Shown here piece after piece: positions 1 to 64,000 of a DNA stretch of 64,000 bases; the first letter of the stretch is position 1, and each line of letters opens with the position of its first letter. Under the pieces are notes generated by a model, which worked only from the letters and a program-made list of their open reading frames with translations, searched no databases and was not told where the DNA came from. Source of the stretch: Dentipellis sp. KUC8613 (taxonomy: Eukaryota; Basidiomycota; Agaricomycetes; Russulales; Hericiaceae); the NCBI GenBank assembly GCA_002286715.1, contig NSJX01000023.1:277152-341151 (forward strand), given 5' to 3'. A program made the translations under genes and the position numbers.

Positions 1-568
1 CAAGGCGAGCCTGGAATTTGACGGAGAATCACGAGATACCCGAGTCTGAAAGGTACGAGTTGGTATATGCAGCAATACACACATTCAGAGCTGCATATCT
101 ATGAGTAGGGGACTGACTCGAAGTAACGCGGTGTCCGGTACACACCACGCTCCACGGACGGTTGACACCCGTATTCTTGCACGCCAGGAGCTTCCTCAAG
201 ATACTCGTGAGTTTCGTTCTCTACATTGTCGCCTAGAGTCTAGACGTGCGAGCCGTTGTCTCTGCACTTGCCACGTTCACCAACGTCCCGCAGGGCTTTC
301 TTCGAGACAGGGTATCGGGCTCTCACATGTTATCCTGCTCTCCAGCACATCCTCTTTCATGTCCTGCATGCCACACGCACGCCAAGCTTTGCGAGCTTGA
401 GTCAACAATAATTTGAGCATTCTGGATTCTGGCAAAGGCTACCTATAGGGGACTTTATGGGCAAGCACGCACCTCGTCAGGGTCACAGTCTACAGATGTC
501 TGTGATGATATAGCTCCTGGGACTTCACCTTCGTTGATGATGAGGCATGCTGCGCGTTCTTGACCCAT
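1..568 (-). pseudogene. Partial, decayed member of the CLITNE/HPYFVI (HNH-like) family
   Basis: The start codon is at 568-566 and exon 1 reads M-G-Q-E-R-A-A-C-L-I-I-N-E-G, matching the CLITNE opening of the members at 12254, 37784 and 41430. A later exon ending at 146 contains LTSILRKLL and VNRPWSV, the counterpart of LTSIISKL and INRPWSN in the 37784 gene. Near the edge IYQLVPFRLG matches YQLVPFKLG of the 41430 gene. The HPYFVI end lies beyond the window. When exon 3 is aligned to its relatives, two in-frame TAG codons fall where the W-T-x-V-P motif should be, and the exon is 116 nt instead of 131. I therefore call it a pseudogene, although different splicing could rescue part of it. The function of the family is unknown. 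Confidence 0.55.
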
Positions 569-630
569 GAGCAGTAAGTGTCATCAGAGGCGGATTCGGA
601 GGAGCGCGTCCGACGCGGTTAGGGTGGTAT

Positions 631-665
631 TTGTTTGGCCGGTGCAAATAACGCGCTTGTGGCGC
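631..665 (-). promoter_or_regulatory. Shared upstream motif, copy A
   Basis: Read on the minus strand this is GCGCCACAAGCGCGTTATTT followed by GCACCGGCCAAAC. It lies about 63 bp upstream of the start at 568. Near-identical or related copies lie upstream of the other three family members (12809-12844, 37670-37700, 41283-41321), always on the coding strand. It is inferred to be a promoter element duplicated with the genes. Confidence 0.45.
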
Positions 666-921
666 ATAGCTTGCTATAGCTCGCTGGCGCTTTGTTATCA
701 CAGTCACTCAACCAAGACGGGGTGTGTACTGGCAACGGCGGCATGGAACACTGTCCACATGTCCACCTACACACGCCAACGACCTTGTCTTGTCCGCTGT
801 CCATAATTTGAGCAGGGTATTGAGCTACCTTACGCCACAGGCTTGACAATGACATGTCTTTTTAGGAGATCCGAGCTGTTCATGTGCCTCGGGCACAGCT
901 AGTGACTCGGCCCCGTTGGTC

Positions 922-978
922 ACTAACGATCTACAAGGCCACTGACGATCTAGAAGGCCACTCACGATCTACAGGGCC
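922..978. repeat. 19-bp tandem repeat, three copies
   Basis: Three consecutive units of the form ACTNACGATCTANARGGCC occur at 922-940, 941-959 and 960-978, about 470 bp upstream of the aldo/keto reductase start. Confidence 0.8.
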
Positions 979-1447
979 ACCACCATCACAACTCGCATAC
1001 TGCCTCCTAAAATATCTCAACAATCTCGCGCGGTACGTCACCCTGCCTGCCAAAAATTTTGTCGCCTCTACCACTGAACGCTCAAATCCAAAGCTTGAAG
1101 TTACAGTATGTGGGTGCGGACGTCCGCAAGGCTGGGCAGCGCATAGTCCAACCCAACCCGGCGTGCACACTCGCATTCGCACTCGCACTCGCAGTGCACA
1201 CCAAGTGTCGTCATCTACCTTAAATAAGAGTATAGGCGGACGGCCACTTACTGTACTTACTGCGAGGTGCGCGTCGTCGCACGAGCGGAGAGGCTTACTC
1301 ACATCTACGTCAGATTCAGAAATGCAGCAGCACACTGGCAAGAGCTTAAGAGCTCTGAGTCTGCGCAGTATTGCGGTATAAAGATCATGCCGGCCCACTT
1401 GCACAGGAGCCGACGTCAGTCAGTGACAACGACAACTCGAACCCCCC

Positions 1448-3064
1448 ATGCCTGCCAGAATCTCGCTTATCCTCGTACGTCCCGAATCCCACTTCCACTT
1501 CCACTTCCACTCCTCACCCCGCCGAGCCGCTAACCACCCCACCCCGCACCAACAGGGCACCGCAACCATCGGCACAGCCGGCCACACCGGGGTGCGCGTC
1601 TCGGACCGCGTCTCGACGCAGCGCCTGCTCGACAGCTTCTTCGACGCAGGCTACACCGAGATCGACGCCGCCAGGGTGTACGGCGACGGCACGACCGAAG
1701 AGGTGCGCGTTTCCCCGATTCGCAACTAGATATAGTATGTAGCTCTAGATCTATATGCTGAACACCCCCTCTCACCCCCCTCCCCTCGCTTCATGGCAGG
1801 CCCTAGGAGAAGTGGACCTCCGCGGCGGGTCGGTGGACACCAAGTGCGTCTCCCCACTCCGGCGACGGCAGTCGCTGCCCCATTTTTTTTGGGGGGGGGG
1901 TTTTGATGTGAACGACGCGCAGAATCATCCCTATGAAGCCCGGCGACCACGCGGCCGCGCGCCTGCGCGCGACACTCGATGTCTCGCTGAAGGCCCTGCA
2001 CCCGCACAAGATCCGCACGTTCTTCCTGCACGCGCCGGACCGGAGCGTGCCGTACGTCGACACGCTGCGCGCGGTCGACGAGCTGCACCGGGAGGGCAAA
2101 TTGTGCGTGTCCCGTCCTCCCGTTCTGCCGTTCTGCTGTTCTCGCATTCTCGCGTTCTCGCGTTCCCGTTCTCGCGTTCTCGTGCGTTTGGTACCCACCG
2201 GCAGGCGCTAACAATAACAATGCGTCGCCGCCCACAGCGAGGCGTTCGGACTGAGCAACTACGCTGCATGGGAGGTGGTCGAGATCGTTCATATTTGTAG
2301 GGAAAATGGCTTCATCCAGCCCACGGTGTACCAAGGGTGAGCACACCGCACCCCACATCCCTGCGAACCTAGGACGCATGCCCATATTGAAAGAATGCAA
2401 GGTTGTACAACGCGATCAGCCGCACGATCGAGGCGGAGCTCGTCCCCGCCGCGCGCAAGTACGGCCTGCGCGTCGTCGCGTTCAACCCGCTCGCGTGCGT
2501 CCTCTGTCCCCCTTTCCCTTCCACCACCCACACTTTCCACAGCCCCGCGCTAACTTCATCTCTCTCACATACCGTCATCGTTGACAGCGGAGGCTTCTTC
2601 ACGGGCAAAACGTCCTTCGACGACACCGCCCTCGACGCGACGGACCCGTTCCACTCCCAGAACGGGTGGCTCGGGCCGCTCCTGCGCGCGCGGTACCTCA
2701 AGGACGGGCAGCTCGAGGCGCTCCGGATCGTCCGCGCCGCCGCTGTGAGCGTTCCTCCATTCCCTCATCTACCATCAGCACTCAACATAACTGGCCTACA
2801 TTACATACATACCCCTCGCTTCGACTCACCCTCGGCGCACAGCACAAGCACAACCTCACCCTCCCCGAGATCGGACACCGCTGGCTGCAGCACCACGCGC
2901 GGCTGCAGCCGGGCGACGGGATCGTCTTCGGCGCGAGCACCGTGGAGCACGTGCGCGCGAACGTCGCGAGCGCGGAGAAGGGCGCGCTGCCGACGGAGGT
3001 CGTCGCGGCGCTCGACCTTGCGAATCGGGTGGTGGGGCTGGATGCGCCGAGTTATGCGTGGTAG
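1448..3064 (+). CDS. Aldo/keto reductase, aflatoxin-aldehyde-reductase-like (copy 1)
   Basis: NADPH-dependent reduction of aldehydes or ketones in the cytosol is the expected role; the substrate is unknown. The exons join in frame as 1448-1474, 1556-1702, 1800-1843, 1923-2102, 2238-2336, 2402-2494, 2588-2744 and 2843-3064, giving 322 residues, a normal size for AKR family 7. The AKR catalytic tetrad is visible: Asp46 and Tyr51 in DAARVYGDG, Lys73 in SVDTK and His109 in FFLHAPD. Later landmarks are GLSNYAAWEV, NPLAGGFFTGK and the C-terminal VFGASTVEHV nucleotide-binding region. Exon 1 encodes only nine residues before an 81-bp intron. The gene at 13021-14540 on the other strand has the same intron positions, so the two are duplicates. 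The intron at 1844-1922 carries a T8-G10-T4 run. Confidence 0.9.
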
Positions 3065-3812
3065 GTCCGGGGTGCTGAGTTTGAGGCCTTGAGGCTTGGA
3101 AATTGACGATTGTGAGAGTTCTCGAATGTACGTTATGTCGTTGTGTTTAGGGCTGCTGAATATCTAGGATGAAGATGAAGATGAAGATGAAGAGAAGAAG
3201 CGACGTGTACGAGTACAGTATCATCGGAACTCGTCGTGCGCGTTCCACGAGCCTAACTGAACTGTCAACGGAAACTGTCACGGCAGATCCACCGATCTCC
3301 GACAAGGGTGCGTTACTCAACGTTAAGCTTACCAGACGCGTCGAAGCACTGGCATATCGATATCGTCTTCTCAAGAAAGGCGATCACGATACCCGCCACG
3401 GTCAGTAAGCACGCACATAGCACCTCCTTGCCCAGAAGCACGCGAAGCTGCGCGCACAAGGCGGCGCTGGGAATGCATCCACGACGCCACGCATCCGAGT
3501 CTGCAGCCGGCTCACCGCCTCCGGCCCACTCCCATACCCATACCCATACCTGCTACCCCAACACCGTGCTATATATGCCGCCCGTCCTCACACCCACGGC
3601 GGCCACCATACGTGTGCGTTCAGTCTACGGGAATAACGCACCCGTGTACCGTGTACCGCCCGCTGCCTAATGCTCACCACAGCCATCCCCACGGAGGGCC
3701 CGCTTCCCACTGTGTATACTCAACGAGTGTACAGTATATATATACAAGCTCGCGACATGCTCCAGCTCTGCAATCGCATACCCAGCACGCGAGCACCAGC
3801 ACCAGCACCAGC
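3065..3812. other. Intergenic region
   Basis: No gene is supported. It contains a short GATGAA microsatellite and, near 3730-3750, a TATATATATA stretch about 75 bp upstream of the PEBP-like gene start that could serve as its TATA region. Confidence 0.5.
3168..3191. repeat. GATGAA hexanucleotide repeat, four copies
   Basis: Four perfect consecutive copies of GATGAA lie about 105 bp downstream of the aldo/keto reductase stop codon. Confidence 0.85.
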
Positions 3813-5001
3813 ATGCTTCCATTCCACGCTCTGGCCCTCCTCATCTCTGGCGCTGGCACCGCACTTGCTGCGTCGACTGTAACCACGGGCCCGGGCGACA
3901 CGAGCCTCGCGGCGGTCAAGGCCGCGTTCGATGCTGCGAACGTACGTATACGTATACGCGTGCGGATCACTTGGGGAAAGCCTAAACATTCGCTGACGCG
4001 CCGCCGCATATTACTTGACGTTGATGTCACCCACCTCGGCCGCGATCTCGATCCTCCACCTCACCGGCACCTTCGATGCGTCGACTTCAACTGGCCGTGA
4101 TCGTGGATTGGACGCGAATCGGAATGTGGATTCCAAATTCCAAATGCGGATCGCGAATTACGACTTGGAACTTGCAGATCCCGGCGGACGCAAGCCTGAC
4201 GTTCGCCCCGCGCGTCCTGCTCGAGGTCGCGTTTCCCCAGGCCGACGGTGCGCCCCCCGTCGCCGTCTCTGCGGGCGAGCAGCTCCCGCGCAACGGTGCG
4301 TCCCCTCCTCCTCCCTCCTCCCCCTCCCATCCATCCTCACCATTCTCGTACTCACCTGCAACTACAACCCACACTCACCTGCAACCCACACCCCACCTGC
4401 AACCCCCACTCACACCCAACCAGCCACCGCCCACCCGCCCACCTTCTCCCTCCTGCACCCGCCCGCCTCCACCGGGCGCGGCCCGTTCGTCGTCGCGATG
4501 GTCGACCTCGACGCGCCGACGCCGCAGGACCCGTCCAGCGCGCAGATCCGGCATTTCCTCGGGGGCGACTTCACGCTGAGTGTGGGAAGGGGCGGGGTGC
4601 TGGGCCTGTTGAGCAACTCGACGCCAGCGCTGTCCGAGTTCCTGCAGCCGACGCCGCCCGCGGGGTCGGATGCGCATCGGTGAGTGTTAGCTGCAACACC
4701 TATACCCCCTCCCCTCTTTCTCCCCCTTCTCCCTTCCTCCCTCCTTCCCCGGGCGTGGTATAGTGAGGAAGAACAACACAACCACAACCACTGACCGGCG
4801 CACTGACACGCGTGTATATGCGTGGCGAACAGATACGTGTTCCTGCTCTTCGCCCAGCCGGCGGGCTTCGCCGCGCAGACCGTGCTCACGCCCGCGACGC
4901 CGATCAGCAACTTCAATGTGAGCCTGTTCGCGCAGGAGGTCGGGCTCGGGCGGCCGCTTGGCGGCAGCTTTATGCTCGTCGCGCCGGATGCGGGTGCGTA
5001 G
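3813..5001 (+). CDS. Secreted phosphatidylethanolamine-binding (PEBP-like) protein
   Basis: The exons 3813-3941, 4178-4295, 4424-4679 and 4833-5001 join in frame to 223 residues. The N-terminus (MLPFHALALLISGAGTALA) is a good signal peptide, so the product is probably secreted or vacuolar. The PEBP fold is indicated by FVVAMVDLDAPTPQDPS, the ligand-pocket DPD-like segment, by IRHFLGGDF, where PEBPs usually have a W-x-x-x-N-I pattern, and by YVFLLFAQP followed by FNVSLFAQEVGLGRPLGGSF near the C-terminus. PEBP proteins bind phospholipid head groups, and the yeast relative Tfs1 inhibits carboxypeptidase Y. Whether this secreted form inhibits a protease is unknown. The stop lies at the edge of a 24-bp tandem repeat. 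Confidence 0.85.
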
Positions 5002-6492
5002 GCGGAGGATGCGGGCGCGGGTGCGGAGGCGTAGGTGGACGCGGGTGCGGAGGCGTAGGTGGACGCGGGCGTGGTCACGGTGAGGGACGCGGTATGTTAT
5101 GTTATGGTGCGGTACCGGTACCGGTACTGTATGTTTTCTTCTGTGGGTCGACATATTGCGACTGCAGCTGCAGCATGCGCATCAGACGCTGGCACAAGTT
5201 CATATCAGTGATTCGTGATTCCAATTTCCTTACAGCACCTACTTTGTGTGGCCAAATTACTTCAATTGCGATTGCAATCAACGCTTGATCCCGCTCACCG
5301 CGAACGACATGTAAGATGCGCGTTCGGTGCTCGGTGCTCGGTGCTCGTCTTCGAATCAGGCACTCGACTCACCGCGAGCTTCAAGTTCCGAGTCGTCAAG
5401 AGTCAAGAGTCAAGTCCGCGAACTTGAATTTCAGTGATTCGGCATATTTCAGACCTGGCCAGGATATGTCTCTCCTGCAACTGGGCCACACCTCTGCCGT
5501 ATACGTACCGAGCGGGTACCTATAGCTGTATAGGCGCAGGGGGCTTCCGATGGGAAGCCTTGACAATTGCCTTCGACGTCCATGAATAATGTCAGCGCGA
5601 ACTCGAACGCGAAGCAGCTGCAGGCGTAACATACCATCTACCATGGCTAGATCTGACGTGCACAATCGAGATGCGCGTGTGCATGCATGCAGATAACAGT
5701 TATCTACGTAGTATGTGCGTACGGACCGGGACCGACACTAGTACTGACACCGGGCACAGCGCTTCGCGCCTGGCTCTCGCAAGCCCCGAGTGCCCACCTA
5801 CCCGTTTTGTCGATGCGTCGGATTCCGAGATCTCCATTTTCGCCGAGACGCTCTGGCATACCGCACACGCCCGACGAGACGAGACGAGACGAAACAAGAC
5901 CGAAATGAAAACGGTCAGTGTCACTGTCTACATCGAAGCTCGAAGTCAGAAGACACGCGCTGACTCAGCGCTGCTATTGTCTTCGCCCTCCGAGTCAAGA
6001 GCTCCGAGTCGCAGCGTCGACGTCGAAACGTCGACGTTTGAGGCTAAGACCCATGTACAGTAATCGACAATTGCAGTAAAGAGCGTCCGTCTAGTGCTTC
6101 GAATTCTGGCGCCCGCGCCATCGAGAATCGAGAATCGGGGATCAGTTGATTGCGCCTGATAAGTACTGTGAGTGCCTGCTTATATGTAACTCACATATAT
6201 GCCCCCCGCAGGACGTCGGACGAGGCCAGCCTATACTATAGCTAGCGCTGAGACCTGGCTGCCGCGCCGCGCTGCAGCTTCCTGCCCCCATCTCCCCGCC
6301 GTGACATCTGCTCCAGTATCTGCTCCCCGCGTCTGGCAGCTGCTCCCCGCCCACACGACGCTTGCTCTCCGCCTCTGGCAGCTACTCCCCGCCCAGCCGA
6401 CTCCCAGCCGACTCCCACCCCCCGCCCAGCACCTCCCCACCCCACCCCCACCCGCAACGACAACGCCAACGACAACGACTGCGATACCCGCA
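5002..6492. other. Gene-poor stretch of about 1.5 kb
   Basis: No convincing exon was found on either strand. It contains a 24-bp tandem repeat (5017-5074), a GGTGCTC triplication near 5324-5345 and a GAGAC repeat near 5876-5895. It separates the PEBP-like gene from a small membrane-protein gene. Confidence 0.45.
5017..5074. repeat. 24-bp minisatellite just after the PEBP-like stop codon
   Basis: About 2.4 copies of a GC-rich 24-bp unit beginning GCGGGTGCGGAGGCGTAGGT lie at 5017-5040, 5041-5064 and a partial third copy. Confidence 0.8.
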
Positions 6493-6847
6493 ATGCGCCC
6501 CTTCGCCATCTACGAGCACCCGTCCTTCGAGGCAGACGCAAAAGACCGCGCGGCAGCGCTGCGCGTGGGCCTGCTTGCGTCCGTGCTTGCCGCCGCGGCG
6601 TTGTGGGGGTACTACTGGTCGACGGAGCGAGGTGCGTGGTCCTGTTCATCACTTACCATGCCCCGTTCGTTCGCCGTGCGCCGTGCGCCGTTCGCCGTGC
6701 GCCGTGCGCCGTTCGCCGTGCGCCGTGCGCCGTTCGTGAGCCGTGGGCCGTGAGCCGCGGGGCACGCGGGTGGGGCAGTGATGCTGATGCTGATGCTGTT
6801 GGTGCTGGTGGTCAGGTGCGAAGGCGTCGGAGCGGCTGGAGGTGTAA
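6493..6847 (+). CDS. Small single-helix membrane protein (56 residues)
   Basis: The exons 6493-6631 and 6816-6847 join in frame to 56 residues. The sequence opens MRPFAIYEHPSFEADAKDRA, continues into one hydrophobic helix (LRVGLLASVLAAAALWGYYW, about residues 23-42) and ends in a short charged tail, ASERLEV. The layout suggests an organelle or ER membrane subunit, but I do not recognise the family. The 184-bp intron contains a 21-bp tandem repeat. The start follows a pyrimidine- and CA-rich leader typical of the window. Confidence 0.5.
6669..6736. repeat. 21-bp tandem repeat inside an intron
   Basis: Three perfect copies of a 21-bp unit beginning GTTCGCCGTGCGCCGTGCGC start at 6669, 6690 and 6711, with a partial fourth. 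They lie in the intron of the small membrane-protein gene. Confidence 0.85.
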
Positions 6848-8490
6848 TGCGTCGGCGTGGCGTTGCTGTTGCGATGCTGTGGCCTGTTGCTGCTGCGCGC
6901 CATCTGTCGCTGTTGGATTATTGGATTATGTATGTATCGCGAATGCTGGGTAAGTACGTCGTCTCCTTCCCTTTCCTCTCCATCTCCATCCCGCGCTTGT
7001 CTCGAGTCGTGGTGCCGGTTGCTGATGAAGGGGGGGCAGAACTTACAGGTGTATCAATATGTATGTAATGCCCTCATCATGCACAATGCACATCGGACGG
7101 AACGGATCTGGATCGGAAGGATTACAGGATTACAGGATTACAGGATGACTAGTGGCTGCTCCTGTTGGAAGAGGGGCGTGTTGTACGATATATAGGATGC
7201 GGGCTTTCTTGTCAGGGAGTGCGAACCTGCGTAATTGATTCGAGGTCTCTGGAGTCTGAGACTGGGATGGGAATGATCACCTGCGAAATCTCGGACGCGA
7301 GCTGCTTCTCGCTTCGCGTGCACGTTGCGCCCTAAGACGTGTCAGAGCAGGCCAGCAGTCCAGGAGACACACTACGCCCCACACGCATGCATCACCGTCG
7401 CCGCCACGAACGCGCACAAGACCGCGCAGACCGCCCAGCGCGAACAAATGTACGTGTGCGCGCGCCTGCATGCGCGCAGGTTTATGTACGCCGCTGCGAG
7501 GACATCGTACGTTGACACAGCAGGCCACAAGTATGATATGATATGCAATTATCGCATTTGTCGAACGCTGTGATCGTCCGGATCGTAGATGCAGATACTG
7601 TATCGTTTCGACCACTTGTTCACGGGGTGTGACCTGTGACCAAGGTTCACCAGTTGGGAAGATGTTCATAGCTGTGTGTGACCGGTGACCGGCGTTCACC
7701 TGGACGGATGTTCACTCGATTTCGACAACCTGTCCGGTCGGTGCAGGCAAGCCCAGGAGAGGATCCACATTAGGAGGGAAAAAACGGGTCCGGGAGCGCA
7801 AAATCGAAATTCTGGTGCGTGAATCCCGAAAATCGAAAATTTCGTCAAAATTTGTGACATTTTTGGCCCATGGGACAGAAGTTCACGCCCCCCTGTGACC
7901 TGTGACATACACCGAAAAATGTTCAAGTTCACAGGGTCTGTGACCTGTGACTGAACAAGTGGTCGAAACGGTACAGTACGCCCTGGGGCAGATACGGGCG
8001 CTGACTAAGCAGCAGAAGAGGGGTGCGGTGCCTTGCGTCCAATCCAATCCCGGCGCGACCGGCAGCTCGGTCATTTTTTCGTCGTCGGCCCATTCTGCTG
8101 TCGCTGCCACGACGACGTCCTGCGTGTCTGCGCCCGAGCAATGCTGGCAGGCGGGCGTGAAACGAGTAAGGGCGTGTGCGGTGGATGCAATTTGTACAGC
8201 GCGCGCGGGGGTGCGATGGCGTCGGGAGGGGGTGCAGCGCTTGGGGGCGTATCTGGCTGGCTGGCTGGCGTCTAGGAAGGAGAGATCGAGAGAGACGGAG
8301 GATTGGGAAAGCGGGCGGACAGAACGCGCTGGGATCAGACGATATGGGAGCTCGTCCAATTCGGATTATTAAGCTCGGGACGCAAATCGTATCATTCGTC
8401 CTACTTATTTAACCGTTCCACTCCCTTTTTTTGAGACGCACCCGTTTCTCTCTCCTCCCTCACAACCACACTTTCCTCGTCGACGACACA
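6848..8490. other. Intergenic region upstream of HMG-CoA synthase
   Basis: No gene is supported. It contains a GGATTACA triplication (about 7118-7144), the TIR element at 7598-7976 and, at 8401-8480, a TATTTAA box and pyrimidine-rich leader that look like the HMG-CoA synthase core promoter. Confidence 0.5.
7598..7976. mobile_element. MITE-like element with terminal inverted repeats and TA target duplication
   Basis: The left end CTGTATCGTTTCGACCACTT is the reverse complement of the right end apart from one base. The inverted repeat runs to about 28 bp. Each end is flanked by TA (7596-7597 and 7977-7978), the target duplication typical of Tc1/mariner elements. The 379-bp body has no coding capacity and is AT-rich in the middle (about 7785-7865). 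Subterminal regions repeat GTGACCTGTGACC and TTCAC. It is probably a non-autonomous derivative. It lies about 510 bp upstream of HMG-CoA synthase. Confidence 0.7.
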
Positions 8491-10137
8491 ATGGCCATCG
8501 AGACCGCCTCCGCCGCCCACTCCATCCCCGCCGTCTTCGATGCCCAGACAGAGCGCCCCCGCCCCAAGGATGTCGGCATCCTGGCCATGGACATGTATTT
8601 CCCCAAAAGGGTCCGTGGCACTTTCCATACAGCCTCCGTCGCGCCCGACGCTCACCTCACGCCTGCTCTTCTAGTGCATCTCCGAAGAGGACCTCGAGGT
8701 CTACGATGGCGTCTCCAAGGGCAAGTATACCATCGGTCTCGGCCAGTCCTACATGGCCTTCGCCGACGACCGCGAGGACATCAACTCCATTGCGCTGAGC
8801 GGTACGTGGCGCCCCTGTCCCTCCCCCTTCCACCCATACCTATTCTCATCCCTTCTCCCGCGCCCTCGCAGTCGTCAGCAGCCTGCTCAAGCGCTACAAC
8901 ATCGACCCCAAGTCGATCGGGCGGCTCGAAATCGGCACCGAGACGATCATCGACAAGTCCAAGTCGGTCAAGACCGTGCTCATGGACCTCTTCGCCGCGT
9001 CCGGGAACCACGACATCGAGGGCCTCGACTCGAAAAACGCGTGCTACGGCTCCACCGCCGCGCTCTTCAACGCCGTCAACTGGATCGAGTCGCGCTCCTG
9101 GGACGGCCGCAACGCCATCGTCTTTGCCGGCGACATCGCCGTCTACGCCGAGGGCGCCGCGCGCCCCGCCGGCGGCGCGGGCGCATGCGCCATCCTCGTT
9201 GGCCCCGACGCGCCCGTCGTGTTTGAGCGTGCGTGTCTCCCGCCTACATGCGCGACCGCGAGTACTGACTTGCCGCGCAGCCATCCACGGCACGTACATG
9301 GCGAACGTGTACGACTTCTACAAGCCGAACCTCGAGTCCGAGTACCCCGTCGTCGACGGCCCGCTCTCCGTCTCGACCTACATCACCGCCATCGACGGCG
9401 CGTACTCCGCCTTCCGCTCCAAAGTCGCCTCCGCGCACAAGGCGCTCTCCAAGGGCGCCGACGCCCCTCCCGCCGCCGCGAACGGCAAGCCCGCGGACCC
9501 CAAGGCGATCTTCAGCCTGCAGGACGTCGACTTCCCGGTGTACCACTCGCCGTACGGGAAGCAGGTGCAGAAGGGGCACGCGCGCGTGCTCTTCAACGAC
9601 TACCTCGCCGCGCCGCACCGGCCCGAGTTCGCCAGCGTCCCCGCGGAGTACCGCGACCTGCCGTACGGCGCGACGCTCGCGGACAAGGGCGTCGAGAAGA
9701 CGTTCATGGCGCTCTCCAAGGCGGACTACGCCGCGCGCGTCGCGCCGTCGATGCGCTGCGCCGCGCGCTGCGGCAACATGTACACCGCGTCGCTCTACGG
9801 CGGGCTCGCGAGCGTGCTCGCGAGCGTCGCGCCCGCCGCGCTCGCCGGCAAGCGCATCTCGATGTACGCGTACGGATCGGGGTGCGCGAGCTCCTTCTTC
9901 ACGCTCCGCGTCAAGGGCGACACGGGCCACATACGCGAGAAGATGGACCTGCTGGCGAGGCTGGAGCAGATGGCCGTCGTGCCCGTGGAGGAGTTCGTCC
10001 AGGGCCTGAAGCTGCGCGAGGAGAACCACAGCGCGGCGCCGTATACGCCCCAGGGCTCGCCCGAGAACATCTGGCCCGGCGCGTACTACCTCGAGAGCAT
10101 CGATTCGATGCACCGCCGCAAGTACGCCGTCGCGTGA
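8491..10137 (+). CDS. ERG13: Hydroxymethylglutaryl-CoA synthase
   Basis: Condenses acetyl-CoA with acetoacetyl-CoA to HMG-CoA, the committed entry to the mevalonate and ergosterol pathway, in the cytosol. The exons 8491-8610, 8675-8801, 8872-9228 and 9281-10137 join in frame to 486 residues, the usual length. The N-terminal thiolase-fold half has [11 protein letters not shown] and the acylated nucleophile Cys140 in [13 protein letters not shown], followed by [15 protein letters not shown]. The C-terminal half contains [20 protein letters not shown], with the expected catalytic-region residues, and [15 protein letters not shown]. The stop codon lies in the first unit of a 29-bp tandem repeat. 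The TATTTAA at about 8405 is a likely TATA region. Confidence 0.95.
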
Positions 10138-10200
10138 GGTGTCGTCGCACGCTCGCCGTCGCGTGAGGTGTCGTCGCGCGTTCGCTGTCGCGTGAGGTGC
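10129..10200. repeat. 29-bp tandem repeat containing the HMG-CoA synthase stop codon
   Basis: GTCGCGTGAGGTG occurs at 10129, 10158 and 10187, a period of 29 bp. The first unit contains the codons for the last residues and the TGA stop of HMG-CoA synthase. Confidence 0.85.
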
Positions 10201-11306
10201 TGTTGTGGCTGGGAGGACTGACTGGGGCTGCAGGAGGCATATCGCATTCGCATTTCGTGTACTTTTACAAGGCGCTTCTTCATAGATCCTGTGTGGGCGG
10301 GGGCGTGGGCGTGGGCGTAGACTAGTATTACCCAAGATATACCGCTAATTTATATATCAGTTTTCGTTTGTTCGCTTGCCGAACTTCGTGTCGACGTCGT
10401 GGCCGTGGCCGTGCTTGGATGACGGTCGTTGTAAGTGAAGGTGAAGGTAAAGGTAAAGGTGGGGTGGTTTGAGAGTCGGGTTGGGAGGGTTACCGATGCT
10501 GGGATAATCAAAACAGTCCTTGTTAACGTTCGTCTTCACCAGCGACTAGCTTCCGTAGCGGGGATCCGGGATGCGGTATAATTTTGACATGAACTTGAGG
10601 CATGCATGGTCCCGGTCGGATTCACAGTTCGGACGATGGCGATGTCAATTCCTCGTTTACTCAAGCATATATATATACGTATGCATGTATGCGAACCGTT
10701 GCGGCCGTCGGGTCAGCATCCTCAGTACTAGTGCTGTGGCCGGTTCTATACTCTACATCTACGTGCTTGTTAAGGCTTCCCGAAAAGAAAAGGACGCATG
10801 CGCAGCCTGAGCAATTCGGGATCCGAATTTTGGGTCGAGCGGCTTGCAATAGTGTAGACGGTCGTGCGCGACTCGGATCGCGAAGCGGGCCAGCCTCTGT
10901 TCTAGTTCTCTTCATGAGGGACGCATAAGTCGGAATTCATAGCAAGTATATGTGAACCTCCCAGTCTCTTGCTCCCAGGCTCCCAGGACCCAGGCTCGCG
11001 AGTCGTCTCGTACCCCGCGCGCCGCAGGTCCGCGAGCTGATATTATATAGACTCCCCTCTGGTGGGACCGAGTTGGTCATAAATGACCGATAGATCCGTG
11101 CATCGCGTGTCAGGCTCGAGTATACCGGGCAGAGAGCATTATTCAAAGAGAGATATCAATATTGACGAACCCACATGCACAACTTGAACGCGTCAACTGA
11201 ATAAGCCTCCGAGGACCAAGTCGAACAAGCACGCCACAAGTGATAGAATGTGCAGATACACATTGACATGAGGACATATCCCAGGGTATCTCAAGCACGC
11301 TTCCGC
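10138..11306. other. Intergenic region between HMG-CoA synthase and the 12254 gene
   Basis: No gene is supported. It contains the 29-bp repeat, GGGCGT repeats near 10290-10315 and AAGGTGAAGGTAAAGGTAAA near 10435-10460. The two flanking genes converge here, so it holds both 3-prime ends. Confidence 0.5.
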
Positions 11307-12254
11307 TCATTCTGCCACAGACATCCGTTCAGGAGAGGCTGGGCCCCGGGAGCGCGAGTGCAACACCTCAGGCTCGCCTTTCGCATCCAAGCGGCGCGAC
11401 AGATCCCCCGGCAGATCCAGGGCAGCCCGCTTCACGGGCCACCGCGCGAGCTCGCGCCAGAGCGCGCGGACATGCACCAGGGCGGAGTACACGCGCAGCA
11501 GCGGCTCGTCCATCTCGCGCTCGTACGCGTGCGCGTCGAGGTGCGCGAGCGCCTCGTGGATCACGAAGTACGGGTGCGCGCTGCTCGGGCCGAGCGCGGG
11601 GAAGTCGAGGTAGGGGGACAGGTAGAGCGCGGGGACGACGGGGTGCGGGGTGTCGGTGCGCGGCGCGTGCAGGCGCGTGATGACGGTGTTGGCGAGCTTG
11701 AGCGGGACGAGCTGGTAGCGGTTGGTGGTTGAGGGCGGGTATACCTTGGGGAGGGGCGCGTCATCAGTACGGGCTGGTGAAGGGGGAAAGAAGCTTAAGG
11801 GATGCGTCGCTTACGATGTCCCATGGGGCGTTGATGTGGTTGGACCGCAGAAACAGGAGACGCTGCAGGATCGTGCGCAGGACTTCGGGTGGCGGGACGA
11901 AGGTCCAGCATCCCATGTCGAGCGAGTACGCCCAGTCGGCGCGGACTGGTGAGAGTGAGAGTCATTGCTCTTATTAATAAGGGCCGGCGATGATCTCGGA
12001 CGCAAGTGCAAGTGTAACATACGGTAAATTGCGTTGGCATCACTCGAGCGCCGCGTTCAGGCTGTCGACGCCCCAGGCATTCTGCGAGGGAACAGCGTCA
12101 CGTACAGGTTCCAGAGTCTGCGAGAGTGTCTACTACGCACAGAGTCGGGCACGGAATCAGGATCTTCGATGGAAACGATGTTGTACCGCTTGACAGCGCC
12201 GAGAGGACCGGTTTCGTTCGTGATGAGGCAAGCACCCGATGGCGTGTCAGACAT
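11307..12254 (-). CDS. CLITNE/HPYFVI family member 1 (degenerate HNH-like), possibly frame-broken
   Basis: Exon 1 (12254-12141) reads MSDTPSGACLITNE at its start. Exon 3 (11945-11815, 131 nt) has RADWAYSLD, CWTFVPPPEVL and NAPWDI. The last exon has RYQLVPLKL, YLDFPALG and HPYFVIHEAL, then an RALWRELARWP helix, and ends at 11307. The layout matches the genes at 37784 and 41430, and exon 3 is exactly the same length. The middle exon, about 12082-12024, is 59 nt. Its relatives (70 and 73 nt) require one more base modulo 3, and in frame it meets a TGA. This is a frameshift, a sequence error or unusual splicing. In HNH-type relatives RADW is followed by His; here it is Ala. The function is unknown. 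Confidence 0.6.
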
Positions 12255-13020
12255 GCGGATGTCAGAGGACGAGTGGTAGTGTGAGCTCAGGTTTAAGGGA
12301 AGCGGAGGAGGCCACTGCCACGAAGAAGGTTGGGGTCGAGAGCAAGTTGAATTCTGTTCCCGCGAGTCTTGACAAATTATGGGTAAACCAACGCCGTCCC
12401 AAATATCCGAACAAGCCGAGAAGTATATAAGTCCAACTCATGTAAGTAGAAGCAGGCCAGCCATAAATAAGATTTTTTATTACGTAGTACAAAGGGACTC
12501 CATATGCTTGCTGATACAGAAGTATTCAAGCATGACATCGGTTTACCAAGTTCCAACCAAAAACCTCAAGCATCAATATCTCGAAAGCCATCCGTAAATC
12601 GGACGTCCCTGGCGAATCTGTAATCCACGCGTCCAGTCATCATCTCGCACCCTAAGTACTTTCCCAGAGCCGTGGTCCGCCGCTTCTTTCCACACCAACG
12701 GTCCTTGATCGTCTTCAGCTGAGCATGTTGGAGACAGCGCGCCATGGGCTGCAAGCCGAGCTCAGTGGCCAACTGTAAATATAATTGCGGGAACCGAGCG
12801 CGTCTGATGTTTGGCCGGTACAAATAACGCGCTTGTGGCGCCGCCTCTCGCCGCCGTACTGGTCGAGGGCCTCGCAGTCTGACTCGCGCACAACAAAAGC
12901 ATCAATATTCAACATTCAACTTATACTTCTACAACCTACACATCCCACCCTCACCACCCCTACCACCTTCAAACCCCTCTCCCCACCTTCCTGTTCCCCT
13001 CCCTCACCCGCCGCCGAAAC
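12255..13020. other. Region between family member 1 and aldo/keto reductase 2
   Basis: It contains motif copy B (12809-12844) about 555 bp upstream of member 1. An AT-rich stretch on the minus strand at 12492-12262 has an open frame that begins with a hydrophobic segment but no family resemblance. The minus-strand frame starting near 12740 (MARCLQHAQ) lies where a family exon would start relative to motif B and may be a relic. Confidence 0.35.
12809..12844 (-). promoter_or_regulatory. Shared upstream motif, copy B
   Basis: On the minus strand it reads GGCGCCACAAGCGCGTTATT followed by TGTACCGGCCAAAC. It matches copy A at all but one base of the 33-base core and has the same orientation as family member 1 downstream. 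Confidence 0.45.
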
Positions 13021-14540
13021 TCACTGCGCATAAAACGGCGCATCCAGCCCGACCACGCGGTTCGCAAGATCCAGCGCGGCGACGATCGCGTCCGGCAGCG
13101 GGCCCTTCTCCGCGTGCGCGACGTTCGCGCGCACATGCTCGACGGAGCTCGCGCCGAAGACGACGCCGTCGCCCGGCTGCAGCTGCGAGTGGTGCTGCAC
13201 CCAGCGGTGGCCGATCTCGGGGAGCGTGAGGTTGTGTTTCTTCTGTGTGTGGCGTTCGCAAAGTCAAAGTCAGCGTCGGTGTCGTTGGTCACGAAATCAG
13301 TGGGCGGGAGGTGGGGGTAGGGTAAGGTAGGGGAGAGCGAGGAGGGAGAAGGAGAGGTAAAAGGGGAAGAGAGGGGAGGGGAGAAGGAGACACGCACGGC
13401 GACCTCCGCGACGATCTTGAGCGCCTCGAGCTGCCCGTCCTTGAGGTACTTCGCGCGGAGCACGGGGCCGAGCCACCCGTTGTCGGGGTGGAACGGGTCG
13501 GAGGGGTCGAGGCCCTGCGCGTCGAAGGACGCCTTGCCCGTGAAGAAGCCCCCGCTGCGAGCCCGCCAATCAATACAGGAACGGCGGGTGAAGGGAGGGA
13601 AGAAGTGCGCACGCGAGCGGGTTGTACGTGACGAGCCGCAGGCCGAACTTGCGGATGGCAGGGATGAGCTCCGGCTCGATCGTGCGGCTGATCGCGTTGT
13701 ACATCCTGCCATGGGATCTCATTAGAAGGAAGAAGGAAGGTTCAAGCCGTGCGCAGTGCTCACCCTTGGTACACCGTCGGCTGCACGAACCCATTCTCCC
13801 GGCACAGATGCACGATATCGACCACATCCCACGCGGGGTAGTTGCTCAGGCCAAACTCCTCACTGCCGACCCCATCAGCTCGCCTGCACCCCACAGGGCG
13901 GACACTAGTAGTAGATGGACGCACAACTTGCCCTCCCTGTACAGCTCGTCAATCGCGCGCAGCGTGTCGACGTACGGCACGCTCCTGTCGGGCGCGTGCA
14001 GGTACAGGATGCGGATCGTGTGCGGGCGCAGCGCCTTGAGCGACACGTCGAGCGTCGCGCGGAGCTGTGCGGGCGAGTGGGCGCCCGGCTGCGCGGGGTA
14101 GATCCTGGATGCAACAGTGGGTTGTCAATATCTCATCTTATTGGGTGCATTTGGATGTACGGCTACACGCACTTGGTGTCGATGGTGCCGCCGCGGAGGT
14201 CGACCTTCCCGAGAAACTGCCAATGCAATCACAGTGAGCAGCCTGTAACGTGCAGCACGATGAGCGTAGTACAAGGGGAACTGGAACTTACCTCTTCAGT
14301 CGTGCCGTCACCGTAAAGCCGAGCAGCGTCGAGCTCCTTGTACCCGAGATCGAAATAACTGTCGAGCAGGCGCTGCGCGGAGCCCGTGTCGGAGACGCGC
14401 ACGGCGGTGTGGCCTGCGCCGCCGATGGTAGCGGTTCCCTGCACGATAGCGCGATTAACAATCTACACCGGGTGGAGCATGAAGGGTGGAGAATGAAGAA
14501 TGAGGGGACGTACGAAGAGCAGAGGGATTCTAGAAGGCAT
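13021..14540 (-). CDS. Aldo/keto reductase, aflatoxin-aldehyde-reductase-like (copy 2)
   Basis: This is a paralogue of the gene at 1448-3064 with the same eight-exon plan. The first exon encodes MPSRIPLLF (14540-14514), then GTATIGGAGHTAVRVS follows a short intron. All four AKR catalytic residues are visible: Asp and Tyr in LDAARLYGDG, Lys in TIDTK and His in YLHAPDRS. Later landmarks are the Leu-Ser-Asn-Tyr region near 13850, MYNAISRTIEPEL, GGFFTGKASFDA, KKHNLTLPEIGHRW and VVFGASSVEHV, and the protein ends DAPFYAQ at 13021. The predicted product is a cytosolic NADPH-dependent reductase of about 320 residues with unknown substrate. The two copies are about 11 kb apart in opposite orientation. 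Confidence 0.9.
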
Positions 14541-15740
14541 TTGTTCTAATCGAAGGTTATAGTGGTTGCAGCTGCTGGTTCGAGTGAGTATCGAGTGATC
14601 GCTAGGTCCTGTCGTAGTGATCCCAGCACACCCACCCCCGCGATATTTATACGCCCCTCCCCCCAACCCACCCGACACGTACACCCCCACCTCCCCACAC
14701 AACACACTGACGCACGCCCACCTTCCAGCTTAACAATCGCGCGCTCGGGCGGCCTGACGCACCTCCGAAGGCCAAACGCGCTCCAAAGCCGCTTCCACTG
14801 AGAGACAAGGTTGACGCCATCGCGCTCGGGGGCCTTATCAAGCCCTCGTCCTGCAGCGCGACGGGCCACAGCCAATGGCAGCGTAATGTGCGTGGGTGGC
14901 CGGGCACACGCGGGGTGCGCGTCGAGTGACAAACGTGCCCGAGGGATGCCCGGGGTGGTCTAGACGCCACGGTCTGCTTGTTTTGCCACCGCGCGTAGGT
15001 ACTTATGTTTGGTCTCTGGTGGCTGATGGTCTGTGGGCTGTGGGCTGTGGCCACGCGGCTGTTGCTCGCTTGCTGCTTTGATGTCGATGAGATAGGGTAT
15101 GTAGTCGAGGTTCGTTTAGTCGGCCTTTCGAATTGACTACCGCATACGTATACGATGCTAATAATTCTGTGCAGATTATCTGGGGAATCCACTGTCATCG
15201 TCATCGGTTTTCCTAGCTCGCGTCAAAAAAACTCGAACCGACTTACCGTCTGCCCATCTAGCCGACACATCAGCTATAGCCTCCTCTCCCTCTACCGCCC
15301 CCAACTTCGCTTCTTCGAAAAGGACTCCAGTGAGTGCTTTTGAATCTTCGCAGCTCATCGGCGACTCTTGGACAGCTTCCACCGGTGGCAGCCATGTGGG
15401 TCGCGAGACCTCCGGCCAGCTTATGATCTCGGCAGCGGGTGAAGAGCGTCGGCTGCTCGCATGTCCGAGTCGTCGCAAGTTCGCAGCTTATATCGTTCCT
15501 GTCGTCAAAGCCGCCTCGCATGTAAGTTTTCGGAAAATCCCAAAACACTAATCACTTACACTTCGAACTCACAAGCGCGCATATATACATCCCACCCCCC
15601 TCAAATGCATCTCTTCGCGCGCAGTCTCAGCCTAGAGAAAGACCAATGTCAGCTTCAGACAACGCCCAGCTCACATCACTCACCACCAACCAAACTCACC
15701 ATGGACCAACCAAACTGACCGAGTACACGCCCTGCTCTCC
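14541..15740. other. Intergenic region
   Basis: No gene is supported. The first 150 bp serve as the promoter of aldo/keto reductase 2. Open frames on both strands are short and lack recognisable domains. Confidence 0.4.
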
Positions 15741-16070
15741 CTACCCCAGCCCTACCTCGACCTCCAATTCATCATCCACCCTTTCGCCCCCGCGATGCTT
15801 CCTCATCGCCAACTCAAGCACCTCCAGTACCAAATACACCACGAACACCATCAAGCCCGCGTCGCAGACGAGCAGCGCCGGACCCGGTACGAGCGCGAGC
15901 GCTAACATGACGGTAGGCAGGTTGGGCAGTTTGCTGTCAAAATGGCGATGAATGGAACTTGAATGGTATTCAGTGGTAAGTATAAGCGCATATACGCTGT
16001 CTGCGGGTCGTAGGTAGCTCGAGATTCGGAGGGCAGAAGAGGTGTCGGAACCCACACGGGACTCAGCCAT
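15741..16070 (-). CDS. Possible small membrane protein, unrecognised
   Basis: The frame starts MAESRVGSDTSS and contains a long hydrophobic stretch (TVMLALALVPGPALL then GLMVFVVYLVLEVLEL), followed by a charged tail with MRKHRGGERVDDE. A possible intron starts with GTATATGC near 16004. Hydrophobic segments joined by a short loop suggest a membrane protein or the remnant of a larger multi-helix protein. I do not recognise the family, and exon borders are uncertain. Confidence 0.25.
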   Translation of the reverse strand: MAESRVGSDTSSALRISSYLRPADSVYALILTTEYHSSSIHRHFDSKLPNLPTVMLALALVPGPALLVCDAGLMVFVVYLVLEVLELAMRKHRGGERVDDELEVEVGLG

Positions 16071-16628
16071 CGTGATCCCGCTCCAGACGCAAAAATAGAA
16101 TAGAGGAAAGGAGGTAAAGAGGAAGGAAGGAGGCCTGCGCCCTACCGCACTAGGCATCCCAGCTGCGGCGCGCCCAGCTCGTCCGTAGTCCATATCCGTA
16201 CGCGGAACAGCACTTCCTTGACGTTGACGTTGAGCATAATTGTCAGCTGCCCTCTACACTGGCAGTACGAGGACTTCGGATAAGCAGCCTAGGATCCTAG
16301 AAGCGTGAGCGTCGTTATCGTGAGTGGGGTAGATGAGATCATGAGGTCGAGGTCAGGTCAGTGGTCGCAGACGCGTGTACGTACGTGCGGGGAACGGGAA
16401 TGGGAATTGGGTATGCGGACAGACGATACTCGTACAGTCTAAGCGAGATGGAATGCAACGTCCCGCTGTTACCGTTCTCACCTGCGCCATACCATTATCA
16501 TTACCGTTACAGTGCCCACAATCCCGCCCCGCCCTGCTCGCACTCGCACCGTCAATGATAACTCCGATCCCAATCCCAGAAGATAAAATAAAACAAACCC
16601 ATACTGTACACACACTCACTCCCCACCC
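16071..16628. other. Intergenic region downstream of the S9 peptidase
   Basis: No gene is seen. It is presumably the 3-prime region of the serine peptidase gene plus the upstream region of the possible membrane-protein gene. Confidence 0.4.
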
Positions 16629-19309
16629 TCACGCGCCCCCAATCCCAAACACCCGCTCATAAAACCCGCACTCGGCCTCCAACGCCCGCTTGATCGTCTC
16701 CGCGCGGCTCCACCCGTGTCCCTCGCCCGCAAACGTCAGTTCCTCGACGTGCCCGCCGCGCGCGCGGATCTTGCGCACGATGATGTCCGCCTGCTCCGGC
16801 GGGACAACGCGGTCGTCCAGGCCTTGCAGGATCTACGCACATGCATGTACACATGTCAGCTCCCAGGTCCAGTTTCCCCCTCACCAAAACCATATCCACA
16901 AAAAAAGCACAGACGAAAAGCAAGGTTGAAGTGCGAGGGAGCGAAAGGAGGGGGGTAAAGAGAGGTACAGCGGAGGAGAAAGCACGCACCAGCAACGGCG
17001 CCCGAATGCGCTCCGCATTGCTCACGGGGCTCCTTTCCTCATACACCTGCGACACCTCCTCGAGCGTCCCGCCGACCAGCTTCTCCATGTACCGGCTCTC
17101 GAACTTGTGCGTGCCCTCCGTCAGCCGCCGCAGGTCGCTGATCCCGTACAGCGACGCGCCCGCCGCGAAGATGTGCCCGCCCGCGCCCGTGCCTCCACTA
17201 ACATCTGCACCCGTACCGGTGCCCGTGCCGGGCGCGAACGAGCCTGTGCCTGCCGCGAACGAGCCAGCGCCTGCAAGCGAGCCGCCCCCGCCATCAGCGC
17301 ACAGCGTTGCAAGCGTCGTGTACCCGCCGGCGGACTGCCCGCGCAGCGCGATGCGCGCGGCGTCGATGAGCGCGTGCGGCGGCGCCGCGAGGATGCGCGC
17401 CGCGTGCGCCGTGTCGCGCACGTCCGTGATGCCCCAGGTGCCGTTCAGGCGGTCTCTGTGGGCGCGGGGCGGGGTGGTGGTCAGAATGGGGGAGGAGGGA
17501 GGGGGGGAAAGGGGAGAGGGAGAGGAGGGAGAGGGAGAGGGACTGACACGTATGCGCGCCCGTAGCCCGTCGAGCCGCCGTAGTTCACGTCCAACCTGAG
17601 CACACCACGATCAATATACAGCGCCAGAAGCCACAGCAGTAACAGCAAAACGAAAGCGCGAAACCCGCGCACACTCACCACACCCACCCGCGACTCGTGA
17701 AATACTGCTTCAGCCACACCAGCCCCATGCTCGCCTTGCCCGTCGGGCCGCCATGCACGTCGACAACACACGGCGGGCGCTCTCCCTCTACACTGCTCCC
17801 GTCGTACGCCGGGTTCGTCGGCATGTACACCACGACGTGCAGCGGCCCGCCCGCGTGCGCGTCGCGCTGCAGCGTGAGCGGGACCGGCTGTGCGATGATG
17901 CCGTCCGGGAAGGCGAGTGTGGCTGCGGAGGATTGGAGGATCGCGTGGGTCGTTGGGATGGGGGTGGGTGTGTCGGAGGCGGTGGAGGGCTGAAGAGAGA
18001 TGCGCGCGACGGCGGTGGGCGCCTTGGTGCTCTGCGCGATGCACACGACCGTCGACGCGTCGACCGCGCGGAGGCACGCCACCTCGACGAACGGGCACTC
18101 CACGGGCACCAGCTCGCCCCTGCCTCCCTCTCCCTCTCCCTCCCCTCCTTCCTCCCCGCCCTTCCCCTCCCCCTCCCCCTCCACAGGAAACTCATACACC
18201 ATCAACCTGCTCCGCGCGTCCTGCGTCGCGGCAAACAGCACCCGCCCGGGCACGCGGCCGAGCACGGCGCAGTGCGAGCCGCCGAGCGTGCTCGCGGGCA
18301 GCGTGAAGTCCGCGGCGACGGGCGCGCGCAGCAGCGGGCCGTGCGTGCGCGCGGACGCGCGGTACAGGTGCGGGTTCGCGTAGCCCGAGCGGTCCGAGGT
18401 GTACAGCAGGCGGTCCGCGTCGAGCCATGTCGGCGCGCACACGGCCTCCTCCGCGCCGCCCTCGCCCGCGATGCGCGCCTCGGGCACGAGCGCGGCCCAC
18501 ACGATCCCGAGCGCCGCATCTTTGACCGTGACGCGCACGCGCGCGACGTGCACCGCCGCGCGCTGCCACGGCATGTCGGGGTGGTCCCACGTCTGGAACG
18601 CGAGGCGCGCGCCGTCCGGCGCGAAGCACGGCGCCGCGTAGAAGTCGGCGCCGCTCGCGAGCGGCGTCACGCTCTGCGTGCGCGTGTTGAGCAGCGCGAG
18701 CGAGGTCGCGACGCGGCTCGGCGTGTCGTGCGTGTGGTCCTCGAGGACCGCGGCGAGCAGGTACGGGTGCGTGGGGTGCACGGCGAGGGCGGCGTAGCGG
18801 TACGGTTTGCCTTCTGTGGGTGGTATGAGTTGTAGGTTATGATGTGAGAACGGATGGGGTGAGAGTGAATTGAGCGAGCGGGCGCACCGGGTGTGACGGG
18901 CTCCGGGACGCCGCCGTCTGCAGACACGCGGTACACGCGCCCGTCGGGCCTGTGCGAGAAGTAGAGCACGCCGCCGTGCGCAACCGCCGCGCCGCCGCCG
19001 TACTCCTGCACGCGCGTCGCGGCGTCCCAGTCCGCGCCAAAGACGTCGCGGCGGGCGAGCGTGTCGACGATCACGGTGCGCCCGCGCTCGGCGGGGCGCT
19101 TGTCGAGGTGGTAGATCGTGTGCGTGATCGGGTCGACGAGGACGTCTGAGAGGATCGTGCTCTGCGGTGGGCCAGGGTTACGGCGGTGTCAGTGCTAGAT
19201 CTACAGGGGTAACTCATTCTAATAGAGATAGGGTGAAGCGTACAGATTGGATGAGTGCATCTGCGGTGATGGGGGACTCCCATGTTCCGTAGGGTGCTTT
19301 GCGCGGCAT
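16629..19309 (-). CDS. S9 family serine peptidase (acylaminoacyl-peptidase / dipeptidyl-peptidase-like)
   Basis: A prolyl-oligopeptidase-superfamily enzyme expected to hydrolyse small peptides, probably in the cytosol since no signal peptide is seen. The protein starts MPRKAPYGTWESPITADALI. An N-terminal beta-propeller-like half includes VQEYGGGAAVAHGG, CFAPDGARLAFQTWDHPDMP and YTSDRSGYANPHLYR. The C-terminal alpha/beta-hydrolase domain has CVVDVHGGPTGKAS, LDVNYGGSTGYGRAY and the nucleophile in RGQSAGGYTT. The triad is completed by Asp in ILQGLDDRVVPP and His in AGEGHGWS. The product ends GFYERVFGIGGA. A Gly/Ala/Thr-rich low-complexity insert follows the nucleophile (about 17290-17180). There are at least five introns. 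Confidence 0.88.
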
Positions 19310-19681
19310 CGTGGTCGTGGTTGAGTTGAGAGCGGAGGCGAGTGGGCTGCGCGGTTCATGGTGAGATGCGTAGATTGTCTTGTGACGTAAGCAAGCCCAA
19401 GCGATCGCCTTGACGCGCGTCTGTTTCACGCGTCTCTCCTAGCGCGCCTATTACGCCTGTAAACACCTCTCTGCGTGTCCGCTAAGCTAGGTGTCTGCAC
19501 ATCGTTGTATGTACGTGAATTTCCTGTTTTCTTCACGATTTCTAACACGGCTTATAATGCTGTTTTCTTGTATAGATCACGCTCCTTGCACACTACGCGC
19601 TTTCTAGGCGCCTCAGAGCAGCGCGCTCGTGAAGAACCCCAGCCAGCCTGTCCCCTGCGGAATCGCAGACAACACCCCAAA
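19310..19681. other. Divergent promoter region, S9 peptidase and FIST-like gene
   Basis: The two genes start on opposite strands 372 bp apart, so the stretch must carry both promoters. No other feature is seen. Confidence 0.5.
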
Positions 19682-21537
19682 ATGCAGCACGCCGTGACTC
19701 TCCTCGCACGCAATCCTGCCGCGCTCACCGACCACCTTTCCCGCCTCCCCTCCTACCTTTCTACCTCTCACCTCCTCTGGACGCTCTCCCCACACCCCTC
19801 CCTCCCGCCAAACACCCTCAACACCCTCACCCAAACGCTCCGCCACCTCTCTCCCTCCTCCATCGGATGCCTCACCGCACCCGTCTCCCTCCCCTCACCA
19901 ACTTCTTCCGTTTTCACTGCTAACCCAACCCAACCCCGACCCACCCCCCTGATCACCTGCTCCCTCGCTTTCTTCGACCCCGCAGAAGCGACCCTATTCC
20001 GCAGCGCCATCCCCGGGCGCACAGAGGTGCAAGTCGGCCGCTCGCCCGGCGCGCGCCGTGCGTCCGCCCCGCAAGCCGCGCTCGACCCGGACGCAGGGGT
20101 CGACTGGGAGGACGTGTGGAGCCGCAGTGCGAGTACGTACGCGTTGCCGGATGAGCTGGAGGCGCTCAGGTACGTCGTGCTATACGTGGATTGGTTTGTG
20201 GATGGGGATATTGACGTGTGGTCGTCGAGAGGCAGCGCGCAGACGACGTGCACACCGTCGTCTTCTTCACAGACAACGCCCCGCAGGGCCTCATGAGCGC
20301 GCTCAGCGCATTCCCTTCCGCCTCCAAGGTCTGCCCTCCCTCTCCCTTCTCCCTCCCTCGGGCGCATCACAACCAAGACTGAGACCGACGCACGCACCCA
20401 CAGCTCGGCCTCATCGCCTCCTCCACCCCCTTCATCACCGGCCGTCCCTTCACGCTCACACACAACGCCTTCATCTTCTCCTCCGGCGCCGTCGGGCTCG
20501 CGCTCTCGCGCCCCCCGCGGCCCACCCGCGTGCGCACCGCGTTCCCGGGCCTCACCGCGCTCACGGGCGAGCTCACCGTCACGCGGTGCGTCCTGCCTCT
20601 CTTCCTCCCTCCCTTCCTCCGTATGCTCCTACCACTCTTTCGTATTTCGTGTGGCATACGGAGTTTCTGATCATGTGTGGATATGTGGGGGCATACAGAT
20701 CGGAAGGCAACCTAATCCAAGAACTCGACCACACAAACCCCTCGCGCATCCTGCTCACCGCAATCCAGGCGAGCGCGAGCGGGATCAGCGGCGAGGCCGC
20801 GAAGGAGCACGAGTACTACCTCGGCGTGCGCGCAGGCGGCTCGGTGCGTCCACTTCTCCCATCCCATCCCATCCCATCCCATCCCAGCCCATCCCATCCC
20901 ATCCCATCCCAGCCCATCCCATCCCATCCCATCCCAGCCCATCCCATCCCATCCCATCCCATCCCATCCCATCCCATCCCATCCCATCCCATCCCATTTC
21001 ATCCCATTCCATTTCATTTCATTCCCCCATACGACTGCGCGCTATGAGGTGCGGTGCTGATATGTGATGGACGCGTGCGGGCAGACCGTGCAGGTGCACC
21101 ACGTCCTCTCCGGCGACCCCGCGCGCGGGACGGTCGCGCTCGCGTCGGAGGTGGCGCCGCCTGCCGGGTGCGTCGTGCAGGTACGCACTGCCCACCATGC
21201 ATCTTCCGTCTCTGTATAGTATGACCTTATGTATGCGTGACAGCTCTTCCACGGCCCGCGCACCGGCGCGCCCGCGCCCACGCTCCCGCCCTCCCTCCTG
21301 CAGGGCAAAACCAAACATCTCTCGTTCATCACAGCTTCTCCCGAACCTACAGCGGCACAAGAAGCGTATGAGGGAGGCGACGAGATGCACGTGCTCGAGC
21401 ACGCGTTCCTCGCTGCGAGCGAGAACGGCTTTTTGCTGGGCAATACAGGTGCGGGTGCGGGTGCGGAAGGGGGAGAGCCGGCGCAGACGTGGACGTGCAC
21501 GGTGCCGGGTGGGGTTGTTAGTGTTGAGTGGGCGTGA
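19682..21537 (+). CDS. FIST-domain-like protein
   Basis: The protein begins MQHAVTLLARNPAALTDHLS, then has LGLIASSTPFITGRPFTLTH, NAFIFSSGAVGLALSRP, LIQELDHTNPSRIL and VQVHHVLSGDPARGTVALAS, and ends VPGGVVSVEWA. This order resembles the FIST N- and C-terminal sensory domains found in bacterial signalling proteins and in eukaryotic FBXO22-like proteins. No F-box is visible. Splice sites at 20331 (donor) and 20403 (acceptor) are clear, but the joint near 20169-20233 does not keep frame with the donor I would choose, so that intron is unresolved. A TCCCA satellite fills the intron at about 20845-21083. The ligand is unknown. Confidence 0.6.
20857..20998. repeat. TCCCA pentanucleotide satellite inside an intron
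   Basis: About 28 tandem copies of CATCC/TCCCA occur, with periodic single-base variants giving CAGCC. They lie in an intron of the FIST-like gene and decay into CATTTC-type copies at the right end. Confidence 0.9.
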
Positions 21538-22402
21538 GGGGGTGAGGGTCTGGGGGAAGTGAGGTGAGAGGTGAGGTGGTGGTGGTGGTGGTGGTAGTGG
21601 TGGGGAAGTCATATTGTATGTGCAGATTATAATAATTCCGCGCACGCGTGCCGGCTACCATACGCAGGCACAAGAAAAACGAGAACCACTCATCCATTTC
21701 ACCAGTCTGCCTGGCTGCCTTGACGTAGCATACGATGTTAAATAATGCACGTGGAATTTGGAACCAAGGATCTCTACTTTGCACGCGCAAGCCACGACAG
21801 TGTATATAGATATGCGCACCTGGCCGGATTAGGAGGTGCAGGATTCGCTCTTCTTGGCATCCGTACCCGCGACGCCCGCCCAGATCCTCCGTGCTCATCG
21901 CATGTACACCCGCCCGAGACACGGACTAATTGAATGCACCGTGCACGCGGATAAGAACCTACCCCCGCCCGCCCGATAGCATCAAGGCGCATACAACGCC
22001 GGCGCCCCAGCAGAAACTCACGAAAACGAAAAACTCTACATATCAATCTGAAAAGTACTTATCTAGTATGCGTATGTATAGAGATGGGCTACAGTAGTTA
22101 CAGTAGTGGCACTGGCTATAGTCACTGGTCACTAGCAGACCATATAAATGTCAGCGGGCGTCGCGGTGTACGTATGCGTACGATGCCCCATGCCGCGTAC
22201 TCGTACATGCAGAGTACAGCGTACAGCATGGCGTACAGTAGTGAGTACAGTGTACAGTGAAGAGTACAGCGTACAGTGTACAAACAGGACAGCGCATACA
22301 AACCCCGTCAGCACCGCAAAACCAAAAAATAATAGCGAGGTATAAATACTGTCTATCTCCTCCCTTCCCCTCCAAAATCCATCCCCAACCCCACCCACCC
22401 CT
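21538..22402. other. Convergent 3-prime intergenic region
   Basis: It lies between the FIST-like gene and the kinase-like gene, which converge. It contains a GGT run near 21575-21600 and the GTACAG cluster at 22203-22282. No gene is seen. Confidence 0.5.
22203..22282. repeat. GTACA(G/T) repeat cluster
   Basis: Nine to ten GTACAG-like hexamers fall within 80 bp, spaced by 2-8 bases, about 120 bp beyond the stop of the kinase-like gene. The motif GTAC is palindromic, so the cluster can fold. Confidence 0.7.
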
Positions 22403-23895
22403 CTACTCCTCTTCCTCCTCCTCAACCCGCACCGGCACCGGCGACGAGCGCGAGCGCGCCACCGCCGGGCGCCCCTGCCCCTCCCTCGTTGCCTCACTCT
22501 CACCAGCTCTCGACAGGCCCGGATGCACGGTCGCCGCGCGCTGCAGCTGCGGCGGCGGTCGCGGCTGCGGCGCGTCGAGCCGCGTCTCGTACGTCGCAGA
22601 GTCGATCGACTTGCAGAGCGCCTCGAAGAGCTTGCGCGCGTCCTCCGCGCCGAAGGCGCGGCCCATCATGGCGCCTGTGAGTGATTTGAGCTTGTTGTAT
22701 ACGCGGGGGACCTGCATTCAACACGGTGGTCAGCGGGTCACCCACGGAGCCACAGGAGTGGAGAGCAGGGAGTGAGGAATGGACAGCAGGACAGGGGCGC
22801 GACTCACGCCTTCGAACTGCCTCGCGAGCATCGCACCACAGTCGCGCACGTCCTTCTGGAACAGCGGGCCGTGTATGGACGCGTCGTGCGCGAGCTGCTG
22901 TGCGCGCGCGAAGCTGATGCGGTAGTAGCGCACGGGGAACTGCGCGCGGTCGAACGCGTCCATCGACGGGCGGCCGATGTCCATCATCACGCCGCGGTGG
23001 TCGCCGTACGCGGCGTGCACGATGCGCTGCTCGTGCAGGAACGAGAGGCCCTGGGCGTGTGGAGCGCGTCAGCCAGCCTGCGCGGGAATGGCAAACAAAC
23101 GGGTGGCGTGATCAGCCGGTGGCGCGCACCTCGAGCGTCTGGCGCACGTAGTCGACGACGTCATAGACGGTCTGGAAGGGGGGCTGGTCGTACTCGAAGA
23201 GGCGCTCGAGGCAGAGCACCGTGCGCTCGCCCTTGGTGGCGGCGTACAGGAGGCGCGGGGCGGGGTTCCACGGGTCGCGGCGGACCTCGCCCGCGTTGAG
23301 GTGCTGGAGGATGGCGAGCTCCTGGCCTGCGCTCGGGATGCTGCGGAGGATCAGCGACGGGATGTTCGAGGGCGGGCCGTCGGGCTCTGGTTGCACGAAC
23401 ACCTGCGTCAGCAGAGGGGGTGAAGACGGCGCGGGCGGACAGGGCGGGCGGCACTGACCACGTCCTGCGGGTCGACGGCGGCGTACTGCGCGAGGTACTC
23501 GTCGACGACGGCCTCGAAGTCACTAGGGCCGTGCGGTGTGATTCGGCCCGGCGCGCGGTGGCGAGGCGGGAGAGGGCTTACACGAAGTAGTAGTGTGAGG
23601 ACGTCGAGGACGACCCGGCGACGGGCATCCGGTACAGCGCGTGGTTCCCGAGGAAGCCCTCGCTGCGCTCGTCGAGCGTCTCGAGGTTCACCATGCGCTG
23701 CAGCGGGTGTCCGAAGCCCATGTCCTCAGGCTCCTCTGTGTACGTGCTCGTGCTCGCGTTCGCGTTCGGGAAGCGCTTGAGCCCCAGGCCCGAGTCGCCC
23801 TCGCCGTCGCTGTCGGAGAGGGTACCGGTCGAGCTGGCGCCATCATAGGGCGACACGGGGGACGCGGGGCTGTCTCGTGAGTCGGTCGTCGGCAT
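22403..23895 (-). CDS. Basidiomycete kinase-like protein lacking catalytic residues (pseudokinase)
   Basis: The protein starts MPTTDSRDSPASPVSPYDGA and has a Ser-rich disordered N-terminus. The kinase-like region reads PFQTVYDVVDYVRQTLE, then GLSFLHEQRIVHAAYGDHRG and PVRYYRISFARAQ. In active members of this basidiomycete kinase group I expect HRD and later DFG at the two last positions. Here they read HAA and SFA, so phosphotransfer is not expected. The C-terminus has LKSLTGAMMGRAFGAEDARK and ends in a Glu run at 22406. At least four introns separate the blocks. It is transcribed divergently from RRP6, with 560 bp between starts. Regulatory or scaffold function is an inference. Confidence 0.7.
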
Positions 23896-24455
23896 GTTTT
23901 GATGTTGAGGAGGAGGGGCGGAGCGGAGGCGTCATGGGCGTGCCAGGAAGAGAAGCGCGATCACCGTACGCTTGGCCGTCCGCGCAGGCCTATATACGCT
24001 CTCAGCAATTTGCCTCCTCCCTCCTAAATAAATCCCCTATCCTCAAAATCGATCGGGAGCTGATGTCACCCCACCCAACTTTGTTCCCAGTCTGCCGCCC
24101 TCGCCTCGACCTGCTCTTTGTGTTGATAGCACGCGCTGAGGCGCAGGGGCGGGTGAAAGCTGAAACAAGGTGTATGATGGTGAAGCCGTTGCGGACCTGG
24201 GGGACCTCGCAGGACGGCGCAGTTGCGGTTGAGATAAGATCCGGCAGCGCTGCCTTTGCTTGGTCGTCATCCGATAAAGCATTTCCGTGCGTCTCGCGAG
24301 ATCTGCAATTTTTTTGGAATACTTGTCGCATAGCACGTGAGTGTGGGCATGACATACCTCATTTGGACGTCTGCATCGCGGGCGCCTATTCCTGAAATTT
24401 CGGTCGCGCGCGGTGAACTCGACTCGAGTGCTCCTCGACGACGGCCTTCTCAACT
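23896..24455. other. Divergent promoter region, kinase-like gene and RRP6
   Basis: 560 bp with no exon evidence must carry both promoters. A TATATACG stretch lies at 23991-23998 and an AAATAAAT at 24026-24033. Confidence 0.4.
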
Positions 24456-27440
24456 ATGACGTCCTCACGCGCATCCGGCACGGTCACTGCGGCCGACTTT
24501 GACGACTATAACACCCGGCTGCAGGCTGCAGCGCTCACGGCAACGCGGAACTCTGCAGGCTTGCCTTCCGATCTCGGTTTTCATCGCTCCGTAGACCGCG
24601 ACCTGGCGAAAGGACTCGACACATGCTCGGACAGGATACTGAACATCACAAACAAACTCCTCGGACTGACAGCTACCGCAGGGACATCCAAGGGGAAGGG
24701 GAAGGGGAAGTTGGAGGACCAAGATGACTTCATGGATAGATTCGAGTCCCTCATAGTGGAATCTATGGACCAGCTCCTCGAGCGAGCTGTGCGTCTTCAT
24801 TCTGTATCTACACTTTTACCAAATTTATTCTCTGTATAGGACATATGCCTCGACCAGTACTCCGGCCGGACGAAAGCGCCCGCGATCGCCATTAACCCGA
24901 CGCAGCCCGCTGCTCAAAAGACTAGCAGGCCGAAGGGGAGGCTCGAGCCTGTGATCCAGCACGCGCCTCAACTCGCCAAGCCACAGCTGAAGTTCAAGCG
25001 AAAAGTAGACAATACCAATGGCGTCGTGTGGTACCCATCCCTGCGACACAAGTATAACGCCCAGGTGCCTCTGGGCTTTAATTTCCATCCTAATGACGAA
25101 GACCCCAGTGTATCACTGTATGTGCATTTTATACTGTCTTTTATATGTCATGACTTAGTGTTTCTGCAGAGCTCCCCATCCGTACCGTCATGAAATCACG
25201 AACATCGCATACCCACCGCAAATGTTCAAATCGCAGGCGCCCATCTCCCCCAAATCCTTCGAAGACACACCATTCACATGGGTCTCCACGCCCGAAGCTT
25301 TCGCCGCGATGCTCGCCAAGCTGAAAACGTCGTCTGAGATTGCTATAGATCTAGAGTACCACAGCTACCGGACGTTCGGCGGCTTCGTCTGCCTGATGCA
25401 AGTCAGCAACCGGGACGAGGACTGGATCGTGGACACGCTCGAGCTCAGAGATGAGCTGGAAGATCTGAATGAGGTTACAACGAACCCTAATATCGTGAAG
25501 GTGAGTCGAAACGAGGCTTTACGCACTATCGTCCATTGTTGACGGGCGATTCGATTGCAGGTATTCCACGGCGCCGAGAGCGACATCGTCTGGCTGCAAC
25601 AAGACTTCAACATCTACATCGTCAACCTCTTCGACACCTTCCACGCATCGAAGGTGCTCGAATTCCCCAAACACGGCCTCGGCACGCTCCTCGAGATGTA
25701 CTGCGACTTCACCGCCGACAAGCGGTACCAGCTCGCCGACTGGCGCATCCGGTACGCCCACGCCCCCCACTCACCCTTTACCACCACTCATAGCAGGCCA
25801 CGGAAGACCCCTGACAGACGACATGCTCAAATACGCGCGCTCCGACACCCATTTCCTCCTTTACATCTATGACAACCTGCGCAACGCGCTCCTCGACCGC
25901 TCACTCTCGCGCGCCCAATCGCCCTCCACATCCGCCCCTACCTCTGCACCCTCCAGCCGCCCGCCCACGCCCACCCCGACACCAGAATCATGCCTGCGCG
26001 ACGTCCTCGCGCGCTCCGCCGACACCTCCCTGCGCGTCTATGAGCGCGAGTACTACGACGCGGCGGGCGGGACGGGGCCGAGCGGGTGGGACACGATGGC
26101 GCGCAAGTGGAACAAGGCCGCGCTCATGGCGGATGCGCCCGCAGGCCTGAACCGCGAGGTGTATAAAGCCGTGCATGGGTGGCGCGACCGCGTTGCGCGG
26201 GAGGAGGACGAGAGCGTCCGGTGCGTTCTGCCTTTCATTTCATTTGTTTCTTAACACCGTTATCGCCGGTACTCACGTATACGTGCGTGCAGATACGTCC
26301 TCCCGAACCACTTAGTATTCCGCCTCGCCGAGCAGCCGCCCGCGGACATGCCTGCGCTCCTTGCGGCCTTCCAGTCCGTCCCGCCTGTCATCCGCCGGCG
26401 CGCGAAGGACCTGTTGGATGCGATTCGCGCGGCGATCAAGCGTGCGTTTAAGGAGGCGACGGGTGCGGCGTCCACCTCGGCGGTACCTGAGCAGCACGAA
26501 GGGATGGACGTTGATGCGCCTGCGCAGACGACGGCTCCCACAGTGGAAGCTCCGGTGCCGGCTCCAGCGTCTGATCTGTGGGCACGCAAACCCGTTCTGC
26601 CTTCCTCGTCGACTTCAGCCCTCTTCGGCTCGTCATCGACACAAAGCCAGACGTCGGCGGCGCCGAGCGTGTCGAGTTACAGCGCTGCACAGAGCCAGCT
26701 CTTCGTCGCGCTCAAAAAGCCGCCTGCCGGGAAGCCCAACGCAACATCCGCTTTTGAGGACGTGGTAAAGCAGATCCACAGTGCGCTGGCGATCGCGCCG
26801 ACACTGCCCCAGGTGCGTACATCCATCTCCGCACTCCCCCACCTTATTTACTCACCATCCGATGCCCGACGCCCAGCTCCCCGCAGCGTCCGCAAATGCA
26901 GTCAAAACCGAACCCACCGCCTCAGCATCCACATCCACGGACCCCACCCCCGCCGCCCAAGACGAAATCCCCTTTGTGCCCGCCGCGCAGCGCCAGGCTA
27001 AACCCAAGGCCGAGTCCGACGAGATCGTCGTCGTGGGGCAACGACAGAAAAAGCGCAAGCGCACTAAGAAAACAGACGCGGACGGAGAGCTCGAGGATGC
27101 GTCTGCTTCCTCAACCCCGGCTCCCGCATCCGCGGCGAGTGGGAAGAAGGCCGGTAAAAAGAAAGCGGGCGAGGAGGTCAAGGCGGAGGAGGACGTGGTG
27201 CCGTTCGACTACGCCAGCGCGCCGAATATCTTAGATGATGTGCCGGTTGTGGAGGAGAAACGGCAGAAGAAGCGGCAGAAGAAGAACCGATGTGAGTCTT
27301 TTTGCTGTGGTTGGTTCGTGGTCGGGTTGCTGATTGTTGCTGGTGCAGCGGGCGGGGCGGTGGAGTATGGCAATTTCCCGGCGCCGCCGAGGGACCGGAC
27401 GCAGGTGCGGAGTGGGAACCAGTCGCATACGTTCAAGTGA
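24456..27440 (+). CDS. RRP6: Nuclear exosome 3-prime-5-prime exoribonuclease RRP6 (EXOSC10 homologue)
   Basis: Nuclear RNA processing and decay as the exosome-associated DEDD-Y exonuclease. The N-terminal part (about residues 1-110, with [18 protein letters not shown]) fits the PMC2NT region that binds Rrp47/Lrp1. The exonuclease core shows Exo [14 protein letters not shown] (Asp and Glu), Exo [18 protein letters not shown] (Asp) and Exo [17 protein letters not shown] (Tyr and Asp), so the active site is intact. An HRDC-type region follows ([36 protein letters not shown]). The tail is Lys-rich with likely nuclear signals ([19 protein letters not shown]). A short last exon after an intron at about 27294-27349 ends SGNQSHTFK. 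There are about eight introns. Confidence 0.95.
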
Positions 27441-28379
27441 TTGGAGTTTGGAGGTTTGGAGGTGCGGCGGCGCGGTAGACCTGGTTGGTTGAGTTTCTGT
27501 GGTATTTTTCTGTAGTTGTTTTGGTGGTTGGCATGTAGCTGCGATGGGTCGCCCGTTGTCGGTAAATCTACACTGGTGTAACCCTGTCTGTATGCCGGGA
27601 ATCGGGCCCGTTCAATCAGTCTCCGTCAACTGAAGGACGTAGTCAACACTCAAAAGACCGTCGCCCAACGCACCCATAGAGGCGAAAGCGCACAACGGGC
27701 GCCTATGAGGAGGCGACACCTTTCCGATTTTTGCTGAGCTTGCATTCCCGCTCCAAGCCTCCTATTGATTATTTTTCATATAGCCTACCGACTCGAGAGC
27801 GTACTCCAAAAGCCACAGGTGCCATCGTTCAAAAGTGCACACTGTAGAATTTCTACATATTATATTCACACTCCGACATCCCATCCTCAACCGCCTCACC
27901 CACCCCAAACCAACCCCAAATTCCCATTCTTCCACCCAGGCCACCTCCCCAGCATCGCCATCACCCATCACAACCCGTCCCACTGCGACCAGCCCAAGAT
28001 TGCACGCAGAAACAAAACATCTCTCTCGCGCAGTTTCAATGAGGGGGTACGTACCCCTCTGAAATGGGATATGTAGCCCAACCCAGGTGGCGGTGCAGCT
28101 TTGCCCCTCCTGTCCCGGATTGCAACCTCAGGACGTGTCACGTGCGCGTGTCCCTTCGAATATTCTGCTCGCCCGTATATTTCGATTTTCTCTCGCTGCG
28201 CATCTGGGTATGGCGGCTTTGGATCTGTACTGGTGCCGTGCTCATGCCAGTCGATTTTATTTCAGTGCTCGCTATATCTTACATTCGTCATTCTCGTCGC
28301 CGTCGACTTCACCGACCACTAATTGCTAATCGCCAACCACGCTCAACTCGAAATCCCAACACCCTACCCCACATATATA
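27441..28379. other. Intergenic region
   Basis: No gene is supported on either strand. The last 60 bp contain ACATATATAA directly before the next start codon. Confidence 0.45.
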
Positions 28380-28976
28380 ATGCCCTCCTCAACCGGTACC
28401 TCCTCGTATCCTGCTCCGAGCTCGAGCGCTTACAGCACCCAATCGAACACCGAGATACCCAAGAGGACCTGGCGGCGGAAGAACAAGGCGCCTTCAGCGA
28501 CGGAGCTCGCGGTAATTCAGCGGCTTGAAGAGTATCGTATCGTTCAGAATGCGTGGACGAATTGGCCGCTGGAGCTGCGTCCGCGGACGCGCAGGGAGGA
28601 GTTCGAGCTGTATAATGCTCGTGCGTATTTTCTTACCTGGTGGAATGCGGGATGCGGGATGCTGATACGCAGATGTGGTGCAGTGAGCGTCCTCGATGAG
28701 ACGTACGACACTCTGGACGCGCTCTATCGCGCCAACGAGGAGTGCGCCGCCGAGATAACCGTATACGCGGCCACGAACTACCTTCTCTTTGACGAGCTGC
28801 AGATGGAACTGGTTTACCTGGAGGACATGGCTAATTGGCTGGAGCAGGAGGAAGAGGGCGTCGATTTCTTGTACGGACTGGACGAGGCGCAGATGGAGGC
28901 TCTCGCGGCGAACCTGGCCGAGGTGGAGGAGTGTCTGGGCAAGATGCAGCGGGGTGAGGTGCCTAACTGGCATTAG
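28380..28976 (+). CDS. Hypothetical acidic protein with helical C-terminal half
   Basis: The start MPSSTGTSSYPAPSSSAYST is Ser/Thr/Pro-rich. A basic patch (PKRTWRRKNKAPS) follows, then ELAVIQRLEEYRIVQNAW and a long acidic helical region (YRANEECAAEITVYAATNYL, MELVYLEDMANWLEQEEEG). It ends RGEVPNWH. A 63-bp segment at 28621-28683 has GTGCGT and CAG ends and a length divisible by three, so the protein is about 177 residues spliced or 198 if retained. I do not recognise the family. The upstream TATATAA is adjacent to the start codon. Confidence 0.6.
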   Translation: MPSSTGTSSYPAPSSSAYSTQSNTEIPKRTWRRKNKAPSATELAVIQRLEEYRIVQNAWTNWPLELRPRTRREEFELYNARAYFLTWWNAGCGMLIRRCGAVSVLDETYDTLDALYRANEECAAEITVYAATNYLLFDELQMELVYLEDMANWLEQEEEGVDFLYGLDEAQMEALAANLAEVEECLGKMQRGEVPNWH

Positions 28977-29138
28977 CATTAGAATACCGTTTCGTTCGAG
29001 AGGGTTAATATCGCTGTACAACATATATCCACAGAAGATGTGACGAGAAGGGAAGGAAAGGAAAGAGTACATAATCATATTCATACGGTCATAGCCCGGT
29101 TTCTTGGTATCGCATTCCGCATGTAGGCATATCCCAAT

Positions 29139-30833
29139 CTATCTGGCGTCGTCGGTGCGCTCCCGGCGGAGCGCGTTAATCTTCTTGATCGCAGCCACCG
29201 CCCTGGTAAGCATCGCGGACATCTCGCTCGACTGGCGCCGCACCGTCCGCAGCTGCGCGGTGGAGCACACGGCGTGCTTGCGCCCCTCGGCCACTTCTTT
29301 CTTGGAGTTGGCCATGTGCAAGCAGACTAAAGACGCGTCGGGATGACAGTCAGCGTCGAGCAGCGCGCACGCGGGCTAGAGGGTGCCGGACTGACCGCGT
29401 CTCAAGAACTCATTCTCGCTGAGCCTGAACACCTCCGGGTCGTCCATGAGGTCGCGCATCTCGTCCAGCTTGTCCGCCTTGCTGTTCCGGCGGCGCTTCG
29501 CACGCTCTGCTCGCTCCAGCTTCTCCACCTCCGCAGGCTTCTGTTTCTTCCCCTTGCCATCTACATCTTCCTCCGCCTCCTCTTGATCTTGATCTTGGTC
29601 CTGGTCTTTCTCGATGGGCGGTGGACTGGTGGCCTTGCGCTTCCGGACGTTCGACGAGGTCGTGGGGGTCCGGTGTAAGCTCGACTGCGCTTCTGGGATT
29701 GCCGGGTAGACAGGGCGCGCGTAGTAATGCGAGTCGGACCCGATCTCTGCTGGCGGTAGGTTAGGGAGAACAGTCGTCCGCGGCGAGGATTCGGCGGGGA
29801 TCTGAGAGTATCTCTCAGCCCACAGCGCAACCCATGTCTGCATGTTGGCGACCTTCTCCGGAGCCAAGAACGGTGTGATGGGACTCCGTGCCCGGTGCCC
29901 ATGCTCTTGGGTTGGGGAAGGGAGGCCGGGTGGCGCGGGCAGCTGAGGCGAGGTGTCGCTGCCTCTAATAGTGCCAGTCGTATAGTGCACAGGCTCGTCT
30001 TCGACTTCATCGTCGGCGTCGGCGTGCCAGTCGGGGTCCGCCAAGACTATGTGGCGAGGCTGAGTTTGTTCGTCGTGGCCAACTCCGACAGAGGCCGTGC
30101 CCTGCATTCTCTCACTTCCCGGGTGTTTGATCAAAGACACCGTGACAAGAATCACATCACTCACGTATATGCACGATGCGCGAACATAAATGGTGTGGAG
30201 GGGCGGAACGGCTCCGGGGATGGTGGGGTATCCTCGAGTGGCGACATGGGGTAGCTCTAAAGCGTAGCGATACACAGGTGTGAGCCACAGCCTGAGTACA
30301 GCCCCCGAGCAAGGTGAATGGTCGATAATAAGGAAGGTAGGCAAGAGGAAGTTGCAATGGAGTGGGGGGTGGATGGGAGAGACGCGTCAAAGCACCAGCG
30401 ACTTTAAGTAGCACCGCCTGCCCTCCTCGCTCACGTCACGACTGCACGAAAGAGGTAATATATGAGGGTGCGGACAACGTATGAGTACAAGGCCCTGAAC
30501 TCACCAGTCGCACTGCGGACGCGGTTCTATAAAGTATCCGCATAACATCCAAGCCCATGAGTCCCATTCCCGAAATTTAGCTGAATTTTCCGATACAAAA
30601 TAGAGTGCAAGGACCCACCGATGATGGAAGTGCCGGACTTGAAAGGACCGTTGTAGGACTCTAGGCGAACCGACAATTCCTCAAACGCGGTGGGTATGCA
30701 TCGTCGCGTCTGGTGCGATCTAAGTCCTTGTCATAGATTGTCGACAGCGGGATAGCTTACCCTCTATCGTACCGATGATGTTGTGGCAAGTCAAGATGAG
30801 CCCGCTGCCTGGAGCCTCGTGCCCGTGGGCCAT
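29139..30833 (-). CDS. Hypothetical nuclear-type protein with basic and charged C-terminus
   Basis: The main exon (about 30120-29397) reads MQGTASVGVGHDEQTQPR, then Pro/Ser-rich sequence, SNVRKRKATSPPP, a DQ repeat, and a strongly basic helix with AERAKRRRNSKADKLDEMRD, likely nuclear localisation and coiled coil. The last exon ends INALRRERTDDAR at 29139. Upstream coding exons are visible: SYPMSPLEDTPPSPEPFR just before 30170, FEELSVRLESYNGPFKSG near 30640-30690, and a possible start MAHGHEAPGSGLILTCH at 30833. Joining these needs a 34-nt intron and perhaps a very small exon, so the 5-prime half is tentative. It shares a KRKAT-S/T-PP patch with the gene at 43980. Family unknown. Confidence 0.55.
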
Positions 30834-32263
30834 TGTCACGGAGCTCTTTGTGCTCGTGTGACCCTCAGCTGATACTATGGTGTGACACAATGGGAGCGTG
30901 ACGATCACGGCCCGATCACCGGTCTCTCGGCCCCGGGCCCGGTGAACACTCCGCGCGTCTCCGCATGCCCGTCCTCCGTATCCCGACTACTACAACTTCG
31001 ACTTTCTATTTGCTCGTATCTGGGTCACTGACACCAAAGAAATCCCACGCATCCGGTGAGAGAAAAAATTTCAAGAAGGTACGGACCAGATTCTGAGCCG
31101 CAATCTCAGAGATATTTGAACTGTGACAAAAGCCGCGAAAACCATGACGGCCGAGTCAAAATAAAAGGTGTCAAGCATCACAGGTTGTTTCGAAGATACA
31201 TGGAGCTTTGAATTGTCAATATTTACGCTTCTCAGTGCGTGTTACAGAGAAACGCTCAAAATCCTTCCTGGTTGCCAATTTGTGAACATACCTGCTCAGA
31301 ATCGCATCGTGGCGATTGTATGTTCGACTGAATACTTGCTCTTCATTTTAGCTGGGTTTCTTTGCCCGCCGCCTGTGGCTGTACGGAACAATGCTACTCG
31401 CGCACGCCGCCCAATTTTCTTGTTGACTATGACCGCTGCCGAAAAACGTTCTCACAATATCAGGAAAATAGGAAGAGATAATCGCTCACGAGCACAGCCT
31501 GCTTAGAGCTGCGCAGACCATTGTAGCTCCACAAGGACTGGCACCTCACGACAACATGCCAGTTCCGAGTACATCGCCTCCATGGGAACCGTTCAGGAAC
31601 TTTCCTGATTCGCCAACGAGCTAGATCTAGAGTTATGACTTGTTTTTTTTTTTGTCGCTGCGATCCCATTCGTGTCGCCTGCCTGAAGATTTTCTTGTAC
31701 TATAGCTTTGAATGATGTAAAAGTTTCAATAAGCTTTCGGGCTCGTACGAATGATTTATGACAATCTTATCTGCTTTGCGCGACTCGGATCTGCAAGTGA
31801 CACGCGTCGCGTCGCGATGCCATCTCTTGTCTCCGAAGAAAGACTCCTCTCCTCCTCTCCGTCTATCCCGAGTTTCTTCGTGCTTTGCACTTGCATAAAA
31901 TATTGCTATCAGTCCGATCTGGTACATCGATGCGACACGCTCTCTTTGGATATCCTCGTTGCTTCACAGCCTTGTGGCTCACGGAACTCTTCACCTCTCA
32001 TGCGCTGTGGAACATTCAAGTTCGGGACAGCATCCCGACCATTTGCTCGCCTTGCCGCTTCGCGTCGTCTAGCACCGATGCGTCATTCCTGCTCGTGGTC
32101 TCCGAGAGAAAGTGTTGATCGACGGAGGTAAGCATTCGAATGTCGAACACCATTCTGCGAAGGGTCTTCAAATTTCAGTATATCCCATTAGGAACGCCCC
32201 CACACACGTCACTGGCACAAATACAGGAACCGCAACGCTCCGTCTCAGGCATCAGCATCAGCA
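30834..32263. other. Gene-poor stretch of 1.4 kb
   Basis: It is lower in GC than its surroundings and has no convincing exons or inverted ends. A T11 run occurs near 31643-31653. It may hold a decayed element, but nothing recognisable remains. Confidence 0.4.
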
Positions 32264-32609
32264 TCAACGCTGACCCTTCCCCGTCCCCATGCCCTTCGCC
32301 GCCATCGCGTCAAGCAGCGCGCGCCTCTTCCCCTCCCGCTCCGCATCACTGGCATCCTTCTTCTTTTGCTGCTGCTGCTGGAACTCGTTCTGCAAAAGCA
32401 GCTGCCGCTGTCTGTCTTTGGCGGATAGTGCAGCCCCCGACGCGTTCGTTGCCGAAGCTTGTTGAGGCTTACTGCTGTTTGCAGGCTTCGGCGCGACATT
32501 CGCAGCCTTGGACGCTATGGCCAGGTTCAGTAAGACTTCCCCGAGGACAAGGACAATCATGAAGGCACGTACCGGTACCGTTCGATTTGGCGCTCACGGG
32601 AGTACTCAT
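32264..32609 (-). CDS. Small Lys/Gln-rich hypothetical protein
   Basis: Exon 1 starts MSTPVSAKSNGT at 32609 with a GTACGTGCC donor after the G of the next codon. The second exon starts near 32519 with SKAANVAPKPANSSKPQQAS and continues SAKDRQRQLLLQNEFQQQQQ then KKKDASDAEREGKRRALLDA, ending at 32264. About 100 residues, disordered start, then a charged amphipathic helix. The family is not recognised. A glutamine run of CAG codons is at about 32365-32385. Confidence 0.6.
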
Positions 32610-33391
32610 ATCTGGATGTCCGGGTATGCTGTGCTATGCTGCGATGCGAGAGGTGTCGTAGGACGGATAGTCGAGAGTATAAGTGCGGGAGGTAATGAGT
32701 ACTGTACGTTGATCCTCCCCAGCTCCGAGGCTTTATATCCTGCTGATGGTCACGACTCGCGGCCGGTTCAGAAGGCCCATGCGCTCGACAGTATGAATGA
32801 AATGGCGGGTGGCGCCCGGGCCTGCGACGCCACCGGGCGCAAGACGTTCATTTGGAGCTTTTGCCCGTCTCAGACTCTCAGTGGCAGTGGCGGAGGCAGG
32901 ACTTGGAGGTGTGCGTCTCGCCACACTCGCTCGCCTGGACCATAATCTGAGACGGAAAGGGCGATATCTGCGCTTGGGTTGTCTGTGCTACTGCCAGTCG
33001 CCGCGCAAAGCGGAGACTCGGGATGACGGAATCCGACCAGGGTTTTCAAATTCTCGCCTTCGTTTGGTGCACGCCCACCACCGAAGCCGAAAATCGAGCC
33101 TCATGGCCTTCAAGCTTGGGCTCACTTGCTGACTACTGTGGACCCTCTGTGAGCTTGGGCTATTCTCAGACAATCGCTGATCTTGCCCGACGCCGACACC
33201 TTGACCATCTCAGTCAGTCTTTTGCCCGTGCCCTCGGTTTTCTTGTCTTATCCCGATAACTGACACCTGGCTCTCGCTCTATTGATCGTGCCACACACAG
33301 TCTCGCAAAGCTCAAGCTGCGTTCTCAGACACCGATCTAGACACTCGCATCCGTTCCGACTTATCACACACCATATAGTACACATCCTACC
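32610..33391. other. Intergenic region
   Basis: No gene is supported. It contains the upstream region of the small Lys/Gln-rich protein and the 3-prime end of the next minus-strand gene. Confidence 0.4.
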
Positions 33392-33770
33392 TTAATCCTC
33401 GCCAAAAGGTGTAAGAGGCCCGTCGAAGAGGTCCGCAAACATAATGGCGTATTCCATGCCCGCAGGGTTTCCGTTCAGCGGCGTCCCTAGGCCTGCAGTG
33501 CTGACAGTCGAGCTTGATCCCGCGCTCCTCTTTCGGTCTTCGTCGTGGGCGACCTCTCGTTCGCTGCGTCGCGCTAATGCCAAGGCGCTGTTACGGACAC
33601 TTTCGTCCCAGACAGTCTTGGGTATCTTTATAACGAGTTTGGGTCTCTCTGTCCTGCAGCTGCATGTGTTTGACTCCAAGTCTGGAATCTGAAGCTTCTA
33701 CAACCAATAATTAGCCATGGAAGCGATTTGTCGGAAGGAGTATGCTTACGGGCGAGTTCGAATGCGACAT
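33392..33770 (-). CDS. Small hypothetical protein
   Basis: Exon 1 encodes MSHSNSP (33770-33750) and ends at a GTAAGC donor. Exon 2 begins KLQIPDLESNTCSCRTERPK at about 33694 and contains LVIKIPKTVWDESVRNSAL and MEYAIMFADLFDGPLTPFGE before the stop at 33392. About 107 residues, with a possible helix from VWDESVRN onward. The family is not recognised; the short first exon is typical of this genome. Confidence 0.5.
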
Positions 33771-34278
33771 GTTTTGCCGGAGACGTAGATGACGATGACG
33801 GCGGGCGCACTTAGGTGAGTCCTGTTCAATCGACGGCGATATAATGGTAGGGGGTTAGACTTATATATTATCAGGCTGTACGTACGTACCTTCCACGATA
33901 CGCCTCCTGACAGTTACAAGGCGTAGACTTCATCGTTCGCAGCCGCCTGCGCCTTAGCATGCTTACTACCGCGCCTCCACGTCTATCAAATGCGTTGATA
34001 TCTCACCGATACAATTCTTAACCAGGCATGAATGTGTGAACGCCCCCTCCAGGAAGGCCTCATACAGAAAGAGGATTCGTCAACGTGAACGTAAAATACA
34101 TCCCACCAGCCTGAGCACCCGCCAACAGCTAACAATACAAACATTACCTCCCGCCAGATCCTACAATACGCCGTGCGCACGCATTAGCCCTGAATTATTG
34201 AACCTCCTCCCCTCCCCTTCTTTCTGTCCCTCTTCTCCCCTCCTACTCCCCGCCATCCAACCCCGCAAGCCCACGAGC
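33771..34278. other. Intergenic region
   Basis: No gene is seen. A TATATATTATC tract lies at about 33861-33871 and is a possible TATA region for the minus-strand gene starting at 33770. Confidence 0.4.
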
Positions 34279-34667
34279 TCACGACTCGCCCGCAACCGCA
34301 ATCTGAAACAGCTTCGGCCGCAGCGCCAACTTGGTCAGCCTCCCATCCGCCTCGTTCAACATCTTCTCGCGCTTCACGGGATCCGGCTCGCTCTCCGCCT
34401 CGAGGATGGCGGGCCCGAGCGCGGCGTACTCCGCGAGGTAAGCCTTTTTCTCCTCCTCGGTGTACGGGTCGGGGGCTTGCAGCCAGGCTGGGTAGAGGTG
34501 GCGCGTGTCAGTGACTGCACATGGGAGGGAGAGGAGGGGGAGCGGGGCTTACCTTCGGCCTCCTTCTCGTCCCAGGTGAAGTCGTCGAAGTTGGGGAGCG
34601 CGGGGGGCGTGGAGGGGGCGGGGGTGGATGAGGCGGAGGAAGAGGATGCTGGAGACGGTGCGCTCAT
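34279..34667 (-). CDS. Small conserved-looking hypothetical protein
   Basis: The start [20 protein letters not shown] is followed by LPNFDDFTWDEKEAE and a GTAAGC donor near 34553. The second exon reads AWLQAPDPYTEEEKKAYLAE, YAALGPAILEAESEPDPVKR, EKMLNEADGRLTKLALRPKL and FQIAVAGES, ending at 34279. About 115 residues, acidic and helical, no transmembrane segment. I do not recognise a named family, but the compact spliced frame with a clean codon pattern supports a real gene. Confidence 0.6.
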
Positions 34668-35868
34668 GGTTGATATGGGTATGGATACAGGTGTAGATGC
34701 GGGATATGGTATGGGTTGGGTTGTATTGGACTGAGGGCGGCGGGTATGTGGTATCTGCAACACACGCTCATAGTTAGCAGGAAGCGACGCGGAGGCAGAT
34801 ACAGCGCAGGGCGCGTACCTGAGTTCAGGTATACAGTGTCGAGTTCAGGTCCGGCAGTGCAGAAGCAGTCGAGATGACAAGATGCAGCGGAGGTAACAAG
34901 CGAGCGAGCGAGTGATGTACCGCCCACCCCCGCCCCCCATCCTCATATATACCCGCCGAGGCACGTACGCAAAGCCACATCCGCATCCACATCCACGTCG
35001 CACGCACGCCCCACAAACAAAAAGCACCGGGATCCAGATCCATCAGCAGGTCTGAGGTCTGATACGAGATATGATCGAAGCGCAAGCCCATTGACAGCCC
35101 GCACACATACAGTAAACCCGAGGCTAACGTCTAAGCCCCGCACAACAACAAGCACCGGCCCCAGACCCGCGAACAACAACAAGCACCAGAACCACGCACA
35201 ACAAGCACCGGCACGCTGCTCCATCCCCCCAATCGCCCAAACCGAGAACAACAACAGCCCCTCCGCGCTCCCACGCCCTCGTATTGTTCTCCCCCTCTAA
35301 CAAACGGCCGCCCAAATCCGCACAAAAGGGGGCTCCATATCCAGTAACCACGACCAACTATATCGCCATCCCTTGATCACATCATCGCGCCCGGGCCATC
35401 TGCATCAGACACGACGTCGAAGCTGACACGGACATGCCGCATGTGGCACAAGAGGCCGCACCCGCAGAAGCAGGACAAGCCAGTGCGCAGGGGAGAACAA
35501 TAAGCTCCCCCGACCAAACCAGGCCGCTTGAACAATAGCGAACACACCGCACGCGTCACGCGGTGCGTAAGAATGCAGAACCAGTGCGACACGAGGAGCG
35601 GCGGGTGGGGAATGGCTTCTGCCGCCGGTGCGATGTGGAAGTATGGACACCACATTACCGTGGGTGCCTTCGTTTGTTTCAGGGGTGCTGGTGAGGTCTC
35701 TTTTGCCATGGCAACGGGTTTGAGGACACGCCGTTGTGTGAGTACTTATGTCGAGACAGCGTGAGCGAGTCCGAATCGATGAACTATGTCAGAGACTCCG
35801 CCGACATCTCCGCTAGTCTCAGATCTCCAACTTATAGTTATGGTGCACAAATAAAGACAACTAGATAA
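34668..35868. other. Intergenic region between a small gene and the tRNA
   Basis: No gene is supported. CA-rich sequence with repeated ACAACAAGCACCRG units is found at 35140-35215. Confidence 0.45.
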
Positions 35869-35939
35869 GCATTAATGGGGTAGTGGTAACCTGGGTCGTT
35901 GCCATCGACCCGCCGGGGGTTCGATTCCCCCTTAATGCA
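35869..35939 (+). tRNA. tRNA-Gly (anticodon GCC)
   Basis: A 71-nt cloverleaf: acceptor stem GCATTAA pairs with TTAATGC, the D arm has TGGGGTAGTGG (A box), the anticodon stem GGTCG/CGACC encloses loop TTGCCAT, and the T arm has GGTTCGATTCC (B box). The anticodon GCC reads glycine GGC/GGT codons. There is no intron. It is flanked by AT-rich sequence, with no T-run right after the gene. Confidence 0.95.
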
Positions 35940-36280
35940 TCTATAAGATGCTACGGCTTCGTCTTTTTTCTTTCCCTATCAAGCGGCGACCGAACATTGG
36001 GGCAAAGCGGACAAGAATTGAGCACGCAACGTCACTGGACGACAACACATGTCCACGAGCTTTGGCTTCACCAAACTGCTGCTCAACGTTCACTCCAACT
36101 CACTGAGCCACGAAACCGCGCTCTTCGCAGCCAAAGCGAAAAAAAGAATGTATCATCTCAGCGACGGTAAAGAAGGACAAAAGAACCGGTCGGCTACAGA
36201 GAACGCGCTACACCTCCACTTCTACTGCATCCCGATGAGAAAATAAAGGGGAAAAAAAAGAGTGGACAAGTCGAAAATGC
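35940..36280. other. Short intergenic region
   Basis: It lies between the tRNA and the 3-prime end of the secreted repeat protein gene. No gene is seen. Confidence 0.4.
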
Positions 36281-37249
36281 CTAGAACAAAGTCTCCACCT
36301 CGTCACGGGTGCCGATGTGGCCAACGTTGGTGTCCGCGTTCGGCGTAGCGAGCGTGGTCGCGGAGCGCTTGGTGCCAACGTGAAGGGTATCAATCTTGGC
36401 GTCGGGAACGGCGATGGAGGTCGCGGGCTTGGGAGGGGGAGGAGGGGGAGGAGGACCCTGGCGCAGATGGAGCTTGAGCAGATCAGTTGAAAGCCCATCG
36501 GTAGGGACGGTGATGCCCTTGGGGGGAGGCGGAGGCGGGGGAGGCCCAACCTGACGGAGGTGGAGATTGAGCGTATCAAGCTCCAGCTGAGGGATCTCAA
36601 GGCTCGAAGACTTGGGTGGAGGAGGGGGAGGGGGAGGACCATCAGCGCGGCCCTGGTGGTGCTGGTAGGAGACGGTGACCTCCTTCTCCGCGTCCGCGAG
36701 GCTGGGCTCCTCACGCTTGCTGTCCTTGTAGTGGTGGTAGCCGACCTTCACCAAGTCGAGAGGGGTAGAAAGACCCATGACGTGATCCTCCTTTGGCTCG
36801 CGCTTGTCGTCGTTGTACTTGTGGTAGTTACCGGCGACGCCAGCAGGAGTCTTGACGCCGAAGACGGTGTCGTCCTTGGGCGAGCGTGCCTCCTGCTTGC
36901 CATCTTCAAAAGCGGCACCAACGCCGACGGGGGCGTTGACAACCTTGGGAGAGCGAGCGACCTTGCCGTCCTGGTAGGCGACACCGGCGCCAATGGGAAC
37001 ATTGACGACCTTGCGGCGGGAGAGAGGAGCGACCTTGGCACCAGCATCGGTGATCTGCTTGATGGGGAGAGCGGGGGCGGCAGGGGCGGGGGCCTCACCG
37101 CGCAGGTGGAGGGGGCCAAGAGGCGTGGCGAGATTGAGATCGCCGAGGCCGTTGCTCTTGCTCTTGTCGGCGGGGAAGGGGACAGCGGCGACAGCGACAA
37201 CGCAGAGACAGAAGGCGAGAAGACTGGAGTACTTGGGCATGGCGACCAT
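36281..37249 (-). CDS. Secreted repeat protein with dibasic (KEX2-type) sites and polyproline runs
   Basis: A continuous frame of 322 residues starts MVAMPKYSSLLAFCLCVVAV; an internal Met at 37240 is an alternative start. A signal peptide ends near AVPFPA. The mature part has short imperfect repeats: KVVN[VA]P[IV]G[AV]G followed by AYQDGK or AFEDGK, separated by RSPK or RRK. It then has KREP and KREEP, and two LHLRQ units (each followed by a PPPPPPPP run ending in PK). Repeated units separated by Lys-Arg/Arg-Arg resemble KEX2-processed repeat proteins such as fungal repellents. Processing is inferred. No cysteine framework, so it is not a hydrophobin. Confidence 0.7.
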   Translation of the reverse strand: MVAMPKYSSLLAFCLCVVAVAAVPFPADKSKSNGLGDLNLATPLGPLHLRGEAPAPAAPALPIKQITDAGAKVAPLSRRKVVNVPIGAGVAYQDGKVARSPKVVNAPVGVGAAFEDGKQEARSPKDDTVFGVKTPAGVAGNYHKYNDDKREPKEDHVMGLSTPLDLVKVGYHHYKDSKREEPSLADAEKEVTVSYQHHQGRADGPPPPPPPPKSSSLEIPQLELDTLNLHLRQVGPPPPPPPPKGITVPTDGLSTDLLKLHLRQGPPPPPPPPKPATSIAVPDAKIDTLHVGTKRSATTLATPNADTNVGHIGTRDEVETLF

Positions 37250-37783
37250 TATAGTAATGTGGGGTATAGAGATGAGAATGGGATAACAGCAGAAGCGGGA
37301 GACGACCAAGGACAGTGGGGGAGCACTGAACTAGGGAAAGAAGAAAGACGGCGAGGCGGAGGGTTTATATATCTGCGCGGCGGCTGGCGGGCTTTTGTTT
37401 GGTTTCTCCAACATGAACCAAACTGAGGGCCGCCATCGGAACTGTTCTCTTGCATGCCTTCTCTTTTTGGTCAGACATACATCCCCTTATCGCGCCAGCG
37501 GACACACTGGCCTGAGTCTGCGGGAGGGTGATTCTCACTTCGTGTTCTGAAGAGTAATTCAGTGAGGACAATTGGTATAGACACGTACTTGTCAAGCGGG
37601 GGAGCGGAAGGAAGGAGGAACGGGGAAGGATCGACGGCTTCCAGACGCAAGCGCCGCGGCACCGGGCACGCCACAGGCGCGTTGTTTGTACAAACCAAAC
37701 AGACGCGCCGCGGCCGATAGACTTGAGCATTCGAATGATATCTATAGCAACTGCTCTCCTTCAAAGTGTCCTCTCCTTGGATC
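37250..37783. other. Divergent promoter region with motif copy C
   Basis: It lies between the secreted repeat protein and family member 2, which diverge. A TTTATATATC box near 37363 suits the minus-strand gene. Motif copy C lies at 37670-37700 on the plus side. Confidence 0.5.
37670..37700 (+). promoter_or_regulatory. Shared upstream motif, copy C
   Basis: It reads GCCACAGGCGCGTTGTTTGT followed by ACAAACCAAAC, 83 bp upstream of the start at 37784. The CGCGTTRTTTGTAC core and the CCAAAC end match copies A, B and D. Confidence 0.45.
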
Positions 37784-38779
37784 ATGGCACCGCCGAAACG
37801 GGTTTGTCTCATAACGAACGAAAGTTCTGCTCCCAAGGCGCTGGTCGATCGTTGTATCATGGACGCCGTTTCTCGCGAAGTGGTACATTTCGAGTCAGCG
37901 CTCGTGGAGGACTCGGAATTCAGACCTCATGTGCTTTCTTACAGTTAATCAGACTTGGCGACGGATGGGGTATGGAAGACGTGGTCCAGCAGTCGCTCGG
38001 AAACAAAGTCACACGTTGAGTCTTATCTATTTTGAGCCACGACACAGGAGGATACCTTGACTCTGACTGACTTATCCGCACATCAGTACGTGCAGACTGG
38101 GAAGTCTTGCTTCGCGAGAACTGTTGGACGATTGTACCATTAATATCCAGGTTGACCTCTATAATCTCTAAACTGGTCGATTGCAAATCTCAAAGAATAA
38201 ACAGACCTTGGAGTAATGTACGTGGTTTCAGATTTATCATGGCAAACACTTCGTTCATCTGTCTACACATAGATATGCCCGCCCCCAATTCCTTACCGGT
38301 TTGAATTAGTATCATTGTCGCTAGGAAATCACTCGATCATCCGGTCGGAAGGAAATGATGCCCCACCAACCATATTCCCTCCTCCGTACACTGAGCTGCC
38401 ATCTTTCCAGTCGACAGGATTGCACCCCTATTTTGTTATCGCTGCTGCATGGGATGCATTTAACAATAGCAAAGAGTGCCTTAGGGATAGCAAATCCATC
38501 GTGACATACTCGCTCCTGCGTACTATCACGGAGCTCTGGAGGGAACTTAAAGAGTTCCCTATGGAGGGCGCAGAATCGAGAGGCGAAGAGGGCACGCTTC
38601 AAGACAGCCAGGCAATCGTATCTGAAATGCCCGTAGAATCTGCCACGAAAAGGAAGGTGCCAGGCGAGTTTGACGGCTCTCCGGCTCCATCAAAGGTAGC
38701 AAAATCGTCGCCTCGAGAGTCCACCGCTCGCATACAACTAAAGGTATCCTCGCCGTTCTTCTTTTGGGAACCTATCTGA
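37784..38779 (+). CDS. CLITNE/HPYFVI family member 2 (degenerate HNH-like)
   Basis: The exons 37784-37882, 37945-38014, 38087-38217 and 38273-38779 join in frame to 268 residues. Exon 1 reads MAPPKRVCLITNE then ALVDRCIM. The middle has GWGMEDVVQQSLG, then LRADWEVLLRENCWTIVP and LTSIISKL, ending NRPWSN. The last exon has YRFELVSLSLGNHSIIRSEG, YTELPSFQSTGLHPYFVI and a helix with LLRTITELWRELKEFP, then a Lys/Ser-rich tail. The order CLITNE ... RADW-x ... W-T-x-V-P ... HPYFVI recalls HNH-nuclease-like proteins expanded in Agaricomycetes, but the residue after RADW, usually His there, is Glu. The function is unknown; the domain link is from memory. Confidence 0.65.
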
Positions 38780-39085
38780 CCGATCTTTCTTGCGTTTTAG
38801 CGACCATAAATTCTGTCTCTCCGTAATATCGCATTGGGCGGCTGCAATTAGCCGTCGGCAGTAGCGCTTCTACGTGATATAGATTTGCTTGAATACCCAA
38901 GTTGCGACAGGCGTGGCGCCGCTGAAATGTGAATGGTACTAGGGCCACAGTACGAGTGCATCGCGTGGATATGATTGCAATAGGGCAGATTACACAAGGC
39001 TAAGTGTCTACAGAATTAGTGTAAGGGTACAAAGCATTAAAGTCCACTGAGATCAAAGCCCGTCGAAGGCAGCCATGCGTGGCGC
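38780..39085. other. Short convergent intergenic region
   Basis: It holds the 3-prime ends of family member 2 and formate dehydrogenase. No other feature is seen. Confidence 0.4.
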
Positions 39086-40622
39086 TTACCGCTGGCCATC
39101 TGCGAACAGCAGTCAAAATCTGGTCCTTCGCGTTCAAAGAAAAAGATAAAACGGTACTCACAAGCCTTAGACTCATACTTTCCAACGCCAACAATGACAT
39201 TCGCCGGCTCCTGTGGCTTGCCATCGAAGTAGTTCTCGAGGATCTGCTTCGTGCCCTCGGCGTAGCGGATCTGCGCATCGAGCGTCGTGCCCGAGTAGTG
39301 CGGCGTCATGCCGTTGCCGCCGCCGACCGGGTTCACCATGCTGCGCCAGGGGTGGTCCTTCGGCGCAGGCTGCACGTTCCACACGTCGCCTGCGTAGCCG
39401 CGCAGCTGCCCGCTCTTCACGGCTGCCGCGACGTCCTCGGCATCGCAGATGGCGCCGCGCGCGGTGTTGACGAGCCAGGAGCCCTAAGCACGATGAGTGA
39501 GTATGAAGGAAGAATAGGAGATACAACGCGAAGAAATTTACGGGCTTAAAGTGCTTGAGCATGTCCTTGTTGATGAGGCCACGGGTGCCCTCGTGGAGGG
39601 GCGCATTGATCGTGACAACATCACACTGCGAGACGAGGTCCTTGACATCAGCGACCCGGCGAGCAGTCAAAGCCTTCTCAGTCTCTGATAAATTTCACGA
39701 CACGAGTGAGCAAAATCTCGTGTCGGAAGGATGATGAGAAGCTTACCGGGAGACAGCGGGTTGTAGTCGTAGTACAGAAGCTCCTTCGGGTTGAAAGGCT
39801 GCAGACGCGAGAGGACGCGCTGGCCGATGCGGCCTGCACCGATCGTGCCGATCGTCTTGCCCTCAAGATCGAAGGCGTTCTGGGCGATGTCGGCGACGTT
39901 CCAGTCGCCGCGGCGGACCATCTCGTTGGCGGGGACGAAGTTGCGCACTAGCACAAGCATGGACATGAGGACCTGCTCGGCGACGGAGACCACATTGGAT
40001 CCGGTGACCTGGGAAGGAAAGTGCGTCGGTACTGCATCGATGAGAAAGGAGAGTAGAGGGAGCTACCTCCAAGACTTGCAGCTTGTTGTCGACGGCCGCG
40101 TTGAGGTCGATGTGGTCGGAACCAACACCGGCAGTCACACAGACTTTGAGGTTCTTGGCCTAATGATGCAAGTCTCAGCTTGTGCCCTCGATGCATTGTA
40201 TTCAAAGCGTGCCATACCTTGTTCATGAGGTCCCTAGTAAGGTACCCCGGGTGGAAAGGCGTCGTGATAAGAATATCGGCCTAAAGCACCTGTTAGTCGC
40301 CTTGCATGCATATCATAAAGGACTGGACATACATCCTCGATATGTTTCTGGAAGTCGCTGTTAGGACCGTCCTTGGAGCTGGTGACAATGTATTCGTGGC
40401 CGCGAGATTCAAGGAAGGAGCGGAGACCAAGCTGAGAATTTGTTAGATATGATGGACTGAGTAACAGATCCGCGAGCCTACCTCGTTCTCGACGGTACCG
40501 AGAAGACGAGGCTCAGCCTTGGCAGCCTTGAAACCGTTGTAGAGAACTGCGAGAACCTAAGACAAAGCCAGGCGTAAGCACATTTCTTGCCGCTCAGCGT
40601 CGTGCGACCGCCCTACCTTCAT
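39086..40622 (-). CDS. FDH1: NAD-dependent formate dehydrogenase
   Basis: Oxidises formate to CO2 with NAD+ reduction. The start ATG-AAG (40622-40617) is split from [20 protein letters not shown] by an intron; no mitochondrial presequence is present, so it is cytosolic. Landmarks: [54 protein letters not shown], the Rossmann [21 protein letters not shown] (catalytic Arg region), [17 protein letters not shown] (Gln) and [16 protein letters not shown] (catalytic His). The last codons YGQR are on a tiny final exon ending at 39086. Eight or so introns. In wood-decay fungi FDH removes formate made by oxalate decarboxylation. Confidence 0.95.
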
Positions 40623-41429
40623 ATTTGATATGAGTGGATGGAAGAGGTCAAGAAGACAGGAGCTGTTGTTGAGTAGAGAAGGAGGATGTGGATGGTCTGG
40701 ATGGGCATGGGCCCTCCCCTTTTATATTCGGACGGCACCATGGACGGCCAATAACCTGCTCCCACAACCGGCTTCTTCAGATGGTCATGGGAAGAGCCTC
40801 TGCGCAGATCCCGGGCGCACACGTCCATACGCAACTGTGCAACGGGTTACGTCCAGTCGCGCCCGAAGACTCTAGCAGGATCATTGCAGACACGTGACCG
40901 TAAGCCGACCCCGCCCAGACCCGGTGGAAGCTGACCCGCGCTGACCCGCGAGCAAGTGTCCGCATCTGGAGAAAAACGGTGTCCGAGCCGGTCCGTCGGC
41001 GGGTGAAAGGAAGTAACAGGAAGAAAGAATCGTTTGCCGTATGCCAAACCCGGAAAGAACGCCCCGGATGGACTGCAAACATGCCTGATAGCTTCGGAAA
41101 ACGCGGAATGTAGCGGTCAAATCAATCATGGAGACATCGGATACTTGTGGCGTACCGAATATCGCTCGTATGTTTCCTTGGGTTACTTTCTGTGATCATT
41201 CTGAAAGGCCCGAAATGCCCTTGGTCCCGATAGTCGCCGTGTGGATGGAAGCTCGGAGATCATACGCGTACGGGCATCGGTACGCCACATACGCGTTGTT
41301 TGTACATATACTGACCAAACAAACCGGTCGCGAATGCCGTGCGCGCGCGTCGACTCCGACGGTCTTGCCAGCATTCACAACATTCAAATTCCAATATCTA
41401 AATCAGAAGGCACTAGCTCTCATCGCATC
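40623..41429. other. Divergent promoter region with motif copy D
   Basis: It lies between formate dehydrogenase and family member 3. A TTTATATTC box at 40721-40729 suits formate dehydrogenase. Motif copy D lies at 41283-41321. No gene is seen. Confidence 0.45.
41283..41321 (+). promoter_or_regulatory. Shared upstream motif, copy D
   Basis: It reads CGCCACATACGCGTTGTTTG followed by TACATATACTGACCAAACA, about 108 bp upstream of family member 3. An extra seven or so bases lie between the core and the CCAAAC end relative to copy C. Confidence 0.45.
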
Positions 41430-42426
41430 ATGGTTGAGCGATGCGCGTGTCTGATAACTAATGAGCATTTTATACGAGAAGCCCTTGTTACATGTTACAT
41501 TACCGGGGATTGTGACTCACAAGAAGTAAGCTTTACTCCTCTACAATTCGGGATGACTGACTTTCCTAACTCATTTTTTACAGTCACAGGAACTCGGAAA
41601 TTCTTGGAACTTGGGTAGTAGTGCCCAACAGAAGAGGGCTGAAAATACAATCATATGTAGGCATTGAGTTCAGTGATTCAATGCTTGTGATCCTCTTCGA
41701 CCGACTTCAACTCCTAGTGCGAAGGGATTGGAATGCTACTTTTGTCAAACGATATTGGACCATCGTCCCCATCAAGGATATTCTGACCAATATTATACTC
41801 CAACTGCTCAAGTGCACGGAGGGCGGTTTCAATCTTGCATGGGATGTGGTACGTGGCTCGTGTACGCGCAAATACTTAGCTCATGCATAGACCATACCTA
41901 GATATGTGCTCCGAAGCAAACATACTTTTATCAGCTTGTTCCCTTCAAGCTTGGTGATTTGCCCATAGTCCGTATAAATGAATTTTATTCTCCACAACCC
42001 TCTAGGCGCAATTACCACGATCAACCAGCTGGCAGCTTCTACTATCCCCCGTACTCCGACTTTCCCAAGCTAACATCAAGTAAATTGCATCCGTATTTCG
42101 TCATATTGGCAGCGCTGGCCGCCTTCCGCGCGAACGAGGGAATTCTTACACCTGGACAGGTAGAGACCTATGCCCTACTCAAAATGATACGCGATCTGTG
42201 GTACAAAACAGCCAAATTGCCTTTGTACAGCCACGCGGTAACTCTAGCCCCGGCTGAGGAGACAGTCCGACATTCTGAAGGTTCGAAAGATAAGAGTGTC
42301 GCATCTTCGCAGAAACGATCCAAAGCATCCGGAACGCAAGTTGAATCCGCCAGCAAGCGCGTGAAACGGAGGGGCGCCAATGCGGGTCTTTTGGATGACG
42401 GGTCCATGGGCGATGACTATATGTGA
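41430..42426 (+). CDS. CLITNE/HPYFVI family member 3 (degenerate HNH-like)
   Basis: The exons 41430-41525, 41584-41656, 41718-41848 and 41917-42426 join in frame to 269 residues. Exon 3 is 131 nt, as in members 1 and 2. It reads MVERCACLITNEHF, ALVTCYITGD, ENTIILRRDWNATFVKRYWT then IVPIKDILTNIILQLLKC, FYQLVPFKLGDLPIVRINEF, YSDFPKLTSSKLHPYFVI and a helix LLKMIRDLWYKTAKLP. The C-terminus is basic (SASKRVKRRG), a possible nuclear signal. The residue after R-x-DW is Asn instead of the His expected in active HNH-type proteins. It is AT-richer than the neighbouring housekeeping genes. No function assigned. Confidence 0.65.
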
Positions 42427-42604
42427 AAAGTCGACCGCAGTTGTTCAAAAATCTGACACTGGTCGTGCAAATCCTCATCCAGTTCGCCATGCTCGCGTCG
42501 CTTCTAACGCAGGTCAGGGTCCTTCATCACTGCCATAGTCGAATTTGACACCTTATATCTATATAGACATATCTATTGCAATATTGAACACACCCCTCGT
42601 TATA

Positions 42605-43390
42605 CAGTCTTTCACACGTCCTTGATCCACCCCATGTCCTTGATACAGCCGGAGATAACGTCGCCATTCGTGCTCAGAAAAATCTGAAAATTTTACANNN
42701 NNNNNNNNNNNNNNNNNNNNNNNNNNNNNNNNNNNNNNNNNNNNNNNNNNNNNNNNNNNNNNNNNNNNNNNNNNNNNNNNNNNNNNNNNNNNNNNNNNNN
42801 NNNNNNNNNNNNNNNNNNNNNNNNNNNNNNNNNNNNNNNNNNNNNNNNNNNNNNNNNNNNNNNNNNNNNNNNNNNNNNNNNNNNNNNNNNNNNNNNNNNN
42901 NNNNNNNNNNNNNNNNNNNNNNNNNNNNNNNNNNNNNNNNNNNNNNNNNNNNNNNNNNNNNNNNNNNNNNNNNNNNNNNNNNNNNNNNNNNNNNNNNNNN
43001 NNNNNNNNNNNNNNNNNNNNNNNNNNNNNNNNNNNNNNNNNNNNNNNNNNNNNNNNNNNNNNNNNNNNNNNNNNNNNNNNNNNNNNNNNNNNNNNNNNNN
43101 NNNNNNNNNNNNNNNNNNNNNNNNNNNNNNNNNNNNNNNNNNNNNNNNNNNNNNNNNNNNNNNNNNNNNNNNNNNNNNNNNNNNNNNNNNNNNNNNNNNN
43201 NNNNNNNNNNNNNNNNNNNNNNNNNNNNNNNNNNNNNNNNNNNNNNNNNNNNNNNNNNNNNNNNNNNNNNNNNNNNNNNNNNNNNNNNNNNNNNNNNATG
43301 TTTCCTATGCTTCAATTTGAAGTTTTAATTGGATCTGCGTGTTAGGAGGGGCAACTTCAATCGCGTGGATCAAGGACGTGTGAAAGACTG
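42605..43390. mobile_element. Inverted-repeat element with TA target duplication, interior unsequenced
   Basis: The left end CAGTCTTTCACACGTCCTTG plus ATCCAC (42605-42630) is the perfect reverse complement of 43365-43390. TA lies on both sides (42603-42604 and 43391-43392), as for Tc1/mariner-type elements. The interior is mostly the assembly gap. The visible subterminal parts (ATGTCCTTGATACAGCCGG, AATTTGAAGTTTTAATTGG) show no coding frame. The terminal sequence differs from the element at 7598. Confidence 0.65.
42698..43297. other. Assembly gap (600 N)
   Basis: A run of exactly 600 undetermined bases lies inside the TIR element. The true length is unknown, and the element could be larger and carry a transposase. 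Confidence 0.98.
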
Positions 43391-43979
43391 TACTTCTTAA
43401 AAATTGTCTATCTACTGGTGCCGTGATCTTTCAAAATGAATCTGAAGAGTTGAAGGTCTGGGAAAGGTAGTGAAGGTCCAATTATAAGAAGACCAGTCTA
43501 TGTATGTGCTTGGAGTGTACATCGACACCGCTTTATGCGTGGGACCGACTGATGAACGAAAAGCGCTGGAGGTGCAGCGGCATTGGCTCAGCGAGAATCA
43601 GGCAGAAGACAGCAACAAAATCGAGCCGAGTCAACGTGATCAACAGACAGACGAAATGTTTCATTGGATCACTACGTGTGCAGGCTCAGGCCTAGGAGGA
43701 AAGAATTGCGTCACATCGGTGCTCACTACGCGCACTGGTGTACTAACGGCTCTACAGATTATTCTAAAAATTTAGAATCATACTCTATTGTACATAAGAG
43801 GCAAAACATTTACTAACTATATATACGTCTCTAATACGATGTCCGTTTCGACGAATTCATGAACACATGTTTTTACCGCATTTTCTATACTTTATTCTCG
43901 ACAATGATTCTGACTCGGCTGTCAGTTCTCCTTCTCCTGACATACACTTACCCCCAGCTTTGATTCCCAATATACGCCA

Positions 43980-45532
43980 TCAAGTTTCCCGCTCCGAGTT
44001 GTGCGCCGTCTCGTCGTCAGACGCCAGAGTCTCGTCCTCCTCTTTCTCACCCTGAGCGTTTTCCCCGGACAGCTCATGGAGAATGGAGTGCAAGGCATCC
44101 TTCAGCCCCCCGGTGCACTGGTCCCGCTTCTGCGAAATCCACTTCAAATCCCTGAGCCAGTGGATCGCTAAGGAGAAAGAAATATCAATATAAGGCGAGC
44201 GAATCTTGGAATGGACGACGGCACACCTGCTTCCACCGGATCAGACTCCTTCGGCGGCTCTCCTAAAAACTGTTCGACTTCCTCTAGCAACTGCACGAGT
44301 ACTTTTTCCCTCACTTCCCTCAGCTTCCGGACCCGCGTGGCCGTGATCGGCTTCTCGAAGGAGATTTCCTCATCCGAGTCTTCCGCGTCGAAGTCGCTAC
44401 CAGGCCCGAGTCCCCCACCCTCAAATACACCCAGACTCCCAGCCCGCGCCTCGAGGTACTCCTCTTCGTCGGCAGGAGGCGTCGTTGCTTTGCGCTTCTT
44501 ATAAATCGACGGCGGGAGAGAGGATACGCCGGCAGGCTCCGAGGTCTGGCTCCTCTGCGAGAGACCTGCCGCCGCATTATCGGCTTGCACGCGAGAAGGT
44601 ACGCCTTGAGGAAGAGCAGCTAGACGTGGGCTTTGTTGATACATTCCGCCAGCCGTAGCCGCCTGCGTCGGCTGCGAGCCGGAATGAGGCGGCTGCCCAT
44701 CGTCCCCTGCGGGCCCAGCCAACTGACTGCGCATATCCGTGTATTGTGCACGGGCATCAGGGTCACCGGCTGTCGAAGGGACGAAGTGAGAGGGAAGAGT
44801 CATAGGCTGAGGCAACGACGCCGGAGCATTTGCCGGTAGTTGCTGCAGCGAAGCGCAACCGGACCGATGGATGCAGCAGGAATGATTGGATGGCAGAAAA
44901 ATTGCTGAAGGCTCAGTACGTTGGACGCCTGCGGCCGCGCCTTGCATTTGATTTACCGAGGGCACGGACTGGGGCGCACTCACGGCGCTGTTTGATACAG
45001 GGTGATACTGCAGAGAGCTTGATGGCGGTGGCAGAGGGCGGCTAGAAGGATGCTGCTGCTGGAGGGTCGTCAGAGATGGGAGCTGCTGGCGCTGGATCTG
45101 GCGCTCGGCATGAATGTGGTGCATCTGTTCGCCCTCGTGCTGAAAATGAGGTTGCTGAAGCGAGCGCGGATGCATCTGAGCCTGAAGCTGCGACTGAAGC
45201 TGCTGACGATGAATATGGCCTTGAATGAACCTGCCATCGCTGCTGGCCACCCATGACACCGGAGGAGGGGACGCAACATTGGTCTGACGAAACGGGGGAG
45301 GAGCTGTCGACGAATGAGAGTGCAAAGAAGCCACAGGTGGAAGACGCGAGGGCGGCACCGACGCCGACGAAGGTGCTGTGGATACGAATCGTTCGGCGTG
45401 CTCTCTGTATAAATACCCACCGCCTCCGACACGCTGAAGCGGGGGCTCAGGAGGCCCTAGTGCGTGAGGACTAGCAGCTCGCGCAGGACTTTGGCGGAAG
45501 TTGTCTTGATGTTGAAACCCCGGTGGAGCCAT
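43980..45532 (-). CDS. Gln/Pro-rich protein with conserved-looking charged C-terminus
   Basis: The protein starts MAPPGFQHQDNFRQSPARAA. Residues to about 330 are low-complexity Gln/His/Pro/Ser (for example HIHRQQLQSQLQAQ). A basic patch YKKRKATTPP precedes an acidic stretch (DFDAEDSDEEISFEKP) and a helix TRVRKLREVREKVLVQLLEE. After a short intron near 44228-44168 the last exon reads AIHWLRDLKWISQKRDQ, CTGGLKDALHSILHELSG and ends HNSERET at 43980. About 500 residues. It resembles a transcription-related or nuclear regulator, but no DNA-binding domain is visible. Its KRKAT-PP patch also occurs in the gene at 29139. Confidence 0.65.
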
Positions 45533-47387
45533 CCTATCATCATCTATGCATGAGTATCATGTCTCGGAATGATGTTCGAAACGCTCACGTCTGATGCAAA
45601 TCCTGAGGGGCCTGTTGTCTGGTCCCGCCGTGTCCGTCGTGTCTAACGTGCTGAGGGAATGACTGCATGGGACAAATGCAACTCTATACGTCAAGCACGT
45701 CAATGTGACAAGTTGTGTACCGATGTTGAGCTGGCGTACCGGGAACGATGGACTTTCGAGAGACTGGTGTTAGGCGAGAACAGAGAAGACGAAATGCGAG
45801 ATGGCGAAACAGGGAATTCTGTCAGCCTTCTTATATAGACGGACCCAAGGATGTCATCCATACTCATACGCTTTCGTAGACTGTGCAAACCCACTTAGGG
45901 AGCCGACCGACCTGAACCAACCATCGTTTCTCCTCACGATGCTCAGGGTGAGCGACCACCCCACGAAGCTGGGAAATGGACGTGATTAGTTCACCGCGAG
46001 AAGTGTGTTCGACCTCCTTCCGCGATCCAATATGGGCATGGCGGTGCAACAGAAGCCGGCTGGACAAACCCTAGGAAGGTCGTACACGGGTTTTCATGCG
46101 GGATTGAAGCCTACTTGCCTGACGTACGAGCGCCGGCGTACTTCGATACCATATCCGGACTCTGTTATCAGATCTCTCAGGCTTCGATGAGGAACGCGTG
46201 TTGGTGCGTGCCCGCTGAATGACAAGGCACTGGACGGACGTAGCATGAAACTCTATCCGCGGTGTACTCGTGTGAACAGCCACGGATCATGTTTAGCAGC
46301 TTCTCGATCCTCTGCCAGACGTCTGTACTGATCCATAAGCAATGAGTAGGATACGTAGAAGTGGCCCGGACACATACGTAGCTGTGGTCAACGTTCACCG
46401 GTTACAATGCAGTGCATACGTACTTGCTGAATCTAGACATGCTTCCTGAGTATGCAGCCTGATACCCTCTACTTGAGCTGCACCGTGCAGCCGTCCTGGC
46501 GCTCGGTTCGATGTCAGGTCGATCGGCCGTCCACCGGATTTTTGTGGGCGCCATGCGACTTCCTTTGTACGTCAGTAGACGATGCCACAAGTTCTGCGCA
46601 GCATCGTGCTTCTCACGACACGCTGAGCGCGTTTGCAACACGAGTTTGGGAAGGATGCGCATCGTAGATCGTGCCCATACTTCTGGGCACTCCGTCTAAT
46701 TCGTGTCCCTGTGAGGAAGCGAGTGATCAGGAATCTTGTGACACCCCGCCATGAGTACGGAATACAAACCATGGACATTGCACGCATCTTCCGTCGTATA
46801 TTGATTCCTCAATCGCTGGAAACCAAAAAGAACCGCGGTATGGTGCTGGTCTTCCATTTACCACGAGACGGAGAGCCACAGAAGCAACGCGGAAAAGCAG
46901 CGGTAAGCGCACACAGGTCAACGTGGGGCCGAATGTATGGTCTCAGCGGCCGACCGCTGGCAGAAGACGAGTAAAACATCAAAGTCTTGTTCTTGACACG
47001 GAACTCCTCAAGCGGAAATATGAGAGTATATCTTCTCTTACCTCACAAAATCGCTACCAACGGTAATTGGCTGCATCCGGTGGCATTGTGCTGACTTGAA
47101 CGACACCAATCGTGCATGGTCGGACGACATGTCCGAGGGAGAGGACAAGGTGGGGCTCAATATTGCCGCGAGCAACTGACGATAACTGACGATAACTACT
47201 TACCTGGCTTCGTAAAAACATAACTATCCGCTTTTAATCACATAACCCACTTACAAGCTGTTATCTAAGGCGGTGACGGCCGATAATTGGTCGCGTCAAG
47301 GGTTCCGACCGCCGCCAGCACCGCAAGCCATTACGGCCACCATCCTCAACCTCGTCGAGCTCACCACTCCCATCGACTTTGCCCATC
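45533..47387. other. Intergenic stretch of 1.85 kb
   Basis: No convincing gene is found. Possible upstream exon sequence of the Gln/Pro-rich gene may lie at 45540-45800. A short ACTGACGATA tandem pair lies near 47177-47200, shortly before the epsin gene. Confidence 0.4.
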
Positions 47388-49400
47388 ATGGACCGTCTCG
47401 AGTCTCTCGGAAGTACGCTCTCCAACCTGACCATGTACGACATCAAGAGTATGTACAACCAGGTATGTGCTTCTCGTGGCATGGTGATCTGGAGTGGGCT
47501 GAGGGAACGTGCTATGTATAGGCGAAGAATGTTGTTTTGAACGTGAGCGAGATGGAGGCTAAGGTCAGGGAGGCTACTAATGACGACCCTTGGTACGTCG
47601 GTTCTTTATTATCGGGACGTGGGCTTGTCGTTGAGATAGCTGCGCGGTCACCAGGGGAGCAAGCTCTACCTTGATGCAGGAGATAGCCCAGGGGTAAGTA
47701 GCTCAGCAAATACGTCCACTATAGAAGCTTACTACCCGCTCTTTGATAGAACGTTCAACTTGTAAGTTGTAGTTGATAGCGGCAAGAGGCACTTACTAAT
47801 GGGTCACCAGCCAAAACTTTAATGAAATCATGCCGTGCATCTACTCTCAATTCATGGAGAAAGAAGCGCGTCAGTGGAGACAAATATATAAGGTTCGTCA
47901 ATGCTCATCTGCTCCGGGAGATACCCATCAACGCGTCTAGTAGTCTCTCCAATTACTCGAATACCTCGTCAAGAACGGAAGCGAGCGAGTTATTGACGAT
48001 GCACGCTCGCACGTTTCGACAATCAAAATGCTTCGCAACTTCCACTATATCGATGATAAGGGCAAGGATCAGGGCATCAATGGTATGCTCTCGCGACTTG
48101 GCTATAGATGTCCTTACTAAGATCTGCTGGTACAGTCCGCAACCGCTCCCGTGAACTTGTCGAGTTGCTGTCTGACGTGGACAAGATTCGTACTGAACGC
48201 CGAAAAGCCAAAGCTAACAGGAATAAGTATGTTGGGACAGGCAGTGACGGGATGAGCTTTTCGGGTGGTGGGGGCCGATATGGCGGTTTCGGCAGCGAGA
48301 GTCTCGGTGGTAGCTATGGAGGAGGATATGGAGAACGTGCTAGTGGGCTTGACAGAGGTGCTTCATTATCTTTTACGTCTCTTCCGGAAATCTCACACAA
48401 GACGATTGCAGAATACGGAGGCAGTTACTCCGGAAGTAGTAGCAGCAACAACTTCCGCGACGAATCGTCAAGGAAGGGATACGACGAGTACGATGCTGGA
48501 GACTATGAGACACCACGCCGATCCAACTCCGTGTCCCAGAGGGCAGGCGGGTCAGGCAGTTCTTCTCGCACTGCGGCTGCAGCGCCTGCACCCAAGGCCC
48601 CGGAGCCCCCCAAGGAAGTCGATCTTCTTGGCTTCGGTGACGATGAGCCTGCAGCTCCCGCCAACACTGACAAGGCTCTTCCTGCTCTGGCACCGCTAAG
48701 CGTCGCGGCCGATGGTATACCACCTTCCTTTCATCGAGATATAGCATTTGATTGACTTACGCTCCCTCCCTTCCTAGCTGCCGATGACGACTTCGCCGAC
48801 TTCCAAGCGGCTCCTCCATCGGCCCCTCCCAGCAAGCCGAACCTCATGGACCTTCTCAACTCTACTCCTGCCGCGGCTCCTGCTCCCGCACCAGCTGTCC
48901 GTTCTTCAATGGCTTCTCCTGTCCAGTATTCCGCGTCATCTCAGGTTCCCTCTTACGGCGGGTTCAACAATATCATGTCCGCAGGCTCGCAAGGGCAGGC
49001 GCGCCCCGCTTCGTTCGCTGCTTCGCCACCCCCGATGATGGCCTCGTCGTCTGTGTTCAGCCAGCCCGCCATGACTCCTACTTCGCCTCCTCCCCGGTCA
49101 AACACCGCGCCCATGACCGCGACCACGACGAAGTCGAGCGGCAACTTCGACGACTTGTGGTCCATGTCGCTCGGCGCGGCCGCTTCGAAGCCCGCGCCTG
49201 CGTCAGGGGCGTCGAAGTCCATCAAGGATCTCGCGCAGGAGAAGGCGCAGGCCAACATCTGGGGCGCCGGTGCTGCCCGTCCTCAGAGCCAGGCTGCAGC
49301 CTCGAGCACCTTCGGTTCTTTCGCCGGCCCGCCGATGGGTGCCTCGTCCTTGTCCTCGTCCGCTGCGCCCGCGGGGGGTGCAGATGACTTGCTGCTCTGA
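47388..49400 (+). CDS. Epsin-type clathrin adaptor (ENTH domain, Ent3/epsinR-like)
   Basis: The protein starts MDRLESLGSTLSNLTMYDIK. The ENTH domain spans about residues 18-160: VSEMEAKVREATNDDPWGAS, LMQEIAQGTFNF, WRQIYKSLQLLEYLVKNGSE, VIDDARSHVSTIKMLRNFHY, DDKGKDQGINVRNRSRELVE and KIRTERRKAKANR. ENTH domains bind phosphoinositides on membranes. The tail carries a clathrin-box-like VDLLGFGDD, an acidic-Phe DDDFADFQ (gamma-ear or AP binding), PNLMDLL and NFDDLWSM, and ends GGADDLLL. It should act in Golgi-endosome or endocytic coat assembly. Exon joints inside the ENTH region use several short introns. Confidence 0.88.
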
Positions 49401-50045
49401 GTGTGAGTGGGTGGGCGGATATATCGGTCGTGTCAGGTTGTTTCGGCTTTCGTTGGTATACACACTTACTTATGAAAGGGCTTGTTGTTGAGAATATCGG
49501 TGTGATATGCATATGTTCCTGGTAGCGGTGCTGCCGATTAGCTTCTAGAATAATAGCTCCCGCCCGGCGCACTAGCACCCCCCGTTCATGCTGTGGCCAC
49601 TCCTCACACGCTTCGCAGTGTCTCTATCTTTCCTTCATAGTCATCCCCCAGATATCTCTGCTTTTTTCGTCCGCACCGTTGGCGCCGACACGCGTGGCAC
49701 CTATCAAACTGTCGTATTACGGGAACGGACTGTCCGCGCATAAGGGGCAAATCTTCACGACCATGCGCTCGCTGATGATGCCCTCTGGCGCAGAGCATCG
49801 TGGCGGGTCATGCGGCCGCGCCGTGACACGCAGCGATAGCAAAATGGCCATCTCGGTGTTTATTTTGACGCGTACGCGACGGCTGCACGGTGCCGGCACT
49901 GTGTGGCCGCCCTGGTAGCGCACGACCGCGACCCTCAGCCGGGGAGCGCGAAGCTGCATCGGCGCCTTCACATGGAGCACCGGGACGTACATATAGAACC
50001 CTGGCGCTGAAGACCCACCGGGTCTCCTTCGACGTGTTTTTCTCC
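49401..50045. other. Intergenic region
   Basis: It lies between the epsin and the GH20 gene. CATATAGAACC near 49989 lies about 57 bp before the GH20 start and may be its core promoter. No gene is seen. Confidence 0.45.
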
Positions 50046-51274
50046 ATGGCACGTACCCTCCGAATCTTGGCCGCTGTAGCCCTCGCGATCATCGCGCCTG
50101 CCAACGCGCTCTGGCCACAGCCGCGCTCGCTGCAGACTGGGACAACCGCGCTCCGTCTAGCACCAGGCTTCGACATCAAGCTTTCCATCCAGCACGGGAG
50201 TGCGCCCGCAGACTTGCACGACGCCGTGTCGCGCGTGAAGCAGCAGCTGAGCGGTGACAAGCTCGAGCGGCTCGTCGTTGGGCGCGGCGCGGTCGATGCG
50301 GCCGCGGTGGGCAAGGCGAAACACGTGTCGTCGTTGACGCTGGAGCTGAGCGCGGCCAAGAGTGCCGGTGTGGGGACGCAGGTGAAGAGCATTGCGCAGG
50401 AGGCGATTGTGCCGCTGGAGGACAGGGATGAGGCGTATACGCTCCATGTGCCTGCGGACGGCTCGGGCGCGGTTATCACGGCGAACTCGACGCTTGGCTT
50501 GTACAGAGGCCTGACGACCTTCGGCCAGCTGTGGTACTACCACGATGGTGCTGTCTATACCATCGAGGCGCCCATTCAGATTGTGGACTCGCCTGCATAT
50601 GTACGTCCGACGCGCTATGTTCGTCTGCGACTGAGCTGATTCTGAAGGGAAGCCTTACCGCGGCTTCATGCTGGACACCGCCAGAAACTTGTGAGGCATC
50701 TCCAGATCCTTCTGCAGAGGCATCCTGACAGCCCGACAGCTTCCCCATTTCGGACATCAAACGGACATTGGACGCCATGAGCTGGGTGAAGGTCAGCTAG
50801 CCGCATCACATCTCTGACCCAGGATCTTTCCCTAATAATAGTGCAGATCAACACCTTCCACTGGCATATCGTGGATAGCCAGAGCTTCCCGCTCGAAGTC
50901 CCAGGCTACACCGACCTTGCTCAAAAAGGCGCCTACTCCGCGGATTCCGTGTACTCAGCGAGGGACGTCCAGGACATCGTCTCCTATGCTGGTGCGCGCG
51001 GGATTGACGTCCTTCTCGTGCGTATACGACGAGTTTCTAGAACACACTCCAACTGAACCACCGATAATTGCAGGAAATTGACACTCCTGGCCATACGTCC
51101 GTCATCTCTAAAGCGCACCCCGAGCACGTCGCATGCGCGGAAGCAACGCCTTGGGCTTCATACGCGAACGAACCGCCCGCGGGACAGCTGCGCTTCACGT
51201 CTCCCTCTACCACGAATTATACTGCCGGCCTGCTTGCCGCAGCCGCGAAGCTCTCTCCGTCGAAGCTGTTCAGC

Positions 51275-51278
51275 ACGG
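51275..51278. repeat. Target-site duplication, left copy (ACGG)
   Basis: ACGG lies immediately before the first LTR. The same ACGG follows the second LTR at 53317-53320, and removing the element plus one ACGG restores the GH20 exon sequence. Confidence 0.85.
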
Positions 51279-51539
51279 TGGAGTGGGGACTCTCCCCACT
51301 CCGAGGACTCAGCAGGGAGAGCAGGAGGGGTCCCAGGGGGCATGCAGGAGGGTTCGGGGGGCGCCGACGGAGAGTTCCGAGGCTTAGTCAGCCATTGCAG
51401 AGAGTTAGAGTCGTGTTCGTAGCTAGAGCATCGTTCGTGTCATCAGCATCATCCCAGCGCGCTGCTATAGCGTTGGGTCTCAGCTCATTGCGAGTGCGAG
51501 TCGTCTCTCGGGGTGTCTTAGGCAGATTCCCCCATCCCA
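51279..51539 (+). repeat. Left LTR (261 bp)
   Basis: Direct repeat of 53056-53316 with no difference seen. It begins TGGAGTGGGGACTCTCC and ends CCCCCATCCCA. Confidence 0.9.
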
Positions 51540-51752
51540 ACGTGGTGACGAGAGTGCGTTCGAACTCGTGCCAGGCGGGCGTCGTCGTGTCGTTCTCAGG
51601 CTCTTGCTGCTCGTGACAGCATCGTTCTCGCGTTCTCTTTCGGTCCAGCATCTCAGCGGCTGCGTTTCGTGTTTCGCACGATTGGCATTCTCTCCGTTTC
51701 TCTGCGTCATTCCCGCTTCGGTTTTCAGGTTGCCTCGTGTCGTATTCTCAAC

Positions 51753-52982
51753 ATGGGACGCCAGCGCACACGCGCCGCTACCAAAGCGGCAGCTTCTCAG
51801 CAGTCAGCAACTACAAAAACCGTAGTAGATGGCGCCCCATCCCATTCAGTAGCGTCATCCGCACACTCCACGTCACCGCCGTCTTCGACGCCAGCCCCAC
51901 ATTCAGGCGGAACAACACAAAGCAATATCGATTTTTCGGGACCGTACTCGAAATTCGCGGGGAAGGTCGATGGTGACACGCTTCAGGCGATTCGAAAGCT
52001 CGCAATGCTTGAAGGGCAGGCGCTTCTATTGCAGGAAGTCACAGATATGCAGAAACAGGCGAACACTGAGAACTATGAGGAAGGTTTCGGTGAAGGACAG
52101 CGGATAGGATTTGAAGACGGGCACAAGGCCGGCCGCAGGTCATTCCTCGAGGAGCTCCCAGAAAGGCTCGAAAAGGAACGAAAGGCAGGTTTCCAGGAAG
52201 GACACCAGGCTGCGCACGCAGAGAGGTCGCAGATTCTAGACGAACGGGCAGCCGCAGCCACGAAGGAAGCGCAACACAAAGCGGGCTATGACGAAGGCTG
52301 GGAAGCCGGGCGCGCAGCTCTCCTGAACCGCGTCGTGTCGACAAGACTTACGGAGGTCACGGAAAGTTTCGAAGCAGGGAGAGCAAGTGTGTTCAAAGAA
52401 GCAGCAGAGCACCGCTCGTCATTACAGGTGGATTCCAGCACGCAAACTGACATTCCGCTCTCGCTCTCGCGCGCCGTCGGGACTACCACCCAGATTTCCC
52501 CCGCTTCCACACAGACTGCACCCGAGCACCATTCGATTCTCAGCTCGGTCCTACAGTCTAAGTCTACACAAACGGACAACGGTCTCGCGCGTTCCGATTC
52601 AGCGACTGTGCGCACCCTTACTCCTGAGCCGGTGACTCAGCCATCCTTCAGTTGGGCCGACGAGGTCTGTGCCATTCCACTACCTGCACCACCATTGCCA
52701 ACTCTTCCGCGCGACATCTCGGTATTATCTTCGGGTTGCCTGCGACCATTCGGATCTCTGCAGCGTCGTGCTGGTCGGTCTCGGCGACAGCATCAGTGGC
52801 GGGCTCCTGTCTTCCCAAGACAACAGCCGTTCAAGTTTTGTGCTCATCACCCAGACTCGATGCATTCACGTTCTTCGTGGCGTTCTTCGCCATTGGACTG
52901 GGAGAGTGATCCACGTCTCTCGGAGTTGAGTCGTGTCCTGAGGGGTTTAGGTTGGGTCAGGTCAGGTCGTCGTTCGGCCTAG
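51753..52982 (+). CDS. Single ORF of the LTR element (gag-like or captured host-type protein)
   Basis: The frame opens MGRQRTRAATKAAASQQSAT; an in-frame Met upstream at 51669 is possible. A Ser/Pro/Thr-rich start is followed by a Glu/Lys/Ala helical region that repeats a Gly-x2-3-Glu-Gly pattern (YEEGFGEGQRIGFEDGHKAG, GFQEGHQAA, GYDEGWEAGRAAL). Next come three STQT(D) motifs (SSTQTD, ASTQT, KSTQTD). The end reads LPRDISVLSSG, PFGSLQRRAGRSRR and DWESDPRLSELSRVLRGLGW. From memory, this C-terminal pattern recurs in many hypothetical proteins of Agaricomycetes. No zinc knuckle, protease or polymerase motif is seen. It may be a capsid-like product or a captured host gene. Confidence 0.65.
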   Translation: MGRQRTRAATKAAASQQSATTKTVVDGAPSHSVASSAHSTSPPSSTPAPHSGGTTQSNIDFSGPYSKFAGKVDGDTLQAIRKLAMLEGQALLLQEVTDMQKQANTENYEEGFGEGQRIGFEDGHKAGRRSFLEELPERLEKERKAGFQEGHQAAHAERSQILDERAAAATKEAQHKAGYDEGWEAGRAALLNRVVSTRLTEVTESFEAGRASVFKEAAEHRSSLQVDSSTQTDIPLSLSRAVGTTTQISPASTQTAPEHHSILSSVLQSKSTQTDNGLARSDSATVRTLTPEPVTQPSFSWADEVCAIPLPAPPLPTLPRDISVLSSGCLRPFGSLQRRAGRSRRQHQWRAPVFPRQQPFKFCAHHPDSMHSRSSWRSSPLDWESDPRLSELSRVLRGLGWVRSGRRSA

Positions 52983-53055
52983 GGCGGCATGCTTTACGAC
53001 ATATCTCAGGCTTTTCAGTCGCGGCGCGGACGCCGCTTGGTTTTTTGGGGGCACA

Positions 53056-53316
53056 TGGAGTGGGGACTCTCCCCACTCCGAGGACTCAGCAGGGAGAGCA
53101 GGAGGGGTCCCAGGGGGCATGCAGGAGGGTTCGGGGGGCGCCGACGGAGAGTTCCGAGGCTTAGTCAGCCATTGCAGAGAGTTAGAGTCGTGTTCGTAGC
53201 TAGAGCATCGTTCGTGTCATCAGCATCATCCCAGCGCGCTGCTATAGCGTTGGGTCTCAGCTCATTGCGAGTGCGAGTCGTCTCTCGGGGTGTCTTAGGC
53301 AGATTCCCCCATCCCA
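53056..53316 (+). repeat. Right LTR (261 bp)
   Basis: Same sequence as the left LTR, followed by ACGG and then the GH20 catalytic exon. Confidence 0.9.
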
Positions 53317-54427
53317 ACGGGTGGCGACGAGCTCAATATCCCATGCTATGATGCGGATGAGGAGACGCAACAGACGCTGAACAGCACTGGGCAGACTCTT
53401 GAACAGGCTCTGGACAAGTTCACGCAGGCATCGCATGCGGCGCTGGAGAAGGAGGGTAAGACGCCGGTCGTTTGGGAAGGTATGTTTATTTGTTGGATGT
53501 CTTCAAGCCTGTTTGGTGAATTCGCGATCTGCAGAGATGGTCCTGAATTTCAACCTTACATTATCGAATGAAACTATCGTGCTGTATGTATACCTTCTGA
53601 TTATTGACGTGAGTAGCCATTGATGTAAGTATGTAGGGTCTGGATCTCCTCCCAGGATGCCGCATCCGTCGCGCAAAAGGGCTTCCGATTCATCCATTCT
53701 GCTTCTGACTACTTCTACCTCGTACGTCCACAGGTTCTCGCGCAGACAGCAATACTGAACCTTCAATAGGACTGCGGAGCTGGTGGATGGGTCGGGGCTA
53801 ACCCCGATGGGTAATTTACTCTACTTTCATACCCAGCTCCTTCTGACAATATCGCACACTTTGCAGCAACAGCTGGTGCGAGCCTTTCAAGACATGGCAA
53901 AAGGTATACAGTATCACAACGTCTCGCGCTATCACGCCCTGACCATCTCCGCAGTCATACTCCTTCGACCCGTCGGCCAACCTCACCGCCGAAGAAGCCA
54001 AGCTCGTCTTGGGCGGCCAGCACCTGCTGTGGACGGAGCAATCAGGTCCTTCGAACCTCGACTCCATCGTCTGGCCGCGCGCCGCGTCCTCCGCAGAGCT
54101 CTTCTGGTCCGGTCCTGGAGGCAACGTCAGCACCGCGCTGCCGCGTCTGCACGACCTCGCCTACCGCCTCAAACAGCGCGGCGTTGGCGCCATCGCGCTG
54201 CAGCCCGAATGGTGCGCACTGAGACCGGGAGTGTGCGACTTGACCGCGTAGGTAGGGCGTGCGGATTGATTGATCTAGGACGTTGGGTGGATATACCCTT
54301 GTCGTGACTTTTTTGTATACTCGATGCGCCGACACTAGTACCATGAATGACAATATTCACATTCGTGCATATGCTATATCGCAATACAGTAAGCTACAAG
54401 ATATCTCCGCGCCTAGACGTGCCCAAG

Positions 54428-55206
54428 CTACTCATCGTCAACGTCGAGATCGCCCTCTATCCCGGCACCTTCACCCGCATCCATGAACTCCACGTCGTTC
54501 GCATCCTGCTCCCATTGTCCGTCCTCGTCGTACACCTGTTCCTGCTCCTGATACACCTCCATCTCTGCAACGACGGCGACTGGCTGAACAGCTACGGATT
54601 CCTCGGCGAGGGAGGACCGCACGGAGGTCAGCACCTCTTCTAGCTTTTCTCCGAGGCGATCTTCGAGCTCCTCGACAATCTGGCCGTGACGCGAAGTGAG
54701 TGCATGTGACAGAAAGGGAAAGGTGAAGGAGGCGCACGACGTAAAGCTCCACGGGCTCGGTCGGTGCGAGGTTCACGATCTGGAGCTTTTCTGATTTGTT
54801 GAGGCCATATGGGGCGAGGCTCTTGACAAGCGTCGTTATCCCCGCCGGTGTCTGCGCTCGCGTAGGCTGGTACTCGGCAGAGAGGTACTGGATGGCCTGC
54901 AGCGCATGCGCAGTCAGTGATCATGGTCTCGGGGTAGTCAGGGCTCACATACCTCGACTTCCATGGTCCTCAGGTTCTCTGATATGTCCTCCAGCGGATC
55001 ATAAGCCTTGGGCGCAGACGGCCCAGCTGCATCCTCCTCCTTTTTTATGCGCACGGAAGTCTTGGACTTCACGATGTAGTCATTCTCGAGGTCACGCAGG
55101 AGGGTGAGAACCTCGTAGTTGGAGAGCAAGCTCGCTCTCGGATTTAAAACCTGGTTAAAAATCAGACAAAGAGCATTACCTAAATCGTTGGTCGACAAAC
55201 CTCCAT
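54428..55206 (-). CDS. RPC17: RNA polymerase III subunit RPC9 (RPC17 / CRCP homologue)
   Basis: Forms the Pol III stalk with RPC8 (Rpc25), needed for initiation. The start ATG-GAG (55206-55201) is joined after a short intron to VLNPRASLLSNYEVLTLLRD, LENDYIVKSKTSVRIKKEED, PLEDISENLRTMEVE, AIQYLSAEYQPTRAQTPAGI, TTLVKSLAPYGLNKSEKLQI, VNLAPTEPVELYV and IVEELEDRLGEKLEEVL. These cover the RPC9/Rpb4 fold with its HRDC-like helices. The C-terminal tail is unusually long and acidic (QEQEQVYDEDGQWEQDAND to GDLDVDDE). It is transcribed divergently from NOT2 with 258 bp between start codons. Confidence 0.88.
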
Positions 55207-55464
55207 GAGCTCGACACATGCAGAGAATTATGTACTACGGAAACGAAGGCATGGGGGGTGAAAGGAGGAGAGGCGGAGTATGGCCGGAAAAGGCAGTGGC
55301 TGGAGGGGCCAAAGAGACGTCAACTGACCTTTTGCGTCTCTGCCAATAACTGCTGCACAAACGACTCGTCGCTGGTGAGCCCAGTTTCTCCCTGGTCTGC
55401 CGGTTTCATTCATACGCCATCTTTTCAGACTTGCTTTATCACCGTTGATTCTGATTTCAAAGTT
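55207..55464. promoter_or_regulatory. Bidirectional promoter, RPC9 and NOT2
   Basis: Only 258 bp separate the two divergent start codons, so both promoters must share or overlap this stretch. No TATA box stands out. It includes a purine-rich segment at 55247-55310. Confidence 0.5.
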
Positions 55465-57630
55465 ATGAATCGACCAGGTAACCGCTGGAACTCGAGACAT
55501 ACTCCCGAAATCCCAGAAATGTTGACCTCGCGTCCAGGACAACCACCACAGCGTCCCCCGAGCCTCGGCCCCAATCCTGGCATTGGAGGCCCCTTCCGAG
55601 GGCCATTTGCTTCGTACGGGATGCCACCACGGAACGCCATGCCTGGCTATCCCGGCCTACCCAACCATCGGACGACACAGAACGTCTTACCCCAGCCGTC
55701 GCCCGGCTTTGCACAACAAAGAACGCCGGGATTCCCTTTCGGCGCTGGTCTTCAGCAGCAACAGTCCCAGCAATCGCAGTCGCAGCACCAACACCAGCAG
55801 GTGCCACTACAGCAACATGGGCAGCAGCCGCCGAACCAGCCGTCAGCCGCACACTCAAATCTTCCGCCACATCTCTCGCAGACTAATACGCCGAGCATAG
55901 GCGGCACCGCTCCATCCGTGTCGTCGGCGAGCGAAGTGGGCCTTGATCCGAACGATTTTCCCGCACTAGGATCGACACCCGCGACCACGGCCAGCGTGCC
56001 GTCGAATAACAACGGGAACGGGGGTGGCGGGGTGTCAACGAGCTATGCGAGTCAGGCGGGGACGGGGGTGCCGCCAGGGACGAGTGGGAGCTTGCAGACG
56101 CCGGGCCCGGTGGCGAACCAGTCGCGAGACTTCACGGCGGACGACTTCCCCGCGCTGGGCGGCCCCACGTCACAACAGCAACAGCAGCCGTCGCAACAGC
56201 TGCCTTCATCGCAGTCGCAAAATCCGGACAGCCATCCACCAGGATTGAATGGGCTACACAGCGATCAGTCGCGGCAGGGGCTTATTGGGTCGATGTCAGG
56301 GGCGATGGGGTCGCAGCAGCTGCAGAGTGGGCAGCAGCAGCCGGGGTTGTTGAATCTGGGTCCGAGATCAGGGATGCTTTCGACTATCCAGCCAGAGTCA
56401 GAAAAGCAACGGGTGCGTCGCGTCGCGTCTCATACAGGCCTCCGTCTCTAACCTCTCATCTTCCCATATCGCCTTTCTTCGTTCCCATTACTTTCACCTT
56501 TAAAAACGACGTTCAGAATTTCAACAACCTGAAATTGGGCGCAGCAAATCACGTTGCGGCATGGAACTCGCCAAACGCGAATCCGGGCCAGCAGGCGTCT
56601 GCGTACCCGCCCAATTTCCAAAACGGTGGCTCGCAGCCCCAGAACCACCAGCAGCTCAACGCGCCGCCAGGCGTGCCCCATCCGACAACAATATCACAGC
56701 AACAACCGCCAGGCCAGCAGCCACCGCAGCCCCAAGGACAAGCGATCGCCGCAGGCGGCCAGTCGCAGTTCCCAGGGAATGGTGCAGGACCCGCCGCGGG
56801 CGAGGCAGCGAATCACCCACCGCAAGGCGCTGCAAATGCGTCAGGAGGCGTGCTCCCGCAGACACCAGCACAGCAGGTGCTCATGTCTGCGGCGGACCGG
56901 TGGGGGCTGCTGGGCCTGCTTGCCATGATCAAGAGCGCAGATCCGGACCAAACTCTGCTCTCTGTCGGGACAGATCTCGGCACAATGGGGCTTGACATGC
57001 AGAATCAGGGGTAGGCGTCGTGATTTCCGTCTGGGGCTATGGTAGGACTCATAATAAGGAGATACAGGAATCTCTATTCGACATTCATCACGCCGTGGGC
57101 GGACTCATCAGCGGCGCATTCAGTCGAGCCTGATTTTCATCTACCCGCGTGCTACAACGTCCAGCCGCCGCCACCTGGCCCGAATAAGGCAGCCGCGTTC
57201 AGCGACGAGACGCTCTTCTTCATGTTCTACTCTTCGCCAAGGGACGCACTCCAGGAGGTGGCCGCACAGGAGCTGTAAGTCCTATCCGGTCTTAGCATGG
57301 CGCATGGCCCTCACAATGTCCGTTTTTGTTTCGTGTTTCAGCTTCAACCGAAACTGGCGGTACCATAAAGACCTGCGGCTGTGGCTCACAAAGGAGTCGG
57401 GTACGACACCCTCGCAGAAGGTCCCTGGCGGCGAGCAGGGCACGTACACGTTCTGGGACCCCGACAACTGGGGCAAGGAGCGCAAGGAGATGACCGTGCT
57501 GTACTCGGACCTGGAGGAGAAAAGCCAGCCTGCATTCGCGCCGGGCCAGACGCTGCAGCCCACTGCACAACAGCCGGCCCTCGCAGCGCAGCGCGGGGCA
57601 TTCCAGGGCGTGGGGATCGCGGCGATGTAA
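55465..57630 (+). CDS. NOT2: CCR4-NOT complex subunit 2 (NOT2 / CDC36)
   Basis: A core subunit of the CCR4-NOT deadenylase complex in mRNA decay and transcription control. It starts MNRPGNRWNSRHTPEIPEML. The N-terminal half is Pro/Gln/Gly-rich with two DFPALG motifs (LDPNDFPALGS and ADDFPALGG) as in other NOT2 proteins. The middle has FNNLKLGAANHVAAWNS, then ADRWGLLGLLAMIKSADPDQ and LLSVGTDLGTMGLDM. The C-terminal NOT-box is NLYSTFITPWADS, FHLPACYNVQPPPPGPNKAA, FSDETLFFMFYSSPRDALQE and FNRNWRYHKDLRLWLTKESG, ending QGVGIAAM. At least three introns (around 56412-56517, 57012-57067 and 57276-57341) are seen. Confidence 0.93.
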
Positions 57631-58917
57631 GCCTCTATGGACATGGCTCCGTCTTCGTCCCCGTCTTCTGTTATCCCCGAACGTTCCACCGTTTATCTTT
57701 GACCTTGACATGCCTCTGCTTTCCCATTCCAATCCTTTCGTCTATCTGTCAATTCCGTCCCCGTCCTTGTCCCGTCGTCGATCTTCGTATTCCACCCCCA
57801 CTTGTGCTCGCCGCATGTTTTTGTGGTGCCGTACTGTCGTACTCTTGTATCTCTAATATTGTGTTCATCACCTTAGCAAGCTTGTTGAAAGCATAGCACC
57901 CATATCTGCTTCAGTCATACTGTGCCCGATTTTCACCGTCCCGCTGGGGCGCTGCTTTACTGGATGGGCGACCCATCGATGTTATTTGCCCCGGCGCCAC
58001 GAGCAGGAGATCATTGATACGTTCTTTATGCTTTGCCACAGTCGAAAGACTGAAACAATATATGGTGGCAGCGCTCGGCGGTAAGCAGGAGCCCAGGGAC
58101 AACTGCCGCCCATTGCGCGCCCGTTCGTATGGGCTCAGGCTGCAAGATCAAATTCTATACACTCGTGCACGGATCTGTCTTGCCTTTACCACACGCGATG
58201 TGCATACGGTCGCTCGAGCGTCTGGGCGGTTCATACTGGGAGAGGGTACGTAGCCCCGAACCTAGCTGCCGTGAGAAATTTGACTTGTTTGCAGCCGGTC
58301 GGTTGTGCTTTCCGAATGCGATGAAAAACGCTTTTACCTCCTCAGACATGTGCACCTTGCTCACTGTTCGACGTAGCTCCAGGGTAAAACATACGGCCAT
58401 TGCTTCGAGATCACCGGTCGCCCATCTTCAAGATTGTGATGCAGAAGGCATACCCAACCTAGTAATCTTCGTCGTCCACGTGAACAAGAGGTCTATACCA
58501 GGCATCGATTCTTCCCGCCATTTCTCCATGACACAATTAACGCCTTCCTCACTGGGCTCGGGTTGCCATGTGGATACAAAAACGAGGATTCTCGAAGCCG
58601 ACATCGACCGCTTTGGCCGTAACAGCGTCTATGCGTGGCATGCGGCATGTGGCGACAAAGGTGACCATTTCCGGACTGATCAGCCGTCTTGTGTTGACCT
58701 CTTGCGTCGACCAAGACAGCCTTGTTCTTTTTCTTCTCGCCGGCATTGTAATCTCAGGAACAAGAGTCCTCTATATGGTGACCATAGTGTCTCCCGTGGC
58801 TTGTCGTTGGTATAAGTACGATGGCGCATGAGGCTCAGCAGCGTCACCATCGCATATCTCTCACCCCCGTGCACTATCCACCAGATCGCCTCACATCCTG
58901 CACGCTCCTCGTCGAGA
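57631..58917. other. Region with a possible unrecognised minus-strand gene
   Basis: 57631-58150 has no coding signal. Between about 58760 and 58155 the minus strand has protein-like frames in pieces (SWSTQEVNTRRLISPEMV, AVTAKAVDVGFENPRF and SKVHMSEEVKAFFIAFGKHN), separated by possible introns. I could not assemble a consistent gene or recognise a family. Confidence 0.3.
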
Positions 58918-59844
58918 ATGCAGAACATTCATGCCCCCAGCTCTATATACTCGCCTCAGCCTGTCCCCTGGGGTCAGACGCCTACCGTTCGCCAAGCAAC
59001 CTTATCACAATGGACAGCGCAGCTTATCGATGCAGAGCGTCCGACCCCAGCCCCACAGCCCGTTCGGCCCAGTCAAGTGTGAGCCGTCTCCTATTGTATT
59101 TTATATCATTGTTACCCCCGGTTCTTATATGGGATCTCATAGGAAGAAACTGAACATCGTCCCTATCGTTCCTCGGGGGACTTGCGGAGTCTGTGATCAC
59201 GAGCGTCGCAGCTGTGTCTGTCCTGGGAAGAGTGATTCTTTCTACCTGCCAGATAAACCTAAAAGGTCCGTATACAGCCTTCGTCCACATCTCGCGTGTA
59301 CTGAAGCAGGGTCATCTCTAGAACGCTTCCAAGCTACCAGACATATACACCAACGAGTCTATGTAGCCCCATGATGGACTGCCAGGACACTCCTTCTTCA
59401 GAGGACGACGAAGATGCTGACGCCGAGGCTGATGACGACGCCATACTCTCCGACGGAGAGACAACGTGGGCAGCTGGCTCAACTCGTGTGTCTCTCCAGC
59501 AATACAACTCGGACTACGAAGCACATATCCGGCATATGTACTCTGGCATCTCAGAACCGCCGCCGCGCGAGCTCGTGCGCGGTCTGGTTACGGTCATCGG
59601 CGACGACGGGCAGCCGCGGAACATTGAGGTTCCCTTGGGTGTCAGGTCTCCGGGCTTCGTCTCATCCGACGTGGAGTCTGCACGCTGCCCTCCTACACCC
59701 GTCAGCCCTCCTCCGTCTGCGCGTGTCCTGAGGCCACGGCCTGCTGGTATGGGGAGAAATCACTCTTCTTCTGGTGCTTCTGGACGACTTGGACATGTAG
59801 ACCCTCCAACTGCTCTGTCATCTCACCGGCGGCGCAGAGTTTGA
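58918..59844 (+). CDS. Hypothetical acidic protein with a short Cys cluster
   Basis: Exon 1 reads MQNIHAPSSIYSPQPVPWGQ; an in-frame Met at 58828 is possible. It continues LSQWTAQLIDAERPTPAPQP to a GTGAGC donor at about 59080. Exon 2 (about 59143-59262) has KKLNIVPIVPRGTCGVCDHE then RRSCVCPGKSD, with cysteines spaced C-x2-C-x7-C-x-C, a possible metal-binding knuckle. Exon 3 (about 59370-59844) is very acidic (SSEDDEDADAEADDDAILSD), then YNSDYEAHIRHMYSGISEPP and RGLVTVIGDDGQPRNIEVPL. It ends in a basic run, SHRRRRV. The reading frame is consistent across both joints. Family not recognised. Confidence 0.5.
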
Positions 59845-60760
59845 GATATGAGGTATCTTGTGCTTCCGCTGCTGCTTGTCGGGCTTGTACTTGTGCATCT
59901 CAAGAACCAATGCATATTCATCGAATTCTCTGCGGGTCAGAGCTATGATCCGAATGTCAGCGCGTATGTAACATTGCTCATCGCCCGTAGCTTCGGACTG
60001 ACTCATCCTCTTTCAGAAATGACATTACCTGAGTATAATTGTATACACCTACTATCATACACTCTTTATCAAACTACAATGTAACTCTCCTTAAATTGCA
60101 ACATCTGATTTACTACTTTTGAATCCTCAGAAGGAGTGCAAGGAGTGCAAAGTTCAAAGCGGGTTCACTGCTGGCGCGATGATCCCCGCGCTCTAGCCGA
60201 CGCCAGTTCTTCAAATGGACTGACTAGCTGGGTACCAGCCCTTTTGCGAACGTGTGCTACTCTTGGTGCGCGGAAATTTCTGAAACGAAAGCAAACGATT
60301 CGAAAATGCGACTGACTCGGTGACGAGTTATTGTTCGAACCCCTCATCTCGCATGATTTGTACGGCTGTCTTGAGAAAAAAAAATTCATGTCGAAAACAT
60401 TATTGTATCGTGCTGCGTACTATAGGATCTGTGTTTCACCTATGCGCCGCGGAGACACAGCTGCAGACCATCAAGAGGAGAAGCAGGAGCAGGATCCGGA
60501 GTAGGCACTAGTAGGCACCGTCCAAGAGAATGGATGGGATTAGTAAGCGATACGATTCCACGCATATTTATAGGCTCGCCACTCCGTAGGACATGTACAG
60601 GCAGTTCCTAGCTTTTGTCATTCCGCCACCTACGCCGAAAACATGGCGAGTCCATATAAGGAAGTTTGCTGACCTAATCGCCGCGCCTCGTCTCTGGACT
60701 CGCCGACGCCGGCGAGATTGTGGACGGCGGACAATGAATTGATAGTAAACAAAGAACAAA
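59845..60760. other. AT-rich intergenic region
   Basis: No gene is supported. It contains an AGGAGTGCAAGGAGTGCAA duplication near 60130-60150 and an A9 run near 60375. Confidence 0.45.
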
Positions 60761-61544
60761 TTGTATTCAACCCTCATCGTTACCTCCTACCTGCTCGTCG
60801 CCGCTACCGACATCCCGCCCTCGCGCTCACCGTCTCGCTCGATGTCAACGTCTCGATCTCGCATCACGGGCGCCAGAAGCCACGTCACGTCAGAGGACCT
60901 CGGCATTACTCCATTTGGATTACACGATCTCGCCACAGCCCGGCCCGCGAAATCGAAGCCTGTACACACTGCACGACCCTGAGGACCGTCGGGGGGGGGG
61001 CAGGAGCTTTGAGTGGGATCCCGTGAAGGATGCAACGAATGGTGGGCGATGCTGACGGTGCTTCAACAGTAGCTTCGAGGTGAGTACAACAGGAATTGTA
61101 TCGAATTACGGAAACATAAAGAGGAAACAAACATCTTCTGAAGAGTACGCGCGCTCGTAGCGCCCACAGCCACGATCCCATCAGCATCACCCCCGCCGCT
61201 TACAGCACCTGGGCGCGTGCACAGCCCGTCGCATGCGCCCGAAATCGCGCCCCCGCCCGCGACGGCGCCTCCCGTAGTGCAACATGCGCCCCGCAAGAAG
61301 GCCGTGTTTGTGTCTAGACCTGCCGTCGCGCCTCCGCCCACGCCTGCTCCCGCTGCTGCACTCGCGCCCGCTCCCGCGCTCACTTCCGTGCCCGTAACTG
61401 GGCAGATCATGCACCCCGCGTTCATTCCGTCGCCCCCGCCGCATATGCTGTGCCCCCCCTCCCGTACTCTACTACCCGCCACCCGGCTATCCATACCCAA
61501 TGTACCGGGGCTTCACAGCTCCTTATCCCCCTCTTCAGATGTAG
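60761..61544 (+). pseudogene. Pro-rich hypothetical gene, frame-broken at homopolymers
   Basis: Protein-like frames appear in order. First is a Ser/Arg-rich start (MSTSRSRITGARSHVTSEDL). Next, after a G10 run at 60991-61000, comes a frame containing RSFEWDPVKDATNGG. Then a Pro/Ala-rich exon (about 61160-61460) has APGRVHSPSHAPEIAPPP and MHPAFIPSPPPHML. After a C7 run at 61453-61459 the sequence shifts frame into VLYYPPPGYPYPMYRGFTAP and stops at 61544. The tail is clearly protein-like only in the shifted frame. The breaks may be sequencing errors or true decay. No function. Confidence 0.35.
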
Positions 61545-61827
61545 TTTACATATTTTTTCCACCGCTTAATTGTTGTATTTCACCCAATACATGTTGTTTT
61601 GTTCTATCTCCTACAGAGGGACTTCGTAATCGTGGCATGAAGCCCTCAGCGCGCCAGATCCAAGGACCCAGATATTCGGTGTGGCCTCCGGACCCTCGCC
61701 GACGCGTCCGAAGAGTTGTGGCGCGGTGCGCCTCGTGTATTTCCTTTTTGAGACTGACGCGTCCAGGCACGGGTGGCGGAAAGACGCCAACTGCAGTTCC
61801 TCCCACCCGCGACTGGCATCTGCCATA

Positions 61828-62625
61828 ATGTCTCGTCCGCTTCAGCTCGTCGCCCAGAACCCTTCGGTGGGCCGCTTGTCTAGATCTAACCCCCCCACGA
61901 TTCAGAAGCTCATCGACAACGAAGTTTGCATCGAGCAGCTACGAGCCTGGCTGCAGCAAAATGTACCCTTCAAAGACCTCAAAGCTATGCACGAGCAAGC
62001 TACAGCTGAATTCAACTGTAGACGTGACATGTATCCGAGTGATCCAACAGTTTGTGGAGACTCTGAGTTGGCGAACTTTTGGCGTAAATTCGACAATATC
62101 AATTCGCAGAAACCGACGACTCCCATTGAGCATGTTAAAATTTATTCTCCGCTCCGTGTTAATCGTAAGGCTTTACTCCTACTAGTCACATGCTGCACTT
62201 GTTCAGCCGCTCTTTTGTTTCTCAATGCATGATGAACCAGGAGCTCAGGAATGAGGGACCGGGATGGATGGCCACAGTGGATAAAGAGGTGTAAGTACGA
62301 CATTGTGTTTCTCGCACTAAATCGAATATTTATACAATGAATTCTTGTCAGGATGAGGATTTTGATCGAGCAAGGACTTGCCAAGCCTCGTCAACCACAT
62401 CCTGAGACCTCGGAGGCGCCTCTACTTCGATGGCTCGGCAAGACGCTCACGGTCAACAGGAATGGCGTCGCAAAGCAATACCTGGTTGCAGACGCGGTGT
62501 CGTCCGCCATGAGAGGGTCCCACTTTGTGCTTCAGAATTCGCAGGACAGATCTGATACCCTCACGGTGCCCAACGATCAGCTTGAGGAAATGGTGCTGCA
62601 GAACACTAGCACTCAGGGCGCTTAA
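61828..62625 (+). CDS. Hypothetical protein, unrecognised
   Basis: Exon 1 opens MSRPLQLVAQNPSVGRLSRS and continues PPTIQKLIDNEVCIEQLRAW, PFKDLKAMHEQATAEF and SELANFWRKFDNINSQKP up to about 62157. A later exon contains MMNQELRNEGPGWMATVDKE and joins, across a clean GTAAGT...CAG intron (62293-62351), to MRILIEQGLAKPRQP, PLLRWLGKTLTVNRNG and a C-terminus ending STQGA at 62625. The joint after exon 1 is unclear: the best donor GTAAGG is one phase off, and a weaker GTTAAT donor fits. Globular-looking, no signal peptide, family not recognised. Confidence 0.5.
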
Positions 62626-63905
62626 TCCGCTGTCTCAACGACTCCCATCTTTCCGTGTGCTCATAGTGCCGACACAGACATAAATTGTGTCGTGTATCAT
62701 TACCATGTGTATTCTATAATATCATACTATTTTCTTGTCTACAGAGTGAACGTCTGGAAAGATTGAGCTGGGCTCGTCAAGACGACGTGCGGTGACGCGT
62801 CGAACCTGCCGATGCAGGTATTCGAATATGCCTCAGGCTTCTTCGTCGTACATGGCATCATCGCTACACTATGCAAAACCATCATGGTTAGCCTCCTCTT
62901 TGGCTGGATCTCACCAGACCCTCATATCTCGTGTCTCGTGGAGGAGGGCGGCTCGTGGGAGGTCAACGTCGTCTCCTTTGTGTCGACGCTTTTCCGGATC
63001 CGCCCATGGAGGGCGCTAATCCTGTCGGCGCCTTCCGCGATGCCACACTCCTGCCCTCGCGTGCACTTCCCTTCCACCCGGAAGTGGTGTCAGTGAGCAC
63101 AGGGATCGAGGAGGACGTCGCAGATGACTAGGACGGGGCGCGACCACTGCGGAAAATGAGCATAATCCGGGACGCGACGGCTCTGTCAAAAACGCCCGTC
63201 CGAGATTGCAAAGCACTGACGCGGTTTGATGCGGACAAACCCGTGTGGCTACCTCGAGCAGCATGACCGAGACGACAATATGATACTCACGATGTGCGAG
63301 GATTGACAAGGATGGTGAGGATACGGGCACTGGATTTCATTGTACGGTCCGGTTCTATGCCGGTCTGCGAGGTTGGCCACTGCAAGTGTGCGCGTCAAAG
63401 TGTCCGAAAGACTCTGTTATGCGGATAGAAGGAGATTGCCACTCCTACCCACTCGATTGCCCTTTCGCGAGTTGGCCGTGAGACTCGGAAGCAAATTCTA
63501 TGAAGTTGTAGTCGTGACTACTGGAGGCGCCCGCGCCGCTATACAATTAGACAGCTACTAGAAAAGAAAGCGTTTCGTACATACATTGTCGTGCCTCTAC
63601 CGTCCTCTGAACTGGTCCAATGGAGTAGAACATCAAAGGGACTCGAACTGAAAGGGAGGGAGAGTAGTACGCGCGGTCACATGACTGACCGTATTCAACT
63701 CCGCTTCCTTTGTTCGAGCCAAACTCCGCCGCGTCTCTGGGTCGCAGTGGACCACAACTGTTGAATTCACTTTGTTGAATTCACTTTGACTCGCAACAAT
63801 AGCACCGTCCACATCTGACGGCCACAATACACTTCTATAAAGGACGAGCGAACGCCCCAGGTCAGTATCATCCTCTTCGCTTCCTCACTCACTGAACGAC
63901 CGACC
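62626..63905. other. Region without a confident gene
   Basis: A plus-strand frame at 62812-63096 has a hydrophobic segment (FFVVHGIIATLCKTIMVSLL) and might be a membrane-protein exon, but it lacks a consistent continuation. A GTTGAATTCACTTT duplication lies at 63761-63788. TATAAAGGAC at 63836 looks like the TATA box of the next gene. Confidence 0.35.
63836..63842 (+). promoter_or_regulatory. Likely TATA box
   Basis: TATAAAG lies about 70 bp upstream of the start codon at 63906, followed by a CT-rich leader (63865-63900). Confidence 0.45.
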
Positions 63906-64000
63906 ATGGCCTCCCTCCAGGCCGGGAACGTTACTAGTCCTCGTACACCCCCCCGTCAGGGTCAGAGTCTTCCTGGTCCTTCTATCAGTAAGCGTCGTTC
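63906..64000 (+). CDS. First exon of a gene running off the right edge
   Basis: ATG at 63906 opens MASLQAGNVTSPRTPPRQGQ and continues SLPGPSISKRR to the window end. The start has a good context (GACCATGGC), a TATA box and a pyrimidine-rich leader. Ser/Pro-rich and disordered; no family can be named from 31 residues. Confidence 0.5.
   Translation, partial: MASLQAGNVTSPRTPPRQGQSLPGPSISKRR

What the first reader, a model, noticed from the sequence alone, without database searches (positions are those of the whole stretch)
51275..53320. Very young LTR insertion that splits the catalytic motif of a GH20 hexosaminidase
The element has 261-bp LTRs with no visible difference, a TG...CA border and an ACGG duplication on both sides. 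It sits between the codons for LFST and GGDE, just ahead of the catalytic Asp-Glu. Removing the element plus one ACGG leaves an uninterrupted exon, and the rest of the gene shows no decay. The insertion may be segregating or present on one nucleus of a dikaryon.
Basis: seen in the sequence. Interest (0 to 1): 0.75.

Follow-up and report, generated by a model that had tools for sequence, protein, structure and literature searches.

The report
Small retroelement split a chitin-degrading enzyme gene
A 2-kb copy-and-paste DNA element landed inside a sugar-cutting enzyme gene of a wood-decay fungus; the insertion is ordinary in kind, but the element carries an undescribed protein that looks built to grip the cell's dynein light chain.

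Summary
A 2,038-bp LTR element (51279-53316; identical 261-bp LTRs; ACGG on each side) interrupts a GH20 exon between LFST and GGDE. Joined flanks give an open exon, and two GH20 paralogues read STGGDE unbroken. The host is Dentipellis sp. KUC8613, whose deposited gene model fuses GH20 with the element's ORF. Zero differences in 261 bp only bound the age at about 0.6-5.7 Myr for assumed rates; segregation or a second nucleus could not be tested, and the assembly holds only the filled allele. The more interesting part was missed. The element is non-autonomous, its interior single copy, its primer site fits a tRNA (read as Leu), and its LTR is shared with a rearranged copy near Ty3/Gypsy frames, a candidate helper. 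Its 409-aa ORF is no recognised Gag: it belongs to an undescribed family (18 database relatives) with a long predicted helix, a disordered linker with dynein-light-chain (LC8) type motifs (36 TQT in 19 proteins against 3.2 expected) and, where complete, a conserved C-terminus. All three insertions seen of this LTR family duplicate ACGN, the bases that also separate LTR and primer site. Splicing could remove the element in frame, but none is shown.

The parts
50046..54251 (+). GH20 beta-N-acetylhexosaminidase gene, ten exons and nine introns of 48-56 nt once the insertion is ignored, interrupted by the element
   Evidence: PF14845 and PF00728 on deposited protein P0004
51275..51278 (.). left target-site duplication ACGG
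51279..51539 (+). 5' LTR, 261 bp, TG...CA, opens with a hairpin
51540..51542 (+). ACG spacer between LTR and primer-binding site
51543..51556 (+). primer-binding site, 14 nt complementary to the 3' end (with CCA) of a tRNA gene family that I read as tRNA-Leu(AAG)
   Evidence: (13 exact genomic matches)
51753..52982 (+). 409-aa ORF of an undescribed protein family (stop codon included)
52086..52415 (+). codons for the long predicted helix, residues 112-221
52431..52451 (+). LC8-type motif DSSTQTD
52500..52520 (+). LC8-type motif PASTQTA
52557..52577 (+). LC8-type motif SKSTQTD, full match to the published 7-position motif
52647..52961 (+). conserved C-terminal region (FxWADE, PRDxSxL, PFxSLQRR, DPRLxxLSxxLxxLGWxR)
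53041..53051 (+). polypurine-tract-like T6G5 just ahead of the 3' LTR (by eye)
   Evidence: the last 35 bp of the interior recur at 94% beside the 3' LTR on C127
53056..53316 (+). 3' LTR, identical to the 5' LTR
53317..53320 (.). right target-site duplication ACGG
51278..53298 (+). possible single 2,021-nt intron: donor GTGGAG made by the last G of the left duplication plus the LTR's TG, acceptor TTAG in the 3' LTR; leaves LFST-ADSPIPT-GGDE in frame
   Evidence: the same two outer sites are used by the deposited two-intron model (introns 51278-51764 and 52665-53298); not shown to be used

Best explanation
A low-copy, non-autonomous LTR retrotransposon inserted into the GH20 exon by ordinary LTR-element integration with a 4-bp target duplication. 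SHOWN: anatomy, one full copy in the assembly, and that its LTR, primer site and polypurine-side sequence are shared with a rearranged copy on contig C127. INFERRED: its RNA is primed by tRNA-Leu(AAG), and reverse transcription and integration are supplied by a Ty3/Gypsy element of the C127 type. It encodes one protein of its own, whose helical part shows purifying selection, made of a long predicted helix, a disordered linker with LC8-type motifs and a conserved C-terminus. Most likely (INFERRED) this is a Gag-like or RNA-accompanying adaptor that dimerises and is cross-linked by the host dynein light chain LC8, which would help assembly or transport towards the nucleus. Unspliced read-through stops within the element (51614), before the catalytic Asp-Glu, so unspliced messages should make no active enzyme.
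For: Identical LTRs and ACGG on both sides; interior found once in 34.1 Mb; LTR elsewhere only as a solo LTR with ACGA on both sides (C101) and two near-identical LTRs on C127 with ACGT outside. Primer site fits 13 genomic tRNA ends exactly. C127: the primer site (1 mismatch) and an ORF in Gag position on the + strand, RNase H/integrase frames on the strand of its 3' LTR, and 97.9% inverted repeats (124759-125832 and 137404-138499, the latter reaching the end of the fetched stretch) that can explain an inversion between the halves. ORF: 18 relatives; pN/pS 0.34 (bootstrap 0.24-0.46) over 96 codons against the C99 relative. TQT 36 in 19 proteins, 3.2 expected, largest total 11 in 2,000 shuffles; 18 of 19 carry at least one. 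Model: helix 112-221, pLDDT block means 82-98 over residues 121-210, linker 221-290 at 42-52. The host has a dynein light chain gene. Stop at 51614.
Against: No transcript, binding or transposition data. The polymerase frames on C127 lie in a repeat-rich, rearranged region and are not proven to belong to that LTR; the ORF in Gag position there has no Pfam match above the family cut-offs and no relative but itself, and its model is poor (pLDDT 41). The ORF family is weakly like the glycine-repeat domain Yae1_N (0.43 for the window ORF; best 0.00038 in 2 of 19 members; 0.0035 for the C99 copy), so the helix may be a general repeat type. One of 19 (P0001) has no TQT; 18 of the 36 TQT are the first in their protein and may be one inherited site; only the window ORF meets the strict motif with Lys at -3, and four of 19 lack even a relaxed form. 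Whether the 18 relatives sit between LTRs could not be seen.
Confidence: 0.8

Rival explanations
1. Recent but fixed null allele: the element simply killed one of at least three GH20 genes, the others make the loss tolerable, and its ORF has no bearing on the host.
For: Two uninterrupted GH20 paralogues; read-through stops at 51614 before the catalytic residues.
Against: Gene otherwise undecayed; a frame-restoring splice route exists. These do not exclude it.
Confidence: 0.45
2. The element is tolerated because it is spliced out: either as one 2,021-nt intron leaving seven extra residues (ADSPIPT) ahead of GGDE, or, as in the deposited model, as two introns with most of its ORF kept as an exon in a GH20-ORF fusion protein.
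For: Both routes are in frame; the deposited protein DENSPDRAFT_882330 (P0004, 869 aa) is reproduced exactly by introns 51278-51764 and 52665-53298 plus the nine GH20 introns.
Against: The donor is GTGGAG with A at +5, while 7 of the gene's 9 own donors have G there (not a scored test). Host introns are 48-56 nt; these would be 487 and 634, or 2,021. The model may be pure prediction, and the added residues stand next to the active site.
Confidence: 0.2
3. The ORF is a captured host gene rather than an element protein family.
For: No retroelement domain; weak likeness to the cellular domain Yae1_N; one relative carries a 14-3-3 match, so capture may happen in this family.
Against: A second relative in the same genome (C99), itself broken, with selection on protein sequence; no host-gene counterpart found in this genome by two protein searches (the only other hit was E 0.26 on C119); relatives of very variable linker length.
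Confidence: 0.15
4. ACGN in all target duplications is chance or an ordinary integrase preference, not pairing of the ACG cDNA overhang with the target.
For: Only three insertions; similarity beyond ACG is not consistent (fractions of 1,277 background ACG sites at least as similar: 0.011, 0.71, 0.087).
Against: The frequency of ACG in the sampled DNA gives 6e-6 for three of three in the same orientation (noticed before it was tested), and a symmetric integrase should not prefer one orientation (inference).
Confidence: 0.5

Closest known systems
Non-autonomous LTR retrotransposons TRIM / LARD / TR-GAG
   Same: Two LTRs, primer site, polypurine tract, no polymerase, presumed helper (TRIM: passages of PMC10886601; LARD in Laccaria: passages of PMC3411680; TR-GAG: search listing only)
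   Different: Longer than a TRIM and shorter than a typical LARD (sizes recalled), and carries one conserved ORF that is not a recognised Gag
Helenus (fungal TRIM with tRNA-like LTR, also in some Agaricomycetes)
   Same: Fungal non-autonomous LTR element (passages)
   Different: No RNA family matched in this element (one hit at E 2.3, far below its threshold); fungal Helenus makes 5-bp duplications, here 4 bp
Sirevirus and foamy-virus Gag that bind dynein light chain 8
   Same: A retroelement protein with a link to dynein light chain (titles of Havecker 2005 and Petit 2003 seen in reference lists; one foamy-virus passage; the Havecker paper is not held)
   Different: Plant Ty1/copia and animal retrovirus Gag; no sequence relation tested; binding here is predicted from motifs only
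ASCIZ and other multivalent LC8 clients
   Same: Several TQT-type motifs in a disordered stretch, here next to a long helix (abstracts in listing; passages of PMC3078936)
   Different: Those are host proteins
Ty3/Gypsy LTR retrotransposons
   Same: RNase H and integrase frames of this type lie near the C127 copy with the same LTR
   Different: The window element has none of these domains

Membership tests
LTR retrotransposon | direct terminal repeats with TG...CA ends | tested here: met
LTR retrotransposon | target-site duplication | tested here: met
   ACGG both sides; ACGA around the C101 solo LTR and ACGT outside the C127 pair
LTR retrotransposon | primer site complementary to a tRNA | tested here: met
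   14 nt; identity Leu(AAG) is my reading of six printed genes, while ARAGORN with introns called 9 of 12 loci Arg(CCT), 1 Leu(AAG), 1 Thr, 1 none
LTR retrotransposon | polypurine tract before 3' LTR | tested here: met
   T6G5 by eye, conserved on C127
Autonomous Ty3/Gypsy element | gag and pol with RT, RNase H, integrase | tested here: not met
   the longest ORF is 409 aa without such domains
TRIM | very short, no coding capacity (definition recalled) | tested here: not met
   2,038 bp with a 409-aa ORF that has relatives
LARD | long non-coding interior (definition recalled) | tested here: not met
   1,516-bp interior with a conserved ORF
TR-GAG | single ORF that is a recognisable Gag (definition recalled) | tested here: inconclusive
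   no Gag match in Pfam; no solved sequence relative below E 0.19; remote homology not excluded
Helenus | tRNA-like sequence in LTR | tested here: not met
   the only tRNA called in the window is at 35869
GH20 hexosaminidase (host gene) | GH20 sequence with catalytic Asp-Glu in GGDE | tested here: met
   the catalytic role of Asp-Glu is recalled
LC8 client | TQT-type motif in disordered sequence | tested here: met
LC8 client | physical binding to LC8 | not testable with these tools
   none

The most novel reading that the evidence does not exclude
A fungal class of polymerase-less LTR elements carries its own conserved LC8-recruiting coiled-coil protein instead of a classical Gag, a fungal counterpart of the Sirevirus and foamy-virus Gag-LC8 link; and its cDNA chooses targets by pairing the three-base overhang between LTR and primer site (ACG) with the duplicated target bases.
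Probability: 0.25. Interest if true: 0.7.

Novelty: new variant of a known kind. Interest (0 to 1): 0.45.

Why it matters
The insertion itself is a standard gene disruption. If the protein family binds LC8, retroelements of plants, animals and fungi would share one host transport hub, and non-autonomous elements would be shown to supply a trafficking part while borrowing polymerase. The ACG pattern makes a simple, testable prediction about how an LTR element's cDNA end may steer integration. The deposited fused gene model is also a practical warning for GH20 counts in this genome.

Tried and rejected
Self-priming (Tf1 type): only 6-nt complementarities between the 40 nt behind the LTR and the LTR. 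Other elements with this primer site: 7 matches at up to 3 mismatches, two being this LTR family; the other five were first tested on one side only, and for three of them on the wrong side, with C103 left out; on repeating, 450 bp on both sides of all five showed no LTR-like repeat within the DNA fetched (only a 183-bp internal repeat at 74% on C6 and short matches of up to 34 nt on C76). Small RNA in the LTR: none. Relatives in viral and prokaryotic contig collections: none confirmed among 167 and 81 pattern matches. Solved relatives of the ORF family: none below E 0.19. Relation of the ORF family to the C127 ORF in Gag position: none (probability 0.1%). Structure of that ORF: too poor to use; no fold search was run for either model. 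Wider similarity of target sites to the primer region: not consistent. None of the titles and abstracts listed in ten paper searches describes this element or its ORF family; of the listed papers only passages of six were seen. The host's own genome paper did not turn up.

Full report
What is there. The finding is real. The element runs from 51279 to 53316 (2,038 bp) with LTRs that are identical over all 261 positions and begin TG and end CA; ACGG lies directly outside on both sides. Joining the flanks with one ACGG gives an open exon reading LFSTGGDEL. GGDE aligns with the same residues of solved GH20 enzymes, and two other GH20 genes of this genome read straight through the same position. 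The GH20 domain search over the genome gave matches on three contigs only, C4, C45 and C88.

Whose genome. A protein search returned P0004, hypothetical protein DENSPDRAFT_882330 of Dentipellis sp. KUC8613, on a contig of 416,383 bp, the length of the contig that holds the window; a second protein of that species lies on a contig with the length of C127. The species is a Russulales basidiomycete. P0004 is a fusion: GH20 up to LFST, then the element's ORF without its first four residues up to FSWADE, then ADSPIP from the 3' LTR, then TGGDE and the rest of GH20. Splicing nine GH20 introns of 48-56 nt and two introns inside the element (51278-51764 and 52665-53298) reproduces P0004 letter for letter.

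Age and allele state. Zero differences in 261 bp allow up to 5.7 Myr at 1e-9 or 0.57 Myr at 1e-8 per site per year (assumed rates), so 'very young' is not proved by the LTRs alone. The open reading of the split gene points the same way but is no clock. The assembly has one copy of the locus (3 candidates, 3 scored, the other two partial at 66%). No read data, other strain or second haplotype was available.

The family in this genome. The interior occurs once (2 candidates scored; the second is 35 bp beside an LTR). The LTR occurs at six scored places: the two here; one solo LTR on C101 with ACGA on both sides; and on C127 one LTR on each strand, one of them interrupted by 889 bp and so counted as two places. 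The two C127 LTRs are near identical (0 substitutions over 142 columns, 3 substitutions and 3 gap columns over 117) while both differ from the window LTR, and their outer flanks both carry ACGT. They are best read as the ends of one element split by an inversion, and a 97.9% inverted repeat at 124759-125832 and 137404-138499 could have caused it. Next to the 5' end lie the same primer site (1 mismatch) and an ORF in the position of Gag (241 residues from its Met), whose own part matches nothing else in the genome; its 318-aa stop-to-stop frame begins with a repeat found on other contigs. On the strand of the 3' end lie RNase H and integrase frames with the end of a reverse transcriptase. This is a candidate helper of Ty3/Gypsy type, not a proven one: the region is full of repeats and the ORF in Gag position has no relative in the databases but itself.

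Primer. The 14 nt starting three bases after the 5' LTR match the 3' end, with CCA, of a tRNA family with 13 exact genomic matches; 9 more places matched with one mismatch, and the reversed-pattern control gave 8 at up to one mismatch. Twelve of the 13 exact matches had loci. ARAGORN in its bacterial mode did not call them; with introns it called 9 of 12 loci Arg(CCT), 1 Leu(AAG), 1 Thr and 1 none. The six genes printed there have a long variable arm and a CTAAG anticodon arm with an intron behind it, so I read them as tRNA-Leu(AAG).

The protein. The ORF of 409 residues has no Pfam match at E 0.1 and only Yae1_N at 0.43 at a looser limit. Two of the 19 family members match Yae1_N (best 0.00038), as does the C99 copy (0.0035, below the curated cut-off); the likeness lies in a glycine-spaced helix. 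Searches found 3 relatives among 7,995 scored and 18 proteins among 7,989 scored. Leaving out P0004, which is this locus, 18 distinct relatives remain over both searches. Of these 19 proteins with the window ORF, 11 reach the conserved C-terminus ending in LGW; the other eight stop earlier. Against the C99 relative in the same genome, 96 aligned codons of the helical part give pS 0.76 (saturated) and pN 0.26, pN/pS 0.34 with bootstrap 0.24-0.46, so protein sequence there has been selected while elements diverged. A search with P0006 found only the window element. The AlphaFold2 model has one long helix, residues 112-221, then a low-confidence linker and short C-terminal helices (mean pLDDT 62.3, pTM 0.31).

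The LC8 idea. The linker holds DSSTQTD, PASTQTA and SKSTQTD. The last fits all seven positions of the motif [D/S]-K-X-[T/V/I]-Q-[T/V]-[D/E], and the peptide DKSTQTD was measured at 5.6 uM (passages of PMC3078936). Across 19 proteins TQT occurs 36 times against 3.2 in shuffles (largest total of 2,000 shuffles 11), and no other xQx triplet exceeds 12. Eighteen of the 36 are beyond the first in each protein, so the excess does not rest on one inherited site alone, though these proteins are related and two pairs are close. P0001 has none; only the window ORF meets the strict motif, and four proteins (P0001, P0002, P0010, P0014) lack even the relaxed form. The host has one dynein light chain match above the family cut-off. 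Binding of retroelement proteins to dynein light chain is on record for Sireviruses and foamy virus by titles seen in reference lists, so the principle would not be new; the protein family and the fungal setting would be. One search for LC8, TQT and retrotransposon together gave one unrelated paper, and one for dynein light chain, LTR retrotransposon and Gag gave nine, none on fungi by title.

Target sites. The three insertions seen duplicate ACGG, ACGA and ACGT. ACG is also the spacer between LTR and primer site, which would be left as a 5' overhang of the cDNA after end processing (inference from known retroviral chemistry). ACG makes up 1.8% of triplets in the sampled DNA, giving 6e-6 for three of three; I noticed the pattern before testing it and three cases are few. 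Similarity further out is not consistent: 0.011, 0.71 and 0.087 of 1,277 background ACG sites do as well.

Effect on the gene. Reading on from LFST into the LTR stays open to a stop at 51614, before the catalytic pair. But the last G of the left ACGG and the LTR's TG make a GT donor, and the 3' LTR offers a TTAG acceptor; using both would remove 2,021 nt and leave LFST-ADSPIPT-GGDE in frame. The deposited model uses the same outer sites. The donor lacks the G at +5 that 7 of the 9 GH20 donors have. Nothing here shows that either splice happens.

Verdict. An ordinary kind of event, correctly seen, with an overstated age and an untestable allele claim; inside it sits an unusual single-protein non-autonomous LTR element with a new protein family.

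Noticed in passing
P0003 (relative of the ORF): This relative carries a match to 14-3-3 (Pfam E 1.3e-8, one of 19 members), which looks like capture of a host gene piece by the family.
   Followed up: no
L018:2746-4435 (G000 C127:112745-114434): A 1.7-kb palindrome: the stretch matches its own reverse complement at 92.7%.
   Followed up: no
G000 C127:119716-120248 and 134975-135485: A repeat of about 530 bp (94.9%) lies both within the integrase-side frames and just ahead of the ORF in Gag position; protein hits suggest more copies on C112, C100, C67, C29, C45 and C170.
   Followed up: partly
window 51279-51302: The LTR opens with a hairpin, predicted as 11 pairs around a 3-nt loop.
   Followed up: no
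L021:5672-6400 (G000 C99): A second, broken member of the ORF family, with no LTR pair found by self-comparison of the fetched 10-kb stretch.
   Followed up: partly
NCBI model DENSPDRAFT_882330: The public gene model fuses GH20 with the retroelement ORF and may distort GH20 and orphan-gene counts.
   Followed up: yes
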